From positions 2,170,001-2,234,000 of the forward strand of contig NZ_CP051006.1 of NCBI RefSeq assembly GCF_014673495.1: a stretch of 64,000 nt of DNA, in the 5' to 3' direction. The translations under genes were made by a program, and so were the position numbers. Below, piece after piece: positions 1 to 64,000 of the stretch (position 1 is the stretch's first letter; every line of letters starts with the position of its first letter). The DNA is from Streptomyces griseofuscus. GTDB lineage: Bacteria; Actinomycetota; Actinomycetes; Streptomycetales; Streptomycetaceae. The notes under the pieces were generated by a model. It was not told the origin of the DNA. It worked only from the letters and a program-made list of their open reading frames with translations, and made no database searches.

Positions 1-363
1 TACGACAGTTGGCAGCCGTTCCGCATCCAGGTGACGGCGTCTGCTGAGGCTGCCGCTCGGCGGACTCGACCCCCTGCCGGCACGGCCGTTGCCGACGGGC
101 CGGGGCGCGCGCCGCACGCTGCTGCTGCGCGTCGACTCCTTCATCCGGCAGCGGTTGCACGACGTGACGCTGTCCCCGGCCACGGTCGCCGCCGCGACCT
201 CGCCGACCCGGCGCTGCGCGACATGCCGGTCCATCGCATCGCGGACCGCTGGGGCTTCAAGGGACACCCCGCTCTCACCCGGGCGTTCCGCGCCGCGTTC
301 GGCACCTCGCCGCAGGACTACCGCAACAGCGCCCTCGCGGCGGCCGCGGACGAGCGGCGCTGA
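1..363 (+). pseudogene. Decayed AraC-family transcriptional regulator (remnant)
   Basis: Three pieces of one AraC-type regulator lie in two reading frames. Frame 1 at the left edge reads YDSWQPFRIQV, as in the AraC_binding_2 N-terminal domain. From base 41, frame 2 reads LRLPLGGLDPLPARPLP and then TLLLRVDSFIRQRLHD, the linker and first helix of the DNA-binding domain. Around base 195 the frame returns to 1 and reads DLADPALRDMPVHRIADRWGF and the final FRAAFGTSPQDYRN signature. The first helix-turn-helix (about 40 residues, normally starting after TLSPATVAAA) is missing. The window starts inside the gene, so its 5' part is unseen. Two frame changes plus an internal loss make a functional product unlikely. 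A sequencing error could explain one frame change but not the missing HTH. Confidence 0.75.
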
Positions 364-556
364 GGCGGGGCGCGCCGCAGGGCTTCCTGGAACTGCCAGG
401 AGAACGGCAGGATGCCGAGGGACTCACGGCTGCCGACGGCAGTAACCGCACAGACCGGCCACCCGGATCGGACCGGTCCCCTCGTCGATCAGCTCGCCGA
501 CCCCCCGCCGGTACGGCCGCGGGGGGGGACGAGACCGGGTGGGACGGGTTCGCCCG

Positions 557-1477
557 TCAGTCGAGCCCCGCCGACTTCAGCCACGCCTTCGCCACGTCCA
601 GCGGGTCCTTGTGCTGGAGTTGGACCTGGGTGTCCAGGTCGAGCAGGGTCGCGGTGTCGAGTTTGGCGGAGACCGCGTTCAGGGCGGCGACGCCCTTCTT
701 GGGCAGGGCGGTCTTGGAGACGACGGGCTGGACGTTCTGGAAGCCGAAGAGGTTCTGGGGGTCCTTGAGGACGACGAACTTCTCCTTGGCGATGGTGGGG
801 TCGGTGCTGAAGATGTCCGCGACCTGGACGTCGTTCTTCGCCAGCGCGGTCTGGGTGAGCGTGCCGCCCGCGTCCAGGGCCTTGAAGGACTTGAAGTCCA
901 GGCCGTAGACGGACTTCAGGCCCACCAGGCCCTGCTGCCGGGTCTGGAACTCCGGGGAGCCCCCGATCACCAGGTCCTTGGCGACGGCCTTCAGATCGGC
1001 GGCGCTGGACCGCGCGGTGAGGTGGTACTTCCGCGCCGTCTCCGCGTTGACCGCCAGGGTGTCCTTGTCCTGCGCCGACGAGGGATCCAGCAGCGTCAGC
1101 TTGGAGGCGAGCTTGGCCTTGATCGCCGCCGTGGTCTCCTCGGCGCTCTTCGGCGTCGCCTTCGGGTCGAGATAGGCCAGCAGCGCCCCGTTGTACTCGG
1201 GCAGTACGGCGACGGAACCGTTCTTCAGCAGACCGTAGGTGGTCTCGCGGCTGCCGATGTTCGGCTTGTACGTGACGTCGATCCCCTTGGCCTTGAGCGC
1301 CTCGCCGTAGATGTCGGCGAGGAGGTTGCTCTCGGGGAAGTTGTTGGAGCCGACGACCACGCCGCCGGACTTGGCGGAGCAGCCCGCGAGCAGGGCCGTC
1401 GCCATCGCGAGCGCGACCGCCGCCGCCGCGCCCCTGTTCCTCCGTATGGACCTGCTGATCTGGCTTGTTGAAGTCAC
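557..1477 (-). CDS. Glycine betaine/choline-type ABC transporter substrate-binding lipoprotein
   Basis: This is the extracytoplasmic receptor of the operon that runs from 4003 down to 557. From the GTG start at 1477 the product is 306 residues. It begins with a basic n-region, then a hydrophobic stretch and a lipobox (LLAGC, lipid Cys about residue 33), so it should be a membrane-anchored lipoprotein. The mature part starts VVVGSNNFPESNLLADIYGEAL, typical of the OpuAC/ProX type II fold that binds betaine, choline or carnitine in an aromatic cage. A longer reading frame runs upstream to 1999 but overlaps the permease, so it is discarded. The nearest in-frame GTG just before the signal peptide was chosen, although its ribosome site is weak. 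The exact osmolyte cannot be read from sequence. Confidence 0.88.
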   Translation of the reverse strand: MTSTSQISRSIRRNRGAAAAVALAMATALLAGCSAKSGGVVVGSNNFPESNLLADIYGEALKAKGIDVTYKPNIGSRETTYGLLKNGSVAVLPEYNGALLAYLDPKATPKSAEETTAAIKAKLASKLTLLDPSSAQDKDTLAVNAETARKYHLTARSSAADLKAVAKDLVIGGSPEFQTRQQGLVGLKSVYGLDFKSFKALDAGGTLTQTALAKNDVQVADIFSTDPTIAKEKFVVLKDPQNLFGFQNVQPVVSKTALPKKGVAALNAVSAKLDTATLLDLDTQVQLQHKDPLDVAKAWLKSAGLD

Positions 1478-1578
1478 TACCTGATCCAATCCACGGGCTC
1501 GACGCCGAGTCAACGGCGCGCCCGGCTCTTGTAACGCATTCTTGATGAAGGGAAACGAAGGGGAACGCGGCCCGCCCG

Positions 1579-2247
1579 TCAGGTACTTCTGCGTACACCG
1601 CGTGACACGGTGACCCGGGCGGCCGCCCAGAACAGCAGGAGGGTCACCAGGGCGAGCCCGGCGACCAGCGCGGCGCCGCCCACGACCTTCTCGTAGTCGC
1701 GCTGGTAGAGGCCGTCGATGATGTAGCGGCCGAGGCCGCCGAGCCCGACGTACGCCGCGATGGTGGCGGTGGAGATGATCTGCACGGCCGCCGTGCGCAG
1801 CCCGGAGAGGATCAGCGGCAGCGCGACCGGCACCTCGACCCGGAACAGCACCCGCGCCTCGGACATCCCCATGCCCCGGGCGGCGTCCACCGGGGACGGA
1901 TCGACGGTGCGCACCGCCTCGTAGGTGGTGACCAGGATCGGCGGTACGGCGAGCACCACCAGCGGGATCATCACCGGCAGCAGCCCGAGCCCGATCCACA
2001 GGACCATCAGCACCAGCAGCCCGAAGCTGGGCAGCGCCCGCCCCGCGGTGGCGATCAGCGCGAGCGCGTTGCCGCCCCGGCCGTAGTGCCCGGTGACCAG
2101 GCCGACGGGCAGCCCGATCACGGCGGCGATCAGCAGGGCCTCCAGCGAGTAGCCGATGTGCTCGGCGAGCCGGGTCGGTATGCCGTCGTAGCCGTGCCAG
2201 TGGGCGCCGTCGCCGAAGAAGGCGTGGACGAGGTTGAGTACGTTCAC
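1579..2247 (-). CDS. Osmoprotectant-type ABC transporter permease (downstream copy)
   Basis: The 222-residue integral membrane protein has about five to six hydrophobic segments and the BPD_transp_1 coupling loop (EAVRTVDPSPVDAARGMGMSE), which docks the ATPase. The N-terminus has a short amphipathic lead-in (MNVLNLVHAFFGDGAHWHGY) before the first membrane helix, as in OpuCB/OpuCD-type permeases. Its start codon overlaps the stop of the preceding permease by four bases (2244-2247), so the two are probably translationally coupled. It is one of two homologous permeases here that would form a heterodimer in the membrane. A 101-base gap separates it from the receptor gene downstream. Confidence 0.88.
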   Translation of the reverse strand: MNVLNLVHAFFGDGAHWHGYDGIPTRLAEHIGYSLEALLIAAVIGLPVGLVTGHYGRGGNALALIATAGRALPSFGLLVLMVLWIGLGLLPVMIPLVVLAVPPILVTTYEAVRTVDPSPVDAARGMGMSEARVLFRVEVPVALPLILSGLRTAAVQIISTATIAAYVGLGGLGRYIIDGLYQRDYEKVVGGAALVAGLALVTLLLFWAAARVTVSRGVRRST

Positions 2248-2894
2248 CGGGCGCCCTTCCTCGGCATCCAGGGTGTCAGCAGTCGGCGCACGAGGACCAG
2301 CAGGGCGTCGGCCAGGACGCCCAACACCGCTGTGGTCAGTACCGAGTTAACGGCCAGGGCGGGCCGGTGGTAGGTGTTGGCGTCGTAGAGCATGTTGCCC
2401 AGGGCGCCCTGGTTGCCGATGAGCATGCCGACGCTGACCAGGGACAGGCTGGAGATGACCGCCACCCGCAGGCCCGCGATGATCGCCGGTGCGGCGATGG
2501 GGAGTTGGACCTGGAGATAGCGGCGCAGCGGGCCGAAGCCCATCGCCTCGGCGGCGGCCAGCGTCTCCTGGGGCACCGAGCGGACGCCGTCCACGATGCC
2601 GGGGACCAGCACCACCAGGCTGTAGACCGCGAGCGGGATCATCACCGTGGTCTCGCTCTGCCCGAAGTAGTCGATGAGGACGACGAAGAAGGCGAGCGAG
2701 GGGATGGAGTAGAGCACGGTGGTGAGGCCGAGCACGGGCGGGTAGATCCAGCGGAAGCGGGCGCACAGCTGGGCGATGGGCAGCGCGACGATCAGCCCGG
2801 CCAGCACCGGGATCAGCGCCTCGCGCAGATGCAGTCCGACGAGTCCGAGGTAGCTGTACTGGAGGTCGCTCGGCAGATCGAAGAAGCCGTTCAT
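2244..2894 (-). CDS. Osmoprotectant-type ABC transporter permease (upstream copy)
   Basis: The 216-residue polytopic membrane protein begins MNGFFDLPSDLQYSYLGLVG and carries the permease EAA loop (ETLAAAEAMGFGPLRRYLQVQLP). The ATG at 2894 overlaps the stop of the ATPase gene in an ATGA motif at 2891-2894, and its own stop overlaps the start of the next permease, so three cistrons are chained. It is homologous to the neighbouring permease and completes an OpuC/ProW-like heterodimeric channel. A longer upstream reading frame (to 3011) is rejected because it runs through the ATPase CBS region and encodes Arg/Gly-rich noise. Confidence 0.88.
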   Translation of the reverse strand: MNGFFDLPSDLQYSYLGLVGLHLREALIPVLAGLIVALPIAQLCARFRWIYPPVLGLTTVLYSIPSLAFFVVLIDYFGQSETTVMIPLAVYSLVVLVPGIVDGVRSVPQETLAAAEAMGFGPLRRYLQVQLPIAAPAIIAGLRVAVISSLSLVSVGMLIGNQGALGNMLYDANTYHRPALAVNSVLTTAVLGVLADALLVLVRRLLTPWMPRKGAR

Positions 2895-4003
2895 CGGGCG
2901 GCCTTCGCCTCGGCGCCGGCCCGGCCGTGCGCGGCGCGGATCGCCTCCCCGACGGCCTGCTGCGACACGACGCCCACGGCGCGCCCGTCGCCGTCCACCG
3001 CGACCGCCCACCCGGTCGGTGACAGCACGGCCCCGTCCAGGGCGGTGCGCAGCGAGTCGGTGCCGGGCCGGAACGGCCGCCCGTGGTCAAGGAGCCGGTC
3101 CCGGTCGAGGGGCGCACCGGGCTCGGCCCAGCCGAGCGGCCGGCCGTCGGCGTCGGTGACCAGGAGGTAGGGCGCGTCGGCAGCGGCGGCGAGCCGGTCG
3201 GCGTCCGCGTCGAGCGGGACGAGCGGCGCGGTCGCGAGCTCCAGTGCGTCGGACGGGAAGAAGGACAGCCGCCGGATGCCCCGGTCGGCGCCGAGGAAGT
3301 CCTCCACGAAGGCGTCGGCGGGTGCGCTGAGCAGCTCGGCCGGCGGGGCGAACTGGGCCAGCCGGCCGCCCTCGCGCAGTACGGCGACCATGGTGCCCAG
3401 CTTGATCGCCTCGTCGATGTCATGGGTGACGAAGACGATCGTCTTGCCCAACTCGTCCTGGATCCGCAGCAGTTCGTCCTGGAGCCCCTTGCGGACCACG
3501 GGGTCGACGGCGGAGAACGGCTCGTCCATCAGCAGCACCGGCGGATCCGCGGCGAGTGCGCGGGCCACCCCGACGCGCTGCTGCTGGCCACCGGAGAGCT
3601 GGTACGGATACCGCTTGGCCAGCGACGCGTCGAGGCCGACCCGCGCCATCAGTTCCGCGGCCCGCCCGCGTGCCTTCTGCTTGGTCCAGCCGAGCAGCCG
3701 GGGCACGGTGGCGATGTTGTCGAGGATGGTGCGGTGCTGGAAGAGCCCCGCGTTCTGGATGACGTAACCCATGGACCGGCGCAGGGAGTTGACCGGCTGC
3801 TGCCGGATGTCCGCGCCGTCCAAGAGGATGCTGCCCTCGGTGGGCTCCACCATCCGGTTGATCATCCGCAGGGTCGTCGTCTTGCCGCAGCCGGAGGGCC
3901 CGACGAGGACGGTGATCGCGTGGTCCGGTATCTCAAGCGACAGCCGGTCGACCGCGACCGTGCCGTCGTCGTACCGCTTCGTGACTGCATCTATCCGTAT
4001 CAA
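2891..4003 (-). CDS. Glycine betaine/L-proline-type ABC transporter ATP-binding protein with CBS region
   Basis: First gene of the importer operon, a ProV/OpuCA-type ATPase. It has Walker A (GPSGCGKTTT), signature LSGGQQQR, Walker B (VLLMDEPFSAVD) and the H-loop in FVTHDIDEA. The C-terminal third (roughly residues 260-370) has CBS-like repeats, which in OpuA-type transporters sense ionic strength and gate transport. The start is uncertain. A TTG at 4003 sits 12 bases after a GGAGG and begins LIRIDAVTKRY, matching family N-termini. A GTG at 4015 lies directly against the GGAGG, too close to be used well. Readings further upstream to 4102 are Arg-rich noise. About 130 bases before msrB hold its promoter region. 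Confidence 0.9.
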   Translation of the reverse strand: MIRIDAVTKRYDDGTVAVDRLSLEIPDHAITVLVGPSGCGKTTTLRMINRMVEPTEGSILLDGADIRQQPVNSLRRSMGYVIQNAGLFQHRTILDNIATVPRLLGWTKQKARGRAAELMARVGLDASLAKRYPYQLSGGQQQRVGVARALAADPPVLLMDEPFSAVDPVVRKGLQDELLRIQDELGKTIVFVTHDIDEAIKLGTMVAVLREGGRLAQFAPPAELLSAPADAFVEDFLGADRGIRRLSFFPSDALELATAPLVPLDADADRLAAAADAPYLLVTDADGRPLGWAEPGAPLDRDRLLDHGRPFRPGTDSLRTALDGAVLSPTGWAVAVDGDGRAVGVVSQQAVGEAIRAAHGRAGAEAKAAR

Positions 4004-4134
4004 AACGCCGAACACCCTCCGGGTCTGACAGCTCTCCGCCCGCCCGCGGCCACGGCACGGCCGACGACGCGCGGGCCGCTGCCGCGAGAGTCTAGACGGC
4101 AACGGCCCGGTTCATCCGGCCTGTTCGAGGCGTG

Positions 4135-4542
4135 TCAGCCCGCCTCGGGCTCCAGCCTCAGTGAGATCGAGTTGATGCAGTACCGCTGGTCGGTGGGGGT
4201 CGCATACCCCTCCCCCGCGAAGACATGCCCGAGGTGCGAGCCGCAGCGGGCGCAGCGCACCTCGGTGCGGACCATCCCGTGGGAGCGGTCCTCGATCAGC
4301 TCCACGGCGTCGGTGTCCTTCGGGTCGAAGAAGGACGGCCAGCCGCAGTGCGAGGCGAACTTGGTCTCCGAGGTGAACAGCTCGGCACCGCAGGCGCGGC
4401 AGGAGTAGACGCCCTTGGCCGTGGTGTCCGTGTACTCGCCGGTGAAGGCGGGCTCGGTCGCGGCCTGGCGCAGCACCGCGTACTCGTTCGGACTCAGCTC
4501 CGCACGCCACTGCTCGTCCGGCTTCTCGATGTCGTACGACAT
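4135..4542 (-). CDS. msrB: Peptide-methionine (R)-S-oxide reductase MsrB
   Basis: MsrB reduces the R-epimer of methionine sulfoxide in oxidised proteins, using thioredoxin. The 135-residue product is of normal length. It has the two zinc CxxC pairs (Cys48/Cys51 in CRAC, Cys97/Cys100 in CARC), the SHCGWPS motif with a likely recycling Cys66, and the catalytic cysteine in RYCINS (Cys122). No signal peptide is visible, so it is cytosolic. It starts 13 bases after the murC stop on the same strand and is probably co-transcribed with it, although the functional link is unclear. Confidence 0.96.
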   Translation of the reverse strand: MSYDIEKPDEQWRAELSPNEYAVLRQAATEPAFTGEYTDTTAKGVYSCRACGAELFTSETKFASHCGWPSFFDPKDTDAVELIEDRSHGMVRTEVRCARCGSHLGHVFAGEGYATPTDQRYCINSISLRLEPEAG

Positions 4543-4555
4543 GGGTCTCAGCCCC

Positions 4556-5947
4556 TTACTGCTGCGACAGGCGGTCCAGGATCAGCGGGCCCAGGTCGGT
4601 CACATCGCCCGCGCCCATGGTGAGAACGAGATCACCGGGCCCGGCCATTCCCGCGATCACGGCCGGGATCTCCGCCTTGTCGTGCACCGCGGTCACCTCG
4701 GCGTTCGCGGTCCGCGCGGAGTCGATGATCAGCTCGCTGGTGACACCCGGGATCGGGTCCTCGCGGGCCGGGTAGATGTCCAGGACCACCGAGGCGTCGG
4801 CGAGCGCCAGGGCCTGGCCCATCTCCTTGCCCAGTTCCTGGGTGCGGGAGAACAGATGCGGCTGGAAGACGACGAGGATCCGGGCGTCCCCGGCGGCGGC
4901 CCGCATGGCCTCCAGGTCCGCGGTCATCTCGGTGGGGTGGTGGGCGTAGGAGTCGATCACCTGCACCCCGGCGGCCTCGCCCTTGAGCTGGAGGCGCCGC
5001 TTGACCCCGGTGTAGGCGGCGATGGCGGGCGCCAGCTCGGCGGCCGGGATGCCGAGGGCCGCGCCGGCGGCGAGCGCGGCGACGGCGTTGAGCGCGTAGT
5101 GCCGGCCGGGCACGGAGACCGCGAAGGTCAGCTCCTCGCCGTCGACCACGGCGGTGACCAGGCTCTTCAGGCCCTGCGGGACGATGGCGGTGACCCGGAC
5201 ATCGGCGTCCGCGGCCTCGCCGTACGTCACCGTCCGCACCGATCCGGCCAGCCGCCGGGTCAGCTCGCGGGCGCCCTCGTGGTCGGCGGAGATCACCAGG
5301 GTGCCGCCGGGCACGATCTTCCCGGCGAAGGTCTCGAAGGACTCGTAGATCTCGTCCATCGAGGCGTAGTTGGCGTGGTGGTCCAGCTCGACGTTGAGGA
5401 CGATGGCGACCTCGGGCGCGTACTTGTGGAAGCTGCGGTCCGATTCGTCCGCCTCGGCGACGAAGATGTCGCCCGCGCCGTGCAGCGCGTTGGATCCGGG
5501 CGCGTCCAGGTCGCCGCCGATGGCGTACGAGGGCTTCAGGCCCAGTTCGCCGAGCGAGACGGCCAGCATCGAGGTGGTGGTCGTCTTGCCGTGCGTGCCT
5601 GCCACGGCGATCGGACGCAGCCCCTGCATCAGCGCGGCCAGCGCGTCCGAGCGGTGCACGACCGGGATGCCCAGCTCGGCGGCGCGGGCCAGCTCCGGGT
5701 TGTCCTCGCGGATCGCCGAGGAGACGACGACACAGCTGGCGTCGTCGGCGAGGTGCCCGGCGGCGTGCCCGAGGTGCACGGTGACCCCGAGCGCCCGCAG
5801 CGCCTGCGCGGTCGCCGAGTCCTTGGCGTCGCTGCCGGCGACCTCGGCACCGCGCTGCGCGAGGATCTTCGCGATCCCCGACATCCCGGCGCCGCCGATG
5901 CCGATGAAGTGCGGTCGGTCCATGGCGGCAGGAAGGCCGGGTGCCAT
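4556..5947 (-). CDS. murC: UDP-N-acetylmuramate--L-alanine ligase MurC
   Basis: MurC adds L-alanine to UDP-MurNAc, the first amino-acid step of peptidoglycan precursor synthesis in the cytosol. The 463-residue protein carries the N-terminal Rossmann motif (GIGGAGMSGIAKIL, about residues 17-30), the Mur ligase P-loop (GTHGKTTTTS, about 117-126), a central DESDRSF motif and the family HHPTE motif. The ATG at 5947 is used here; an internal ATG at 5923 (MDRPHFIGIGG) is an equally good start. murC stands alone here, outside a dcw cell-division cluster, as is usual in Streptomyces. Confidence 0.96.
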   Translation of the reverse strand: MAPGLPAAMDRPHFIGIGGAGMSGIAKILAQRGAEVAGSDAKDSATAQALRALGVTVHLGHAAGHLADDASCVVVSSAIREDNPELARAAELGIPVVHRSDALAALMQGLRPIAVAGTHGKTTTTSMLAVSLGELGLKPSYAIGGDLDAPGSNALHGAGDIFVAEADESDRSFHKYAPEVAIVLNVELDHHANYASMDEIYESFETFAGKIVPGGTLVISADHEGARELTRRLAGSVRTVTYGEAADADVRVTAIVPQGLKSLVTAVVDGEELTFAVSVPGRHYALNAVAALAAGAALGIPAAELAPAIAAYTGVKRRLQLKGEAAGVQVIDSYAHHPTEMTADLEAMRAAAGDARILVVFQPHLFSRTQELGKEMGQALALADASVVLDIYPAREDPIPGVTSELIIDSARTANAEVTAVHDKAEIPAVIAGMAGPGDLVLTMGAGDVTDLGPLILDRLSQQ

Positions 5948-6023
5948 GTGTTTCTCCCCAGAGACGGTACGAGCTGAAGCGGGGCCTAGCCTATGCGCTC
6001 GGCCCCCGCCTTCGGTGAAGCCC

Positions 6024-6497
6024 CTACGCCTTGCTGTGCGAGAACAGCTTCAGCACCGGCACCCCCACCTTGTGCCGGGCCCGCGAGGCCCAGTCCCGGT
6101 GGAAGAACTCCTCCACATAGTGCGGGTCGGTGAGCACGATCACCTCGTCCGCGCCCACCTCCGCCACGATCGCCTTCAGCGCGTCCAGCGGATGGTCCTC
6201 GACCAGCCGTCCGTCGGCGACGCTGCCGGAGGCCCGCAGGGCGGCGACGGAGACGTCCAGGGCCTGCCGGCCGACGCTGCGCGCGTCCTCCCCCTCCGGG
6301 GTCTCGTGCTCGCGCACCGCCTCGTCCAGCTCGCCGAGCGCGATGTCGTCGATGGCCCGCAGCAGGCGGTCCGCCTGGTCGCCGCGCGGCTGGAGAAGCA
6401 CATGGAAGGCGACCGGCTCGTCGCCGTGCAACGTGGTGACGAACTCGACGTCCGCGGACGTCATTGCCTTCTCGATCATCAGAACGCTTGTGAACAC
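6024..6497 (-). CDS. Conserved actinobacterial hypothetical, UspA-like alpha/beta protein
   Basis: The 157-residue soluble protein has no signal peptide or membrane segment. The C-terminal half (DALKAIVAEVGADEVIVLTDPHYVEEFF, then VGVPVLKLF) has the alternating strand/helix pattern of nucleotide-binding UspA-like folds. The N-terminal half is rich in acidic residues and lacks a catalytic motif I know. Close relatives are sometimes labelled indole-3-glycerol phosphate synthase, but no TIM-barrel or TrpC motif is present. The GTG at 6497 was chosen because AGAGG lies six bases upstream. Longer readings to 6566 have no ribosome site. It sits between the RibD-type reductase and murC on the same strand. 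Confidence 0.75.
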   Translation of the reverse strand: MFTSVLMIEKAMTSADVEFVTTLHGDEPVAFHVLLQPRGDQADRLLRAIDDIALGELDEAVREHETPEGEDARSVGRQALDVSVAALRASGSVADGRLVEDHPLDALKAIVAEVGADEVIVLTDPHYVEEFFHRDWASRARHKVGVPVLKLFSHSKA

Positions 6498-6627
6498 CAA
6501 ACGCCTCTTCTCCTCCGTGGGCCGTGGCCGGACCCCTGCGGAAACCATTTTCCCCCGCGCCTGCACGGGTACTGCGGGTCTAAGTGTGCCCGCCGAAGAC
6601 CAAACGGAACGGCAGATTCCGCTGATT

Positions 6628-7422
6628 TCAGGGCCGACGGTAACGACCGAACAGAAATCCGTCCTCCTCCAGGAGGGACACGAGTTCGAAGCGGCGCGGC
6701 ACGGCGACCGACGGCCCCCCGGCGACCCGCTGCGCGTCCCCCGCCGTGAGCGTCGGCGACAGGGTCAGACACAGTTCGTCCAGCACCTCGGCGGCGATCA
6801 GCTGGCCGAGCAGCCGGGGCCCGCCCTCGGTGAGCAGCCGGTGGTGGCCGAGCCCGGCGAGGGCGCGCACGGCGCGTTCGGGGTCGACGCCCATGCCCTC
6901 ACCCGCCACGACCACCCGGGCGCCCGCCTTCTCGGCGGCGGCGACCTTCTCGGGCGCGGCCGCGGCGCCGGTCAGGATCAGCGTGGGCACCAGGGGCGAG
7001 GCGAACAGCGGGAGCGAGAAGTCCAGGTCCAGGCTCGCCGTGACGACCGCGATCGCCGGCGCGGGGCCCTGGCCTGCCGCCTCACGCGCCGCGGCGAAGT
7101 CCGCCCGGGCGCGGGCCGGGCGGTAGCCCTCCTGCCGTACCGTTTCTGCGCCGACGACCACGACATCCGCGAGCGCCCGCAGCGTGCCGAAGATCCGCAT
7201 GTCGGTGGCGCTGGAGATGGGCTGGGAGTGGCCGTCGTGCTGGGCGGCGCCGTCCAGCGAGGACACCATGTTGCCGCGCAGCCAGGGGCGCTTCGCCGGG
7301 TAGGCGTAGGCGGCGGCCAGCTCGGCGAGGCTCCACTCGCGGTCGGCGCCCGCCGCGCCCCTTTCGCCCCCGCCGGAAGCCTGGGCTGGTGTTTCGTAGG
7401 TCACAGGGAACAGGCGTCGCAT
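6628..7422 (-). CDS. RibD C-terminal-type (pyrimidine reductase) family protein
   Basis: The 264-residue protein matches the RibD_C/DHFR-like reductase fold. It has the substrate-loop motif NMVSSLDGAAQ, a DMRIFGTLRALADVVVVGAETVR helix-strand unit and the late LLTEGGPRLLGQL nucleotide-binding motif. The deaminase half of bifunctional RibD is absent. It probably uses NADPH on a pyrimidine- or pterin-like substrate, but isolated members are not proven riboflavin enzymes and no other rib gene is nearby. The start at 7422 is divergent to, and almost touches, the zapE promoter region. Confidence 0.82.
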   Translation of the reverse strand: MRRLFPVTYETPAQASGGGERGAAGADREWSLAELAAAYAYPAKRPWLRGNMVSSLDGAAQHDGHSQPISSATDMRIFGTLRALADVVVVGAETVRQEGYRPARARADFAAAREAAGQGPAPAIAVVTASLDLDFSLPLFASPLVPTLILTGAAAAPEKVAAAEKAGARVVVAGEGMGVDPERAVRALAGLGHHRLLTEGGPRLLGQLIAAEVLDELCLTLSPTLTAGDAQRVAGGPSVAVPRRFELVSLLEEDGFLFGRYRRP

Positions 7423-7445
7423 GTCGTGCAGTGTGACACGGCGCT

Positions 7446-7451
7446 TAGCAT
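7446..7451 (+). promoter_or_regulatory. -10 box for leaderless zapE transcription
   Basis: TAGCAT lies eight bases before the GTG at 7460, with no Shine-Dalgarno sequence between. This spacing puts the transcription start at or next to the start codon, as in leaderless actinobacterial mRNAs. Confidence 0.5.
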
Positions 7452-7459
7452 GGGTAATC

Positions 7460-8563
7460 GTGTCGTCCTCCACCACCGCCCCCGGATCCAGCGCCCTGAC
7501 CGAAGCGGGCCCCCTCTCCCTCTGCGAGCGCGAGCCGCACGTCCCCGCGGACCGGCTGGTCGCCGAGATGGTGCCGCCGCCGCGCTTCGACTCGGTCCGC
7601 TTCTCGACGTACATACCGGACCCGAACCAGCCCAGCCAGACCGAGGCCGTCACGGTCCTGGAGGGCTTCGCGGCCGGGCTCGGCGGGGCGCACGCCTCCG
7701 GCGCGGGCCGGCGCGGCTTCCTCGGCCTCGGCCGGGCGAAGGCGCCCAAGACCCCGGCGGGCCCCCGCGGTGTCTATCTCGACGGCGGTTACGGCGTCGG
7801 CAAGACCCATCTGCTCGCCTCCCTGTGGCACGCCACCCCCGCCGAGCCCTCCCGCAAGGCGTTCGGCACCTTCGTGGAGCTGACCAACCTGGTCGGCGCC
7901 CTCGGCTTCCAGCAGACCGTGCGGACCCTGTCCGAGCACCGGCTGCTGTGCATCGACGAGTTCGAGCTGGACGACCCGGGCGACACGGTGCTCGTCTCGA
8001 CGCTGCTCGGCAAGCTGGTCGAGGCCGGGGTCGCGCTCGCCGCCACCTCCAACACGCTGCCCGGCAAGCTGGGCGAGGGCCGGTTCGCGGCCGCCGACTT
8101 CCTGCGCGAGATCCAGGGACTGTCCGCCCACTTCCGAGCCCTGCGCATCGACGGCGAGGACTACCGCCACCGGGGTCTGCCCGAGGCGCCCGCGCCGTTC
8201 ACCGACGAGCAGGTGACCAAGGCGGCGTACGCCACCGAGGGCGCCTCCCTCGACGACTTCCCGCGTCTGCTGGACCACCTGGCCAAGGTGCACCCGAGCC
8301 GGTACGGCGCGCTGACCGACGATCTGAAGGCGGTCTGCCTCACCGATGTGCGCCCGGTGCCGGACCAGTCGACGGCGCTGCGCCTGGTGGTGCTCGCGGA
8401 CCGGCTCTACGACCGCGAGGTCCCGGTCCTGGCGTCCGGACTGCCCTTCGACAAGCTGTTCAGCGAGGAGATGCTGAACGGCGGCTACCGCAAGAAGTAC
8501 TTCCGCGCGATATCCCGCCTCACGGCGCTCGCCCGGGACGCGAAGGGGCTCGTCGGTTCCTGA
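7460..8563 (+). CDS. zapE: Cell division protein ZapE (AFG1-like P-loop ATPase)
   Basis: ZapE/AFG1 proteins are AAA+-like ATPases. In E. coli ZapE acts at the Z-ring, and mitochondrial AFG1 supports protein quality control. The 367-residue product has Walker A (GGYGVGKTHL, about residues 109-118), Walker B (LLCIDEFEL), a sensor-like ATSN motif and the conserved tail FDKLFSEEMLNGGYRKKYFRAISRL. The GTG at 7460 is preferred because a -10 box lies eight bases upstream. An in-frame ATG at 7421 would overlap the divergent reductase start. The role in Streptomyces septation is inferred, not shown. Confidence 0.9.
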   Translation: MSSSTTAPGSSALTEAGPLSLCEREPHVPADRLVAEMVPPPRFDSVRFSTYIPDPNQPSQTEAVTVLEGFAAGLGGAHASGAGRRGFLGLGRAKAPKTPAGPRGVYLDGGYGVGKTHLLASLWHATPAEPSRKAFGTFVELTNLVGALGFQQTVRTLSEHRLLCIDEFELDDPGDTVLVSTLLGKLVEAGVALAATSNTLPGKLGEGRFAAADFLREIQGLSAHFRALRIDGEDYRHRGLPEAPAPFTDEQVTKAAYATEGASLDDFPRLLDHLAKVHPSRYGALTDDLKAVCLTDVRPVPDQSTALRLVVLADRLYDREVPVLASGLPFDKLFSEEMLNGGYRKKYFRAISRLTALARDAKGLVGS

Positions 8564-8602
8564 CCGGAAGGGTCTCGTCGGTTCCCGACCAGAGGGCTCC
8601 AT

Positions 8603-8635
8603 CCCCCCATAGGGTGAATTTCCGCCCATGGGGGG
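8603..8635. repeat. Hairpin-forming inverted repeat after zapE
   Basis: CCCCCCAT at 8603-8610 pairs perfectly with ATGGGGGG at 8628-8635 across a 17-base loop, followed by CTTTG. It lies 40 bases after the zapE stop and before carbonic anhydrase, so a modest terminator is the simplest reading. Confidence 0.45.
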
Positions 8636-8711
8636 CTTTGCCGCGCTAATGTCTTTCTTGACCTTCCATTGACCATTGGTTGGCTCGGACGAGAGGCATG
8701 GATGGCCCCCT

Positions 8712-9290
8712 ATGCAGCCCCTCATCGACAACGCCCGTAGTTTCGGCGACCGCCCCGAGGAGTTCGCCCGGCACGGCGCCGGACAGTCCCCGCAGGTCCT
8801 GTTCATCACCTGCTCCGACTCCCGGGTCGTCCCGGCCCTGATCACCGGCGCCCGCCCGGGCCAGCTGTTCGAGCTGCGCACGGCGGGCAACATCGTCCCG
8901 CCGCACACCTCCGCCCACCCCACCAGCGAGGCGGCCACCATCGAGTACGCCGTGGAGGTGCTCGGCGTCCGCGACATCGTGGTCTGCGGCCATTCGCACT
9001 GCGGCGCCGTCGGCGCGCTGGTGCGGGGCGACGACCTGACGGCCGTACCGGCCGTGCGCGACTGGCTGGCCCATGCCGCGCCCCGCCCCTCCGGCGCGCC
9101 GGAGGATCCGGAGGTCGCCGAGGCCGTGCAGTGCCATGTGCTGACCCAGCTGCTGCGGCTGCGCTCGTACCCCTGCGTGCAGCGGGGCCTCGCCGAGGGC
9201 CGACTGGGGCTGCACGGCTGGTACTACGAGGTGCACACCGGCGCGGTGCGGGCCCATCGAGCGGAGACCGACACCTTCGAATCCCTCTGA
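8712..9290 (+). CDS. Beta-class carbonic anhydrase
   Basis: The enzyme interconverts CO2 and bicarbonate. The 192-residue cytosolic protein has all beta-class zinc ligands: Cys34 in the CSDSR motif (with the Asp36-Arg38 dyad), His94 and Cys97 in GHSHCGA. The RTAGN motif of the active-site cleft is also present. The ATG at 8712 (MQPLIDNARS) fits family N-termini. A TTG at 8676 would add twelve residues with no support. A GAGAGG lies about 14 bases upstream of the chosen start, somewhat far. No SulP transporter domain is fused or adjacent. Confidence 0.93.
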   Translation: MQPLIDNARSFGDRPEEFARHGAGQSPQVLFITCSDSRVVPALITGARPGQLFELRTAGNIVPPHTSAHPTSEAATIEYAVEVLGVRDIVVCGHSHCGAVGALVRGDDLTAVPAVRDWLAHAAPRPSGAPEDPEVAEAVQCHVLTQLLRLRSYPCVQRGLAEGRLGLHGWYYEVHTGAVRAHRAETDTFESL

Positions 9291-9374
9291 TCCACCGGGC
9301 ACGGATCCCGCATGGCCAAAATAGGCATATCGTGGCATTGACGGATGAATCAGACCTCTGGTGAGGAGGTCGTC

Positions 9375-10322
9375 ATGCTCCAGGAGCTGGTGGGGGCGAT
9401 CGTCGCGCTGGTCTGCGTCGCCCTGGTGTACACGGGGATGGCGGCCCGCGTGGTCAAGCAGTACGAGCGCGGGGTGCTGTTCCGGCTCGGCCGGGTCGCC
9501 GGTGAGGTACGGCCGCCGGGCCTCACGCTGATCATTCCCTTCGTGGACCGGCTGGCGAAGGTCAATATGCAGATCGTCACGCTGCCGATCCCCGCCCAGG
9601 AGGGCATCACCCGCGACAACGTCACCGTGCGCGTGGACGCGGTCGTCTACTTCCGGGTGGTCGACGCGACGAGCGCGCTGGTGAAGGTCGAGGACTACAA
9701 GTTCGCCGTCTCACAGATGGCGCAGACCTCGCTGCGTTCGATCATCGGCAAGAGCGACCTGGACGATCTGCTCTCCAACCGCGAGCAGCTCAACCAGGGC
9801 CTGGAGCTGATGATCGACAGCCCGGCCGTGGGCTGGGGCATCCAGGTGGACCGGGTCGAGATCAAGGATGTCTCGCTGCCCGACACGATGAAGCGGTCCA
9901 TGGCCCGCCAGGCCGAGGCGGACCGGGAGCGCCGGGCCCGGATCATCAACGCCGACGCCGAACTCCAGGCGTCCAAGAAGCTCGCCGAGGCCGCCCAGCA
10001 GATGTCCGGCACCCCGGCCGCGCTCCAGCTGCGCCTGCTCCAGACGGTGATGGCCGTCTCCGCGGAGAAGAACTCCACCCTGGTCCTGCCGATCCCGGTG
10101 GAACTGCTGCACTTCCTGGAGCGCGGCAACCGGCCGGACACACCGCCCACCGAGGGCACGGCACACCAGACCCCGGAGCAGCCCCCCAAGGAGATCACCC
10201 CCGAGGAGACCACCCCGAACGGCGACCTGACACAAGCCCCGGATCTGAACGGCGCCCCCGGCCCCGAGATCGGCCGCCACCACCTCACGCCGAACCCCGG
10301 AGGAGGCTCGCGCAGCGACTAG
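9375..10322 (+). CDS. SPFH/stomatin-like (slipin) membrane protein
   Basis: The 315-residue member of the SPFH (band 7) family begins with one membrane helix (LVGAIVALVCVALVYTGMAARV), followed by the band-7 core (YERGVLFRLGRVAGEVRPPGL through about residue 180). A charged coiled-coil region (RQAEADRERRARIINADAELQASKKLAEAA) and a Pro/Glu/Thr-rich tail of about 70 residues follow. Such proteins oligomerise on membranes and scaffold proteases or microdomains. No NfeD partner gene is adjacent. The ATG at 9375 was chosen for its strong GAGGAGG site; an ATG at 9345 lies upstream of that site. Confidence 0.92.
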   Translation: MLQELVGAIVALVCVALVYTGMAARVVKQYERGVLFRLGRVAGEVRPPGLTLIIPFVDRLAKVNMQIVTLPIPAQEGITRDNVTVRVDAVVYFRVVDATSALVKVEDYKFAVSQMAQTSLRSIIGKSDLDDLLSNREQLNQGLELMIDSPAVGWGIQVDRVEIKDVSLPDTMKRSMARQAEADRERRARIINADAELQASKKLAEAAQQMSGTPAALQLRLLQTVMAVSAEKNSTLVLPIPVELLHFLERGNRPDTPPTEGTAHQTPEQPPKEITPEETTPNGDLTQAPDLNGAPGPEIGRHHLTPNPGGGSRSD

Positions 10323-10331
10323 CGTGCGGGC

Positions 10332-10793
10332 ATGCGCAAGAGCTCGGTGACGGCGGCGACCGTCCTGACCGCCGCCACGGGCCGCGGAGGCGGCACCGGC
10401 GACGCGACCGGTGCAGCCTCCCCCACCGGCAGGACGGTCACGACGACCCCGGCCGCCGCCCGCCGCTTCACCTATGACGGCGCGGACGTCTCGCCCCCGA
10501 TCGACCTCGCCGGAGTACCCGCGGACACCCGCGCCCCAGGGCGGTGCGGGATCTCGACGCGCCGGGCGGCACCTTCACCCACTGGCTGCTCCGAGACCCC
10601 GACGCGGGCACCCGCCGACTGCCCGCCGCACGGCGACCGCCCGCACCGCCACGTCCTCACGGTCTACGCCACCGACCGCCACCCACCCCTCTCCCCCGAC
10701 GCGTCCTCCGGCGCCTCCCTCGACGACCTGCGGCGCGCCCTGGTCGGCCACAGCCTCGCCACCGGCACCCTGACCGGCCGCCACGGACGCTGA
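10332..10793 (+). pseudogene. Frameshifted PEBP (YbhB/YbcL, Raf-kinase-inhibitor-like) family gene
   Basis: Segments of a phosphatidylethanolamine-binding-protein-family protein are split over two frames. Frame 3 gives FTYDGADVSPPIDLAGVPADTR. At about base 10540 the frame changes to 2, which gives VRDLDAPGGTFTHWLL, the family's metal/anion-site segment. Frame 3 then resumes with DCPPHGDRPHRHVLTVYATD and the closing LVGHSLATGTLTGRHGR. A few residues of the strand before RDLDAPGG and most of the loop before CPPHGDRPH are lost. The N-terminus is signal-peptide-like but weak. A TAGCGT -10 box lies six bases before the ATG at 10332. With two frame changes and shortened loops the gene is probably dead. 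Confidence 0.75.
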
Positions 10794-10865
10794 ACGGACC
10801 CCGGGCTGGCGTGTCGGGTGCCCGGCGACGCACCATCGAAGGACGCCGAGCCGGAAGGGACGCCC

Positions 10866-11708
10866 GTGGCGAAACGAGATCTGCGGCGCCTGCTGCGCCT
10901 GTCACCGGGCGAGACCGTCGACCTGGCCGCACACGACCCGGCGGCCACCCCGGGCGCCCCCGGCGACAAACATGCCTCGCTCGCCGACGCCGAACGCATG
11001 GGCGAGGAACTGGCCGAACTCCAGGAGCGGCTGTGGGCGGCGGGCACCGCGGGCGACCGGCGCCGGGTGCTGCTGGTGCTCCAGGGGATGGACACCAGCG
11101 GCAAGGGCGGCACCGTCAAGCATGTGATCGGCCACCTCAACCCCTCGGGCTGTCGTATCCGGGCCTTCAAGGCACCCACCGCCGAGGAGCTGCGGCACGA
11201 CTTCCTGTGGCGGGTGCGGCAGGCGCTCCCGCAGCCCGGCGAGATCGGCATCTTCGACCGCTCGCACTACGAGGACGTCCTGGTCGCCCGCGTCCGGCGC
11301 CTGGTGCCGGCCGCCGCGATCGGCAGCCGCTACGGCCTGATCAACGACTTCGAACGCGCCCTCACCGAGGAGGGCGTGACCGTGGTCAAGTGCTTCCTCC
11401 ATCTGTCCTACGAGGAGCAGCGCCGCCGCCTGCTGCGCCGCCTCGACCGCCCGGACAAACGCTGGAAGTTCGCCCCCTCCGACATCGACGAGCGCGCCCT
11501 GTGGCCCGCCTACCAGCAGGCGTACGAGCTGGCCCTCGAACACTGCGCCGCCCCGCCCTGGTATGTGGTCCCCGCCGACCACAAGTGGTACCGGAACTGG
11601 GCCGTCGGCCGCCTTCTCCTCGAACACCTGCGGGAACTGGACCCCGAGTATCCGCAGTCCCCGTTCGATCTGGCCGAGTGCCGGGAGCGGCTGCTGAAGG
11701 AGACGTGA
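10866..11708 (+). CDS. ppk2: Polyphosphate kinase 2 family protein
   Basis: PPK2 enzymes phosphorylate nucleoside mono- or diphosphates with inorganic polyphosphate. The 280-residue single-domain protein has the Walker A-like GMDTSGKGGTVKH, the Walker B-like FDRSHYEDVLVARV with the catalytic Asp-Arg, and the lid-region RRLLRRLDRPDKRWKF. The tail APPWYVVPADHKWYRNWAV is typical of the family. The single-domain form fits class I or III; the exact nucleotide preference cannot be read. The GTG at 10866 has GGAAGGGA just upstream. An upstream in-frame start at 10818 is less likely. Confidence 0.92.
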   Translation: MAKRDLRRLLRLSPGETVDLAAHDPAATPGAPGDKHASLADAERMGEELAELQERLWAAGTAGDRRRVLLVLQGMDTSGKGGTVKHVIGHLNPSGCRIRAFKAPTAEELRHDFLWRVRQALPQPGEIGIFDRSHYEDVLVARVRRLVPAAAIGSRYGLINDFERALTEEGVTVVKCFLHLSYEEQRRRLLRRLDRPDKRWKFAPSDIDERALWPAYQQAYELALEHCAAPPWYVVPADHKWYRNWAVGRLLLEHLRELDPEYPQSPFDLAECRERLLKET

Positions 11709-11738
11709 GCCGACCCCGGCCCGGGGTACCCGGCCGCC

Positions 11739-13301
11739 ATGCGCAAGGTCACCGAGTCGTACTGGCTGGACACCGCACCTGGTCCCGCCCATCCCGCCCT
11801 CGCCGAGGACATCGAGGCCGACGCGGCCGTGATCGGCGCCGGGATGGCCGGGATAAGCACCGCGTACGAACTGGCCAGAGCCGGGCTGCGGGTCGTCGTA
11901 CTGGAGGCCGGGCGGGTGGCGGCCGGGGTCACCGGGCACACCACGGCCAAGCTGACCGCCCAGCACACCCTGATCTACGACCGGCTGCGGCACACCCGCG
12001 GGCCCGAGGGGGCGCGGCTGTACGCCCGTTCGCAGTCCGAGGCGATCGCGCACGCGGCGGACCTGGTGGCCGAGCTGGGCATCGACTGCGAGTGGGAGAC
12101 CCGGGACGCGTACACCTATGTACGGGACCCGGAGCGGGCGGACGAGGTGCGGACGGAGGCACGGGCCGCGCGGGAGGCGGGCCTGGACGCGTCGTTCACG
12201 ACCGAGACAGGGCTGCCGTTCCCGGTGGCGGGCGCGGTGCGGGTGACCGGGCAGGCGCAGTACCACCCGGTGAAATACCTGCGGGCGCTCACCGAGGACC
12301 TGATCGCGCGCGGCGGCCGGGTGTACGAGGGGACCCGGGTCGTCGGCCTGGACGAGGGCGGCACCTCCGGACCCTGCCGGCTCACGACCGAGACGGGCCG
12401 TACCGTCACCGCCCGGGATGTCGTCGTCGCCACGCACTACCCGGTGTTCGACCGCGCCCTGCTGTTCGCCCGGCTGCATCCGCGCCGGGAACTGGTCGTC
12501 GCCGGGCCGCTGGGCGAGGGGCCCGACCCCGGGGGCATGTACATCACGCCCGAGGAGAACACCCGTTCGGTGCGGACAGCGCCGTACGACGGCGGGCGGC
12601 TGCTCGTGGTCACCGGGCAGCACTTCACGCCGGGGACCGGAGATCCGGGCGCCGCTCTCGACGGGCTCGCCGCGTGGGCCGAGCGGCACTTCCCCGGGGT
12701 GCGCCTCGACCGTGCCTGGGCCACCCAGGACAACGACGCCACCGACACCGTGCCACTGGTCGGCCCGCTGCACCCGGGCGCCCGGCACACCTATGTGGCC
12801 ACGGGCTTCGGCGGCTGGGGCCTGAGCGGCGGCATCATGGCCGGGCTGCTGCTCACCGCGCTGATCACCGGCCGGGACAGCCCCTGGCGGGAGCTGTACG
12901 ACCCCCGGCGCCTGAAGTCTGTGGTGCGCGAGGCGCCCGCGCTGCTCAGGACGCAGGCCGAGGTGGCCCGGCACTTCGTCGGCGACCGACTGAAGCCGCC
13001 GGTCGACCTCGACGAACTGGAGCCGGGCGACGGCGCGCTGGTCCGGGCCGGTGAGCAGCGGCTCGCCGTGCACCGCGACGACGCGGGCGCGCTGCACGCC
13101 GTCTCGGCCCGCTGCACCCATCTGGGCTGCCTGGTCGCCTTCAACCGCGCCGAACGCGCCTGGGAATGCCCCTGCCACGGCTCCCGATTCGATGTCGACG
13201 GGCGGGTGCTCCAGGGGCCCGCGGTACGGCCGTTGGAGCAGCGGGACCTCGAATCGACCCCGAGCGTGGCGGCGGACGACCCGGAGCGGGACGCCGAGTG
13301 A
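11739..13301 (+). CDS. FAD-dependent oxidoreductase with C-terminal Rieske [2Fe-2S] domain
   Basis: The 520-residue protein joins a DAO/glycine-oxidase-like flavin domain to a Rieske domain. The N-terminal Rossmann motif is VIGAGMAGISTAYELARAGLRVVVLEAG (about residues 33-60), and a late GFGGWGLSGGIMAG closes the FAD fold. The C-terminus has CTHLGC (Cys459, His461) and CPCHGS (Cys477, His480), the iron-sulfur ligands, plus the two extra cysteines that form the disulfide in bc1-type Rieske proteins. No signal peptide is visible. Relatives (YhfW/SCO-type) have unknown substrates. It begins 30 bases after ppk2 on the same strand. Confidence 0.9.
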   Translation: MRKVTESYWLDTAPGPAHPALAEDIEADAAVIGAGMAGISTAYELARAGLRVVVLEAGRVAAGVTGHTTAKLTAQHTLIYDRLRHTRGPEGARLYARSQSEAIAHAADLVAELGIDCEWETRDAYTYVRDPERADEVRTEARAAREAGLDASFTTETGLPFPVAGAVRVTGQAQYHPVKYLRALTEDLIARGGRVYEGTRVVGLDEGGTSGPCRLTTETGRTVTARDVVVATHYPVFDRALLFARLHPRRELVVAGPLGEGPDPGGMYITPEENTRSVRTAPYDGGRLLVVTGQHFTPGTGDPGAALDGLAAWAERHFPGVRLDRAWATQDNDATDTVPLVGPLHPGARHTYVATGFGGWGLSGGIMAGLLLTALITGRDSPWRELYDPRRLKSVVREAPALLRTQAEVARHFVGDRLKPPVDLDELEPGDGALVRAGEQRLAVHRDDAGALHAVSARCTHLGCLVAFNRAERAWECPCHGSRFDVDGRVLQGPAVRPLEQRDLESTPSVAADDPERDAE

Positions 13302-13390
13302 GCCCCGGGGCGCCCCTGAGCCGACCGCCGCGCGGGTGACCGTACCGCCGCGCCACGGGACATATCGCCATACAAACGATCAAACAGTCC

Positions 13391-13396
13391 TACGTT
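13391..13396 (+). promoter_or_regulatory. -10 box for the deacetylase gene (leaderless)
   Basis: TACGTT ends six bases before the GTG at 13403, and there is no ribosome site. This suggests a leaderless transcript. Confidence 0.45.
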
Positions 13397-13402
13397 CGTA
13401 CG

Positions 13403-14257
13403 GTGATCCCACTAGTACGCCGTATGACCGCCGTTTGTGCTCTGGGCGCGGCTCTCGCCGCCTGCGGAACCGCGGGCCCCACGGGCAGCACCCGCCCGGC
13501 CCCGGCCAAGTCCCCCGTCTCCGCCTCCCCGTCCGCCACCCGCCCGCCCGTGCTCTCCCCGGGCCCCGGCGGCATCACCCCGGTCTTCGAACACGGCCCG
13601 CGCGACAAGGGCAAGATCGTGGCGTTGACCTTCGACGCCGACATGACCGCCGACGAGGGGCCCCGCGCCGCCTCCGGCGAGCACTTCGACAACCCCGGTC
13701 TGATCGGCGCCCTGCGAACGCTGAAGGTGCCCGCGACCATCTTCATGACCGGCCGGTGGGCCGAGGAGTACCCGGACGAGGCCCGCAGTCTCGGGGACGA
13801 CCCGCGGTTCGAGGTCGCCAACCACTCCTACAGCCACTACGCGTTCACCCCGAGCTGCTACGGACTGCCGACCATGGACGCGGAACACGGCCGCGCGGAC
13901 GTCGAGCGGGCGTACACCGCCTTCCGCAAGGCGGGCCTGCGCAACGCGCTGCCGTACCTCCGTTTCCCCGGCGGCTGTTACGACCAGCAGACGCTGCGCG
14001 CGTTCAGCGGGCTCGGGGTGACCGCGATCCAGTGGGACGTGGTGAGCGGGGACGCGTTCGCCACGGACGCCGACGCGGTGACCAAGCAGGTGCTGGACGG
14101 GGTGCGGCCCGGCTCGGTGGTCATCATGCACTGCACCCGCAGCGCCGCCCCGACCACCGAGCAGGTCGTCCGTACCGTCGTACCGGAGCTGCGCAAGCGC
14201 GGCTACACGTTCGTGAAGGTCTCCCAGATGATCGCCGCGAGCCAGGGCCACCGCTGA
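13403..14257 (+). CDS. Lipoprotein polysaccharide deacetylase (NodB/CE4 family)
   Basis: The 284-residue exported protein has a signal ending in the lipobox LAAC (lipid Cys21), a Pro/Ser/Thr-rich linker to about residue 55 and a NodB-homology domain. The first catalytic motif reads LTFDADMT (Asp78, Asp80) instead of the textbook TFDDG. The metal-binding His pair is present in NHSYSHYAF (His141, His145), followed by LRFPGGCYD and the late VVIMHC motif. It probably removes acetyl groups from cell-wall or chitin-like glycans at the cell surface, but the altered motif leaves activity open. Confidence 0.88.
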   Translation: MIPLVRRMTAVCALGAALAACGTAGPTGSTRPAPAKSPVSASPSATRPPVLSPGPGGITPVFEHGPRDKGKIVALTFDADMTADEGPRAASGEHFDNPGLIGALRTLKVPATIFMTGRWAEEYPDEARSLGDDPRFEVANHSYSHYAFTPSCYGLPTMDAEHGRADVERAYTAFRKAGLRNALPYLRFPGGCYDQQTLRAFSGLGVTAIQWDVVSGDAFATDADAVTKQVLDGVRPGSVVIMHCTRSAAPTTEQVVRTVVPELRKRGYTFVKVSQMIAASQGHR

Positions 14258-14260
14258 CGC

Positions 14261-14932
14261 TCAGGGTGTTCTGCGGGCGGTGAGCGCGCAGGCCGCGGCG
14301 AAGGCCGCGGCCGCGAGCAGGGCCGCCCCGGCGAGCGGCAGCAGCGGCACCGGCACCCGGCCGGACTGCGAACCGGTGACCAGGCCGCTGACCGCGGCCT
14401 GCGCCGGGGAGCCCGCGAGCACCGTCGCCATCAGCGCGCCCAGCAGCATCGCGGGCACCGCGCGCCCGGCGGAGCGCAGCAGCGGCCAGTGGGTGAGGGC
14501 GCCCACGGCCGCGCCGAGCAGCGCGCAGGCGTACGCGGCCGCAAGACCGGCCGCGCCGGCGCCCAGGCGATCCACCCTGACCCGGGCGCCGTTGCTCGCC
14601 GGGTCGCTGATCAGGGTGACGACGAGCGTCGCCGCCGTACCGAGGACGGCCGCGGCGAGCAGCGCCGTCAGCAGACACGCGAGGTGCGCCCGCGCGGGTC
14701 CGTGCGGCGCGGCCACGACGGCACGGGCGGCGGGCGGCTCCCCGGTGACACAGATCCGCACCAGCCAGGCGGCCACCGGCAGCAGCCCGGCGGCCGCGTA
14801 CCCGAGCGAGTCCAGCACCGGCTGCCCGCCCTGCACCCCGACCCCCAGGAACGCGGCGTACAGGATCACCGGAGCCAGCCACCGCTGCGAGCGCAGCAGC
14901 AGTTCGACGTGATAACGCAGGAGTGCGCTCAT
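14261..14932 (-). CDS. ABC transporter membrane subunit (small, exporter-like)
   Basis: The 223-residue, Ala/Leu/Gly-rich protein has about six predicted membrane helices, beginning RWLAPVILYAAFLGVGVQGG and ending LAGAALLAAAAFAAACALTARR. No EAA loop is visible, so it is not a binding-protein-dependent importer subunit; an ABC-2-like exporter subunit fits. The ATG at 14932 overlaps the stop of the ATPase gene (14929-14932). Substrate unknown. It converges tail-to-tail on the deacetylase gene with three bases between. Confidence 0.75.
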   Translation of the reverse strand: MSALLRYHVELLLRSQRWLAPVILYAAFLGVGVQGGQPVLDSLGYAAAGLLPVAAWLVRICVTGEPPAARAVVAAPHGPARAHLACLLTALLAAAVLGTAATLVVTLISDPASNGARVRVDRLGAGAAGLAAAYACALLGAAVGALTHWPLLRSAGRAVPAMLLGALMATVLAGSPAQAAVSGLVTGSQSGRVPVPLLPLAGAALLAAAAFAAACALTARRTP

Positions 14933-15807
14933 ACCCGGCTCCGGGGGTCGAGGGGTGGCCCGGCGGTGCCGGCGGGTGGTGCGACGCTGACGACATGCCA
15001 GGGCGGGCTGGTCGCGAGCAGGGTGCGCAGCAGGACGTCGGAGTGGGAGGCGGGGACGGTCAGCCGGTGGCGGCCGGGACCTGTCTCCTCGGCGGTGGTG
15101 ACGAGCCGTGCCGCGTCGGGCGGCAGCTGCCCGCCGCCTTGTACGACGATGACGGCGAGCGCCCCGGCAGCCGGACCGCCGCCACCCGCACCGGACTTGA
15201 GCCCGCCTTCGATCACGGTGTACGTCGCGTCCGGCGCCCCCGCGAGCCGTCGCGGGTCGTGGTCCACGAAGACGACGGCGCCGCCCGCGGCGGTCCGCTC
15301 GGCCACCGCCCGCTCCAGCTCGTCCCGCGCGTCCGCGTCGAGCCCGGTCCACGCCTCGTCCAGGACCAGCAGCTCGGGATCGGCGAGCAGCGCCTGTGCG
15401 ACGGCGATCTTCTGGCTGCTGCCCTTGGACAGCCGCGCCATCGGCGTGCCGGCGTACGCGGCCGCCCCGAACCGCTCCAGCCAGGCCCCGGCGGCGCGGG
15501 CGGCGGAGGCGCGGGACAGGCCGTGGACGGTGCCGAGCCGGGTCAGGTATCCGGCGGCCGTGAAGGGCAGCGCGGACGGGAACCGCTCCGGCACATAGGC
15601 GGTGCGGGGGCGGCCGGTGATCCGGCCCTCGGTGGGCGCGTCGAGCCGGGCGAGCAGGCGCAGCAGGGTCGATTTCCCGGTGCCGTTCGCCCCCTCTATC
15701 CGGGTCAGGGTGCCGGGGGCGATGGTGAGGTCGACGCCTCGTAACACCCAGGGGCCGCGGACGCCGTAGCGGCGGCCCACGGCGGTCAGTCGCAGGTCAC
15801 GGTGCAT
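14929..15807 (-). CDS. ABC transporter ATP-binding protein (exporter-type)
   Basis: The 292-residue ATPase has Walker A (GANGTGKSTLL), a degenerate signature (LSKGSSQK), Walker B (LLVLDEAWTGLD) and the switch His in FVDHD. After about residue 215 comes an extra C-terminal domain of about 75 residues (LAVIVVQGGGQLPPDAARLV through PASHSDVLLRTLL), reminiscent of a regulatory appendix. It is translationally coupled to the membrane protein at 14261-14932. No permease or binding protein of an importer is present, so export is more likely. Confidence 0.85.
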   Translation of the reverse strand: MHRDLRLTAVGRRYGVRGPWVLRGVDLTIAPGTLTRIEGANGTGKSTLLRLLARLDAPTEGRITGRPRTAYVPERFPSALPFTAAGYLTRLGTVHGLSRASAARAAGAWLERFGAAAYAGTPMARLSKGSSQKIAVAQALLADPELLVLDEAWTGLDADARDELERAVAERTAAGGAVVFVDHDPRRLAGAPDATYTVIEGGLKSGAGGGGPAAGALAVIVVQGGGQLPPDAARLVTTAEETGPGRHRLTVPASHSDVLLRTLLATSPPWHVVSVAPPAGTAGPPLDPRSRV

Positions 15808-15919
15808 GGGGCCATTCTTCTTCAGGCGTCATGCCGGGCGGGGAGGGTCCTCGCGATGTGGGACGCGCGCCGGTCGTACGCCGGTCGCACGCTGTAGGAC
15901 GTGCATTCCGGGGCGCGCG

Positions 15920-15949
15920 TTGATCGGGACGCGGGCGGCTTCGTAGGGT
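15920..15949 (+). promoter_or_regulatory. HrdB-like promoter for the peptidyl-tRNA hydrolase gene
   Basis: TTGATC at 15920-15925 and TAGGGT at 15944-15949 are separated by 18 bases. The GTG start follows eight bases after the -10 box, so the transcript is probably leaderless. This is the best-formed -35/-10 pair among the leaderless genes here. Confidence 0.55.
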
Positions 15950-15957
15950 GGCCCCTC

Positions 15958-16662
15958 GTGAGCGATGTTCCGATCCCCGCCGAGAGCCCCCTTCCGTCCC
16001 CGCGCGACGAGGCCCCGCAGTACGTGCTGCCCCTCGTCGTCCGCCTCGAACGCGATGCGCCGCCCGCCCGCACCGACGCCCTGGAGACGTCCGCGCGGGC
16101 GGTTCTGACGCTGCTCGGCGACGAACGGGCCCTCGGCGAGGGTGAGTGGGCCGAGGCCGTACGGAACTGGGAGGACGCCCGGATCCGCAAGGTGGTCCGG
16201 CGGGCCCGGGGCGCGGAGTGGCGGCGCGCCGGGACGCTGCCCGGGATCACGGTGACCGGCAGATCCGCGGAGGTACGGGTCTTCCCGCCGATCCCTCTGG
16301 ACGGCTGGCCCAAGGACCTGGCCAAGCTCCAGGTCTCCGGCACCGAACTGGCCGACCCCGAGCCCCCGTCCGACCCCGACCGCACCGCCCCCGTCCTGTG
16401 GCTCAACCCGGACCTCGCGATGTCCGCGGGCAAGACCATGGCCCAGACCGGCCACGCCGCCCAACTCGCCTGGTGGGCCCTGCCCGACACGGCCCGCACC
16501 GCCTGGCGCGCCGCCGGCTACCCCCTCTCCGTCCGCACCGCCACCCCCGCCGAATGGACCCGCCTCACCCACAGCGGACTGCCGCTGGTCCGCGACGCCG
16601 GTTTCACGGAGATCGCTCCAGGTTCGTGCACGGTGGTGGCGGATCATCCGGCGTTGCGCTGA
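15958..16662 (+). CDS. Pth2-type peptidyl-tRNA hydrolase family protein
   Basis: The 234-residue protein has a C-terminal half that matches the Pth2 fold: the strand-helix LWLNPDLAMSAGKTMAQTGHAAQLAWW contains the family's conserved Lys, Gln and His positions, and the tail GLPLVRDAGFTEIAPGSCTVVA ends the fold. The N-terminal approximately 110 residues (YVLPLVVRLERDAPPARTDALE through WEDARIRKVVRRARG) are an actinobacterial extension. Pth2 frees tRNA from stalled peptidyl-tRNA, but this long form may have another role. The GTG at 15958 is set by the promoter spacing; an in-frame GTG at 15901 is possible. Confidence 0.82.
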   Translation: MSDVPIPAESPLPSPRDEAPQYVLPLVVRLERDAPPARTDALETSARAVLTLLGDERALGEGEWAEAVRNWEDARIRKVVRRARGAEWRRAGTLPGITVTGRSAEVRVFPPIPLDGWPKDLAKLQVSGTELADPEPPSDPDRTAPVLWLNPDLAMSAGKTMAQTGHAAQLAWWALPDTARTAWRAAGYPLSVRTATPAEWTRLTHSGLPLVRDAGFTEIAPGSCTVVADHPALR

Positions 16663-16663
16663 C

Positions 16664-17938
16664 ATGGGGACCACGACCGGGTCGTCGAAGGCCGAGGCAC
16701 CGCGGGCCGAGGCGTCCAAGACCGTCGGCACCCCCCTGGAACTCCCCGCGTTCCGGCGGTTCGTGGTGGCGCATCTCATTTCGGTGAGCGGGTCCGCGAT
16801 GGCGCCGCTGGCGCTCGCGTACGCGGTGATCGAGGGGGGCGGCGGGGCCGGGTCACTGGGGGTCGTGCTCGCGGTGAACACCGTCCCCACGATCCTGTTC
16901 CTGCTCATGGGGGGCCTGTTCGCGGATCGTTGGTCGCGCAGCCGGATCCTGTTCGTGGGGAATCTGGTGGCGGCGGGCGCGCAGGGGGTACTGGCCGGCA
17001 CCGTGGCCACGGGTCATGCGACGACGGTGTCGATCGCGGCGTGCGGTTTCGTGTCGGGGACGGCGGCGTCGTTCATCGTGCCGGCCACCCAGGGTGCCGT
17101 CGCGCAGATCGTCCCCGCGGAACACCTCCAGCAGGCCAACGCGCTACTCAGGCTGCCGAGCAACGCGGTGAAGGTGCTGGGCCCGGTCGTCGGCGGCTTC
17201 GTCGTCGCGCTGAGCGGCGCGGCCTGGGCGCTGGCCTGGGACGCCTGCACGTTCGCCGTGGCGGCCGTCCTGCTGCTGGGCCTGCGCCTGGCCGCACCGC
17301 CCGGCTCGGCCGGCGGTGTCCTGGCCGACCTGCGGGCCGGCTGGACGGGGTTTTGGTCGCGTACCTGGCTGTGGACCTACACCGCCGCCGGAACCGTCCT
17401 CGTCGCCGCGTGGCTGGCCGGCTTCCAGCTGCTCGGCCCGCTCGTCGCCGCCCGCCGGTACGCCGGGGCACGCGACTGGGGCCTGGTCCAGGCGGCCTTC
17501 TCCTGCGGGCTGCTGGCGGGGACCCTGGTGTGTCTGCGCTGGAAGCCGTACCGGCTGCTCGCGGTCGCGGTCGTCGCGGGCGGCGGGCTCGCGCTGCCGC
17601 CGGCGGCCATGGCCTGGGGCCTGCCGCTGCCGCTCGTCCTCGTGGCCGCCTTCCTTGCGGGGGTCGGGCTCGATGTCGCGATCGTCGCCTGGACCACCGC
17701 GTTCCAGCAGCATGTGCCCGCGGCGGAGCAGGGCCGTATGAGCGCGTTCAACGGTGTCGGCGAACGGCTCGCCATCCCCCTCGGCTATCTCATCACCGCC
17801 CTCGCGGTGCACGCGTGGAGCAGCCAGGGCGTGCTCCTGGCCTGCGCCGCGCTGATCGTCGCGGCGACCGTGCTCAACCTCTGCGTCCCGGATCTGCACC
17901 GCGTCAACCGCGTCCGTCGGGAAGCCGACCCGGCCTGA
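16664..17938 (+). CDS. MFS transporter
   Basis: The 424-residue membrane protein has about eleven to twelve hydrophobic segments. The motif-A-like loop is GGLFADRWSRSRIL (about residues 84-97), and the layout fits MFS_3 (enterobactin exporter-like) transporters. The hydrophilic N-terminus is Ala/Glu/Lys-rich and lacks a signal. The ATG lies one base after the stop of the Pth2-type gene, so the two may be co-transcribed. Substrate unknown; efflux of a small hydrophobic compound is most likely from the subfamily. Confidence 0.88.
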   Translation: MGTTTGSSKAEAPRAEASKTVGTPLELPAFRRFVVAHLISVSGSAMAPLALAYAVIEGGGGAGSLGVVLAVNTVPTILFLLMGGLFADRWSRSRILFVGNLVAAGAQGVLAGTVATGHATTVSIAACGFVSGTAASFIVPATQGAVAQIVPAEHLQQANALLRLPSNAVKVLGPVVGGFVVALSGAAWALAWDACTFAVAAVLLLGLRLAAPPGSAGGVLADLRAGWTGFWSRTWLWTYTAAGTVLVAAWLAGFQLLGPLVAARRYAGARDWGLVQAAFSCGLLAGTLVCLRWKPYRLLAVAVVAGGGLALPPAAMAWGLPLPLVLVAAFLAGVGLDVAIVAWTTAFQQHVPAAEQGRMSAFNGVGERLAIPLGYLITALAVHAWSSQGVLLACAALIVAATVLNLCVPDLHRVNRVRREADPA

Positions 17939-17964
17939 GGCCCGGCGAGGAGCTTCGCGTGCGG

Positions 17965-18012
17965 CCCGGCCGGAAACCCGGTTCGAAGCCCGGCCAGAAA
18001 CCCGGCGCGAAC
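17965..18012. repeat. Two-copy 24-bp tandem repeat upstream of the MNIO gene
   Basis: Unit 17965-17988 and unit 17989-18012 match at 20 of 24 positions and share the 17-bp core CCCGGCC(G/A)GAAACCCGG. The period is eight codons. In one frame it would read PGRKPGSK PGQKPGAN, but no credible gene contains it. It may be a small slippage expansion or a protein-tail remnant. Confidence 0.6.
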
Positions 18013-18110
18013 CTCAAATGTTGCTCTGAAGGCGGCCGGGAGGGGGTTCGGGGCGGGCCGCCGGGGTCATGTACGACGCGTACGCCGGGGGGCGAGGAGG
18101 GGGACAGGTC

Positions 18111-19436
18111 ATGGGGAGACTGGGGACGGGGATCGGCTGGCGGCCGGAGATCGCCGAGGCCGTGGAGCGGATGCCCGGGATCGACTGGGTGGAGGTGGTG
18201 GCGGAGAACTTCTGCCCCGGCCATCTCCCCGAGTCGCTGGAGCGGTTGCGGGCGCGCGGGGTGACCGTGGTGCCGCACGGTGTCTCCCTCGGGCTCGGCG
18301 GCGCGCAGCGACCGGACGCCGGCCGGCTCACGGCACTCGCCGAACGCGCTCAGGCGCTCGGGTCGCCGCTGGTCACCGAGCACATCGCGTTCGTCCGGGC
18401 GGGTGGCACGCTCACCGCGTCGCCGCTGCTGGAGGCGGGCCATCTGCTGCCCGTGCCACGCACCCGGGACGCGCTCGACGTGCTCTGTGAGAACGTGCGC
18501 ATCGCCCAGGACGCGCTGCCGGTGCCGCTCGCCGTGGAGAACATCGCCGCGCTGTTCTCCTGGCCGGACGAGGAGCTGACCGAGGGGCAGTTCCTGTACG
18601 AGCTGGCCGAGCGGACCGGCGTACGGCTGCTGATCGACGTGGCCAACCTGCACACCAACCACGTCAACCGCGGCGAGGACCCGGCCGAGGCGCTGGCCGG
18701 GCTGCCGCTGGAGGCGATCGCCTACGTCCATGTCGCGGGCGGCGTCGAGCGCGACGGCGTGTGGCACGACAGCCACGCGCACCCGGTGCCGGACGCGGTG
18801 CTCGGCATCCTGGCCGACCTCGCCGCCCGGGCCGCCCCGCCCGGCGTCCTGCTGGAACGCGACGAGAACTTCCCCGAACCGGCCGAGCTGGAGCGGGAGT
18901 TGGCGGCGATCCGGAAGGTGGTGGAGGGCGGCCGACGGGAGGACGTGGAGGTGCGGCCCGTCCCGCCGGTGCGCACGGACCCGGGCGACACCGAGGGCGC
19001 CCGTCAGCGGCTCGGGGTCGCGCAGACCGCCGTACTGTCCTCGCTGGTGGCCAGGACGCCCGTGCCCGAGGGGTTCGACCGGGTACGGCTGGGCGTGCAG
19101 GCGCGGGCGCTCGCGGCGAAGCGGGCGGACGTGGTGGCGAAGGTGGCGCCCGAGCTGCCGGTGCTGCTGGGGGCGTCGTACCGGGAGGCGTTCCTGGAGT
19201 ACGCGCGGGCACGGCCGATGCGTGGCGGGTACCGGCGGGACGCGCTGGACTTCGCCGGGTTCCTGCTGGACGGAGAGCGGACGGACCTCCCGAGGCGGGA
19301 GCTGCGGGAGTGGTGGCTGGACCGCTCCGGCCCGGCGCCACGCGGGCGGGTGGCGCGGGCGGCGCGGAGGGTGCTGCCGGGGCGCGCCCGAAGCACCGCC
19401 CGTACGCGCCTGAGGCACCCCGTCCGCATCGCCTGA
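18111..19436 (+). CDS. DUF692 (MNIO) family iron oxidase fused to a C-terminal partner-like domain
   Basis: MNIO enzymes (MbnB, TglH and relatives) use two or three iron ions to modify cysteine or other residues in peptides. Residues 1-265 form the TIM-barrel, with candidate metal residues His56, Glu90/His91, Glu143/Asn144, Asp176, Asn179, His184, His207, Asp220, His222, His224 and Glu249, all in the expected motifs ([36 protein letters not shown]). Residues about 296-390 form a separate helical domain ([46 protein letters not shown]) resembling the partner proteins usually encoded separately. The tail is Arg-rich. The ATG at 18111 has GGAGGGGG nine bases upstream. I recall this as the SCO6045-like architecture. 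No Cys-rich precursor gene is evident upstream. Confidence 0.87.
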
Positions 19437-19500
19437 AGCGCGCCGTCCGCATGTGAAAATTCCTGGCGGCCGCCCCCTCCGCTGACATACAAAGCACCTC

Positions 19501-20286
19501 ATGTTCTGGCTCCTCCTCCTGCTCCTCGCCTGGGCGTTCACCGGCACGGCCTGCGTTCGTCTCTGTCTCGCGGCGATGCGCGCCGCGGCCACGGACCCGG
19601 GCCCGGACCCCGGAGGAGTGGTCGAAGACCATGATCTGACCCTGTACGAGGCCGCGTTCCTGTCCGGCGGACCCCAGCGCGTCGCCGATGTCACCCTCCT
19701 GTCGATGGCCCGCCAGCGGCGCCTGCACCTCGCCCACACCGGCTGGGCCACCGTCGTCGACCCGCTCGGCCGGGACGAGATCGAGCGGTCCGTCATAGGG
19801 GCGATCGGCCCCGAGGGCCAGTCCCGCATCGCGCCTGTGCGGACCCGCGCCGCCCACACCGACGCCGTCCGGCGCCTCGCCGACCGCCTCGTGCGCAGTG
19901 GCCTCGCCGTCCCGGACGCCGCGGGCCCCACCATCGGCGCGGCCGTGCGCCAGGTCCGCGCCGCCGCGCTCGCCGTGGCGACCCTCGCCGTCGCCGCGCT
20001 GCTGATACCGATCCAGGCCGACACCTCACGGCTGATGGTCGGCCTGTGGTTCCTGCTGCCGTTCACGCTGTCGCTGAGCTGTCTGGCCATCGCCCGCTTC
20101 GAGGTGCACCCGTACTCGCCATGGGCCTCCCCCGCCGGGCAGCGCGTGCTGGGCGCGCTGCTGCGGCGCCGCCCCGGTGACGAGCCGTCGTTCCTCACCT
20201 CCGTCGCGCTGCGCGGCATCCGCGCGATCGGCGAACCGGAGCTGCGCGCGGCCTTCACCCACCGCGACGCGCCACACCGGGAGTAG
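19501..20286 (+). CDS. TIGR04222-like membrane protein
   Basis: The 261-residue protein begins with a hydrophobic segment (FWLLLLLLAWAFTGTACVRLCLAAM). A soluble region with the pattern DLTLYEAAFLSGGPQRVADVTLLSMARQRRLHL, typical of the TIGR04222 domain, follows. Two adjacent membrane helices lie near residues 160-200, then a C-terminal arm. In many family members the domain is followed by a low-complexity Gly/Cys-rich tail; here the protein stops at HRDAPHRE with no Cys-rich tail. It follows the MNIO enzyme by 64 bases on the same strand, and the pairing suggests a joint function. Confidence 0.75.
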   Translation: MFWLLLLLLAWAFTGTACVRLCLAAMRAAATDPGPDPGGVVEDHDLTLYEAAFLSGGPQRVADVTLLSMARQRRLHLAHTGWATVVDPLGRDEIERSVIGAIGPEGQSRIAPVRTRAAHTDAVRRLADRLVRSGLAVPDAAGPTIGAAVRQVRAAALAVATLAVAALLIPIQADTSRLMVGLWFLLPFTLSLSCLAIARFEVHPYSPWASPAGQRVLGALLRRRPGDEPSFLTSVALRGIRAIGEPELRAAFTHRDAPHRE

Positions 20287-20394
20287 GGGGCGCATCGGGG
20301 CACGCACGCCGACACCCGTCGGGCGGTGCTTGCCTTCCCCGGCGGGGGAACGAAACATCCCTGGTGTCCGCCTCGGTGACCGAAGGGATGCTGG

Positions 20395-22029
20395 ATGAAA
20401 GCCGTCGCCCTCTGCTCGGCCGCCGCCTCGCTGCTGCTGACCGCCCTGGCCACCGCCCCGGTGGACGCCACGCCGAGCATCCCCGCCCCGCCGAGCCTCC
20501 CCGGTGTGCCGTTCCCCTCCGGCGCCGCCGAACTCCGCGGCACCATCGTCGCCGCCCTCCGCGCCCGCGCCACCGGCCTGCGCTACGGCACCTGTGACCC
20601 CGCCGAGGTGCCGCCGGTCGCCCACTCCCCCGCCGGACTGCGCTGCGGCACCGTCTCCGTGCCCCTCGACTACGCCCACCCCGACGGCAAGCAGATCGCA
20701 CTCACCGTCAGCCGGACCCCCGCCACCGGGAAGGACGGCAAGCGGACGGTCCCCCGGCAGGGCGCCCTCGTCTACGACCCCGGCGGCCCCGGCGCCTCCG
20801 GCATGTACTTCGCGCTGGCCGGCACCCTGCCCGTCTGGAAGCGGATCGCCGCCGCGTACGACCTGGTCGGCTACGCCCCGCGCGGGGTGGGCCGCTCCGC
20901 GCCGCTGTCCTGCGAGGACCCGAAGCAGTTCGGCAAGGCGCCCACCCCGGCTTCGACGCGGCCCTCGGAGTCGTACAAACGCGAGCGCGTGGCGGAGGCG
21001 AAGGCGTACGCCCGCGGCTGCGCCCGGCGTTCGGGCCCCGGGCTGCGCTTCTACAACTCCCTGAACAACGCGCGGGACCTGGACGTCCTGCGGGCCGCGC
21101 TGGGCGAGGACCGGCTGACGTTCCTGGGCGCGTCGTACGGCACGTACTACGGCTCGCTGTACGCGGCGATGTTCCCCTCCCATGTGCGCCGGATGGTGCT
21201 GGACGCGGCGGTGAACCCGGATCCGGGGCAGATCTGGTACCGCGGCAACCTCGACCAGTCGGCCGCGTTCGAGAAGCGCTGGGCGGACGTGCGGGACTGG
21301 ATCGCCCGGCACGACGCCGTGTACCGGCTCGGCGCCACGCCACAGAAGGTGCAGGGGAGTTACGACACCGCCGCCGCGCGGCTCGCCCTCGGACCGGCGG
21401 GCGGGAAGGTCGGGCCGGGCCAGTTGCAGAACGCGTTCCTGACGGCCGGGTACTACGACTCCGCCTGGCCGAGCCGGGCCGCCGCCCTCTCCGCCTATCT
21501 GCACGGCGACCCGAAACCGCTGGTCGCACTGGCCGCGCCGGACCCCGCGTCGGCGGCCGCGGCGGAGAACGGCACCGCCGTGTACACGGCCGTCGAGTGC
21601 AATGACGCGCCTTGGCCGACGAGTTGGGCGGTGTGGGACCGGGACAACACCCGGCTGGCCCGCATCGCGCCCTTCGAGACCTGGGACAACGCGTGGATGA
21701 ACCTGCCCTGCGCGTACTGGCCCGCGCCCCGGCAGCGGCCCCTGGACGTCCGCACCGCGCCCGGCGCGCTGCCCCCGGTGCTGATCCTGGCGGCCGAACG
21801 GGACGCGGCCGCGCCGTACTCGGGGGCCCTGGAGATGAACCGGCGGCTGGCCGGCTCCCTGCTGGTGACCGAGCGCGGCGCGGGCACGCACGGCATCGGC
21901 GGCGGCCCCAACAAATGCGTCAACGCCTATATGGACGACTATCTGCTGACGGGCCGCCTCCCGGTGCGGAACGCGTCCTGCGCGCCCCGCGCCGAACCCG
22001 TCCCCGGCCGGGGACGGACGGCGGGCTGA
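20395..22029 (+). CDS. Secreted alpha/beta hydrolase, tripeptidyl-aminopeptidase (TAP) family
   Basis: The 544-residue secreted protein has a signal peptide (KAVALCSAAASLLLTALATAPVDA). The hydrolase core contains oxyanion-loop motif YDPGGPGASG, nucleophile elbow GASYGTYYG, and a C-terminal segment VLILAAERDAAAPYSGA with the acid residue, followed by AGTHGIGGG with the catalytic His. Members trim tripeptides from protein N-termini outside the cell. Paired cysteines (TCDP, LRCGT, CNDAP, LPCAYW, NKCV) fit disulfides of an exported enzyme. The ATG follows AGGGATGCTGG, a usable ribosome site. It converges on hemQ with three bases between. Confidence 0.9.
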   Translation: MKAVALCSAAASLLLTALATAPVDATPSIPAPPSLPGVPFPSGAAELRGTIVAALRARATGLRYGTCDPAEVPPVAHSPAGLRCGTVSVPLDYAHPDGKQIALTVSRTPATGKDGKRTVPRQGALVYDPGGPGASGMYFALAGTLPVWKRIAAAYDLVGYAPRGVGRSAPLSCEDPKQFGKAPTPASTRPSESYKRERVAEAKAYARGCARRSGPGLRFYNSLNNARDLDVLRAALGEDRLTFLGASYGTYYGSLYAAMFPSHVRRMVLDAAVNPDPGQIWYRGNLDQSAAFEKRWADVRDWIARHDAVYRLGATPQKVQGSYDTAAARLALGPAGGKVGPGQLQNAFLTAGYYDSAWPSRAAALSAYLHGDPKPLVALAAPDPASAAAAENGTAVYTAVECNDAPWPTSWAVWDRDNTRLARIAPFETWDNAWMNLPCAYWPAPRQRPLDVRTAPGALPPVLILAAERDAAAPYSGALEMNRRLAGSLLVTERGAGTHGIGGGPNKCVNAYMDDYLLTGRLPVRNASCAPRAEPVPGRGRTAG

Positions 22030-22032
22030 GCC

Positions 22033-22764
22033 TTACGCCAGCCCCGCCACCAGGTCCGCCACGTCCTTGCGGCGGCCCGTGTAGAACGGGACCTCCTCGC
22101 GGACGTGCATCCGGGCCTCGGAGCCGCGCAGATGGCGCATGAGGTCGACGATGCGGTACAGGTCGTTCGCCTCGAAGGCGAGGATCCACTCGTAGTCGCC
22201 CAGCGAGAACGAGGCGACCGTGTTGGCGCGCACGTCCGGGTAACCGCGCGCCATCTTGCCGTGGTCGGCGAGCATCCGGCGGCGGTCCTCGTCGGGCAGC
22301 AGGTACCAGTCGTACGAGCGCACGAAGGGGTAGACGCTCACATAGTCGCGGGGCGTCTCGTCGGCGAGGAACGCCGGGATGTGCGAGCGGTTGAACTCGG
22401 CCGGGCGGTGCAGCGCCATGTTGGACCACACCGGCTCCAGCGTGCGGCCCAGCTTGGTGCGGCGGAAGAGGCTGTACGCCTCCTGGAGCTGGTCGCTGGT
22501 CTCCGCGTGCCACCAGATCATCACGTCGGCGTCGGCCCGCATACCGGACAGGTCGTACGTGCCGCGGATCGTCACGTCCTTGGCGGCGAGCTGGTCGAAC
22601 AGCTCCTGGACCTCGTCGGCGTAGCCCGCGCGGTCGGCCGGCAGCACGTCCTTCAGCTTGAAGACCGACCACAGGGTGTAGCGGATGACATCGTTCAGGT
22701 CCTTGGCCAGCTTGCCCTTGTTGGGGATCCTGCCGGACTCGGTGGTGGGGGCGTCGTCACTCAT
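22033..22764 (-). CDS. hemQ: Coproheme decarboxylase HemQ (ChdC), chlorite-dismutase-like fold
   Basis: HemQ removes two carboxylates from coproheme III with peroxide, giving heme b in the coproporphyrin-dependent pathway of Gram-positive bacteria. The 243-residue cytosolic protein has the actinobacterial motifs [14 protein letters not shown] (active-site Tyr region), [18 protein letters not shown] with the proximal heme His, and [17 protein letters not shown]. It lacks a signal peptide, unlike respiratory chlorite dismutases. The stop of hemG lies only about five bases upstream, so hemG-hemQ form an operon on the minus strand. Confidence 0.94.
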
Positions 22765-22769
22765 GGTTC

Positions 22770-24224
22770 CTATTCTCCTGCTCCGCCGTGAAGGCTCTGC
22801 ACCGGGTGGGCCGTCAGCTCCTCGACCCCGCGCAGATCACCGGACAGCTGATCGACGGCCGCGTTCGCGCTCGCGACACACGCGGGGATGCCCACGCCGT
22901 CGTACTGCGCGCCGCAGACCGCGAGGCCCGGAAGCTTGGCGATGTGCCCGCGGATCCGGGCCACCCGGCCGTGGTGCCCGACCGGGTACTGCGGCAGTCC
23001 GTCGGTCCAGCGGGTGACCCGGGTCTCGACCGGCGCGGCCTCGATGCCGACGGCCTCGCAAAGGTCGTGCCGGGAGACCTCCACCAGGTCGGCGTCGTCC
23101 CGGCCGAGGACCGCCGTCTCGCCGTACCGCCCCACCGAGGTGCGCAGCACGACCGTGTCCGGGTCCTGCTCGGCGATCCAGCCCCACTTCTGGGAGGCGA
23201 ACGTGGCGGCCTTGATGGTGCGTCCGTCGAACGGCGGCACCAGGAAGCCGCTGCCCTCGGGCAGGGACACCTCGGCGCGCCGGTAGGCGAGGGTGATCAG
23301 GGCCATCGAGGCGTACTCGACGGCGGCCAGTTCGGCGGCGGCCGCCGGGGACTCGGGGCGCAGCAGCCGGGCGGCGGCCGGGGCGGGTACGGCGACCACC
23401 ACGGCGTCGGCGTGCAGTTGCCGCCCGGCCGCGGTGATCCGCCAGCCGCCCGAGGGGTCCCGGCGCAGCTCGGTGACGGCTGCCCCGGTGCGGATCTCGC
23501 CGCCGCGCGCCCGGACGGACTCGGCGACCGCGAGCGGCAGGGTGCCCACGCCGCCCTCGATGCCCATGAACACGGGCCCGGTCTGCTGCGCGGCCGCGGC
23601 CCTGGCCTGGATCTCGCGGACGCCCTCGGTCAGGGAGGCGTGCGCGCGGGCGGCCTGGAAGAGCTGGGGGACGGCGGAGCGCATCGAGATGCGGTACGCG
23701 TCGCCCGCGTACACCCCGCCGAGCAGGGGTTCGACGAGGCGGTCCACGACCTCGCGGCCGAGGCGCGCCGCCACGTACTCCCCCACCGCCACGTCGTCGC
23801 CGACCTCGGTGCGGGGCAGGACGGCGTCCTGTTCGATGCGGGCCAGGCCGTCCTCGGACAGGACACCGGCGAGGGCGGCGGCGGTGCCGGGGACGCCCAT
23901 CACATGGCCCTTGGGCATGGGGCGCAGCGCGCCGCGGGTCCAGATCGCGGCGCTCGCGATCGCCGGGGGCCGGAGCCGGCCGTCGAGGCCGACCTCGCGG
24001 GCGAGGGCCACGGCCTCGGGGCGGCGGGCGAGCATCGACTCGGCGCCGAGGTCGACCCGGACGCCCGCGATCTCGCCGGGCAGCAGCTTGCCGCCGACCC
24101 GCTCGGACGCTTCGAGGACCGTCACCCGCGCGCCGCGCTCCAGCAGCCGGTGGGCGGCGGCCAGACCGGCGACACCGGCTCCGATGACGACGGCGTGCCC
24201 CGAACTCGTACCCGTTGCGCTCAT
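22770..24224 (-). CDS. hemG: Coproporphyrinogen/protoporphyrinogen oxidase HemG (HemY/CgoX type)
   Basis: The flavoenzyme oxidises the porphyrinogen ring; in the pathway implied by hemQ the product is coproporphyrin III. The 484-residue protein starts with the FAD Rossmann motif [27 protein letters not shown] and has [22 protein letters not shown], then the late [11 protein letters not shown] and [14 protein letters not shown] motifs that close the FAD site. The ATG at 24224 follows GAGAGTGGGG. An upstream in-frame start at 24248 is less likely. It is transcribed with hemQ. Confidence 0.93.
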
Positions 24225-24303
24225 GGTCCCCACTCTCTCAGACCCCACTGACAGCGCTGATAGGGCCGTAGGTCCCGCGCGCCGCGTCGCGACCCGGACC
24301 CTC

Positions 24304-24309
24304 TAGCGT
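24304..24309 (+). promoter_or_regulatory. -10 box for the flavoprotein gene at 24316 (leaderless)
   Basis: TAGCGT ends six bases before the ATG at 24316, and no ribosome site is present. It is divergent from hemG, so this 90-base gap holds both promoters. Confidence 0.45.
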
Positions 24310-24315
24310 GTCCTC

Positions 24316-25701
24316 ATGAGCATGCATCAGGGGCGGGAGCGGCTGGTCGTCGTCGGCGGGGACGCGGCGGGCATGTCGGCGGCGTCGCAGGCGCGGCGGC
24401 TGAAGGGGCCGGAGGAGCTGGAGATCGTGGCGTTCGAGCGCGGTCACTTCACCTCGTTCTCGGCGTGCGGCATCCCCTACTGGGTGGGCGGCGCGGTCCC
24501 CGAGCGGGACGACCTGATCGCCCGCACGCCCGAGGAGCACCGCGCCCGGGACATCGACCTGCGGCTGCGTACCGAGGTCACCGAGCTCGACGTGGCGGGG
24601 CGACGGGTACGCGCGCGGGACGTGGAGTCCGGCGCCGAGTCCTGGACGTCGTACGACAAGCTGGTGATCGCCACGGGGGCCCGGCCGGTCCGCCCGGAGC
24701 TGCCCGGCGCGGACGCCCCCGGGGTGCACGGCGTGCAGACCCTGGACGACGGGCAGGCGCTGATCGACACGCTGACCCGGGCGAAGGGCCGCCGCGCGGT
24801 GGTCGTGGGCGCCGGATACATCGGCGTGGAGATGGCCGAGGCGCTGATCGACCGTGGCTTCGAGGTGACGGTCGTCAACCGCGGCGAGCAGCCCATGTCC
24901 ACCCTCGATGCGGACATGGGCCGCCTGGTGCACCGCGCCATGGAGGGCCTCGGCATCACCATGGTGAACGGCACCGAGGTCACCGAGATCCTCACCGGCG
25001 AGGACGGCCGGGTCCGCGCGGTGGCCACCCGGCACGCCGAGTACCCGGCCGACGTGGTGGTCCTCGGTATCGGCGTCCTTCCCGAGACCGCCCTCGCGCG
25101 CGCCGCCGGGCTGCCGCTGGGCGCCCATGGCGGGCTGCTCACCGACCTGGCCATGCGGGTGCGCGGCCACGACAACATCTGGGCGGGCGGCGACTGTGTG
25201 GAGGTGCTGAACCTGGTCTCGGGGCAGGAGCAGTACGTCCCGCTGGGCACCCACGCCAACAAGCACGGCCAGGTCATCGGCACCAACGCGGGCGGCGGCT
25301 ACGCGACCTTCCCGGGTGTGGTCGGTACGGCGGTCAGCAAGGTCTGCGACCTGGAGATCGCCCGCACCGGTCTGCGCGAGAAGGACGCGCGCCGGGTGGG
25401 CCTGGAGTTCGAGGCGGTCACCATCGAGTCCACCAGCCGGGCCGGCTACTACCCGGGTGCCTCCCCGATGACCGTCAAGATGCTCGCCGAGCGCCGCACC
25501 GGGCGGCTCCTCGGTGTGCAGATCGTGGGGCGGGAGGGCGCGGCCAAGCGGGTGGACATCGCGGCGGTGGCGCTGACCGCGCGGCTGACGGTGGAGCAGA
25601 TGACCGCCCTGGACCTCGGCTACGCGCCGCCGTTCTCGCCGGTGTGGGACCCGGTCCTGGTGGCCGCGCGCAAGGCGGCACGGAAGGTGCGCGAAAGCTG
25701 A
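24316..25701 (+). CDS. FAD-dependent pyridine nucleotide-disulfide oxidoreductase (CoA-disulfide reductase-like)
   Basis: The 461-residue enzyme is related to CoA-disulfide reductase and NADH oxidase. The N-terminal FAD motif is VVVGGDAAGMSAASQARRL. A single redox cysteine lies in SACGIPYWVGG (Cys51), the position used for the Cys-SSCoA or sulfenic acid intermediate. A second Rossmann motif (VVGAGYIGVEMAEALI) binds NAD(P)H, and GGDCVEVLNLV is the late FAD motif. The C-terminal dimerisation domain ends with PPFSPVWDPVL. Low-molecular-weight thiol or peroxide recycling is likely, but the substrate is unproven. It is divergent from hemG. Confidence 0.9.
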   Translation: MSMHQGRERLVVVGGDAAGMSAASQARRLKGPEELEIVAFERGHFTSFSACGIPYWVGGAVPERDDLIARTPEEHRARDIDLRLRTEVTELDVAGRRVRARDVESGAESWTSYDKLVIATGARPVRPELPGADAPGVHGVQTLDDGQALIDTLTRAKGRRAVVVGAGYIGVEMAEALIDRGFEVTVVNRGEQPMSTLDADMGRLVHRAMEGLGITMVNGTEVTEILTGEDGRVRAVATRHAEYPADVVVLGIGVLPETALARAAGLPLGAHGGLLTDLAMRVRGHDNIWAGGDCVEVLNLVSGQEQYVPLGTHANKHGQVIGTNAGGGYATFPGVVGTAVSKVCDLEIARTGLREKDARRVGLEFEAVTIESTSRAGYYPGASPMTVKMLAERRTGRLLGVQIVGREGAAKRVDIAAVALTARLTVEQMTALDLGYAPPFSPVWDPVLVAARKAARKVRES

Positions 25702-25765
25702 CCGGCGCGCGACCGTTCGGCGGGAGCGGTCGATTGACCGCGGGCTCGCCGGGCACTACTCCTTC

Positions 25766-26593
25766 GTGGTCATCCCCGTCCATGACATCAATCCGGTGCG
25801 CCGCACCCCCTGGGTGACGTACGCGCTGATCGCCGCGAACGTCCTGGTGTTCCTGGCCACGCCCGGCATGCCCGGCTCCCTGACCGGCGGCGAGAACCTG
25901 GCGCAGCTGTGCCATCTGGAGGCCTTCATGGACCGCTTCGCGGCGGTCCCCAGCGAGCTGATCCACGGCCGGGTCCCGCGGCTGGTGCCGACGGGCCAGG
26001 TGGGCGTCGGCCCGCACGGCCCCGGCTGTGTGGTGGCCCCGCGCGGCTTTTACAAGTCGCCGCCGCTGTCGGTGTTCACGGCGATGTTCGTGCACGGCAG
26101 CTGGCTGCATCTGCTGGGCAACATGCTGTTCCTGCTGATCTTCGGCAACAACGTCGAGGACCGGATGGGCCACATCCGCTACGCCGTCTTCTACCTCGTC
26201 TGCGGCTACGCGGCCGGATACGGCTTCGCGCTGCTCAACGCCGGTTCGGGTGACCCGCTGATCGGCGCGTCGGGCGCGATCGCCGGGGTCCTCGGCGCCT
26301 ACATCGTGCTGTGGCCCAGTGCCCGGGTCTGGGTGCTGGTGCCGTTCCTGGTGTTCCTGCCGCTGCGGCTGCCGGCCTGGCTGGTGCTGGGCTTCTGGTT
26401 CGTGCTCCAGGCCGTGTACTCGTCCGGGCAGGGGGTGTCCGACGCCGGAACGGTGGCGTACGTCGCCCATGTGATCGGCTTCCTGGTGGGCCTGCTCATC
26501 GCCCTGCCGCTGAAGCCCGGCACCCCGCCCCCGCCGGAGCCGCCCGGCCTGCTGTTCGGCAGGCGCGCGCGGCCCTCCCACCCCAACTGGTGA
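25766..26593 (+). CDS. Rhomboid family intramembrane serine protease
   Basis: Rhomboids cleave membrane proteins inside the bilayer. The 275-residue product has six to seven hydrophobic segments. The catalytic Ser169 is in GASGAIAG and His235 in YVAHVIGF, with HLLGNMLF (His115, Asn119) in helix 2 completing the oxyanion site. A soluble loop of about 65 residues with a Cys pair follows the first helix, as in many actinobacterial members. The start is GTG at 25766. It converges on hemE with three bases between. Native substrate unknown. Confidence 0.93.
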   Translation: MVIPVHDINPVRRTPWVTYALIAANVLVFLATPGMPGSLTGGENLAQLCHLEAFMDRFAAVPSELIHGRVPRLVPTGQVGVGPHGPGCVVAPRGFYKSPPLSVFTAMFVHGSWLHLLGNMLFLLIFGNNVEDRMGHIRYAVFYLVCGYAAGYGFALLNAGSGDPLIGASGAIAGVLGAYIVLWPSARVWVLVPFLVFLPLRLPAWLVLGFWFVLQAVYSSGQGVSDAGTVAYVAHVIGFLVGLLIALPLKPGTPPPPEPPGLLFGRRARPSHPNW

Positions 26594-26596
26594 GCG

Positions 26597-27664
26597 TCAG
26601 CGGGCGCTCGCACCGTGGACGTACTCCACCAGGCGGGTCAGCGCGTCCGGGTCGGTCTTGGGCATCACGCCGTGGCCGAGGTTGAAGACATGGCCCTCCA
26701 GACCCGCGGCGGCGTCCAGCACCTCCTGGGCCTTGGCCTCGACGACGTCCTTGCCCGCGAACAGCACGGTCGGGTCCAGGTTGCCCTGGAGCGCCTTGCC
26801 GGGGCCGACCCGGCGGACGGCCTCGTCCAGCGGGACGCGCCAGTCGACGCCGACGACGTCCGCGCCGGCCTCGCCCATCAGGCCGAGCAGCTCGCCGGTG
26901 CCCACGCCGAAGTGGATGCGCGGCACACCGTGCTCCGCGACCGCGTCGAAGACCTTGGCCGAGGCGGGCAGCACCGAGCGCCGGTAGTCGGCGGGGGCGA
27001 GGGCGCCGGCCCAGGAGTCGAACAGCTGCACCGCGGAGGCGCCGGCCTCGATCTGGACCTTCAGGAAGGCGGCCGTGATGTCGGCGAGGCGGTCGAGCAG
27101 GTCGGCCCACAGCTGGGGGTCGCCGTACATCATCGCCTTGGCGTTCTCGTACGTGCGCGAGGGGCCGCCCTCGACCAGGTAGCTGGCCAGCGTGAAGGGG
27201 GCGCCCGCGAAGCCGATCAGCGGGGTGGCGCCCAGCTCGCGGGTGAGCATCCCGATGGCCTCGGTGACATACGGGATGTCCTCGGGGGTCAGGTCGCGCA
27301 GCCGGGCCAGGTCGGCGCGGGTGCGGATGGGCTGCTCGACGACCGGGCCGACGCCGGGCTTGATGTCCAGGTCGACGCCGATGGCCTTGAGCGGGACGAC
27401 GATGTCGCTGTAGTAGATCGCCGCGTCCACGCCGTGCCGGCGTACCGGCTGAAGGGTGATCTCGGTGACCAGCTCGGGCCGCGCGCAGGACTCCAGCATC
27501 GGAATGCCCTCGCGCACCTTGCGGTACTCGGGCAGCGAGCGGCCGGCCTGGCGCATGAACCACACGGGGGTGTGCGGCACGGGTTCGCGCCTGCACGCCT
27601 TGAGGAAGGCGCTGTCGTACGTCGCGGTCGGCTGCTTGCCCGAAGGGGCGTCGTTGGCGGTCAC
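26597..27664 (-). CDS. hemE: Uroporphyrinogen decarboxylase HemE
   Basis: HemE removes four acetate carboxyls from uroporphyrinogen III to give coproporphyrinogen III, feeding HemG and HemQ. The 355-residue cytosolic enzyme has the signature motifs [43 protein letters not shown] and [12 protein letters not shown]. The GTG at 27664 ([11 protein letters not shown]) fits family N-termini; upstream extension to 27721 is unlike the family. It is separated from hemG/hemQ by a rhomboid and a flavoprotein gene and is transcribed alone. Confidence 0.95.
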
Positions 27665-27761
27665 GGGAAAAGTCTCGCATGCGGTGTGGACGGGCCGTGC
27701 ACAGGCGGCGAGCAAGCGCACGTCGCGGGGTGTCTTGCCTGCGCAGAGGCCCGATTCCCCT

Positions 27762-27767
27762 TACTCT
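27762..27767 (+). promoter_or_regulatory. -10 box for the DUF3000 gene (leaderless)
   Basis: TACTCT lies seven bases before the ATG at 27775 with no ribosome site in between, the typical leaderless spacing. Confidence 0.5.
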
Positions 27768-27774
27768 TCCCCGC

Positions 27775-28452
27775 ATGGCTGCGGCTCACGGACACAGGTC
27801 GGAAGGCGCTGACGGATTGGGCGACGTGAAGGACACCGAGGAGGCGGACCGGCACCCGGGTGCCGCGGGTCCGCCGGCGTTCCGGGCCGCGGTCGAAGCC
27901 CTGCGCGGCTGCCGGCTTCGCCCGCAGATCGAGGTGGAGCCGACCCCCGCGCCGCAGCGGCTCGCGCCGTACGCGTACGCGCTGGAGGCGGTGGTGGTCG
28001 ACGGCGAGCAGGAGCTGGCCGACGGCCGCCTGGTGCTGCTGCACGATCCGGCCGGCCACGACGCCTGGCGGGGCACGTTCCGGCTGGTGACGCTGGTACG
28101 GGCGGAGCTGGAGCCGGAGATGGCGGCCGATCCGCTGCTGCCGGAGGTGTGCTGGTCCTGGCTGACCGGGGCGCTGGGGGCGCGCGGCCTCGGCTACGGC
28201 GAGCCGAGCGGCACCGTCACGCGCGCGAGTTCGCACTACTTCGGCGGTCTCGCCGACCGGCCCGCCGCCTCGCAGATCGAGATCCGGGCCTCCTGGACGC
28301 CGCGCGAGGGCCGCGGCGGGGTGCCGGACACGGCCGCCCATCTGATCTCCTGGTGCGATCTGCTGGCCCAGGTCGGGGGGCTGCCGCCGGCCGGTCCTGG
28401 GGACACCTCGGTGGTGACGCTGCCGCAGCGCAGGGGTCCGCAGTCCCGGTGA
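27775..28452 (+). CDS. DUF3000 domain protein
   Basis: The 225-residue soluble protein of unknown function is conserved next to hemE in Streptomyces. After a charged, poorly conserved N-terminus of about 35 residues comes the compact domain PPAFRAAVEALRGCRLRPQIEVEPTPAPQRLAPYAYAL, with GRLVLLHDPAGHDAWRGTFRLV and CWSWLTGALGARGLGYGEPSGTVTRASSHYFGGL. No catalytic motif is recognised. It is divergent from hemE, and the two starts lie 110 bases apart. Confidence 0.85.
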   Translation: MAAAHGHRSEGADGLGDVKDTEEADRHPGAAGPPAFRAAVEALRGCRLRPQIEVEPTPAPQRLAPYAYALEAVVVDGEQELADGRLVLLHDPAGHDAWRGTFRLVTLVRAELEPEMAADPLLPEVCWSWLTGALGARGLGYGEPSGTVTRASSHYFGGLADRPAASQIEIRASWTPREGRGGVPDTAAHLISWCDLLAQVGGLPPAGPGDTSVVTLPQRRGPQSR

Positions 28453-28533
28453 AGTGACGGCGCGTGACGGGCGCCGCCATCCTCCGGGGCGCCTTATTGA
28501 CCATCTCTTTGTCGATACGGCCACATTGTGAAC

Positions 28534-28562
28534 TCGAATCGCATCCGCTCGGACCGATTCGA
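28534..28562. promoter_or_regulatory. Inverted repeat in the leader region of the LuxR-type regulator
   Basis: TCGAATCG (28534-28541) and CGATTCGA (28555-28562) form a perfect 8-bp inverted repeat with a 13-base spacer, in the 282-base non-coding region before the regulator gene at 28735. The region also holds GATCGTGATC near 28614-28623. These may be binding sites for the regulator itself or another dimeric factor. No clear -35/-10 pair was found. Confidence 0.35.
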
Positions 28563-28734
28563 TCTTCGGGTGATCGAGCGCATGTCCGAATTGCACGGAT
28601 TGTTACTCACTAGATCGTGATCACTCTCTAAAGGCGGACACGTTTGCTGCCGAAGACGACTGTGACCTTGAAAGCACGGTTCGTCCCGGCTTCTTCCCCA
28701 CAAGCCGGCCCCGTCCCCCCACCCAGGAGGCCTG

Positions 28735-29394
28735 GTGTCCGTTCTCCTTGAGCAACCCGCAAGCCTGGTCGCCTACCGCCCGAACAAGCCGACCGCCATG
28801 GTGGTCGTGGCCGACCCGCGCGTGCGTTCCACCGTCACCCGCCATCTGTGGGCGCTCGGTGTGCGCGATGTGATCGAGGCCTCGTCCATCGCGGAGGCTC
28901 GTCCCCGCATCGGCAACCCCCGCGACATCTGCGTCGCCGACGTCCACCTGCCCGACGGCTCCGGCCTGACCCTGCTCTCCGAGACCCGCGCCGCGGGCTG
29001 GCCCAACGGTCTTGCCCTCTCCGCCGCCGACGACATCGGCGCGGTGCGCAACGCCCTGGCCGGCGGGGTCAAGGGCTACGTCGTCACCGGCACCCGTACC
29101 AACATCGGGCTCCCCGCCCGGCCCGGTGCCGCCCCCCTCGGCGGCGCCGCGCGCATGCACCGCCGCCCCCCGGGTGCCCCGAGCCACCCGGGCGGCTACC
29201 GCGAACTGTCCGGACGCGAGGTCGAGGTGCTGCGCCTGGTCGCGGAGGGCCAGTCGAACAAGGCGATCGGCGTGTCCATGGGCCTGTCCGCCCTCACCGT
29301 GAAGAGCCACCTCGCCCGCATCGCCCGCAAGCTGGGCACCGGCGACCGGGCCGGCATGGTCGCCGTCGCCCTGCGCACCGGAATCATCCACTGA
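28735..29394 (+). CDS. LuxR-type regulator with an atypical receiver domain
   Basis: The 219-residue protein has an N-terminal pseudo-receiver (about 20-125) and a C-terminal LuxR/GerE helix-turn-helix (about 155-215: LSGREVEVLRLVAEGQSNKAIG, then LTVKSHLARIARKLG). The receiver has the phospho-acceptor-like Asp69 in VADVHLPDGSG, but the usual acidic pair is reduced to one Asp27 and the conserved Lys (KGYVVTGT region) is not at its place, so phosphorylation is doubtful. No histidine kinase gene is adjacent. The GTG start has AGGAGG five bases upstream. It lies ahead of rnd, an arrangement I recall as conserved in Streptomyces. Confidence 0.85.
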   Translation: MSVLLEQPASLVAYRPNKPTAMVVVADPRVRSTVTRHLWALGVRDVIEASSIAEARPRIGNPRDICVADVHLPDGSGLTLLSETRAAGWPNGLALSAADDIGAVRNALAGGVKGYVVTGTRTNIGLPARPGAAPLGGAARMHRRPPGAPSHPGGYRELSGREVEVLRLVAEGQSNKAIGVSMGLSALTVKSHLARIARKLGTGDRAGMVAVALRTGIIH

Positions 29395-29555
29395 CCCTTC
29401 CGCTACTCCCCTCCCCACCGACCCCTTCCGGAAAACGGCCGTTTCACTCCTCTGAACCGGCGATTTCACCAGGCTGACTGGTTTACGACCCCTCGGTGCC
29501 CGTCGACGGAACGTTCCGGCGACGGGTGCTGTCCACGCATGGATACCCTTGACAG

Positions 29556-30845
29556 GTGACCGACGCCCAAGACACCGCAGCAGACAGCACCCGGCGCAGC
29601 AATGGAGACACCTCTCCCGACGACGCCGGATCTTCTGTGACGGAGGCGCCGACACCCCTTCTCGAACCCCGCGAGGGCATTCCGCCCGTGGTCGCCGACG
29701 AGGCGGCGCTCGCCGAGGTGGTCGCCGCCTTCGCCGCCGGCTCCGGGCCGGTCGCCGTGGACGCAGAGCGCGCCTCCGGGTATCGCTACGGCCAGCGCGC
29801 GTATCTGGTGCAGCTGCGCCGCGAGGGCGCCGGCACCGCACTGATCGACCCCGTCGGCTGCCCCGACCTGTCCGCGCTCGGCGAGGCGCTGTCCGGCGTG
29901 GAGTGGGTGCTGCACGCGGCCACCCAGGACCTGCCGTGTCTGCGCGAGATAGGCATGCTCCCCACCCGGCTGTTCGACACCGAGCTGGCCGGCCGGCTCG
30001 CCGGGTTCCCCCGGGTGGGCCTCGGCGCCATGGTGGAGAACGTCCTCGGTTTCGTCCTGGAGAAGGGGCACTCCGCCGTCGACTGGTCCACCCGCCCGCT
30101 GCCCGAGCCCTGGCTGCGCTATGCCGCGCTGGACGTCGAACTCCTCGTGGACCTGCGTGACGCCCTGGAGAAGGAGCTGGACCGCCAGGGCAAGCTGGAG
30201 TGGGCCCTCCAGGAGTTCGACGCGATCGCGAGCGCCCCGCCGGCCGAGCCCCGCAAGGAGCCCTGGCGCCGTACGTCCGGGATGCACAAGGTACGGCGCC
30301 GCCGTCAGCTGGCCGTCGTACGGGAGCTGTGGGAGACGCGGGACCGTATCGCGCAGCGGCGCGATGTGTCGCCGGGCAAGGTGCTGCCGGACGCGGCGAT
30401 CGTGGAGGCGGCGCTGGCCGTGCCGGGCAATGTGCACGCGCTGGCCGCGCTGACCGGGTTCGGGCACCGGACCGGGCGCCGGCAGCTGGAGCAGTGGCAG
30501 GCGGCGGTGGACCGGGCGAAGGCGCTGCCGGAGTCCGAACTGCCGCAGCCGGGACAGCCGGTGACGGGTCCGCCGCCGCCCCGGGCGTGGGCCGACAAGG
30601 ACCCCTCGGCGGCGGCGCGGCTCTCCGCGGCGCGGGCCGCGGTGACGACGCTGGCCGAGCAGCTGTCCATGCCGCAGGAGAACCTGATCTCCCCGGACAC
30701 GGTCCGCCGGCTCTGCTGGCAGCCGCCCGCCGCGGTCGACGCGGGATCCGTCTCGACGGCGCTCGCCGGATACGGCGCGCGTCCCTGGCAGGTGGAACTG
30801 GTGACGCCGGTCCTGGTGACCGCGCTGTCGGGAAAGGACGCCTGA
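29556..30845 (+). CDS. rnd: Ribonuclease D (DEDD exonuclease with HRDC domain)
   Basis: RNase D trims 3' ends of tRNA precursors. The 429-residue protein has the DEDDy exonuclease residues Asp69/Glu71 (VAVDAERA), Asp125 (TQDLPCL) and Tyr189/Asp193 (YAALDVELL), followed by an HRDC domain (about 235-320: RRRQLAVVRELWETRDRIAQRRDVSPGKVLPD). A further C-terminal region has a Pro-rich linker. A TACCCT box six bases before the GTG suggests leaderless transcription. The N-terminal 35 residues are acidic and poorly conserved. Confidence 0.93.
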   Translation: MTDAQDTAADSTRRSNGDTSPDDAGSSVTEAPTPLLEPREGIPPVVADEAALAEVVAAFAAGSGPVAVDAERASGYRYGQRAYLVQLRREGAGTALIDPVGCPDLSALGEALSGVEWVLHAATQDLPCLREIGMLPTRLFDTELAGRLAGFPRVGLGAMVENVLGFVLEKGHSAVDWSTRPLPEPWLRYAALDVELLVDLRDALEKELDRQGKLEWALQEFDAIASAPPAEPRKEPWRRTSGMHKVRRRRQLAVVRELWETRDRIAQRRDVSPGKVLPDAAIVEAALAVPGNVHALAALTGFGHRTGRRQLEQWQAAVDRAKALPESELPQPGQPVTGPPPPRAWADKDPSAAARLSAARAAVTTLAEQLSMPQENLISPDTVRRLCWQPPAAVDAGSVSTALAGYGARPWQVELVTPVLVTALSGKDA

Positions 30846-30912
30846 GCGCCGCGGCCGGTCGGCGAGGTGCGCGGACGGTCGGCGAAGTACGGCGGCTGCG
30901 GGTCTTCGTGGG

Positions 30913-30935
30913 TTGCTCGCGCGGTTCCCCGCGCT
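30913..30935. repeat. Streptomyces intergenic repeat element (TTCCCCGCGC type), copy 1
   Basis: A CTCGCGC(G/A)GTTCCCCGCGC core lies in the rnd-fadA gap and recurs near 60708. This palindromic, hairpin-prone motif is common between genes in Streptomyces. It may act as a weak terminator of rnd or only as a repeat. Confidence 0.4.
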
Positions 30936-31021
30936 CTTCGGGGCGCGTCCGGGGTCGTAATCGCGCCAAGATGGCGGCTGTCGGTGTGACCTTCGCCGCT
31001 CCCCGACGGTGGACTGGGCAA

Positions 31022-31043
31022 CTACATTACTCGCAAGTAGCAT
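31022..31043. promoter_or_regulatory. Palindromic operator overlapping the fadA promoter
   Basis: CTAC (31022-31025) pairs with GTAG (31037-31040), and TACT (31028-31031) with AGTA (31036-31039), forming a nested palindrome around CTCGCAAG. It overlaps a TAGCAT -10-like box at 31038-31043. A second candidate, AAGCAAGCGCT, follows at about 31052-31062. Such sites suit a TetR-family fatty-acid repressor sensing acyl-CoA. No tetR gene is visible nearby. Confidence 0.45.
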
Positions 31044-31090
31044 GGGCTTAAGCAAGCGCTCAGCGTCCCGCACCATGGAGGAGAGCCATC

Positions 31091-32308
31091 GTGCCTCGTA
31101 CCGTCAGGGACGTCGTCTTCGTCGACGGCGTCCGCACCCCGTTCGGCAAAGCGGGCCCGAAGGGCATCTACCACGAGACTCGCGCCGACGACCTCGTCGT
31201 CAAGGCGATCCGGGAGCTGCTGCGCCGCAACCCCGGGCTGGACCCGAAGAAGATCGACGAGGTCGCCATCGCCGCGACCACGCAGATCGGTGACCAGGGT
31301 CTGACCCTCGGCCGCACGGCCGGCATCCTCGCCGGACTGCCGCAGTCGGTGCCGGGTTACTCCATCGACCGCATGTGCGCCGGTGGTCTGACCGCCGTCA
31401 CCTCCGTCGCCGGCTCCATCGCCTTCGGCGCGTACGACGCCGTCATCGCCGGTGGTGTCGAGCACATGGGCCGCCACCCGATGGGTGAGGCCGTCGACCC
31501 CAACCCGCGTTTCGTCAGCGAGAAGCTGGTGGACGAGTCGGCCCTGTTCATGGGCATGACCGCGGAGAACCTGCACGACCGCTACCCGAGCCTCACCAAG
31601 CTGCGTGCCGACCAGTACGCGGTGCGCTCGCAGGAGAAGGCCGCCAAGGCGTACGCCGACGGCAAGATCCAGCAGGACCTGGTGCCGATCTCGGTGCGCC
31701 GCACCACCCCCGTCGGCGGCGAGACCGGCTGGGGCCTGGTCACCGCCGACGAGCCGATGCGCCCGGGGACCACCCTGGAGGGCCTCGCCAACCTGAAGAC
31801 GTCGTTCCGCGTCCACGGTCGCGTCACCGCCGGTAACTCGGCCGGTCTGAACGACGGTGCCACCGCGTCGATCGTCGCCAGCGAGGACTTCGCCCGCGAG
31901 CACGGCCTCCCGGTCAAGATGCGCCTGGTCTCCTACGCCTTCGCCGGCGTGGAGCCCGAGGTCATGGGCTACGGCCCGATCCCGGCCACCGAGAAGGCGC
32001 TCGCCAAGGCGGGCCTGTCCATCTCGGACATCGGCCTGTTCGAGATCAACGAGGCCTTCGCCGTCCAGGTCCTGGCCTTCCTCGAGCACTACGGCATCGC
32101 GGACGACGACGCGCGCGTCAACCAGTACGGCGGCGCCATCGCCTTCGGCCACCCGCTCGCCTCCTCCGGCATCCGTCTGATGACCCAGCTGGCCCGCCAG
32201 TTCGAGGAGCAGCCGCACGTCCGCTACGGCCTGACCACCATGTGTGTCGGCTTCGGCATGGGCGCGACGGTCATCTGGGAGAACCCGCACTTCGAGGGGG
32301 ACAAGTGA
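31091..32308 (+). CDS. fadA: Acetyl-CoA acyltransferase (thiolase), beta-oxidation
   Basis: The enzyme cleaves 3-ketoacyl-CoA with CoA, the last step of beta-oxidation. The 405-residue thiolase has active-site Cys96 in IDRMCAGGLTAV, the NEAFAVQ motif, His in GGAIAFGHPLASSG and the second Cys in TMCVGFGMGATV. The GTG has a strong GGAGGAGAG upstream. Its stop overlaps the fadB start (GTGA at 32305-32308), so the two subunits are coupled. Confidence 0.94.
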   Translation: MPRTVRDVVFVDGVRTPFGKAGPKGIYHETRADDLVVKAIRELLRRNPGLDPKKIDEVAIAATTQIGDQGLTLGRTAGILAGLPQSVPGYSIDRMCAGGLTAVTSVAGSIAFGAYDAVIAGGVEHMGRHPMGEAVDPNPRFVSEKLVDESALFMGMTAENLHDRYPSLTKLRADQYAVRSQEKAAKAYADGKIQQDLVPISVRRTTPVGGETGWGLVTADEPMRPGTTLEGLANLKTSFRVHGRVTAGNSAGLNDGATASIVASEDFAREHGLPVKMRLVSYAFAGVEPEVMGYGPIPATEKALAKAGLSISDIGLFEINEAFAVQVLAFLEHYGIADDDARVNQYGGAIAFGHPLASSGIRLMTQLARQFEEQPHVRYGLTTMCVGFGMGATVIWENPHFEGDK

Positions 32309-34431
32309 GCACCACCGAGCTTCTGAAGCAGGCTTCGGGCCTGTTCCCCGACGAGGTCGTCACCAGTGCGCACGTACGCCACTTCGACCTCCCCTTCGGC
32401 GCCGGCCGCTTCGCGCTGATCACGCTGGACAACGGCCTGGACCACACCAAGCCGACCACCTTCGGACCGGCCTCGCTCGCCAACCTGAACGCGGCGATCG
32501 ACCAGGTCGAGCAGGAGGCGGCCGAGGGCGCGATCGCCGGTATCGGCATCACCGGCAAGCCGTTCATCTTCGCCGTCGGCGCCGACCTCAAGGGCGTCGA
32601 GCTGCTGAAGGAGCACGAGCACGCGCTCGCCATCGGCAAGGGCGGCCACGAGGTCTTCAAGCGCCTCTCGGGCCTCGCCGTGCCGACCTTCGCCTACTAC
32701 AACGGCGCGGCCATGGGCGGCGGTGTCGAGGTCGGTCTGCACTGCACCTACCGCACCGTCTCCAAGGCGATCCCGGCGTTCTCGCTGCCCGAGGTCTTCC
32801 TCGGTCTGGTCCCCGGCTGGGGCGGCTGCACCCTGCTGCCGAACCTGATCGGCGCCGACAAGGCCGTCTCGGTCATCATCGAGAACTCGCTGAACCAGAA
32901 CAAGCAGCTCAAGGGCAAGCAGGTCTTCGAACTGGGCATCGCCGACGCCCTGTTCGAGGGTGCCGACTTCCTGGAGCAGTCGCTGCTGTGGACCGCCCAG
33001 GTCCTCAAGGGCGACATCACCGTCGAGCGCCCGGAGATCGACCGCGGCGAGGCCTGGGACCAGGCCGTCGCCAAGGGCCGCTTCATCGCCGACTCCAAGG
33101 TGCACGGCGCCGCCCCGGCCGCATACCGCGCCCTGGAGATCATCGAGGCCGCCAGGAACGGCGACCTCCAGCAGGGTTACGACGCCGAGGACCAGGCGCT
33201 CGCCGACCTGATCATGGGCGGCGAACTGCGCGCCGGCATCTACTCGTTCAACCTGGTGCAGAAGCGCGGCAAGCGCCCCGTCGGCGCCCCGGACAAGAGC
33301 CTGGCCCGCCCGGTCACCAAGGTCGGCGTCGTCGGCGCCGGTCTGATGGCCAGCCAGCTCGCGCTGCTCTTCCTGCGCCGTCTGGAGGTGCCGGTCGTGC
33401 TGACCGACATCGACCAGGAGCGTGTCGACAAGGGTGTGGGCTATGTCCACGGCGAGATCGACAAGCTGCTCGGCAAGGGCCGTATCCACCAGGACAAGGC
33501 CAACCGCCTCAAGGCGCTGGTCACCGGTGTCCTGGACAAGGCCGAGGGCTTCGCGGACGCGGACTTCATCATCGAAGCCGTGTTCGAGGAGATGAGCGTC
33601 AAGCAGAAGGTGTTCGCGGAGGTCGAGGCGGTCGCCCCGGCGCACGCGGTCCTCGCGACCAACACCTCCTCGCTGTCGGTGTCGGAGATGGCCGCCAAGC
33701 TCCAGCACCCCGAGCGGGTCGTGGGCTTCCACTTCTTCAACCCGGTCGCGATCCTGCCGCTGCTGGAGATCGTGCGCGGCGAGCAGACCGACGACGCCTC
33801 CCTGGCCACCGCCTTCGCGGTGGCCAAGAAGCTGAAGAAGACCGCGGTGCTGGTCAAGGACGCCCCGGCGTTCGTCGTGAACCGCATCCTGACCCGCTTC
33901 ATGGGCGAGATCCAGAACGTCATCGACGAGGGCACCCCGGTCGAGGTCGCCGAGAAGGCGGTCGAGCCGCTGGGCCTGCCGATGTCCCCGCTGGTCCTGC
34001 TCGAACTGGTGGGCCCGGCGATCGGCCTGCACGTCTCGGAGACCCTCAACCGGGCCTTCCCGGACCGCTTCACGGTCTCCCCGAACCTGAAGGCCGTGGT
34101 CGAGGCCGGCAAGCGCGGCTTCTACGTCTACGACAGCGGCAAGCCGGAGCTGGACCCCGAGGTCGCGGCGCTCCTCAAGCAGGGCGATGTCGTCCTGACC
34201 GAGGACCAGGTGCGCGACCGCGTCCTGGACGCGGTGGCGCAGGAGATCGGGCTGATGCTGGACGAGGGCGTCGTCGCCGAGGCGCAGGACATCGACCTGT
34301 GCCTGATCACGGGCGCCGGCTGGCCCTTCCACCTGGGCGGCATCACGCCGTACCTGGACCGCGAGGGCGTCTCGGAGCGCGTGAACGGCAAGCCGTTCCT
34401 GGCCCCGGGCGTGGCGAGCGTCCCGGCGTAA
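32305..34431 (+). CDS. fadB: Fatty-acid oxidation multifunctional protein (enoyl-CoA hydratase/3-hydroxyacyl-CoA dehydrogenase)
   Basis: The 708-residue alpha subunit has an N-terminal crotonase domain (about 1-285; oxyanion motifs GKPFIFAVGADLKG and GAAMGGGVEVGLHCTY, catalytic Glu in SLPEVFLGLVPGWGG) and 3-hydroxyacyl-CoA dehydrogenase domains (about 320-700). The NAD motif is VGVVGAGLMASQLALL, and the dehydrogenase motif GFHFFNPVAILPLLEIV contains the catalytic His. It probably forms a complex with the thiolase. The GTG at 32305 overlaps the thiolase stop by four bases. An upstream in-frame reading from 32242 lies inside fadA and is rejected. Confidence 0.95.
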   Translation: MSTTELLKQASGLFPDEVVTSAHVRHFDLPFGAGRFALITLDNGLDHTKPTTFGPASLANLNAAIDQVEQEAAEGAIAGIGITGKPFIFAVGADLKGVELLKEHEHALAIGKGGHEVFKRLSGLAVPTFAYYNGAAMGGGVEVGLHCTYRTVSKAIPAFSLPEVFLGLVPGWGGCTLLPNLIGADKAVSVIIENSLNQNKQLKGKQVFELGIADALFEGADFLEQSLLWTAQVLKGDITVERPEIDRGEAWDQAVAKGRFIADSKVHGAAPAAYRALEIIEAARNGDLQQGYDAEDQALADLIMGGELRAGIYSFNLVQKRGKRPVGAPDKSLARPVTKVGVVGAGLMASQLALLFLRRLEVPVVLTDIDQERVDKGVGYVHGEIDKLLGKGRIHQDKANRLKALVTGVLDKAEGFADADFIIEAVFEEMSVKQKVFAEVEAVAPAHAVLATNTSSLSVSEMAAKLQHPERVVGFHFFNPVAILPLLEIVRGEQTDDASLATAFAVAKKLKKTAVLVKDAPAFVVNRILTRFMGEIQNVIDEGTPVEVAEKAVEPLGLPMSPLVLLELVGPAIGLHVSETLNRAFPDRFTVSPNLKAVVEAGKRGFYVYDSGKPELDPEVAALLKQGDVVLTEDQVRDRVLDAVAQEIGLMLDEGVVAEAQDIDLCLITGAGWPFHLGGITPYLDREGVSERVNGKPFLAPGVASVPA

Positions 34432-34450
34432 CCCCGGCAGCGTGAACGCG

Positions 34451-34478
34451 AAGGGCCCCCGCCTCGGCGGGGGCCCTT
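34451..34478 (+). terminator. Rho-independent-like terminator of the fadAB operon
   Basis: A 13-bp perfect inverted repeat (arms 34451-34463 and 34466-34478) forms a GC-rich stem with a tiny loop, followed by TCGTATGCG. It starts 20 bases after the fadB stop. Confidence 0.75.
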
Positions 34479-34527
34479 TCGTATGCGTTCGTCCGCGCTC
34501 GATACGGTCGTACCGCTCTCGACCCGC

Positions 34528-35544
34528 TCAGACCGCTCGCCACGCCTCCAGTGCGAGGCCCGGTTCGGCCTTGCGGCGGGTCAGGAGGAGTTGGCCGATC
34601 GACGGGGAGAGGGTCGCCGCGACCACCCGGCCGTCCTGGTCGGTTGTGAGGCACACCCGGGCGTCCACCGTCAGCCGGGGGCCCGACTCGGTCCACCAGG
34701 CGCCCGCGGACTCCAGTTCGGTCGGGTAGGCGGCGAAGGCGACGCGGCCGGCGGCGGAGCGCTGGGCCAGCAGGGTGCAGTCATGGCCGTCGAGGTCGCA
34801 GCGGACGGCGCCGACCGGGCCGTGGCCGGCGGCCGTCAGCAGGGTGACCGGTCTGCCGCCGGGCCGCCAGGCGCGTAGTTCGCCGTCGGTGCCGGTGTAG
34901 TAGAGCGTCGTGTTCTCGGCGGACGTGGCGAGGGCGTACAGGGTCCCTGGGCGGACCGGGGCCTTCAGGGTCTCCTGGAGTACCGGCTGGGCGCCGGGGG
35001 CCTCCTGACGCCAGTACAGAACGCCCTCGGGGCCCGCCGCGTACAGCTCGACCCTGCCGGACTCCCCCGTCACCGCGGCGAGTCCGTCCTGGACGCCCTT
35101 TCCGCCGAGGTCCCGCCAGGGCTCCCAGCCGCCCTTCTCCTTCTGCGCGAGCATGCTGACGCCGCCACCCTTGTTGCGCACGAAGACATGGGCGCGGCCC
35201 TGGGCGTCCACGGCGACGGCGGGCTGTCCGGTGCGGTCGCCCTTCTTGTCGGGGTGGCCGACCGGGCTCCAGTCCAGGGCGGCGAGGTGGGCGCGGTAGT
35301 GGGTGGAGTGCACGAGGCCCGACTCGCCCTTGCCGGTGGGCCGCCAGGACACCAGGTGGGTGTAGCCGTCCGCGCCCTGGCCGAGGGCCGGGACGGGGTG
35401 CAGTCTCTGTTCGCCGCCGACCTTGCGCGGACCGGTCCAGGGGCCGCCGGGGGTGCTCTCCGCCCGGCACAGGACGGCGTCGCCCGCCGACTGGTAGACG
35501 CTGAGCCGGCCGTCGCGGCCGCGCAGGAGCCAGTCTCCGTTCAC
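34528..35544 (-). CDS. Hypothetical protein, beta-propeller/PLL-lectin-like repeats
   Basis: The 338-residue protein has no signal peptide. It has recurring units ending in a W or Y strand followed by a small loop, such as DWLLRGRDGRLSVYQSA, AVDAQGRAHVFVRNKGGGVSML and TDGELRAWRPGGRPV, with a spacing of about 45-50 residues. This fits a five- to seven-bladed propeller of the PLL or sialidase-like type. No catalytic motif was found. It lies convergent to fadAB. The GTG start at 35544 lacks a strong ribosome site. Function unknown. Confidence 0.7.
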   Translation of the reverse strand: MNGDWLLRGRDGRLSVYQSAGDAVLCRAESTPGGPWTGPRKVGGEQRLHPVPALGQGADGYTHLVSWRPTGKGESGLVHSTHYRAHLAALDWSPVGHPDKKGDRTGQPAVAVDAQGRAHVFVRNKGGGVSMLAQKEKGGWEPWRDLGGKGVQDGLAAVTGESGRVELYAAGPEGVLYWRQEAPGAQPVLQETLKAPVRPGTLYALATSAENTTLYYTGTDGELRAWRPGGRPVTLLTAAGHGPVGAVRCDLDGHDCTLLAQRSAAGRVAFAAYPTELESAGAWWTESGPRLTVDARVCLTTDQDGRVVAATLSPSIGQLLLTRRKAEPGLALEAWRAV

Positions 35545-35599
35545 CCGGTCACTTTAAGCCGGAACCCTGTGCGTCCGGCGAGCGGGCACCATGGCAGGC

Positions 35600-35977
35600 A
35601 TGACGAACGATCTGCCTCTGCTCATCGTCGACGGCGCCAATGTGGTCGGCTCGGTGCCCGACGGCTGGTGGCGCGACCGGCGCGGGGCCGCCGAACGGCT
35701 GCGCGACCGCCTGGTGGCGTACGCCGCCTCCGGTACGGCGGAGCTGCCCGGGCCGCTCGAACTGGTGCTGGTGGTCGAGGGCGCCGCGCGCGGGGTGGCG
35801 TCCGTGCCGGGGGTGCGGGTGGCGGAGGCGCCCGGCAGCGGGGACGACCGGATCGTGGAGCTGGCCGGGGAGGCGGCGGGCCGTACCTGTCTGGTCGTCA
35901 CCGCGGACCGCGAGCTGCGGCGCCGGGTGACGGCGCTGGGGGCGGGGGTGACCGGGCCGCGCGCGGTGCTCGGCTGA
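35600..35977 (+). CDS. YacP-like NYN-domain RNase family protein
   Basis: The 125-residue protein begins LLIVDGANVVGSVPDGWWRDRRGAAERL (Asp in DGAN), has GDDRIVELA and ends with VVTADRELRRRV. These motifs are the acidic residues of the NYN/PIN-like nuclease fold. Members such as Rae1/YacP cleave RNA at the ribosome. The ATG at 35600 is preferred to that at 35591. It is short for the family (typically about 165 residues), so a divergent, minimal form is possible. Divergent from the propeller-like gene. Confidence 0.7.
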   Translation: MTNDLPLLIVDGANVVGSVPDGWWRDRRGAAERLRDRLVAYAASGTAELPGPLELVLVVEGAARGVASVPGVRVAEAPGSGDDRIVELAGEAAGRTCLVVTADRELRRRVTALGAGVTGPRAVLG

Positions 35978-36014
35978 GCCGGGCCCGCCGCGGGGCCCCG
36001 CGTCACCGGGCCGG

Positions 36015-37526
36015 TCACGAGATCGGCGGCGCGGGCTCCGGCTCCGACGGCTGCTCGGGGTGGGCGAGCCGGCTGTGCGAGCGGCCGTAGAGGAAGTAGA
36101 CGGCGAAGCCGATCACCATCCAGATGGCGAACCGCAGCCAGGTCTCGGCGGGCAGATTGAGCATCAGCCAGAGCGTGGCGCACACGGAGACGATCGGAAC
36201 GACCGGAACCCAGGGGGTACGGAAGGCGCGGGGCAGGTCGGGGCGCGTCTTGCGCAGAATGATCACGCTGATCGCCACGACCACGAAGGCGAACAATGTG
36301 CCGATATTGACCAGTTCGGCAAGCTCGCTGAGGCTGGTGAAACCGGCGACGATCGCGATGATCACTCCGAGCAGGATGGTCGGCCGGTGCGGGGTCCGGA
36401 ACCGGGGGTGCACCCGGGAGAAGAAGCGCGGCAGCAGCCCGTCGCGGCTCATCGCGAAGAACACCCGGGTCTGGCCGAGCAGCAGGATCAGGCACACGGT
36501 GGTCAGTCCGATGGCGGCGCCGAAGCTGATCACGCCCGCGTACCAGGGGTGCCCGATGGATTTGAAGGCGTCGGCGAGCGGGGCGTCCACGGACAGCTGG
36601 GTGTAGTTCTGCATGCCGGTGACGACGACGGAGACGGCCACGTAGAGCACGGTGCAGATGATCAGCGAGCCGAGGATGCCGCGCGGCACGTCCCGCTGCG
36701 GGTTGCGGGTCTCCTCGGCGGCGGTGGCCACGATGTCGAAGCCGATGAAGGCGAAGAACACCACCGAGGCGGCGGTGAAGATGCCCATCACGCCGAAGTT
36801 GGCGGGCGCCCAGCCGAACATCAGCTGTACCAGCGGCGCCTTGAGGCTGGCACCGGCGGGCACCGGCTGGGCCGGCGGGACGAAGGGGTGGTAGTTGCGG
36901 GACTGCACGAAGAACGCGCCCGCGATGATCACAATGAGCACGACGGCCACTTTGATCGCGACGACCAGCGAGGTGATCCGGGCCGAGAGCTTCATGCCGA
37001 GGACGAGGATCGCGGTCAGGACGAGCACCAGGAGCGCGGCGAGGATGTCGAAGCCGAAGCCGTGGGCGCCGTCGCGTCCGGAGAGGTACCCCGGCAGGTG
37101 CCAGCCCGCGTTGTCGAGCAGCGAGCGCATGTAGCCGGACCAGCCGACCGCGACCACCGCGGTGCCGAGCGCGAACTCCAGGACCAGGTCCCAGCCGATG
37201 ATCCAGGCGGGCAGCTCGCCCAGGGAGGCGTAGCTGAAGGTGTACGCCGAGCCCGCCACCGGGACCGTGGACGCGAATTCGGCGTAGCACAGGGCGGCGA
37301 GGGCGCAGACCACGCCGGCGGCGACGAAGGCCAGGGCGACCGCGGGTCCGGCGTTGTTCTTCGCGACCTGTCCGGTCAGAACGAAGATACCGGTACCAAT
37401 GATCACGCCAACGCCGAAAACGGTCAGATCGAGCGCGGAGAGCGACTTCTTGAGCGCATGCTCCGGTTCCTCGGTGTCCCGGATCGATTGCTCGACGTTC
37501 TTCGTCCGGAAGAGCGAGCTGCCCAC
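36015..37526 (-). CDS. APC superfamily amino-acid permease (cationic amino-acid transporter-like)
   Basis: The 503-residue membrane protein has about twelve helices. Helix 1 carries GVGVIIGTGIFVLTG, the substrate-binding glycine motif of APC transporters. It begins with a soluble stretch (NVEQSIRDTEEPEHALKKSLSALDL), typical of the CAT-like branch. The C-terminus is Pro/Glu-rich. The GTG at 37526 has GGGAGG seven bases before it. Amino-acid specificity cannot be read. It lies downstream of the dxs terminator on the same strand and probably has its own promoter. Confidence 0.92.
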   Translation of the reverse strand: MGSSLFRTKNVEQSIRDTEEPEHALKKSLSALDLTVFGVGVIIGTGIFVLTGQVAKNNAGPAVALAFVAAGVVCALAALCYAEFASTVPVAGSAYTFSYASLGELPAWIIGWDLVLEFALGTAVVAVGWSGYMRSLLDNAGWHLPGYLSGRDGAHGFGFDILAALLVLVLTAILVLGMKLSARITSLVVAIKVAVVLIVIIAGAFFVQSRNYHPFVPPAQPVPAGASLKAPLVQLMFGWAPANFGVMGIFTAASVVFFAFIGFDIVATAAEETRNPQRDVPRGILGSLIICTVLYVAVSVVVTGMQNYTQLSVDAPLADAFKSIGHPWYAGVISFGAAIGLTTVCLILLLGQTRVFFAMSRDGLLPRFFSRVHPRFRTPHRPTILLGVIIAIVAGFTSLSELAELVNIGTLFAFVVVAISVIILRKTRPDLPRAFRTPWVPVVPIVSVCATLWLMLNLPAETWLRFAIWMVIGFAVYFLYGRSHSRLAHPEQPSEPEPAPPIS

Positions 37527-37619
37527 GTTGCTGCCTCCCACGCTTGTCGTCCTCGACCTGGTCGACTTGATCGAGAGGACCGGGACGCGAGTGCCCCGTG
37601 ACAGGCAGGCTTACGCACG

Positions 37620-37661
37620 CGGGCCGGTTCCGCCACCGCAAGGAGGGGCGGAACCGGCCCG
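37620..37661 (-). terminator. Terminator downstream of dxs
   Basis: A 15-bp perfect inverted repeat (arms 37620-37634 and 37647-37661, 12-base loop) lies 17 bases after the dxs stop. No long U-run follows, but the stem is strong. Confidence 0.7.
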
Positions 37662-37677
37662 GTTGGGAGCGCCGGTC

Positions 37678-39606
37678 CTAGTCGCGCGCGGTTTCCACGG
37701 AGTCCACCGGGTCCGCCGTACGGTCGAACCGGCCGTCCAGCCTGGCGACCAGACCGGTCACCTGGCGGGCGATGTCGGGCGCGGTGAGCCCGATCTCGGT
37801 GAGCACCTCGGCGCGCGAGGCGTGGTCGAGGAAGCGCGGCGGGATGCCGAAGTCGCGCAGCGGTACGTCGACGCCCGCGTCGCGCAGCGCCTGCGCGACG
37901 GTGGAGCCGACGCCGCCGACCCGGCTGTTGTCCTCGACGGTGACGACGACCCGGTGCCGCTCGGCCAGCGGGGCCATCGCCTCGTCCACGGGCTTGACCC
38001 AGCGCGGGTCGACCACGGTGGTGGAGATGCCCTGCTTGTCGAGCAGGCCGGCGATCTCCAGGCACATCGGGGCGAGGGCGCCGACGGAGACCAGGAGGAC
38101 GTCGGGCCGTTCGGTGCCCGCCTCGCGCAGCACGTCCATGCCGCCGACCCGGCCGACGGCGGGGACGGCGGGGCCGACCGCGCCCTTGGAGAAGCGCACC
38201 ACGGTCGGCGCGTCCTCGACGGCGACGGCCTCGCGCAGCTGGGCGCGCACCTGGTCGGCGTCGCGCGGCGCGGCCATCCTGAGGCCCGGGACGACCTGGA
38301 GGATCGACATGTCCCACATGCCGTTGTGGGAGGCGCCGTCGGTGCCGGTGACGCCGGCCCGGTCGAGTACGAAGGTGACGCCGCACTTGTGCAGCGCCAC
38401 GTCCATCAGGACCTGGTCGAAGGCGCGGTTGAGGAAGGTGGCGTAGACGGCGAAGACGGGGTGGACGCCCCCGTGGGCGAGGCCCGCGGCGGAGACGGCG
38501 CCGTGCTGCTCCGCGATGCCGACGTCGTACACCCGTTCGGGGAAGCGTTTGGCGAACTTGTCGAGGCCCACCGGCTGGAGCATGGCCGCGGTGATGGCGA
38601 CGAGGTCCTCGCGCTCCTCGCCGAGCTTGACCATCTCCTCGCCGAACACGGAGGTCCAGTCGGCGCCGGACGCGGCGATCGGCAGGCCGGTGTCGGGGTG
38701 GATCTTGCCGACGGCGTGGAAGCGGTCGGCCTCGTCCTGGAGCGCGGGCTGGTAGCCGCGGCCCTTCTCGGTGAGGCAGTGCACGATGACCGGGCCGCCG
38801 AACCGCTTGGCGCGGGCCAGCGCGGACTCCAGGGCCTCGATGTCATGGCCGTCGATCGGGCCGACGTACTTCAGGCCCAGGTCCTCGAACATGCCCTGCG
38901 GGGCGATGAAGTCCTTCAGGCCCTTCTTGGCGCCATGCAGGGTCTCGTACAGCTGGCGGCCGACGACGGGGGTCTTCTCCAGCACCTCGCGGGTGCGGGC
39001 GAGGAAGCGCTCGTAGCCGTCGGTGGTGCGCAGCGTGGCCAGGTGGTTGGCGAGGCCGCCGATGGTGGGGGCGTACGACCGCTCGTTGTCGTTGACGACG
39101 ATGACGAGGGGGCGGTCCTTGGCGGCGGCGATGTTGTTGAGCGCCTCCCAGGCCATGCCGCCGGTCAGCGCGCCGTCACCGATGACGGCGGCGACGTGGC
39201 TGTCGCGCTTCATGAGCTGGTTGGCCTTGGCGATGCCGTCGGCCCAGCCGAGCACCGTGGAGGCGTGGCTGTTCTCGATGACGTCGTGCGCGGACTCGGC
39301 CTGTGCGGGGTAGCCGGAGAGGCCGCCCTTCATCTTCAGCCGGGAGAAGTCCTGCCGGCCGGTGAGGAGCTTGTGCACATAGGACTGGTGGCCGGTGTCG
39401 AAGAGCACCTTGTCCTTGGGGGACTCGAACACCCGGTGCAGGGCGATGGTGAGCTCGACCACGCCGAGGTTCGGGCCGAGGTGTCCGCCGGTCTTGGAGA
39501 CCTCCTCCACGAGGAAGGTCCTGATCTCCCCTGCCAGCTGGTCCAGCTCCTCCAGGCTGAGCCGGTCCAGATCGCGCGGTCCCGTGATGCGGGTCAGCAG
39601 CGGCAC
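37678..39606 (-). CDS. dxs: 1-deoxy-D-xylulose-5-phosphate synthase Dxs
   Basis: Dxs joins pyruvate and glyceraldehyde-3-phosphate in the first step of the MEP isoprenoid pathway, using thiamine diphosphate. The 642-residue protein has the N-terminal [17 protein letters not shown], the ThDP motif [18 protein letters not shown]...NDNERS, the [18 protein letters not shown] motif and the C-terminal transketolase domain. The GTG at 39606 has AAGGAGG five bases upstream; a longer frame to 39696 has no support. It stands alone between two terminators. Confidence 0.96.
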
Positions 39607-39684
39607 CCGTGCCTCCTTGCAATAGAGCTGATCGAGCTTGCCGGGCTCGCCAGAGTCTAACTTTCCGACGGCGCCCGGCATGAA

Positions 39685-39714
39685 CGTGCCCGGCACCTTG
39701 GGGTGCCGGGCACG
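39685..39714 (-). terminator. Terminator downstream of xylH
   Basis: A 13-bp perfect inverted repeat (arms 39685-39697 and 39702-39714, loop TTGG) lies 25 bases after the xylH stop. A typical intrinsic-type hairpin without a long U-tract. Confidence 0.75.
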
Positions 39715-39738
39715 TGGAGTTCGCCGAAGCGGGGTGCG

Positions 39739-41046
39739 TCAGGCGCGTCCGGCCGTCTTCTGCGTCTTACGGGTGATCGCGTCGATCACCACGGTCGCGA
39801 GCAGCACACCACCGGTGATCATGTACTGCACGGGCGACGCGATGCCTTCGAGCGCGAGGCCGTACTGGATCGAGACGATCACCAGCACACCGAGCAGCGC
39901 GTTCCAGGTGCGGCCGCGGCCGCCGAAGAGCGAGGTGCCGCCGATGACCGCCGCGGCGATCGCGTTCATCAGCAGGTCACCACTGCCGGCGCCCTGGTTG
40001 GCCGCGGCGATCTTGGAGGCCATCATCAGACCGCCGATCGCGGCGAAGGTGCCGGAGATCGCGAAGACCGAGATGCGGACCATGTTGATGTTGATACCGG
40101 CGCGGCGGGACGCCTCGACGCTGCCGCCGAGCGCGAACACCTTGCGGCCGTAGGCCGTGCGGCGCAGCGCGAAGTCCGTGATCACCAGCATGGCGAGGAA
40201 GATCACGACGGCCAGCGGCAGGCCCTTGTACTGGTTGTACACGGCCGCGGCGGCGAAGGAGACGATCGCGAGCAGCACCGTACGGAGAATGGTTTCGCTC
40301 AGCGGCCGCGACGGGACGCCGGCGGCCTCGCGGCGCCGGTTGCCGAAGTAGGACGAGAGGAAGAACAGCACGGTGGCGACGAGCGCGAGACCGTAGGCGG
40401 CGGCGACGTCGGAGAAGTAGTAGCTGGTCAGCTTGGCGACCAGGCCCTGGTCGTCCAGGTTGATGGTGCCGCTGTCGCCCAGGATCTGGAGCATGAAGCC
40501 GTTCCAGAAGAGCAGACCGGCCAGGGTGACGGCGAACGCCGGGACACCGATCTTCGCGAAGAAGAAGCCGTGCAGCGCGCCCGCGACGGTGCCCACCAGG
40601 ATGGACAGCACCAGGGCGAGCCAGGCGGACATGCCGTGGGTGACGGTCAGCACCGCGTAGGAGGCGCCCGCGACACCGGAGACCGAGCCGACCGAGAGGT
40701 CGATCTCGCCGAGCAGCAGCACGAAGACGATGCCGACGGCGATCATGCCGGTGCCGACCATGTCGACGGAGATGTCGGAGAGGTTGCCCGCGGTGAGGAA
40801 GTTGGAGTTCAGGCTCTGGAAGATGATCCAGATGACCGCGAGGCCGATGATGACCGGAACCGAGCCGAGGTCACCGGCCTTCATCTTCCGCTTGAACTCG
40901 GTGAGGTAGCCCGCGAAGCCCTGCTCGCGCACGAGCAGCCGGGGGTCTACGGCGGTGACGGTGCCGGCCGCCGCCTCGGGGTTCTCCACGACGGCGTCCT
41001 GGGGAGTGTGGTCCTCGGGAGGCGTGGAGGTCTTGTCCAGACTCAC
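39739..41046 (-). CDS. xylH: Sugar ABC transporter permease (XylH-like)
   Basis: The 435-residue permease of the ribose/xylose type has about ten membrane helices. The conserved loop SVEASRRAGININMVR and GGTSLFGGRGRTW motif of BPD_transp_2 transporters are present. A soluble N-terminus of about 50 residues precedes the first helix. Its ATG overlaps the stop of xylG by four bases (41043-41046). With xylF and xylG it forms a carbohydrate importer, in S. coelicolor induced by xylose and repressed by Rok7B7. Specificity for xylose is inferred from neighbours. Confidence 0.9.
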   Translation of the reverse strand: MSLDKTSTPPEDHTPQDAVVENPEAAAGTVTAVDPRLLVREQGFAGYLTEFKRKMKAGDLGSVPVIIGLAVIWIIFQSLNSNFLTAGNLSDISVDMVGTGMIAVGIVFVLLLGEIDLSVGSVSGVAGASYAVLTVTHGMSAWLALVLSILVGTVAGALHGFFFAKIGVPAFAVTLAGLLFWNGFMLQILGDSGTINLDDQGLVAKLTSYYFSDVAAAYGLALVATVLFFLSSYFGNRRREAAGVPSRPLSETILRTVLLAIVSFAAAAVYNQYKGLPLAVVIFLAMLVITDFALRRTAYGRKVFALGGSVEASRRAGININMVRISVFAISGTFAAIGGLMMASKIAAANQGAGSGDLLMNAIAAAVIGGTSLFGGRGRTWNALLGVLVIVSIQYGLALEGIASPVQYMITGGVLLATVVIDAITRKTQKTAGRA

Positions 41047-41834
41047 TTCTGGACCTCCTTGGTGCTACGCGCCGCACGCCGGGTGACGGCGTTGTCGGTG
41101 GCGCCGGTGATGGCGGAGATGATCTCTTCCTGAGAGGTCGAGGCGACGTCGAACACGCCGTTGTTGCGGCCGAGGCGCAGCACCGCCACCTTGTCGGCGA
41201 CGGCCTTGACGTCGGCCATGTTGTGGCTGATGAGGATGACGGCGTGGCCGCGCTCGCGCAGCCGCTCCACCAGGTCGAGCACCTGTGCGGTCTGCTCGAC
41301 GCCGAGGGCCGCGGTGGGCTCGTCCAGGATGACCAGCTTGGGCTCGCCGAGCATGGAACGGGCGATGGCCACCACCTGGCGCTGACCGCCGGAGAGGGAG
41401 GCGATCGGGATGCGGACGCTGGGGATGCGGATCGACAGCTGGTCGAGCAGATCGCGGGAGCGGCGCTCCATCTCCACCTCGTCCAGGACGCCGCGCTTGC
41501 GCAGCTCCCGGCCCAGGTAGAGGTTGCCGACCACGTCGATGTTGTCGCACAGCGCGAGGTCCTGGTAGACCGTCGCGATGCCCAGACCCTGGGCGTCGTT
41601 GGGCCGGTTGACCTGGACGGCCCGGCCTTCCCATTCGATGACGCCCTCGTCGATGGGATGCACGCCGGCGATCGTCTTGACCAGCGTGGACTTTCCGGCG
41701 CCGTTGTCGCCCACCAGGGCGACCACCTCACCGGCGTGGACCTCAAGCTCTACGTCGGTGAGCGCCTGGACGGCACCGAACCGCTTGGAGACCCCGCGCA
41801 ACGCCAGCACGGGCGTAGCGGACACGTGAACCAT
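41043..41834 (-). CDS. xylG: Sugar ABC transporter ATP-binding protein (XylG-like, single domain)
   Basis: The 263-residue ATPase has Walker A (GDNGAGKSTLVK), signature LSGGQRQ, Walker B (LVILDEPTAALG) and the switch His in ISHNMADV. E. coli XylG and RbsA have two ATPase domains, whereas this protein has one, so it must dimerise. It lies between xylF and xylH; the 198-base gap to xylF holds two hairpins. Confidence 0.93.
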   Translation of the reverse strand: MVHVSATPVLALRGVSKRFGAVQALTDVELEVHAGEVVALVGDNGAGKSTLVKTIAGVHPIDEGVIEWEGRAVQVNRPNDAQGLGIATVYQDLALCDNIDVVGNLYLGRELRKRGVLDEVEMERRSRDLLDQLSIRIPSVRIPIASLSGGQRQVVAIARSMLGEPKLVILDEPTAALGVEQTAQVLDLVERLRERGHAVILISHNMADVKAVADKVAVLRLGRNNGVFDVASTSQEEIISAITGATDNAVTRRAARSTKEVQK

Positions 41835-41960
41835 CTCCTTCGCCGCCTGACCCGGCGGGAGGTTGTGCAGAAAGTTTGGGGGGGTTCCGTCCGGCGCCCC
41901 GCGCCGAGCTTGCGGGGCTGTATGTGTCGCGGAGCGCCGGAGGACAGTGGGACGCCTTCG

Positions 41961-42013
41961 CCCCTCACGAAAGGGGCTCCTCGGGGGGTTACGGGGGTGA
42001 ACTCCCCGAGGAG
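41961..42013 (-). repeat. Two hairpins between xylF and xylG
   Basis: CCCCT (41961-41965) pairs with AGGGG (41972-41976). CTCCTCGGGG (41977-41986) pairs perfectly with CCCCGAGGAG (42004-42013). Such intra-operon stems usually leave the receptor mRNA more abundant than the membrane subunits, by partial termination or by protecting a 3' end. Confidence 0.6.
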
Positions 42014-42032
42014 GAAGGCGCGTTGCGGCGGA

Positions 42033-43142
42033 TTACTCCAGGCCGAGCTTGGCGCAGGCGGCCTTGTACTGCGAGGTGCAGATGTCGGCGGCCGTGTAGA
42101 CGCCGTCCTTGATGACGGTGTCCTTGATGTTGTCCTTGGTCAGCGCGGTGACCGGGAGGATGACGGTCGGGACCTGCTTGGTGGTCGGGCTGTCGACCTT
42201 GTCCTTGGCGATGGAGTCGAGCGACTTGCCCTGGGCGAGCGCGACGGCCATCTCGGCGGCCGCGGCGGCCTCCGGGGCGTAGGGCTTGTAGACGCTCATG
42301 TACTGGTCGCCGCTGACGATGCGCTGCACACCCGCGAGCTCGGCGTCCTGGCCGGTGACCGGGACGGAGATGCCGGCGGCCTTGAGGGCGGTGATGATAC
42401 CGCCGGCCATGCCGTCGTTGGCGGAGTAGACGCCGACGATGTTCTTCTTGCCGAGCGCGGAGATCGCGGCCGCCATGTTGGAGTTGGCGTTCTCCGGCTT
42501 CCAGTCCTTGGTGTCGTACTGCTTGCCGATGTTCACCTTGCCGTCGAGCACCTCGTGGGCGCCCTTCTTGAACTGCGCGGCGTTCGGGTCCGTGATGGAG
42601 CCGTTCATCATCACGATCTTGCCGGACTTGGCCTTGGAGCCCAGGGCCTTCAGCAGGGCCTCGCCCTGGGTCTTGCCGACGGTCTCGTTGTCGAACGAGG
42701 TGTAGGCGCTGATCGGGCCCTCGGCCAGCCGGTCGTAGGCGACGACCGGGATGCCCGCGTCCTTGGCCTTCTGCACCGAGCTCTTGATCGCCGCCGTGTC
42801 CACGGCGTCCACGATGAGGACGTCCACCTTGTTGGTGATCATCGTGTCGACCTGCTGGTTCTGCGTGCTGGCGTCCTGCTTGGCATTGGCGTAGACGATC
42901 TGGCCCTTGCCGTTCGTCAGCTCCTTGACCTTCTTCTCGATCAAGGGGCGGTCGAACTTCTCGTAACGGGCCGTCTGGTTCTCCGGAAGGAGCAGACCGA
43001 CCTTGATGGCATCGCCCTTCTTGGCGCTGCCGGAGGACTTGCTTCCGCCGCCGGACTCCTTGGCACTGCCACAGGCGGCGAGCGAGACGGCCATGGCACC
43101 AGCGGCAACGGCGAAGGCCGCGCGACGCATACGCGTGTTCAC
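42033..43142 (-). CDS. xylF: Sugar ABC transporter substrate-binding lipoprotein (XylF-like)
   Basis: The 369-residue exported receptor has a signal peptide with lipobox LAAC (lipid Cys24), a Gly/Ser/Lys-rich spacer and a Peripla_BP_4 fold. Key segments are IKVGLLLPENQTARYEKFDRP, KVDVLIVDAVDTAAI and the ligand-lobe motif VYSANDGMAGGIITALKAAG. It is encoded first of xylF-G-H and is separated from rok7B7 by 121 bases, which hold a palindrome. Sugar preference is inferred from family and context. Confidence 0.9.
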   Translation of the reverse strand: MNTRMRRAAFAVAAGAMAVSLAACGSAKESGGGSKSSGSAKKGDAIKVGLLLPENQTARYEKFDRPLIEKKVKELTNGKGQIVYANAKQDASTQNQQVDTMITNKVDVLIVDAVDTAAIKSSVQKAKDAGIPVVAYDRLAEGPISAYTSFDNETVGKTQGEALLKALGSKAKSGKIVMMNGSITDPNAAQFKKGAHEVLDGKVNIGKQYDTKDWKPENANSNMAAAISALGKKNIVGVYSANDGMAGGIITALKAAGISVPVTGQDAELAGVQRIVSGDQYMSVYKPYAPEAAAAAEMAVALAQGKSLDSIAKDKVDSPTTKQVPTVILPVTALTKDNIKDTVIKDGVYTAADICTSQYKAACAKLGLE

Positions 43143-43240
43143 TTCTCAAACCTCCCTGACGAGGCCGCGTCGTTGCGGCCGAGGTGGCTGGAAGTCAACT
43201 CGGCCACACGTGCGACGTCAAGAAGTAAATCCTTAACGAG

Positions 43241-43256
43241 ATGGCAACGGTGCCAT
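43241..43256. promoter_or_regulatory. Palindrome between rok7B7 and xylF
   Basis: ATGGCA (43241-43246) and TGCCAT (43251-43256) flank ACGG in a perfect 6-bp inverted repeat, eight bases beyond the rok7B7 stop and 99 bases before the xylF start. A regulator such as Rok7B7 or a LacI/ROK relative could bind here. Alternatively it is a small mRNA stem. Confidence 0.4.
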
Positions 43257-43263
43257 TCCTTCT

Positions 43264-44475
43264 CTAAGTGAAGGCAGGTGCGGACACGGCCGGAGCACCG
43301 GTGGCGGATCCGTCCAGAAGGGCCGAATCGCCCATCTCGCTCAGGGCGAGGGCGAGTGCGCCCAGCACCTCGGCGCGGCCGCCAAGTGCCCCGGGAAGCA
43401 CGGTGAGTTGGCGGGCGGCGCTGGGGATCGCGTAGCGGCTGACGGACTCCCGGATGGGCCCGAGGACCAGCTCGCCGGCCTCCGCGAGATCGCCGCCGAG
43501 GACCACCCGGCTGGGGTTGAGAAGATTGCAGAGGTTGGCCACGCCGCTCCCGATGTGACGGCCGACATCGGCGACCACCCGGCGGCATCCCGGGTCGCCC
43601 TCCCTGGCGAGCCGTACGACGCCCTCCATGGTCAGGTCGGAGCCGTGGCTGGGCTGGAGCAGCGGGAGGACGTAGCGGGCCGCCGCGAAGGTCTCCAGGC
43701 AGCCGCGGTTGCCGCAGCGGCAGACCGGGCCGGACTCGTCCAGGGTGATGTGACCGATCTCGCCCGCGGTGCCGCCCGGCCCGCGGTAGATCTTGCCGTC
43801 GATGACCAGGCCCGCGCCGACGCCGCTGGCGACCTTGATGTACGCGAGGTCGCGCACGCCCTTGCCGCTGCCCCAGACCAGTTCGCCGAGGGCGCCGAGG
43901 TTCGCGTCGTTGTCCACGTGGACGGGCACGCCGAGGCGTTGTTCCAGTTCCTCGGCCGGCTTGGTGCCGCCCCAGCCGGGCAGGATGGCGCTGTGTCCGA
44001 GGGTCCCGGACTCCAGGTCGATGGGGCCCGGCACGCCGAGGCCCACGCCCGCGACCTTGGAGCGGTCCACGCCGGTGGCCACGATCAGCCTGCTGACCAG
44101 CTCTTCGGCCCGGTCGAAGCCCTGGGCGGCGGAGGCGTCCACGTCCAGTGGCTCGGCCTCCTCGGCCAGCACCTGGTGGGCGAGGTTGCCGACCGCGACC
44201 CGCAGATGCTGGTGCCCGAAGTCGACGCCGATCACAATGCCCGCGTCCCCGCTGAGGCTGACGCTGCGGGCCCGGCGCCCGCCCGCCGAGGTGGGCGTGA
44301 CCTCGACCGTCCCGCCGTCCTTCAGCTCCCGCACGATGTTGGAGACCGTGGCGGCGGACAGGCCGGTCGTCCGCGCGATCTCCGCCTGCGTGAGCGAACC
44401 GGCAAGCCGGACGGCCCGTACCACCCGCTCCAGGTTGGCTCGGTGCAGTGACGACTGCGACCCTGGAGTCTCCAC
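43264..44475 (-). CDS. rok7B7: ROK family transcriptional regulator Rok7B7
   Basis: The 403-residue regulator has an N-terminal winged helix-turn-helix (about 30-70: LAGSLTQAEIARTTGLSAATVSNIV) and a ROK sugar-kinase-like domain. It keeps the zinc motif CRCGNRGCLET, the ATP loop GVDFGHQHLRV and GVGLGVPGPIDLES. In S. coelicolor the homologue controls xylFGH and influences antibiotic production and carbon catabolite repression. The GTG at 44475 has AGGAGG five bases upstream; a TTG at 44526 is also in frame. Placement between ngcEFG and xylFGH suggests it responds to a sugar from these transporters. Confidence 0.92.
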   Translation of the reverse strand: METPGSQSSLHRANLERVVRAVRLAGSLTQAEIARTTGLSAATVSNIVRELKDGGTVEVTPTSAGGRRARSVSLSGDAGIVIGVDFGHQHLRVAVGNLAHQVLAEEAEPLDVDASAAQGFDRAEELVSRLIVATGVDRSKVAGVGLGVPGPIDLESGTLGHSAILPGWGGTKPAEELEQRLGVPVHVDNDANLGALGELVWGSGKGVRDLAYIKVASGVGAGLVIDGKIYRGPGGTAGEIGHITLDESGPVCRCGNRGCLETFAAARYVLPLLQPSHGSDLTMEGVVRLAREGDPGCRRVVADVGRHIGSGVANLCNLLNPSRVVLGGDLAEAGELVLGPIRESVSRYAIPSAARQLTVLPGALGGRAEVLGALALALSEMGDSALLDGSATGAPAVSAPAFT

Positions 44476-44601
44476 GACGACCTCCTGAGCGCGGGGCCGC
44501 TTCGGCGAGGCCCCGTGTATGTCCAACTAGTGAACTCTAAGCTGAGCCGTTCGGGGCGACTCACGTCAAGAGGTTGAGCCAGATCCGGGATACACCGCAG
44601 C

Positions 44602-44638
44602 GGCGCACGCCGCCCGGGGATCCGGTACGGCGTGCGCC
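44602..44638 (-). terminator. Terminator of the ngcEFG operon
   Basis: An 11-bp perfect inverted repeat (arms 44602-44612 and 44628-44638, 15-base loop) lies 41 bases beyond the ngcG stop on the minus strand and before the rok7B7 promoter. It separates the two units. Confidence 0.6.
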
Positions 44639-44678
44639 TGTACGACTACGAGATGTCACCCCCGGGTGAGGGGGCGCC

Positions 44679-45602
44679 CTACTTCAGCGCCCCCGCGGTG
44701 AGCCCCTGCACCACCTGCCGCTGGAAGATGATGTACGCCCCGAGCACCGGCAGCATGGCCATCACCAGGCCCGCGAACAGGCCCGACCAGTCGCCCTTGT
44801 AGCCCTGGCTGACCGCGAGCTGGACCAGGCCCTGGGTGAGTACCTTCTTGTCGGGGTCGGTGTTGAGGACCGTGGGCAGCATGTACTGGTTCCACTGGCC
44901 CAGGAAGTTGAAGATGCCCACGCTGATCAGGCCGGGCTTGGCCATGGGCAGCATGATCTGGAAGAACGTACGCGTGTGCGAAGCTCCGTCCACGAACGCC
45001 GCTTCCGCCACCGAGGTCGGCAGGGTGCGGAAGAACGCCGTGAGGAAGAAGACGGTGAAGGGCAGCGAGTACGCGATGTAGACCAGGATCAGCCCGTGGA
45101 TGGTGTTCAGCAGGCCCATGTTGTTCACGACGTAGAACAGCGGGACCAGCGCCAGCATGATCGGGAAGCTCATGCCGCCGATGAACAGGTAGTAGATGAA
45201 GCGGTTGCCCGGGAAGTCGAAGCGGGCGAGCACGTAGGCGGCCATCGAGCCGAGCACCAGGGTCCCGATGAGTGAACCGCCCACCACCAGGACGGTGTTG
45301 AGGAAGTAGCCGCTCATGTTGGCCTCGGTCCAGGCCCTGGCCCAGTTCCCGAAGTGCAGCCGGTCCGGCAGCGCCCAGGGCGAGCCGAAGATGGAGCCGT
45401 CGTCCTTGAAGGACGTCATCACCGCCCACAGCAGCGGCGTGACCACCATGATCGCCCAGATGACCAGCACGCCGTGGGAGAAGACGTTGAGGACGGTGCC
45501 CTCCCTTTTGCGGCGGCCCGGCTTCGAAACCGGCACATCCACCTTGGAGACGCTCGCACCGGGCTCGGCCGGCGGCGGGGCGGGGGTCTCGGTCGTCTTC
45601 AT
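44679..45602 (-). CDS. ngcG: Carbohydrate ABC transporter permease NgcG
   Basis: The 307-residue permease of the CUT1 family has about six membrane helices and the EAA loop VAEAAFVDGASHTRTFFQIMLPMAKP. It begins with a soluble Pro/Glu-rich tail of about 35 residues, then LNVFSHGVLVIWAIMVVTPLLWAV. With NgcE and NgcF it imports N-acetylglucosamine and chitobiose in Streptomyces; the energising ATPase MsiK is encoded elsewhere, and no ATPase gene is present in this operon. It starts five bases after ngcF. Confidence 0.9.
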   Translation of the reverse strand: MKTTETPAPPPAEPGASVSKVDVPVSKPGRRKREGTVLNVFSHGVLVIWAIMVVTPLLWAVMTSFKDDGSIFGSPWALPDRLHFGNWARAWTEANMSGYFLNTVLVVGGSLIGTLVLGSMAAYVLARFDFPGNRFIYYLFIGGMSFPIMLALVPLFYVVNNMGLLNTIHGLILVYIAYSLPFTVFFLTAFFRTLPTSVAEAAFVDGASHTRTFFQIMLPMAKPGLISVGIFNFLGQWNQYMLPTVLNTDPDKKVLTQGLVQLAVSQGYKGDWSGLFAGLVMAMLPVLGAYIIFQRQVVQGLTAGALK

Positions 45603-45606
45603 CGCT

Positions 45607-46533
45607 TCAGAACTCCAGCCGCTCGCGACGGCCCAGCCGCATCACGATCGCCGCGAAGGCGAGCGTGACGACCAGCAGGGCGACGCCGATGGTGGTGGCG
45701 TAGGCGGCCTGACCGTCCCGGAACGCCTTCTGGTACACGTACAGGACCAGCACGGTGGTCGAGTAGTCGGGCCCGCCCGGACCGGTCGTCATGATCTGTA
45801 CGACCGCGAACGACTCGGCGCCGAGCGCGAGGATGCCCATGTAGACCCAGCCGGACTGCACGGTGTCCCACAGCAGGGGCAGGGTGATGCGGAAGAAGGT
45901 GGTGGCGCGGCCCGCGCCGTCGATCAGCGCGGCCTCGTACAGCTCGGCCGGGATCGAGGCCATGCCCGCGGAGAAGAGGACCACGAAGAAGCCGGTGGTG
46001 GACCAGACGAGCACCGCCATCACACACCACAGGGCGAGGCTCGGATCACCCAGCCACAACGGCTGCACATGATCGAGCCCGATCCCGCGCAGGAGCGAAT
46101 TGATCGCTCCGCTGTCCGGGTTGTAGGCGAACTGGAAGAGGAGCGCGACGATCGCGATGGACAAGACCTGCGGAAAGAAATAAACGATCTTGTAGAAGGA
46201 GGAGCCCCGCACACCTGTGATCGCGGGGCCGCCCCTTCTGCGTCGTCCGCCCACATTGATCATGAAGGCGAAGAAAAGCGCCAGACTGATCGTCACGATC
46301 GGCAGCACCAGAGCGAAGAGCAGGCTGTGCTGCAACGACTTCCAGAAGACGTCGTCGTGCAGCATCCTCTTGTAATTGTCGAGGCCGACCATCTTGAATT
46401 CGGGGCTCAGCCCGGTCCAGTCCGTGAACGAGTAGTAGATGGACTGGATGAAGGGCCACACCACGAACAGCGCGTACAGTCCCAGGGGTACGACCAGGAA
46501 CCCCACGATGAACCGGTACTTGCCGTGCTGCAT
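45607..46533 (-). CDS. ngcF: Carbohydrate ABC transporter permease NgcF
   Basis: The 308-residue CUT1 permease has six membrane helices and the EAA loop YEAALIDGAGRATTFFRITLPLLWD. It begins MQHGKYRFIVGFLVVPLGLYALFVVWP. The middle insert (VGGRRRRGGPAITGVRGSSFYK) is basic and probably faces the cytoplasm. It pairs with NgcG to form the channel and lies between ngcE and ngcG on one transcript. Confidence 0.9.
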   Translation of the reverse strand: MQHGKYRFIVGFLVVPLGLYALFVVWPFIQSIYYSFTDWTGLSPEFKMVGLDNYKRMLHDDVFWKSLQHSLLFALVLPIVTISLALFFAFMINVGGRRRRGGPAITGVRGSSFYKIVYFFPQVLSIAIVALLFQFAYNPDSGAINSLLRGIGLDHVQPLWLGDPSLALWCVMAVLVWSTTGFFVVLFSAGMASIPAELYEAALIDGAGRATTFFRITLPLLWDTVQSGWVYMGILALGAESFAVVQIMTTGPGGPDYSTTVLVLYVYQKAFRDGQAAYATTIGVALLVVTLAFAAIVMRLGRRERLEF

Positions 46534-46562
46534 CGTTACTCCGGTGCGCTCGGGGGTGCTGG

Positions 46563-48008
46563 TTACTGGTGCTTGTAGTGCTTGATGGTGGTGTCCTTGG
46601 CCGCCTCGTCGGCGAAGCCCTGGATCTTCTTTATGGCCTCCGCCGGGGTGAGCCGGCCCGCCATCATCTCGCCGAGGGCGCCCACGCCGATCTTCTCCTT
46701 CTGCAACTGGACGTACCAGTCCTGGAGACGCGGGTTCACCACATTGGTGCCGGCCAGCTTCAGCGCCGCCACGCCGGACTTCAGGCCCGGGGTCAGCTCG
46801 ATGCCGTCGGTGCCGCCGTTGTAGGCGGAGAGCGACTTCACCTTGGAGGTGAAGTTCTTCGAGGACGCCTCGGAGAGCATGATGCGCAGCTGCTCCATGC
46901 CGCCCTCGGGGTTCGCCGCCTTGGAGGGCACGATGAACGGCTCACCGCCGGACGCCCAGATGGTGCCGAAGGGCATCTTGTCGCTGCTGTCGATGCCGGA
47001 GGGCGCCGAGACCGCGAGGTTGAAGTCGGCGGGGATGACGTTCGCCGACTCGTTCTCCACCCAGGAGCCGTTCGGGATGAACAGGGCCTCGCCCTTGGCC
47101 CACGCCGTCTGCGACTGGATGTGGTCGAGACCCGGGGTGCCCTTGAGGATGTAGCCCTTCTTGAACAGCTCGTAGTACGCCTCGAAGCACGCCTTGACGG
47201 CCGGGTGCTTCCAGGCGTTCGGCTCCAGGTTGTCGATGGCGTTGAGGACCTCGACGCCGCCGACCTTGCCGATCATCGGGTAGAGCGAGAAGGGGATGTA
47301 GTACGGGTACTTGCCCGCGTACGTCCAGCCCGCCATGCCCTTCTTCTTGGCCTTCGCGCAGACCTGGAGCATCTCGTCCCAGGTCTTCGGGTACTCGGCG
47401 TCCAGTGAGTCGAGCGCCTTCTGCGAGTACCAGACGCCGTAGACCGTGTACGCGTAGTACATGATCCACACCGGGTTGCCGTCGAACTGGCCCATCTCCA
47501 CGATGCCGGGGCGCAGCGTGTCGCGGACCTTCTTGCTCGGGTCGTCGTACGACGGCGCGTCGAGCAGCGGGGTGAGGTCGGACAGCTGGTTCTTGCCGAC
47601 CAGGACGCCCATGTCCATCTGCTCGGCGCCGGAGTTGTCGATGAGGTCCGGCGGGTTGCCCTCGTTGAAGCGGGGCTGGAGCGTGGACTGGATCTTCTGG
47701 GTGGCGGAGAACTTCACCTGGGCCTTCGGGAAGTCCTTCTGGTAGATCTTGACCGCGTCCTGCGCGTACTCCTTGCCGAAACCGCCGTCGAAGAGGACGA
47801 ACTCCATCTTGGCGGTGTCGTTCACGCCGAGCGGATTCTTGGCGGTCTTCTTTCCGGCCTTCGCCTTGCTCTGGCCGTCGCCGCCGCTGCTCGCGCAGGC
47901 GGACAGCAGGCTCATCCCCGGAACGGCGACCAGGCCGAGTGCGGCGGACCGCCTGATCAGTTCTCGGCGGCCGACACCCTCACGATCGTGATGCGCAGTG
48001 GATCCCAT
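46563..48008 (-). CDS. ngcE: N-acetylglucosamine/chitobiose-binding lipoprotein NgcE
   Basis: The 481-residue exported receptor has a twin-arginine-like n-region (GRRELIRR, residues 13-20), a hydrophobic stretch and lipobox LLSAC (lipid Cys38), so it is probably a Tat-exported lipoprotein. The mature part is a CUT1-type SBP with the segments QKIQSTLQPRFNEGNPPDLIDN and TWDEMLQVCAKAKKKGMAGWTY. The ATG at 48008 has GAGG eight bases upstream. It is divergent from the GH92 mannosidase and its promoter overlaps a DasR-like site. Sugar specificity is inferred from the ngcEFG context. Confidence 0.88.
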   Translation of the reverse strand: MGSTAHHDREGVGRRELIRRSAALGLVAVPGMSLLSACASSGGDGQSKAKAGKKTAKNPLGVNDTAKMEFVLFDGGFGKEYAQDAVKIYQKDFPKAQVKFSATQKIQSTLQPRFNEGNPPDLIDNSGAEQMDMGVLVGKNQLSDLTPLLDAPSYDDPSKKVRDTLRPGIVEMGQFDGNPVWIMYYAYTVYGVWYSQKALDSLDAEYPKTWDEMLQVCAKAKKKGMAGWTYAGKYPYYIPFSLYPMIGKVGGVEVLNAIDNLEPNAWKHPAVKACFEAYYELFKKGYILKGTPGLDHIQSQTAWAKGEALFIPNGSWVENESANVIPADFNLAVSAPSGIDSSDKMPFGTIWASGGEPFIVPSKAANPEGGMEQLRIMLSEASSKNFTSKVKSLSAYNGGTDGIELTPGLKSGVAALKLAGTNVVNPRLQDWYVQLQKEKIGVGALGEMMAGRLTPAEAIKKIQGFADEAAKDTTIKHYKHQ

Positions 48009-48141
48009 GCTCAAGTCCTCGCCTTCTCCAGGACTCAGGCGGTGAACCGGATCCTGCCCGGCACCGCGGTCGGGTCAAGCTGGGTGGTGCAGGAAGTGCT
48101 ACGTGCATGAACTGCCGGGATTGCTCTTGTACCGGGCGCCG

Positions 48142-48174
48142 ACAGGTATAGTCCACTTCCCGCCAGCGGAGCAA
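48142..48174 (-). promoter_or_regulatory. ngcE promoter with DasR-like element (dre)
   Basis: The 16-bp site at 48142-48157 (ACAGGTATAGTCCACT) matches the dre consensus A(C/G)TGGTCTAGACCA(C/G)T at 13 of 16 positions. On the minus strand it overlaps a -10-like TATACC at 48145-48150, with TTGCTC at 48169-48174 as -35 and an 18-base spacer. DasR would block RNA polymerase here until glucosamine-6-phosphate accumulates. Confidence 0.6.
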
Positions 48175-48315
48175 GATCGAATGCAGGGTTGGCCGTGGGT
48201 CTTTTCCGAGTTGAGACCTCGCCGACATGGGAGCGGGCTGTGTACGGCCCCGGGGAAATGCGCGCGACATCAACCCCTGAATGACACGCCCAACACCCTT
48301 GACATCACCCCTCAC

Positions 48316-48361
48316 TTGACCACCTACTTGGTTCCTGTGTACCGCCTATGACAACGTTGTC
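48316..48361 (+). promoter_or_regulatory. GH92 promoter and LacI-type operator
   Basis: TTGACC (48316-48321) could serve as -35, with a weak TACCGC (48340-48345) as -10. The 12-bp perfect palindrome GACAACGTTGTC (48350-48361) lies just downstream, in the leader. It matches the TGACAACGTTGTCA sites of Streptomyces LacI-family repressors. The ATG inside this region (48348) is therefore not the gene start. Confidence 0.6.
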
Positions 48362-48389
48362 GGCAACGGCGCGGGGAGGAAATCCGTCC

Positions 48390-51300
48390 ATGCAGCGGAG
48401 AACTCGGCACAGATGGGGCCCGGCGGCCGTGCTCACGGCCGCCTTCGTGATGGCCGTGGGCGCGCAGGGCGCCGCGGTCGCGCTGCCCGCCAAGGCCCCG
48501 GTGGGCGACCGGGAGTTCGTATCCTCGTTCGAGGCGGGTGATCCCGCTCCGGACTGGCTGAACACGGTCGACACCGGCGCGGACGGCACCCCGCGCGCCT
48601 CGGGCGTGGACGGCGGCTACAGCACCGGCATACCGGGCAATGTGAACGACCATGTCACCGAGGTCCGGGCGAGCGGCGAGAACGCCGGCGCGGGCGAGGT
48701 GAAGGAGAACCTGGCCGACGGCGAGTCCGGCACCAAGTGGCTGACCTTCCAGCCCACCGGCTGGGCGGAGTTCGACCTGGACAAGCCGGTCGAGGTGCGG
48801 ACGTACGCGCTGACCTCGGCGAACGACGCAGCCGAACGCGACCCGCGGGACTGGAAGCTGCTCGGCTCCACCGACGGCAAGGACTGGAAGACCCTCGACA
48901 CGCGGGCGGGCGAGACCTTCTCGGAGCGGTTCCAGACCAAGTCGTACGGCCTTCAGCAGGCGGCGGAGTACCAGCACTTCCGGCTTGAGGTGACGAAGAA
49001 CAACGGCGCCCCGGACATCCTCCAGCTCGCGGACGTGCAGTTCGCCACGGGCGGGGGCGGCGGGCCCGTACCGCAGGACATGCTGACGCTGGTGGACAAG
49101 GGCCCGACCGCCTCGCCGACGGCCAAGGCGCGGGTCGGGTTCACCGGGACGCGGGCGCTGCGGTACGCGGGGCGGCACACGGCGAGCGGGCGCGCGTACT
49201 CGTACAACAAGGTGTTCGACGTCAATGTGAAGGTCGGCCGCGACACGCAGTTGTCGTACCGGATCTTCCCGTCGATGGCCGACGGTGACCGGGACTACGA
49301 CGCGACCAATGTGTCCCTGGACCTCGCCTTCACCGACGGCACCTACCTCAGTGACCTCGGCGCGCTGGACCAGCACGGGTTCCCCCTGTCGCCGCGCGGG
49401 CAGGGCGACGCCAAGTCGCTGTACGTCAATCAGTGGAACGACGTGGTCGCGCGGATCGGCTCGGTCGCGGCGGGCAGGACGGTCGACCGGATTCTCGTCG
49501 GGTACGACTCCCCCACCGGGCCGGCGAAGTTCCGCGGCTGGATCGACGATGTGTCACTGAAGCCGGTCGCGCCGGAGAAACCGAAGGCGCATCTGTCCGA
49601 CTACGCGCTGACCACGCGCGGCACGAACTCCAGCGGCAGTTTCTCGCGCGGCAACAACTTTCCCGCGACCGCGCTGCCGCATGGTTTCAACTTCTGGACG
49701 CCGGTGACCAACGCGTCGTCGCTGAGCTGGCTCTACGAGTACGCACATGCGAACAACGACGCCAATCTGCCGACGATCCAGGCGTTCAGCGCGAGCCATG
49801 AGCCGAGCCCGTGGATGGGTGACCGGCAGACCTTCCAGGTGATGCCGTCGGCCGCGGCGGGCACCCCGGACACCGGCCGGGAGGCGCGGGCGCTGGCGTT
49901 CCGGCACGAGAACGAGACGGCACGGCCGTACTACTACGGCGTACGGTTCGAGAACGGGCTCAAGGCGGAGATGGCGCCGACCGATCACGCGGCGGTGATG
50001 CGCTTCACCTACCCGGGCTCCGACGCGAGTGTGCTCTTCGACAATGTCACCGAGCAGGCGGGGCTGACGCTGGACAAGGAGCACGGGGTCGTCACCGGCT
50101 ACTCGGACGTCAAGTCGGGCCTGTCGACGGGCGCGACCCGGCTGTTCGTGTACGGCGTGTTCGACAAGCCGGTCACGGACGGCTCGGCGAGCGGGGTGAA
50201 GGGCTATCTGCGCTTCGCGGCCGGCGCCGACCACCGGGTCACGCTGCGGCTCGCGACCTCGCTGATCAGCGTCGACCAGGCGAAGGACAATCTGCGCCAG
50301 GAGATCCCCGGCGGCACCTCCTTCGACACCGTCAAGGCGCGGGCGCAGCGCACCTGGGACAAGCTGCTCGGCAAGGTCGAGGTGCAGGGCGCGACACCGG
50401 ACCAGCTGACCACGCTGTACTCCAGCATGTACCGGCTGTACCTGTACCCCAACTCGGGCTACGAGAAGGTGGACGGGAAGGACCGGTACGCGTCGCCGTT
50501 CTCGCCGATGCAGAGCCAGGACACCCCGACGCACACCGGCGCGAAGATCGTGGACGGCACGGTGTACGTCAACAACGGCTTCTGGGACACCTATCGGACG
50601 ACATGGCCGGCGTACTCGTTCCTGACGCCCTCTCAGGCGGGCGCGATGGTCGACGGGTTCGTGCAGCAGTACAAGGACGGCGGCTGGACCTCGCGGTGGT
50701 CCTCCCCCGGCTACGCGGACCTGATGACCGGCACCTCCTCGGACGTGGCGTTCGCCGACGCCTATGTCAAGGGCGTGAAGTTCGACGCGAAGGCGGCGTA
50801 CGAGGCGGCGCTGAAGAACGCGACCGTCGTACCGCCGAGTTCGGGCGTGGGCCGCAAGGGCATGAGCACGTCCCCCTTCCTCGGCTACACCGGCACCGAC
50901 ACCGCCGAGGGGCTGTCCTGGGCGATGGAGGGGTACGTCAACGACTACGGCATCGCCCAGATGGGGGCGGCGCTGTACAAGAAGACGGGCGAGAAGCACT
51001 ACAAGGAGGAGTCCGACTACTTCCTCAACCGCGCCCGCGACTACGTGAACCTCTTCGACCCGAAGGCCGGTTTCTTCCAGGGCAAGGACGCCAAGGGCAA
51101 CTGGCGGGTGGATTCGTCGCGTTACGACCCCCGGGTGTGGGGTTACGACTACACGGAGACCAACGGCTGGGGCTACGCCTTCTCCGTGCCGCAGGACACC
51201 CGGGGCCTGGCCGATCTGTACGGCGGCAGGCAGCAACTCGCCGATAAGCTTGACCAGTTCTTCGCCACCCCGGAGACCGCGTCCCCCGAGTACGTCGGCT

Positions 51301-52190
51301 CCTACGGCGGGGTCATCCATGAGATGACCGAGGCGCGGGACGTGCGCATGGGCATGCTCGGGCAGTCCAACCAGGTCGCGCACCATGTCTCGTACATGTA
51401 CGACGCGGCGGGGCAGCCGTGGAAGACACAGGCGGCGGTGCGGCAGATCCTGTCCCGGCTCTACCTCGGCAGCGAGATCGGTCAGGGGTATCACGGTGAC
51501 GAGGACAACGGCGAGCAGTCGGGGTGGTTCCTCTTCTCCGCGCTCGGCTTCTACCCCCTGGTCATGGGCAGCGGCGACTACTCCATCGGCTCCCCGCTGT
51601 TCAAGAAGGCCACCGTGCATCTGGAGAACGGCCGTGATCTGGTGGTCCGGGCGCCGGGCAACAGCGCGAAGAACGTGTATGTGCAGAGCGTGACCTTCGA
51701 CGGCCGTCCCTGGACGTCGACTTCACTGCCGCAGTCGCTGCTCGCCAAGGGCGGGGAGCTGACCTTCACCATGGGGCCGCGGCCCTCGGCGTGGGGCTCC
51801 GGGAAGAACGCCGGGCCGGTCTCGATCACCCAGGACGACAAGGTGCCCGCGCCCCGGTCGGACCTGCTGCGCGGGGAGGGCGCCCTGTTCGACAACACGT
51901 CGGCGACGGACGAGACGTTCACCTCCGTCGATCTGCCGGTGAGCGGGTCCGGGAAGCCGGTGCAGTACACGCTGACGTCGGCGGACCACACCACCGCGCC
52001 GACCGGCTGGACCCTCCAGGGCTCGGCCGACGGCACGACCTGGCGGACGCTGGACCACCGCTCCGGCGAGACCTTCCCGTGGGACCGGCAGACCCGGGCG
52101 TTCACCATCGCGGCGCCGGGGTCGTACGCCAAGTACCGGTTGGTGCTGGGTGGTTCGGCGACGCTGGCGGAGGTGGAGCTGCTGGGGTGA
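48390..52190 (+). CDS. Secreted GH92 family alpha-1,2-mannosidase with two F5/8-type (CBM32-like) domains
   Basis: The 1266-residue exported enzyme has a signal peptide (QRRTRHRWGPAAVLTAAFVMAVGAQGAAVA). Its order is: N-terminal galactose-binding-like domain (about 65-175, with KWLTFQPTGWAEFDLDKPVEVRTYALTSAND); a linker domain; the GH92 beta-sandwich and alpha/alpha toroid (about 390-1110, with WDTYRTTWPAYSFLTPSQAGAMVDGFVQQYKDGG and HGDEDNGEQSGWFLFSALGFYPL); and a C-terminal discoidin-like domain (about 1150-1266). The HxDEDNGEQSGW motif contains the family's catalytic acid/base region. GH92 enzymes trim mannose from high-mannose N-glycans and fungal mannans using calcium. The ATG at 48390 has GGGGAGG upstream. 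It is divergent from ngcE. Confidence 0.93.
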   Translation: MQRRTRHRWGPAAVLTAAFVMAVGAQGAAVALPAKAPVGDREFVSSFEAGDPAPDWLNTVDTGADGTPRASGVDGGYSTGIPGNVNDHVTEVRASGENAGAGEVKENLADGESGTKWLTFQPTGWAEFDLDKPVEVRTYALTSANDAAERDPRDWKLLGSTDGKDWKTLDTRAGETFSERFQTKSYGLQQAAEYQHFRLEVTKNNGAPDILQLADVQFATGGGGGPVPQDMLTLVDKGPTASPTAKARVGFTGTRALRYAGRHTASGRAYSYNKVFDVNVKVGRDTQLSYRIFPSMADGDRDYDATNVSLDLAFTDGTYLSDLGALDQHGFPLSPRGQGDAKSLYVNQWNDVVARIGSVAAGRTVDRILVGYDSPTGPAKFRGWIDDVSLKPVAPEKPKAHLSDYALTTRGTNSSGSFSRGNNFPATALPHGFNFWTPVTNASSLSWLYEYAHANNDANLPTIQAFSASHEPSPWMGDRQTFQVMPSAAAGTPDTGREARALAFRHENETARPYYYGVRFENGLKAEMAPTDHAAVMRFTYPGSDASVLFDNVTEQAGLTLDKEHGVVTGYSDVKSGLSTGATRLFVYGVFDKPVTDGSASGVKGYLRFAAGADHRVTLRLATSLISVDQAKDNLRQEIPGGTSFDTVKARAQRTWDKLLGKVEVQGATPDQLTTLYSSMYRLYLYPNSGYEKVDGKDRYASPFSPMQSQDTPTHTGAKIVDGTVYVNNGFWDTYRTTWPAYSFLTPSQAGAMVDGFVQQYKDGGWTSRWSSPGYADLMTGTSSDVAFADAYVKGVKFDAKAAYEAALKNATVVPPSSGVGRKGMSTSPFLGYTGTDTAEGLSWAMEGYVNDYGIAQMGAALYKKTGEKHYKEESDYFLNRARDYVNLFDPKAGFFQGKDAKGNWRVDSSRYDPRVWGYDYTETNGWGYAFSVPQDTRGLADLYGGRQQLADKLDQFFATPETASPEYVGSYGGVIHEMTEARDVRMGMLGQSNQVAHHVSYMYDAAGQPWKTQAAVRQILSRLYLGSEIGQGYHGDEDNGEQSGWFLFSALGFYPLVMGSGDYSIGSPLFKKATVHLENGRDLVVRAPGNSAKNVYVQSVTFDGRPWTSTSLPQSLLAKGGELTFTMGPRPSAWGSGKNAGPVSITQDDKVPAPRSDLLRGEGALFDNTSATDETFTSVDLPVSGSGKPVQYTLTSADHTTAPTGWTLQGSADGTTWRTLDHRSGETFPWDRQTRAFTIAAPGSYAKYRLVLGGSATLAEVELLG

Positions 52191-52311
52191 GGTGAGCGGC
52201 CGGCACGGCCGCCCCCCTCCTTGACCAAGTGATGTACACGTAGTTGTCAACCCAAGAACTGGTCAAGATTGAGTCATGTGTGCTTCTATTGCGCCGCTCA
52301 ATCGATCATGT

Positions 52312-52362
52312 GCGGCTCACCGCGTACCGGGGCGTATGCCTCACCGGTACGCGGTGAGCCGC
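52312..52362. repeat. Perfect 19-bp inverted repeat (long hairpin) before the DNRLRE-type gene
   Basis: Arms 52312-52330 and 52344-52362 are perfectly complementary with a 13-base loop. The stem lies 122 bases after the GH92 stop and ends only seven bases before the GGGAG ribosome site of the next gene. There is no U-run. It could terminate GH92 transcripts, or control translation or stability of the next mRNA. Confidence 0.65.
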
Positions 52363-52380
52363 TGCTTTGGGAGTACACAC

Positions 52381-55068
52381 GTGAAATCCACCTGGCACGC
52401 CGGCGGCATAGCCATGCTGACCGCGGGAGCGGTCCTGCTGTCCACGCCGAACGCCGCCGTGGCCGCGGACCGGCGGAGTTCCGCGGACGCCGACGCGGAA
52501 CAGACCGTCTCCGGGCTGCTGGAGGCGGTGGACCGGCTCAAGGCCCATCCGGTCGGGGAGGCCGAGACCGTCCAGGCGGCGCAGACGGCGGCCCGGATGC
52601 AGGACCGCCGGGTCGAGGTCCTCCAGATGCGCACGGAGACCGACACGGTCTTCGCCAACCCGGACGGCACCCTCACCCGTGAGAGCGCCGCGGCTCCCGT
52701 CAGGATGGTCAAGGACGGGCGCTGGGTGGATGTCGACGTCGACTTCGAGCGCGCGGCCGACGGCGGCGTCGTCGCCAAGGCGCACCCGGAAGGGCTGCGG
52801 CTCGCCGGAGGGGGCGGCACGCCCGCGCGCTCGCTGAAGCGCGCGGCGGCCACGCCGCGGGACGAGGCACGCGATCTGATCACGCTGGGCAGCGGCGACG
52901 AGAAGATCTCCCTTCAGTGGAAGGGCGGCCTGCCCGCTCCCCGCCTCTCCTCGAACACCGCCACGTACGAGGACGCGGTGCCGGGCGGTGATCTGGTGGT
53001 CGAGGCCACCCGCACCGGCTTCGAGCAGTACCTCACGCTGCGCCGGGCTCCGCAGGACGGCGCTCCGCTGGTGCTTCCGATCGTGCTTCCCGGGGGCATG
53101 ACCGCGAAGGCCGGTTCCGGTGGCGGTGTCGACTTCGTCGACGGCTCCGGCGAGACGGTGGCGGTGATGCCCGCCCCGATGATGTGGGACGACCAGGTCG
53201 ACCAGCGGTCAGGGGAGCACGTCAACCGCAAGAAGGTCGCCATGGAGGTGACCCAGTCCGGCGACACCGCACAGCTCACCCTGCGCCCGGACGCCGAGTG
53301 GCTCGCCGATCCCCGGACCCGGTACCCGGTGACCGTCGACCCGGCCACGGACGCCCTCGACGTCCTCTTCGACACCTTCGTCCAGGGCGGCGACACCACC
53401 GACCAGTCCGCGAACACCGATCTGAAGATCGGCTGGCCCGGAGACCAGGAGGGGAACACCAGGCGCGTCGCGCGTTCCTTCCTGACCTTCCGCACCGCGA
53501 ACTTCGCCGACGCGCTGGTCTCCAAGGCCGCCCTGAAGCTGTGGAACTACCACTCCTGGTCCTGCGAGAAGCGCGGCTGGGAGGTGTGGGCCGCGGGCGC
53601 CGCCGACAAGAACACCCGGTGGACCAAGCAGCCGCCGATGACGGAGAAGGCCGCGAGTTCCACCGAGACCAGGTCCGCCGCCTGCGGCGACGAGGGGTGG
53701 GTGACGGCCGACATCACGAAACTGGCGCAGACCTGGTCCTCCGCCAAGGCGGAGACCGGCTCCGTGGCGCTCAAGGCCGCCGACGAGTCGGACACCTACG
53801 GCTGGAAGCGCTTCCACTCCGCGAACGCCGCCGACGGCAAGAGGATCCCCACCCTGGAGGTGACGTACAACTACCGTCCCTACAACGGGCTGAACCTCCA
53901 GGCCGGTGCGCCGTTCATCTCCTCGGGCGGCATCTTCAAGGTGAACAGCACGACGCCGGTCCTGCGGTTCTCCACCGTGGACACCAACGGCGAGGACGAG
54001 GTCACCGGCACCTACGAGATCACCGACACCGCCACCGGCCAGGTCGTCGCGACCGTCAACGCGGCCCCGGTCCCGGCCAACAGCACGTCACAGGTCAAGG
54101 TCCCCGCGGGCAAGCTCGTCACGGGCCGGACCTACAGCTTCCGCACCACCTCCTACGACGGCACCCATTACGCGAACGGCTGGTCCGACCCGGTTCGCTT
54201 CACCGTCGACACGTCCTGGAAGCCGACGGCGGCCGAGAACGCCCTCGGGCTGGCGAACACCTACTCCGACGCCGCCGACATCACCGCCGCCACGTCCTCG
54301 GACTCCTCCTACGCCTCGATCGCGGTCACCGAGGAGAACGTCGTCTCCGTCCCGTGGGACGGCAGGAACAACGCCATCGACGTACGCAACGCGCTCATGC
54401 CCAACCGGCTCACGATCCCCGAGGCCGGGTCCAAGGGCACCCAGGTCGGAGGGAACGTCGTCTACACGTCCTCCGGCCCGGTCGACACCGTCGTACAGCC
54501 CACGGTGGACGGCGGCTCGCGCACGCTGAACATCATCAAGGACGGCTCCGCGCCGCACGACTACACCACCGGCTTCACCATCCCCGCCGGGATGAAGGCC
54601 GTGACCCACGACGACGGCTCGGTCTCGCTGTACGCGGAGGGCGACGAGAACGCGGAGAAGGCGCCCTCGTCGGACGCCGCCGCCTTCTTCGACGCCCCCT
54701 GGGCGAAGGACGCCCACGGCAACGACGTGCCCACCAGCTACAAGGTCGTGGGCAACACGCTCGTCCAGCACGTCGAATTCGGCGCGGACAGCGCGTTTCC
54801 CATCGTGATCGATCCTTCCTGGTGGTCCACCACCAAGAAGATCGTCATGTGCGCCGCGACGGTCGCGGGCTTCATCTTCACCTTCACCCCGGCGGGCAGC
54901 TCCGCGCGCGTCGCGACCGCCGTGAAGCTGGTGAAGCGGATCGGGGTCAAGAAGACCGCGAAGCTCATCCAGACCTACGCCAAGCGACGCAAGCTGACGT
55001 CGGCGCACCGCAAGGCGGTCACGGCACTGCTGGGCATCGCCGCCATCAAGAAGTCCTGCAAGTTCTGA
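52381..55068 (+). CDS. Secreted DNRLRE-type protein with cationic C-terminal tail
   Basis: The 895-residue exported protein has a signal peptide (AMLTAGAVLLSTPNAAVA, cleavage about residue 29). Then come an N-terminal region seen in actinobacterial RHS-type surface proteins (QTVSGLLEAVDRLKAHPVG), a beta-rich middle with a DNRLRE-like domain (about 340-500; LDVLFDTFVQGGDTTDQSANTDLKIG and KAALKLWNYHSW), a fibronectin-like segment (about 510-610) and more beta-rich repeats. No RHS/YD repeats are present. The last 82 residues (814-895, starting WWSTTKKIVM) contain a hydrophobic helix then a Lys/Arg-rich region with no Asp or Glu, and cysteines at 824 and 893. GTG at 52381 has GGGAG. The tail could be a membrane-active toxin or a surface anchor. 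Confidence 0.82.
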   Translation: MKSTWHAGGIAMLTAGAVLLSTPNAAVAADRRSSADADAEQTVSGLLEAVDRLKAHPVGEAETVQAAQTAARMQDRRVEVLQMRTETDTVFANPDGTLTRESAAAPVRMVKDGRWVDVDVDFERAADGGVVAKAHPEGLRLAGGGGTPARSLKRAAATPRDEARDLITLGSGDEKISLQWKGGLPAPRLSSNTATYEDAVPGGDLVVEATRTGFEQYLTLRRAPQDGAPLVLPIVLPGGMTAKAGSGGGVDFVDGSGETVAVMPAPMMWDDQVDQRSGEHVNRKKVAMEVTQSGDTAQLTLRPDAEWLADPRTRYPVTVDPATDALDVLFDTFVQGGDTTDQSANTDLKIGWPGDQEGNTRRVARSFLTFRTANFADALVSKAALKLWNYHSWSCEKRGWEVWAAGAADKNTRWTKQPPMTEKAASSTETRSAACGDEGWVTADITKLAQTWSSAKAETGSVALKAADESDTYGWKRFHSANAADGKRIPTLEVTYNYRPYNGLNLQAGAPFISSGGIFKVNSTTPVLRFSTVDTNGEDEVTGTYEITDTATGQVVATVNAAPVPANSTSQVKVPAGKLVTGRTYSFRTTSYDGTHYANGWSDPVRFTVDTSWKPTAAENALGLANTYSDAADITAATSSDSSYASIAVTEENVVSVPWDGRNNAIDVRNALMPNRLTIPEAGSKGTQVGGNVVYTSSGPVDTVVQPTVDGGSRTLNIIKDGSAPHDYTTGFTIPAGMKAVTHDDGSVSLYAEGDENAEKAPSSDAAAFFDAPWAKDAHGNDVPTSYKVVGNTLVQHVEFGADSAFPIVIDPSWWSTTKKIVMCAATVAGFIFTFTPAGSSARVATAVKLVKRIGVKKTAKLIQTYAKRRKLTSAHRKAVTALLGIAAIKKSCKF

Positions 55069-55081
55069 ACCGGAGCACCAG

Positions 55082-55411
55082 TTGATCGCCATAGCAGCAG
55101 CACTCGCAGAGATCGTGCTGATCCTCGTACAGCGTTGGCGCGCACCGTCCGGCGGCCCCGTGGCCACACCCTGGCCCCACCTGGCCGCGGCGCTGGGCGC
55201 GGGCCTGGTGGGGTGGCTGGTCATCGGCCGGCCCGACCCCGCATGGGACGAGGTGTCCCTGGCCGTGATCACCGGAGTGATCCTCGGCTCCGAGGCCGCG
55301 CGGTCGGCGAGGGTCCTGTCCGGCAAGGAGTGGGCGGGCTGGGCGACGGCCTGCGGCAGCGGAGCGGCCTCAGCCACCTGGCTGCTGGCCACCCCGCTGC
55401 CCTTCATGTGA
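55082..55411 (+). CDS. Small membrane protein, candidate partner/immunity protein
   Basis: The 109-residue protein starts at TTG 55082, six bases after GGAG, 13 bases beyond the stop of the secreted protein. It has three to four hydrophobic segments (IAIAAALAEIVLILVQ, LAAALGAGLVGWLVIG, LAVITGVILGSEAA, ACGSGAASATWLLATP) and no catalytic motif. Its tight spacing implies co-transcription. The size and topology resemble immunity proteins for membrane-active toxins, but this is an inference from context. I do not recognise the family. Confidence 0.65.
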   Translation: MIAIAAALAEIVLILVQRWRAPSGGPVATPWPHLAAALGAGLVGWLVIGRPDPAWDEVSLAVITGVILGSEAARSARVLSGKEWAGWATACGSGAASATWLLATPLPFM

Positions 55412-55418
55412 GGGCCCC

Positions 55419-55823
55419 TCACGTCAGGGCGAACTCGCACCACGCGATCTTGCCGGGGTTCCGCTCCCCAACGCCCCACTTGTCGGACAGCGCCGACACC
55501 AGGAGCAGGCCGCGGCCGCCCTCGTCCAGGCCGGGGTGCGCGACCTGCGGGACGCCCGTTCCGCTGTCGTGGACCTCGACCCGGACGACCGTGCCGTCCC
55601 GGCGCAGCCGCAGCAGGAAGCCCCGGCCCGGCGGGACCCCGTGCACGACCGCGTTCGTCGCCAACTCGCTCACACAGAGCAAGACGTCCGCGCTCCGCTC
55701 CCAATCGGTCAGCCCCCAGTACGACAACGACCACTCCGCGAACCGTCTGGCAGCGGGGACGGAGCGGCGGGCCCGCGCGTAGAACTGGTCGCGCTGACGC
55801 AGGAGTTCAATCTGCTCGTTCAC
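55419..55823 (-). CDS. RsbW-like ATP-binding protein (HATPase_c, anti-sigma-type serine kinase)
   Basis: From GTG 55823 the product is 134 residues. It has the GHKL ATPase boxes: N-box CVSELATNAVVHG, G1 box VEVHDSGTGVPQV and G2 box DEGGRGLLLVSAL, ending with WGVGERNPGKIAWCEF. Such kinases phosphorylate anti-anti-sigma factors or act as orphan regulators; Streptomyces has dozens. The start is uncertain. An ATG at 55937 is in frame, but it would overlap the divergent XRE gene and run through the palindrome at 55867-55893, so the shorter form is preferred. It converges on the small membrane protein gene with seven bases between. Confidence 0.82.
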   Translation of the reverse strand: MNEQIELLRQRDQFYARARRSVPAARRFAEWSLSYWGLTDWERSADVLLCVSELATNAVVHGVPPGRGFLLRLRRDGTVVRVEVHDSGTGVPQVAHPGLDEGGRGLLLVSALSDKWGVGERNPGKIAWCEFALT

Positions 55824-55866
55824 GGGGCGAATGTCGCGCAGCGTGACTAGTCTGCGGCAGTAAGCG

Positions 55867-55893
55867 ATCCCGTACAGATTGTTTGTACGGGAT
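55867..55893. promoter_or_regulatory. Perfect 10-7-10 inverted repeat between the RsbW-like and XRE genes
   Basis: ATCCCGTACA (55867-55876) and TGTACGGGAT (55884-55893) form a perfect repeat across GATTGTT. Arm centres are 17 bases apart, about 1.6 helical turns, suiting a dimeric regulator. The site precedes the XRE gene by 42 bases and lies in the region shared with the divergent kinase gene, so autoregulation by the XRE protein is plausible. Confidence 0.55.
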
Positions 55894-55935
55894 TGTGCGG
55901 GGTGGCGTACGGGTGGCACGGGGAGTTCAACAGGC

Positions 55936-56754
55936 ATGACGCCTACACGGAGGAAGAACCAGTCGGCCATGAAGATGCTCGGCCGTCAACTGGGCACGGC
56001 GCGCCGGGCGGCGGGCATGAGCCAACCCGCACTGGCCGCGGCGCTGAATGTCAACGACGAGACGATCGCGTCGATCGAACAGGGCCGACGGCCCCTGAAG
56101 TTGGACATCGCCGAGAGGTGTGACGAGCTTCTGGGCACCAAGGGGACATTGGCGGCGGGGGTGACGAACCTGCCGGAGATCGATCAGTTCCCGCTCTGGG
56201 CGGAGGAGTACATGGATCAGGAGAAGGTCGCCGTCGCATTGTCCTGGTACGACAACGCGGTCATCCCTGGTCTGTTGCAGACCGAGGCGTACGCCCGCGC
56301 GGTTCTACAGAATCGCGTCCCGGCGTACGACGAGGAGAGCCTGGAGAGGACGCTACGGCTGCGACTCGATCGCCAGGAGATCCTCAAACGCAAGTGTCCG
56401 CCGACGCTGAGCTTCGTGGTGTGGGAGCCCGCGCTGCTCCTGCGGATCGGCACTGCGGAGACCCGGAGGAAGCAGCTGCGGTACCTGCGCGAGGTGGCCG
56501 AACTCCCTTGCGTGTCACTCCAAGTGTTGCAGTCCGAGAGCCCCCTGCACGCGGGTTTGGACGGCCCCTTCGCTCTCCTCGAAACCCCGGATCACCAGCA
56601 CCTCGCGTACACCGAATCGCAGCGCGGCAGCCAGTTGGTCTCCGACCCCGAAGAGGTGTCTCGCCTGGCGCGCAAATATGCGATGCTGCGGACACAGGCC
56701 CTGAACATCCAGTACTCCAAGGGCCTGCTCGACCGCCTGCTAGGAGAGCAATGA
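55936..56754 (+). CDS. XRE-family regulator with DUF5753 domain (Scr1-like)
   Basis: The 272-residue protein has an N-terminal helix-turn-helix (about 12-70: MKMLGRQLGTARRAAGMSQPALAAALNVNDETIASIEQG) and a C-terminal DUF5753 domain (about 95-265, with YDNAVIPGLLQTEAYARAVL and LARKYAMLRTQALN). In Streptomyces such regulators pair with a DUF397 protein and an RsbW-like kinase, and overproduction of some pairs (Scr1/Scr2) alters antibiotic production. The ATG at 55936 was chosen. Its stop overlaps the first DUF397 start (ATGA at 56751-56754), so the pair is coupled. Confidence 0.88.
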   Translation: MTPTRRKNQSAMKMLGRQLGTARRAAGMSQPALAAALNVNDETIASIEQGRRPLKLDIAERCDELLGTKGTLAAGVTNLPEIDQFPLWAEEYMDQEKVAVALSWYDNAVIPGLLQTEAYARAVLQNRVPAYDEESLERTLRLRLDRQEILKRKCPPTLSFVVWEPALLLRIGTAETRRKQLRYLREVAELPCVSLQVLQSESPLHAGLDGPFALLETPDHQHLAYTESQRGSQLVSDPEEVSRLARKYAMLRTQALNIQYSKGLLDRLLGEQ

Positions 56755-56996
56755 GCGCGGAAGCACTTCAGTGGTTCAAGTCGACCTACAGTGGGAGCGA
56801 AGGCGGCGCCTGCCTCGAAGTGGCCGTCACCTGGCGCAAGTCGAGCTACAGCGGCGACGAAGGTGGCCAGTGCGTCGAAGTCGCCTCCTGCGCTCACTCC
56901 ATCCTGGTTCGTGACTCGAAGCAGGACCCCTCCGAGGCTCCCACCCTCCGTGTCAGCCCCCTCACCTGGGCCGCCTTCACCTCCTCGGTCCGGTGA
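56751..56996 (+). CDS. DUF397 protein, first tandem copy
   Basis: The 81-residue protein is of DUF397 type, the small partner of XRE/DUF5753 regulators. The usual strand motif occurs twice: KSTYSGSEGGACLEVA (about 11-26) and KSSYSGDEGGQCVEVA (about 31-46), followed by VRDSKQDPSEAPTLRVSPLTWAAFTSSV. Most DUF397 proteins have one copy and about 60 residues, so this is an internal duplication. The start overlaps the XRE stop, and TAGGAGAGC precedes it. Confidence 0.88.
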   Translation: MSAEALQWFKSTYSGSEGGACLEVAVTWRKSSYSGDEGGQCVEVASCAHSILVRDSKQDPSEAPTLRVSPLTWAAFTSSVR

Positions 56997-57063
56997 ACAG
57001 CGGACGCGCCGTCCTCGCCGTCGAGGCCTCAAGAGAACTTCTTGATCGTCCACTAGGAGAACA

Positions 57064-57309
57064 ATGAGCGCGGAAGCACTTCAGTGGTTCAAGTCGACGT
57101 ACAGCAGCGACGAAGGCGATGCCTGCCTCGAAGTCGCTGTCTCCTGGCGCAAGTCGAGCCACAGCAGCAGCGAGGGCGGCCAGTGCGTCGAGGTCGCCTC
57201 CTGTGCCCATTCCATCCTCGTCCGGGATTCCAAGCAGGACCCCTCCCACGCTCCCACCCTGCATGTCAGCCCCCTCACCTGGGCCGTCTTCACCTCCGCC
57301 GTGCGATGA
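57064..57309 (+). CDS. DUF397 protein, second tandem copy
   Basis: The 81-residue paralogue of the gene at 56751-56996 also has two copies of the strand motif (KSTYSSDEGDACLEVA and KSSHSSSEGGQCVEVA) and the same tail VRDSKQDPSHAPTLHVSPLTWAVFTSAV. It has its own ribosome site TAGGAGAAC and lies 67 bases after the first copy. The substitutions fall mostly in the Ser/Gly loops and the tail, so it may have drifted to a separate partner. Confidence 0.88.
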   Translation: MSAEALQWFKSTYSSDEGDACLEVAVSWRKSSHSSSEGGQCVEVASCAHSILVRDSKQDPSHAPTLHVSPLTWAVFTSAVR

Positions 57310-57385
57310 ACAGCGGACGCGCCGTCGTCAGCGGCGGCGGTGCCACCCTGGCGGCCGATCCCGACCGGAACGTCGCCGTGGCCCC

Positions 57386-57874
57386 ATGACGAACGATCTC
57401 CGTGTGCGGGCCGCCCTGCCCTCCGACGCCCCCGCCCTGGCCGAGCTGCGCTGGGCGTTCAAGCGGGAGGACCACGAGGCGCCGCCGGACACCGCCCGGC
57501 CCCTGGCGGAGGCCGAGCGGTGGATCCGTGAGCGGCTCGGCGGCGGGCGGTGGCTGGCCTGGGTGGCGGAGGCCGGGGGCGAGATCCGCGGCCATGTCTT
57601 CCTCGCGCTGGTGGAGCGGGTGCCGGAACCTTTCGCCGACAACGACTCGCTCGGCTATGTGACCAACTTCTTCGTCGAACCGCCGTACCGGAACCAGGGG
57701 GCGGGTACCGCGCTCCTGGACGCGCTGACGTCGTACGCGCGCGGCGCGAGGCTGGAGACGCTGATCGTCTGGCCGTCGGAGCGCAGCGATCCTCTCTACC
57801 GGCGCTCCGGCTTCCAGCCCTCGGCGGAACTGCTGGAACTGCCCCTCCTGACCACCGACGGTTCCACCCCCTAG
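57386..57874 (+). CDS. GNAT family N-acetyltransferase
   Basis: The 162-residue protein has a GNAT fold. Early segment VRAALPSDAPALAELRWAFKRED is beta1-alpha1, and the acetyl-CoA motif A is NFFVEPPYRNQGAGTALLDALTSYARG (about 93-120). The late WPSERSDPLYRRSGFQPS is motif B. Acceptor unknown; small-molecule or protein N-acetylation is possible. It lies 76 bases after the second DUF397 gene in the same direction, but the link is unclear. Confidence 0.85.
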   Translation: MTNDLRVRAALPSDAPALAELRWAFKREDHEAPPDTARPLAEAERWIRERLGGGRWLAWVAEAGGEIRGHVFLALVERVPEPFADNDSLGYVTNFFVEPPYRNQGAGTALLDALTSYARGARLETLIVWPSERSDPLYRRSGFQPSAELLELPLLTTDGSTP

Positions 57875-57938
57875 AACACCTGTCCAATCTATGGACGGAC
57901 CATGGCCACACAGCGGACCCCGGTGCTACAAATGCGGC

Positions 57939-60659
57939 ATGTCGGACACCGTTGCTCGATTCAGACGCCTGCTGTGGCGCTCTGTGGTCGGCGGCAGGCA
58001 GTGGAGCGTCGCCAAGCAGGTCTTTCTGCTTCAGGCGGCTCTCGTGGTGCTGCTGGTGCTCAGTGGCGTCCTCGCCCTGTTCCTCCAGTCCGAGCGGGAC
58101 ACCACGGCCGAGGCCCGGCGGCGTTCCGTGGCCGTGGCGGAGACCTTCGCGCACTCCCCCGGGGTCCTTCAGGCGCTGGCGGCCCCCAAGCCCTCCAAGG
58201 TGCTCCAGCCGATGACCGAGGCCGGGCGCAAGGCGGCCGGGGTCGACTTCATCGTCGTCATGGACACGCACGGCATCCGCTATACACACCCGATACCGAG
58301 CAAGATCGGCCAGCGGTTCGTGGGGACCATAGGGCCGTCCCTCGCCGGGCGGACGTACACGGAGAGCGTGCACGGTCCGCTGGGCCGGGAGATGCAGGCC
58401 ACCGTGCCGATCGAGGACCCGCGCGGCAAGGTGGTCGCCCTCGTCTCCGCCGGGCTCAAGGTCAAGCACGTCACCAGCGAGGTGGACCGGCAGATCCCGA
58501 TCATCCTGACCGCCGGGGCGGGCGCGTTCGTCGTGTCCACCGGCGGCACCGCGCTGGTCGGGCGGCGGCTGCGGCGGCAGACGCACAGCCTCGCCCCGGA
58601 CGAGATGACCCGGATGTACGAGCACCACGACACGGTGCTGCACTCGGTGCGCGAGGGCGTCCTCATCGTCGGCGACGACGGCCGGCTGCTGCTCGCCAAC
58701 GACGAGGGCCGGCGCCTGCTGCGGCTGCCGCCCGACGCCGAGGGCAGCCATGTGTCCGAGCTGCCCGGACTCGACCCCGAGACGGTGGAGCTGCTGGCCT
58801 CCGGGCGCGAGGCCACCGACGAGGTCCTGTTCGCCGGGGAACGGCTGCTCGCCGTCAACCAGCGGCCCACCGACCGCGGCGGCGCCCCTGGCGGCACCGT
58901 GGTGACCCTGCGGGACACCACCGAGCTCCAGGCACTGTCCGGGCGCGCCGAGGTCGCCCGGGAGCGGCTGAAGCTCCTCTACGACGCCGGTCTCGGCGTC
59001 GGCACCAGCCTTGACGTGCGGCGCACCGCGGAGGAGCTGGCGCGGATCGCCGTACCGCGCTTCGCGGACTACGTCACCGTCGACCTGGACGACGGCGTCC
59101 TGCACGGCGAGGAGCCCGCCCCCACCGCGGCGACCCTGCGCCGTATCGCCGTGCACGGCATCCGGGGCGACCATCCGCTGTACGAGCAGGACCGGCTGAT
59201 CGACTTCAAACCGTTCACGCCCCAGGCCCGCGGCTACGGCTCCGGACACTCCGAACTGGTGCCCGATCTGGCCGCCGCGACGGACTGGCGGGCCCAGGAC
59301 CCGGAGCGCACCGAGAACATCCTCGAATACGGCATCCAGTCGCTGATCTCGGCCCCGATCCGGGCCCGCGGGGTGGTGCTGGGCATCGCCAACTTCTACC
59401 GGGCCAAGCGTGACCCCTTCGACGAGGAGGACCTGACGCTCGCGGACGAGCTGGTGGCCCGTGCCGCCGTCAGCGTCGACAACGCCCGCCGCTACGCCCG
59501 TGAGCACACCCTCGCGGTCACCCTCCAGCGCAGCCTGCTGCCGCGCGCCCTGCCGGAGCAGAGCGCCCTGGACGTGGCCTACCGGTATCTGCCGGCGCAG
59601 TCGGGGGTGAGCGGGGACTGGTTCGATGTGATCCCGCTGCCGGGCAGCCGGGTGGCGCTGGTGGTCGGCGACGTCGTCGGACACGGGCTGCACGCCGCGG
59701 CCACGATGGGCCGGCTGCGGACCGCCGTACACAACTTCTCGACCCTCGATCTGCCCCCGGACGAGCTGCTCAGCCATCTGGACGACCTGGTCGGGCGGAT
59801 CGACCAGGACGAGGGCGACGGGGAGGACTCGGGCGCGATCGTGGGGGCCACGTGTCTGTACGCGATCTACGACCCCATCACGCGCCGGTGCGCCATGGCC
59901 CGCGCCGGGCATCTGGCGCCCGCGCTGGTGCATCCCGACGGCAGCGTCACCTACCCCGAGCTGCCCGGCGGTCCGCCGCTGGGCCTCGGGGGCATGCCGT
60001 TCCAGACGGCGGAGCTGGAGCTGGCCGAGGGGACGCAGCTGGTGCTGTACACGGACGGGCTGATCGAGGACCGCGCCCGCGATCTGGACGAGGGCCTCGA
60101 ACTGCTGCGGCGGGCGCTGGCCGGGCATCCCGACCGCACCCCGGACGCGAGCTGCGGGGCGGTCCTCGAGGAGCTGCTGCCACAGGGGCCCAAGGACGAT
60201 GTGGCGCTGCTGGTGGCGCGGACCCGGGCGCTGACGTCCGAGCAGGTGGCCGAGTGGGACGTACCGGCCGATCCGTCCGCCGTGGCGGGGCTGCGGCGGG
60301 CCGTGACCGAGCGGCTGGAGGAGTGGGGGCTGGACGAGCAGGCGTTCGGCATGGAGCTGGTGCTCAGCGAGCTGGTGACCAACGCGATCCGGTACGGCTC
60401 CGAGCCGATCGGACTGCGGCTGATCCGGGACCGTGCGCTGATCTGCGAGGTGGCCGACGGAAGCAACACGTCGCCGCATCTGCGGTACGCGGCGACGACG
60501 GACGAGGGCGGGCGGGGGCTGTTCCTGGTCCAGCAGATGACGGAGCGGTGGGGGACGAGGTATTCGCCGCAGGGGAAGGTGATCTGGGCGGAGATGCCGT
60601 TGCGGGGGGCTCCGCCGGTCGGGGCGGAGTTGACGCTGGACTCGTTCGACGAGATTTGA
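57939..60659 (+). CDS. Multidomain sensor SpoIIE-family protein phosphatase with HATPase domain
   Basis: The 906-residue protein combines sensing and sigma-factor-network output. Order: membrane helix (about 22-45), single-Cache extracellular domain (about 50-185, VDFIVVMDTHGIRYTHPIPSKIG), second membrane helix (about 190-205), PAS domain (about 235-345), GAF domain (about 350-520), PP2C/SpoIIE phosphatase (about 530-745; SGDWFDVIPLPGSRVALVVGDVVGHGLHAAATM and DDVALLVAR) and a C-terminal RsbW-like HATPase (about 765-890; VLSELVTNAIRYG, DEGGRGLFLVQQM). Phosphatase metal-binding Asp residues are kept. It can both dephosphorylate and phosphorylate anti-anti-sigma factors. The ATG at 57939 was chosen. 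Confidence 0.92.
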   Translation: MSDTVARFRRLLWRSVVGGRQWSVAKQVFLLQAALVVLLVLSGVLALFLQSERDTTAEARRRSVAVAETFAHSPGVLQALAAPKPSKVLQPMTEAGRKAAGVDFIVVMDTHGIRYTHPIPSKIGQRFVGTIGPSLAGRTYTESVHGPLGREMQATVPIEDPRGKVVALVSAGLKVKHVTSEVDRQIPIILTAGAGAFVVSTGGTALVGRRLRRQTHSLAPDEMTRMYEHHDTVLHSVREGVLIVGDDGRLLLANDEGRRLLRLPPDAEGSHVSELPGLDPETVELLASGREATDEVLFAGERLLAVNQRPTDRGGAPGGTVVTLRDTTELQALSGRAEVARERLKLLYDAGLGVGTSLDVRRTAEELARIAVPRFADYVTVDLDDGVLHGEEPAPTAATLRRIAVHGIRGDHPLYEQDRLIDFKPFTPQARGYGSGHSELVPDLAAATDWRAQDPERTENILEYGIQSLISAPIRARGVVLGIANFYRAKRDPFDEEDLTLADELVARAAVSVDNARRYAREHTLAVTLQRSLLPRALPEQSALDVAYRYLPAQSGVSGDWFDVIPLPGSRVALVVGDVVGHGLHAAATMGRLRTAVHNFSTLDLPPDELLSHLDDLVGRIDQDEGDGEDSGAIVGATCLYAIYDPITRRCAMARAGHLAPALVHPDGSVTYPELPGGPPLGLGGMPFQTAELELAEGTQLVLYTDGLIEDRARDLDEGLELLRRALAGHPDRTPDASCGAVLEELLPQGPKDDVALLVARTRALTSEQVAEWDVPADPSAVAGLRRAVTERLEEWGLDEQAFGMELVLSELVTNAIRYGSEPIGLRLIRDRALICEVADGSNTSPHLRYAATTDEGGRGLFLVQQMTERWGTRYSPQGKVIWAEMPLRGAPPVGAELTLDSFDEI

Positions 60660-60700
60660 GGTCGGGTTCGCCGGTGGGTGGCCGGGTGCGGGTCCGCCGT

Positions 60701-60728
60701 GGCTGGTCGCGCAGTTCCCCGCGCCTCT
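60701..60728. repeat. Streptomyces intergenic repeat element (TTCCCCGCGC type), copy 2
   Basis: GGTCGCGCAGTTCCCCGCGCC, similar to the copy at 30913-30935, lies between the SpoIIE-type gene and its terminator. It is a common palindrome-prone element between Streptomyces genes. Confidence 0.45.
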
Positions 60729-60747
60729 GGAAGACGAAGACAAAAGA

Positions 60748-60783
60748 GAGGGCCGCACCCCCGTTGCCAGGGGTGCGGCCCTC
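60748..60783. terminator. Bidirectional terminator between the SpoIIE-type gene and acnA
   Basis: A 14-bp perfect inverted repeat (arms 60748-60761 and 60770-60783, 8-base loop) lies between two convergent genes, 89 bases after the phosphatase stop and 20 bases beyond the acnA stop. It can serve both directions. Confidence 0.75.
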
Positions 60784-60802
60784 AACTGCTCCTGCTGATC
60801 GC

Positions 60803-63619
<2,817 letters not shown>

Positions 63620-63743
63620 CAGGGTGGCGGCTGCGGTGCGCCTCGGCAGATATCTCGATGTCGAGATAACTCTAGTACATGGGTGCCGGATGGTCATGCC
63701 GGGGCCGCCTTCGGGACGTCCTTTGCCGCTACTCTCTCCGCTC

Positions 63744-64000
63744 ATGCGAGCCCTCTTTCCAGGATCCTTCGACCCGGTCACGCCAGGGCACCAGGACGTG
63801 CTGCGGCGCGCGTCCCTTCTGTTCGACGAGGTCGTGGTCTGCGTGATGTTCAACGCGCACAAGACCGGGCGCTTCCCGGTCGCCGAGCGGCTGGAGCGGC
63901 TCCGCGCGGCGGCGGACGGGCTGGGCAATGTCACGGTCGACTCGCACACCGGCGGGCTGCTGGTCGACTACTGCCGCCGGGCCGGGATCGAGGTCGTCGT
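63744..64000 (+). CDS. CoaD-like nucleotidyltransferase (phosphopantetheine adenylyltransferase family), partial
   Basis: The first 85 residues of a nucleotidyltransferase with the PGSFDPVTPGHQDVLRRA motif (TxGH class) and the later FNAHKTGRFPVAERLERLRAA, which match phosphopantetheine adenylyltransferase, step four of CoA synthesis. The gene runs off the window. Canonical coaD in Streptomyces normally lies next to rsmD and rpmF, so this may be a second copy or a family relative. There is no ribosome site; TACTCT lies eight bases before the ATG, suggesting a leaderless mRNA. Confidence 0.75.
   Translation, partial: MRALFPGSFDPVTPGHQDVLRRASLLFDEVVVCVMFNAHKTGRFPVAERLERLRAAADGLGNVTVDSHTGGLLVDYCRRAGIEVV

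Follow-up and report, generated by a model that had tools for sequence, protein, structure and literature searches.

An MNIO of the DUF692 family encoded in the window (the whole 64,000-nucleotide stretch of Streptomyces griseofuscus DNA analysed here) is a natural fusion, in one chain, of the enzyme barrel with a partner-like domain that some relatives encode as a separate ORF, and it is conserved at loci that lack the cysteine-tailed membrane protein, TIGR04222 paralogue A, often found directly behind it. We lean, at slightly better than even, towards the reading that the tail of paralogue A was the ancestral substrate of this MNIO-partner fusion and that the enzyme here acts on a substrate to which it is not linked.

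The first gene of interest encodes a PTH2-domain protein of 253 aa with 1 Cys (15901..16662, + strand), matched by PF01981 over residues 165-251 (E 9.2e-10); a same-strand PTH2 homologue lies upstream of the MNIO in 94 of 114 genus loci. An MFS transporter gene (16664..17938, +; PF07690, E 1.4e-27) sits between PTH2 and MNIO. With a homologue (E up to 1e-5) at the same place in just 2 of 101 loci, counting the window, we reject it as a component of the system, outside which it probably lies. The MNIO follows, with its barrel at 18111..18923 (+; alternative start 18069) and its fused helical domain at 18924..19436 (+). A 64-base gap (19437..19500), which in relatives holds the tailed paralogue A and/or a DUF4142 gene and in the window neither, separates it from the TIGR04222 membrane protein, a tailless paralogue B (19501..20286, +). 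Downstream, a TAP-like alpha/beta hydrolase (20395..22029, +; PF08386, E 5.8e-27) is a conserved neighbour in 93/114 genus loci. The HemQ heme synthase beyond the block (22033..22764, - strand; NF042928, 364 bits against a cut-off of 235) is another, falling inside the fetched stretch in 109/114. On Streptomyces chromosomes the PTH2-MNIO-TIGR04222 block is, for the most part, a constant feature. Of 150 genus genomes, 141 contain PF05114, so the presence of an MNIO in the window is not chance, and 131 contain TIGR04222; the window's own genome (9.1 Mb) has one PF05114 match.

For these counts we examined 134 of the 141 MNIO genomes, skipping seven (G028, G073, G081, G097, G111, G116 and G147), most of them because the match was a fragment or stood at a contig edge. 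The resulting 138 genus loci comprise 137 fetched loci and the window, with two loci each from G060 and G037. We left out two loci with no MNIO (L193, L194), two in which it is cut by the contig (L087, L195) and 14 with an MNIO of 400 aa or less, including L118 and L141, where no C-terminal ORF was found, and the damaged L188. The 120 loci that remain have a fused MNIO of over 400 aa, and the 114 of these with more than 4 kb downstream are our count base. A search of named genomes yielded 80 loci that we kept, every one from Streptomyces. Tree building was of the quick kind, with branch support from SH-aLRT only.

The ORF at 18069/18111-19436 (+) is an MNIO (DUF692), for which iron-dependent oxidation is predicted. 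PF05114 matches residues 20-285 of the long ORF (start 18069) with an E of 3.1e-78 and 263.1 bits against a cut-off of 25, and the barrel matches the TglH chain of 8hci (E 1.6e-19). All five NCBIfam equivalog models that matched fell below their cut-offs (BufB 181.5/310, HvfB 144.7/360, ApyH 118.3/400, ChrH 44.1/600, MbnB 28.2/325), and a search of PHROGs gave no match for the MNIO or the TIGR04222 protein. Nine candidate iron ligands (H56, H91, E143, D176, N179, H207, D220, H222 and E249) are present in all 114 fused genus MNIOs, the window included. The initial annotation had credited the barrel with a full ligand set; its H56, H91, E143, D176, H207, H222 and H224 hold in 114/114, but its H184 occurs in just 99/114, and N179, D220 and E249 were missing from its list. 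Site 3 of HvfB is formed by N175, D242 and H244 according to the accessible part of PMC13419390. The window MNIO contains D-x-x-N and D-x-H motifs whose D, N and H align with TglH, and by our own mapping these may be the counterparts of the HvfB residues.

The same annotation had seen in the C-terminal region a likeness to the partner protein of MNIO enzymes, and the comparison across genomes bears this out. In 11 genus loci a barrel-only MNIO of 277-295 aa is followed directly by the domain as an ORF of its own. Where the start is readable (10/11), these ORFs are of 141-210 aa, and 9 of the 10 share bases with the end of the barrel gene (8 bases in six of them), an arrangement suggestive of translational coupling. 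Fused and barrel-only forms are separated by 4 changes among the 99 rows of the first MNIO tree. Outside the genus the domain is also a separate ORF behind the barrel (e.g. L283, E 6.5e-28; L289, E 2.3e-20), with barrel and domain matched in one frame in L292, L293, L294 and L299. Thus, the Streptomyces protein is a natural fusion of an MNIO with a partner-like domain, and it has split counterparts.

The identity of the domain as a fused MNIO partner is supported but not proven. The C-terminal 178 residues of the MNIO ORF, searched alone, match no Pfam family, and a sequence profile of the domain found no relevant match in PDB or Pfam; its best PDB matches, FixJ and HNF1-alpha (E 0.25 to 0.6), we take as chance. 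An AlphaFold2 model built from 76 sequences is helical (mean pLDDT 76). In a Foldseek search of 350,542 PDB chains TglI holds ranks 1 and 2, at E values that are not significant (0.92 and 1.4). VIA-align places TglI first as well, with Z 6.3 and 6.2 against 4.0 for the following row; the Z 6.3 match has an rmsd of 3.4 over 112 residues, a level that helical bundles can reach by chance. We give weight to these two weak matches because TglI had been named beforehand. The domain can be aligned, if weakly, with a partner fold, and the pairing is conserved. Among the five Pfam families matched by any of the 76 members (E up to 10, HMMER filters on), DUF2063 is absent, which agrees with the definition of 'PME-type 2' in the accessible part of PMC12452194.

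Several known systems resemble the window's. The gene set itself is already known: in Table 2 of the part of PMC12452194 available to us, cluster II of Antoine et al. 2025 combines adjamnio-II (a peptidyl-tRNA hydrolase), an MNIO and TIGR04222, with 13 sequences and no precursor reported. Compared by description only, the three gene families are the same and the sizes agree, adjamnio-II having 233-256 aa and 1 Cys and the window PTH2-domain protein 253 aa and 1 Cys; cluster II, however, names PF01195 where the window match is to PF01981, and in the window the MFS gene separates PTH2 from MNIO, unlike the cluster II order. As to the TglH-TglI pair of pearlin (8hi7/8hci), the barrel resembles TglH and the C-terminal domain best matches TglI, but in the window enzyme and partner are one chain, no adjoining precursor was found, and the domain has about 170 residues against 269 in the TglI chain. 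In the accessible part of PMC13419390, the partner is required for the active mixed-valent diiron state, and an engineered HvfBC fusion is more active than co-expressed HvfB and HvfC. As in that construct, made from an oxazolin maturase, the window's MNIO is N-terminal to its partner in one chain, and the Streptomyces protein resembles a naturally occurring form of it; the window protein differs, besides not being engineered, in having no DUF2063 Pfam match and in scoring below the HvfB cut-off. The same source describes other natural MNIOs with an additional domain, MovX with a fused C-terminal RRE and ChrH with an extra domain, whereas the window protein has an extra domain similar to the helical TglI/DUF2063 part and matches the ChrH model weakly. 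The part of PMC12452194 available to us makes no mention that we could find of a fused partner in TIGR04222 loci, of A/B paralogues or of a tail-less lineage. In the literature we could search on DUF692/TIGR04222 and MNIO fusions, which took in few of the subscription papers and none of the supplements, neither a natural MNIO-PME2 fusion nor A/B paralogues are described. Relative to PMC12452194 as far as accessible, our findings add the apparent fused partner, the A/B paralogues with A missing in 61/114 loci, and the persistence of the enzyme without A.

The protein behind the MNIO had been annotated as a TIGR04222-type membrane neighbour, and its ORF (19501-20286, +) indeed matches positions 1-227 of the 229 in the TIGR04222 profile (E 2.1e-44, 151.9 bits against 43). 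It had also been thought to stop before the Cys-rich tail of its relatives, which is not how the family is organised. Paralogue A, with a median of 344 aa and 8 tail Cys (tail composition Gly 30%, Ser 29%, Cys 8%), is, in 52 of 53 cases, no more than 150 bases downstream of the MNIO, and paralogue B, with a median of 258 aa, is tailless and lies farther downstream than A. On a tree of 154 TIGR04222 proteins computed with tails removed, tail and no-tail states change only 2 times, against 49.8 when shuffled, from which we conclude that A and B are paralogues. The window protein, with 3 Cys, no tail and 0 tail Cys, is placed among the B rows of this tree. We therefore reject a truncated tail: the protein is a tailless B, and the tailed A is what is missing. 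The genome-wide check for Cys-rich TIGR04222 proteins in the strain returned a single match among all 73 candidates scored, this same tailless B. Throughout, A was scored only beside the MNIO, and 'A-less' means no A there; the bit-score floor for TIGR04222 was 100. Decayed TIGR pieces in L113 were not counted as A, an A-type gene with its tail shortened to 1 Cys (L064) was classed as B/no-A, and one with a short and odd tail of 3 Cys (L075) as A.

By these rules A is present beside the MNIO in 53 of 114 loci and absent in 61, the window among the latter; 53 of the A-less loci have B and 8 have neither, one of these (L191) carrying B on another contig. On the quick MNIO tree the window falls in a set of 43 rows, every one A-less (SH-aLRT 98), and none of the window's nearest kin, 69 named relatives whose sequence runs on for more than 4 kb downstream, has A. 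Change counts cannot tell loss of A from gain. We nevertheless consider it more likely that A was lost than gained in the window's lineage, since MNIO genomes outside the genus mostly have tailed proteins and since the A-carrying L124 and L125 come off close to the base of the A-less rows. The relationship between B retention and the presence of A on the MNIO tree comes down to just 3 independent pairs.

A genome-wide TIGR04222 search, with 17 candidates scored per genome, covered the 61 A-less genomes. A single TIGR04222 match, B beside the MNIO, was found in 28, including the window's; six had none and 25 had more than one. Among 21 unlinked TIGR04222 proteins from 19 of these 25 genomes, one has 3 tail motifs (L360, G077), one has 2 Cys motifs, twelve have 1 and seven none; for one of the 21 (L362) the frame read is doubtful. 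A tailed TIGR04222 protein elsewhere in an A-less genome is thus the exception. The unlinked proteins include a third type of about 190-230 aa with a short Gly-rich tail and usually one Cys, which is unconserved. In a search of 22 genomes, with no positive control among them and 146 of 270 candidates scored for G000, neither the window's genome nor the six genomes lacking TIGR04222 gave this type; the one match came from G126 and was that genome's A gene. As a substrate in trans it is therefore rejected for the window. A profile of 15 A tails, run on 15 genomes, was uninformative, missing the A-carrying controls G115, G065, G005, G126 and G098 and giving a sole match at E 0.69 (G020).

The enzyme, for its part, is conserved without A. 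The nine candidate iron ligands are unchanged in 61/61 loci without A and 53/53 with it. Median dN/dS in the 30 pairs without A is 0.149 for the barrel and 0.266 for the C-terminal domain, and in the 26 pairs with A it is 0.178 and 0.304, respectively (NG86; pairs with barrel dS 0.15-1.2). With all candidates scored, no TIGR04222 match reaches the cut-off in six A-less genomes that keep the MNIO (G013, G110, G107, G023, G045 and G139), four of which are assembled in 1-3 contigs. Of the six, two have no match at E up to 1 and four have best E values of 0.003 to 0.37, where the same search at E up to 1 also gives matches in 7/14 control genomes. Together with the kept ligands, these six genomes indicate that the enzyme serves a function even where the tail is missing; in some strains it would appear to function without any recognisable TIGR04222 protein.

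Another way to view the role of the tail is to ask where tails occur outside the genus. TIGR04222 tails have been proposed as MNIO substrates in the accessible part of PMC12452194. In the class outside the genus (one protein each from 25 of 34 genomes with a TIGR04222 match), at least 3 [SG]C[SGA] motifs near the C-terminus are found in 11 of 13 TIGR04222 proteins from MNIO genomes, against 1 of 12 from MNIO-less genomes (Fisher p 2e-4, kinship ignored). At the lone tailed exception among the latter, L314, the beginning of an MNIO gene lies beside TIGR04222, cut by the contig edge. Counter-cases exist in both directions: the genomes of L303 and L327 encode an MNIO together with a TIGR04222 protein that carries no tail motif, and G102, an assembly of 1,420 contigs, has a TIGR04222 protein with 3 tail Cys and no detected MNIO. 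The association lends support to the published proposal, as far as we could consult it, and the A tail as ancestral MNIO substrate is supported but not proven.

The same source, in its accessible part, places the tails in the periplasm. We estimated topology by simple hydropathy and a charge count in the 45 A proteins with three predicted membrane helices (16 others have four and 3 have two). Mean Lys+Arg is high in the 15 residues after helix 1 (3.4), before helix 2 (3.3) and after helix 3 (3.5), and low in the two residues before helix 1 (0) and in the 14-residue loop joining helices 2 and 3 (0.8). This pattern speaks against periplasmic placement of the tail: by the positive-inside rule, the soluble domain and tail of A are predicted to be cytoplasmic, on the side of the MNIO. 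The charge bias is weaker in B proteins than in A.

Our preferred reading can then be set out as follows. A cytoplasmic MNIO and its own partner domain would be made as one chain, and the ancestral substrate would be the Ser/Gly/Cys-rich C-terminal tail of the co-encoded paralogue A, whose thiolate the MNIO would bind at its iron site, oxidising the cysteines with O2. In the window's lineage paralogue A would have been lost, leaving the tailless B behind the enzyme, and selection would keep the enzyme for its action, additional or newly acquired, on a substrate whose gene lies at another place in the genome. Of the options first suggested for the window, a substrate encoded elsewhere is the best remaining one. 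Our analysis found no such substrate, and both the trans substrate and the chemistry are inferred only. A broader version of the same idea, which we consider a serious possibility at somewhat less than even, is that the enzyme is a housekeeping oxidase acting in trans on unlinked proteins or peptides and not a dedicated RiPP maturase, with tails, where present, modified cytoplasmically; its basis is the persistence of the enzyme without a tailed membrane protein in about half of the loci examined.

That the enzyme of this lineage lacks a Cys-peptide substrate altogether we consider unlikely; on that reading its target would be a small molecule or a residue other than Cys, or its role would be regulatory, through the binding of metal or protein. 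MNIOs acting on other residues are known, as in the homocitrulline hydroxylation described in the accessible part of PMC13174530, hemQ stands beside nearly all of the loci, and no precursor was found nearby. However, the partner-like domain and the full ligand set are kept, and a Cys-tailed TIGR-A is adjacent in 53/114 loci.

Less probable again is that the tailless TIGR-B is itself the substrate, with the MNIO modifying Cys18/Cys22 or Cys194, as in the earlier suggestion that the membrane protein is what the enzyme modifies. These three cysteines are conserved in the B family (82/89, 79/89 and 85/89, respectively), and Cys22 is present in 52/54 B proteins of A-less MNIO loci and in 0/2 without an MNIO. 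Yet the two MNIO-less genomes behind the latter figure (near-identical, n=2) keep a B with Cys18 and Cys194, and the six genomes above keep a fused MNIO with no TIGR04222 protein above the cut-off, which disfavours this reading for B. In addition, the cysteines are predicted to lie in or at the first membrane helix (Cys18/Cys22) and in the third (Cys194), an unlikely place for a soluble enzyme to act. A fold search with the TIGR-B model (pLDDT 81) found nothing at E 0.001, the best match having an E of 0.16.

Two further explanations seem to us highly improbable. The first, a short unannotated precursor peptide beside the enzyme, would follow the common MNIO arrangement (PMC12452194, accessible part), but when we looked for ORFs of 15-120 codons with at least 60% of their length in the three intergenic gaps (172, 64 and 108 bases), those mostly within known genes being left out, we found a single one of 17 aa with 1 Cys, in keeping with the original view that no precursor is visible, and in several relatives 105 to 200 bases lie between the upstream PTH2 match and the MNIO match. 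The second takes the absence of A for an error of assembly or a recent accident, and the MNIO for a disappearing relic. It could be drawn from the window by itself, which displays the absence and nothing more, and is countered by the absence of A in 61/114 loci, 43 of them in one supported set around the window, and in 69/69 named nearest kin with more than 4 kb downstream, and by the purifying selection on the MNIO.

The accessible part of PMC12452194 reports PME-type 2 genes at 'at least 10%' of TIGR04222 clusters, and the usual fusion of the partner in Streptomyces may help to explain this figure. The natural fusion may also ease the study of partner-dependent iron chemistry. More broadly, MNIOs are usually viewed as maturases of a peptide encoded next door, and this one survives without its presumed substrate; its occurrence in 141 of 150 Streptomyces genomes makes the question of what else MNIOs modify a testable one.

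Two cysteines of the barrel in the window's fused MNIO enzyme (DUF692/PF05114; 18111-19436, plus strand), C35 and C126, are invariant or almost so among the genus Streptomyces loci, being found in 114/114 and 113/114 respectively. The MNIO reading frame of one locus (L188, genome G085) is apparently damaged, matching PF05114 over positions 155-262 only before a gene for TIGR-A, the TIGR04222 paralogue with the Cys-rich tail, and is possibly a decaying or misassembled copy. Some Streptomyces also carry an extra MNIO of another subfamily (L003, L004 and L005), with a much higher PF05114 score of 358-371 bits.

The PTH2-like protein of the block (window 15901-16662) has about 160 additional N-terminal residues, and its score of 31.6, against 126, is far under what the equivalog models for Pth2 require, so that it may be something other than an ordinary peptidyl-tRNA hydrolase. 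DUF4142 genes (PF13628), as at 6296-7429 of locus L088, with like gaps in other loci, lie 3' of MNIO in 38 of the 61 loci without TIGR-A, compared with 5 of the 53 that have it, as raw counts that ignore kinship; they also occur upstream of MNIO in 34/114 loci.

Adjoining the block on the minus strand are hemQ and a protoporphyrinogen oxidase gene (window 22033-24248). Since HemQ falls inside the fetched stretch at 109 of the 114 loci, an iron enzyme adjoins heme genes genus-wide, a proximity that is possibly mere synteny.

TIGR-B, the tailless TIGR04222 paralogue (window 19501-20286, plus strand), has a conserved C-x3-C in membrane helix 1 and a third Cys in its last helix, a set which could form a metal or heme site. 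A third TIGR04222 type, unlinked to the MNIO locus, is encoded elsewhere in genomes lacking TIGR-A (L364-L380, L331). These proteins, of about 190-230 aa, have a short Gly-rich tail that usually holds one Cys, whose place varies, and might be an MNIO substrate in some strains.
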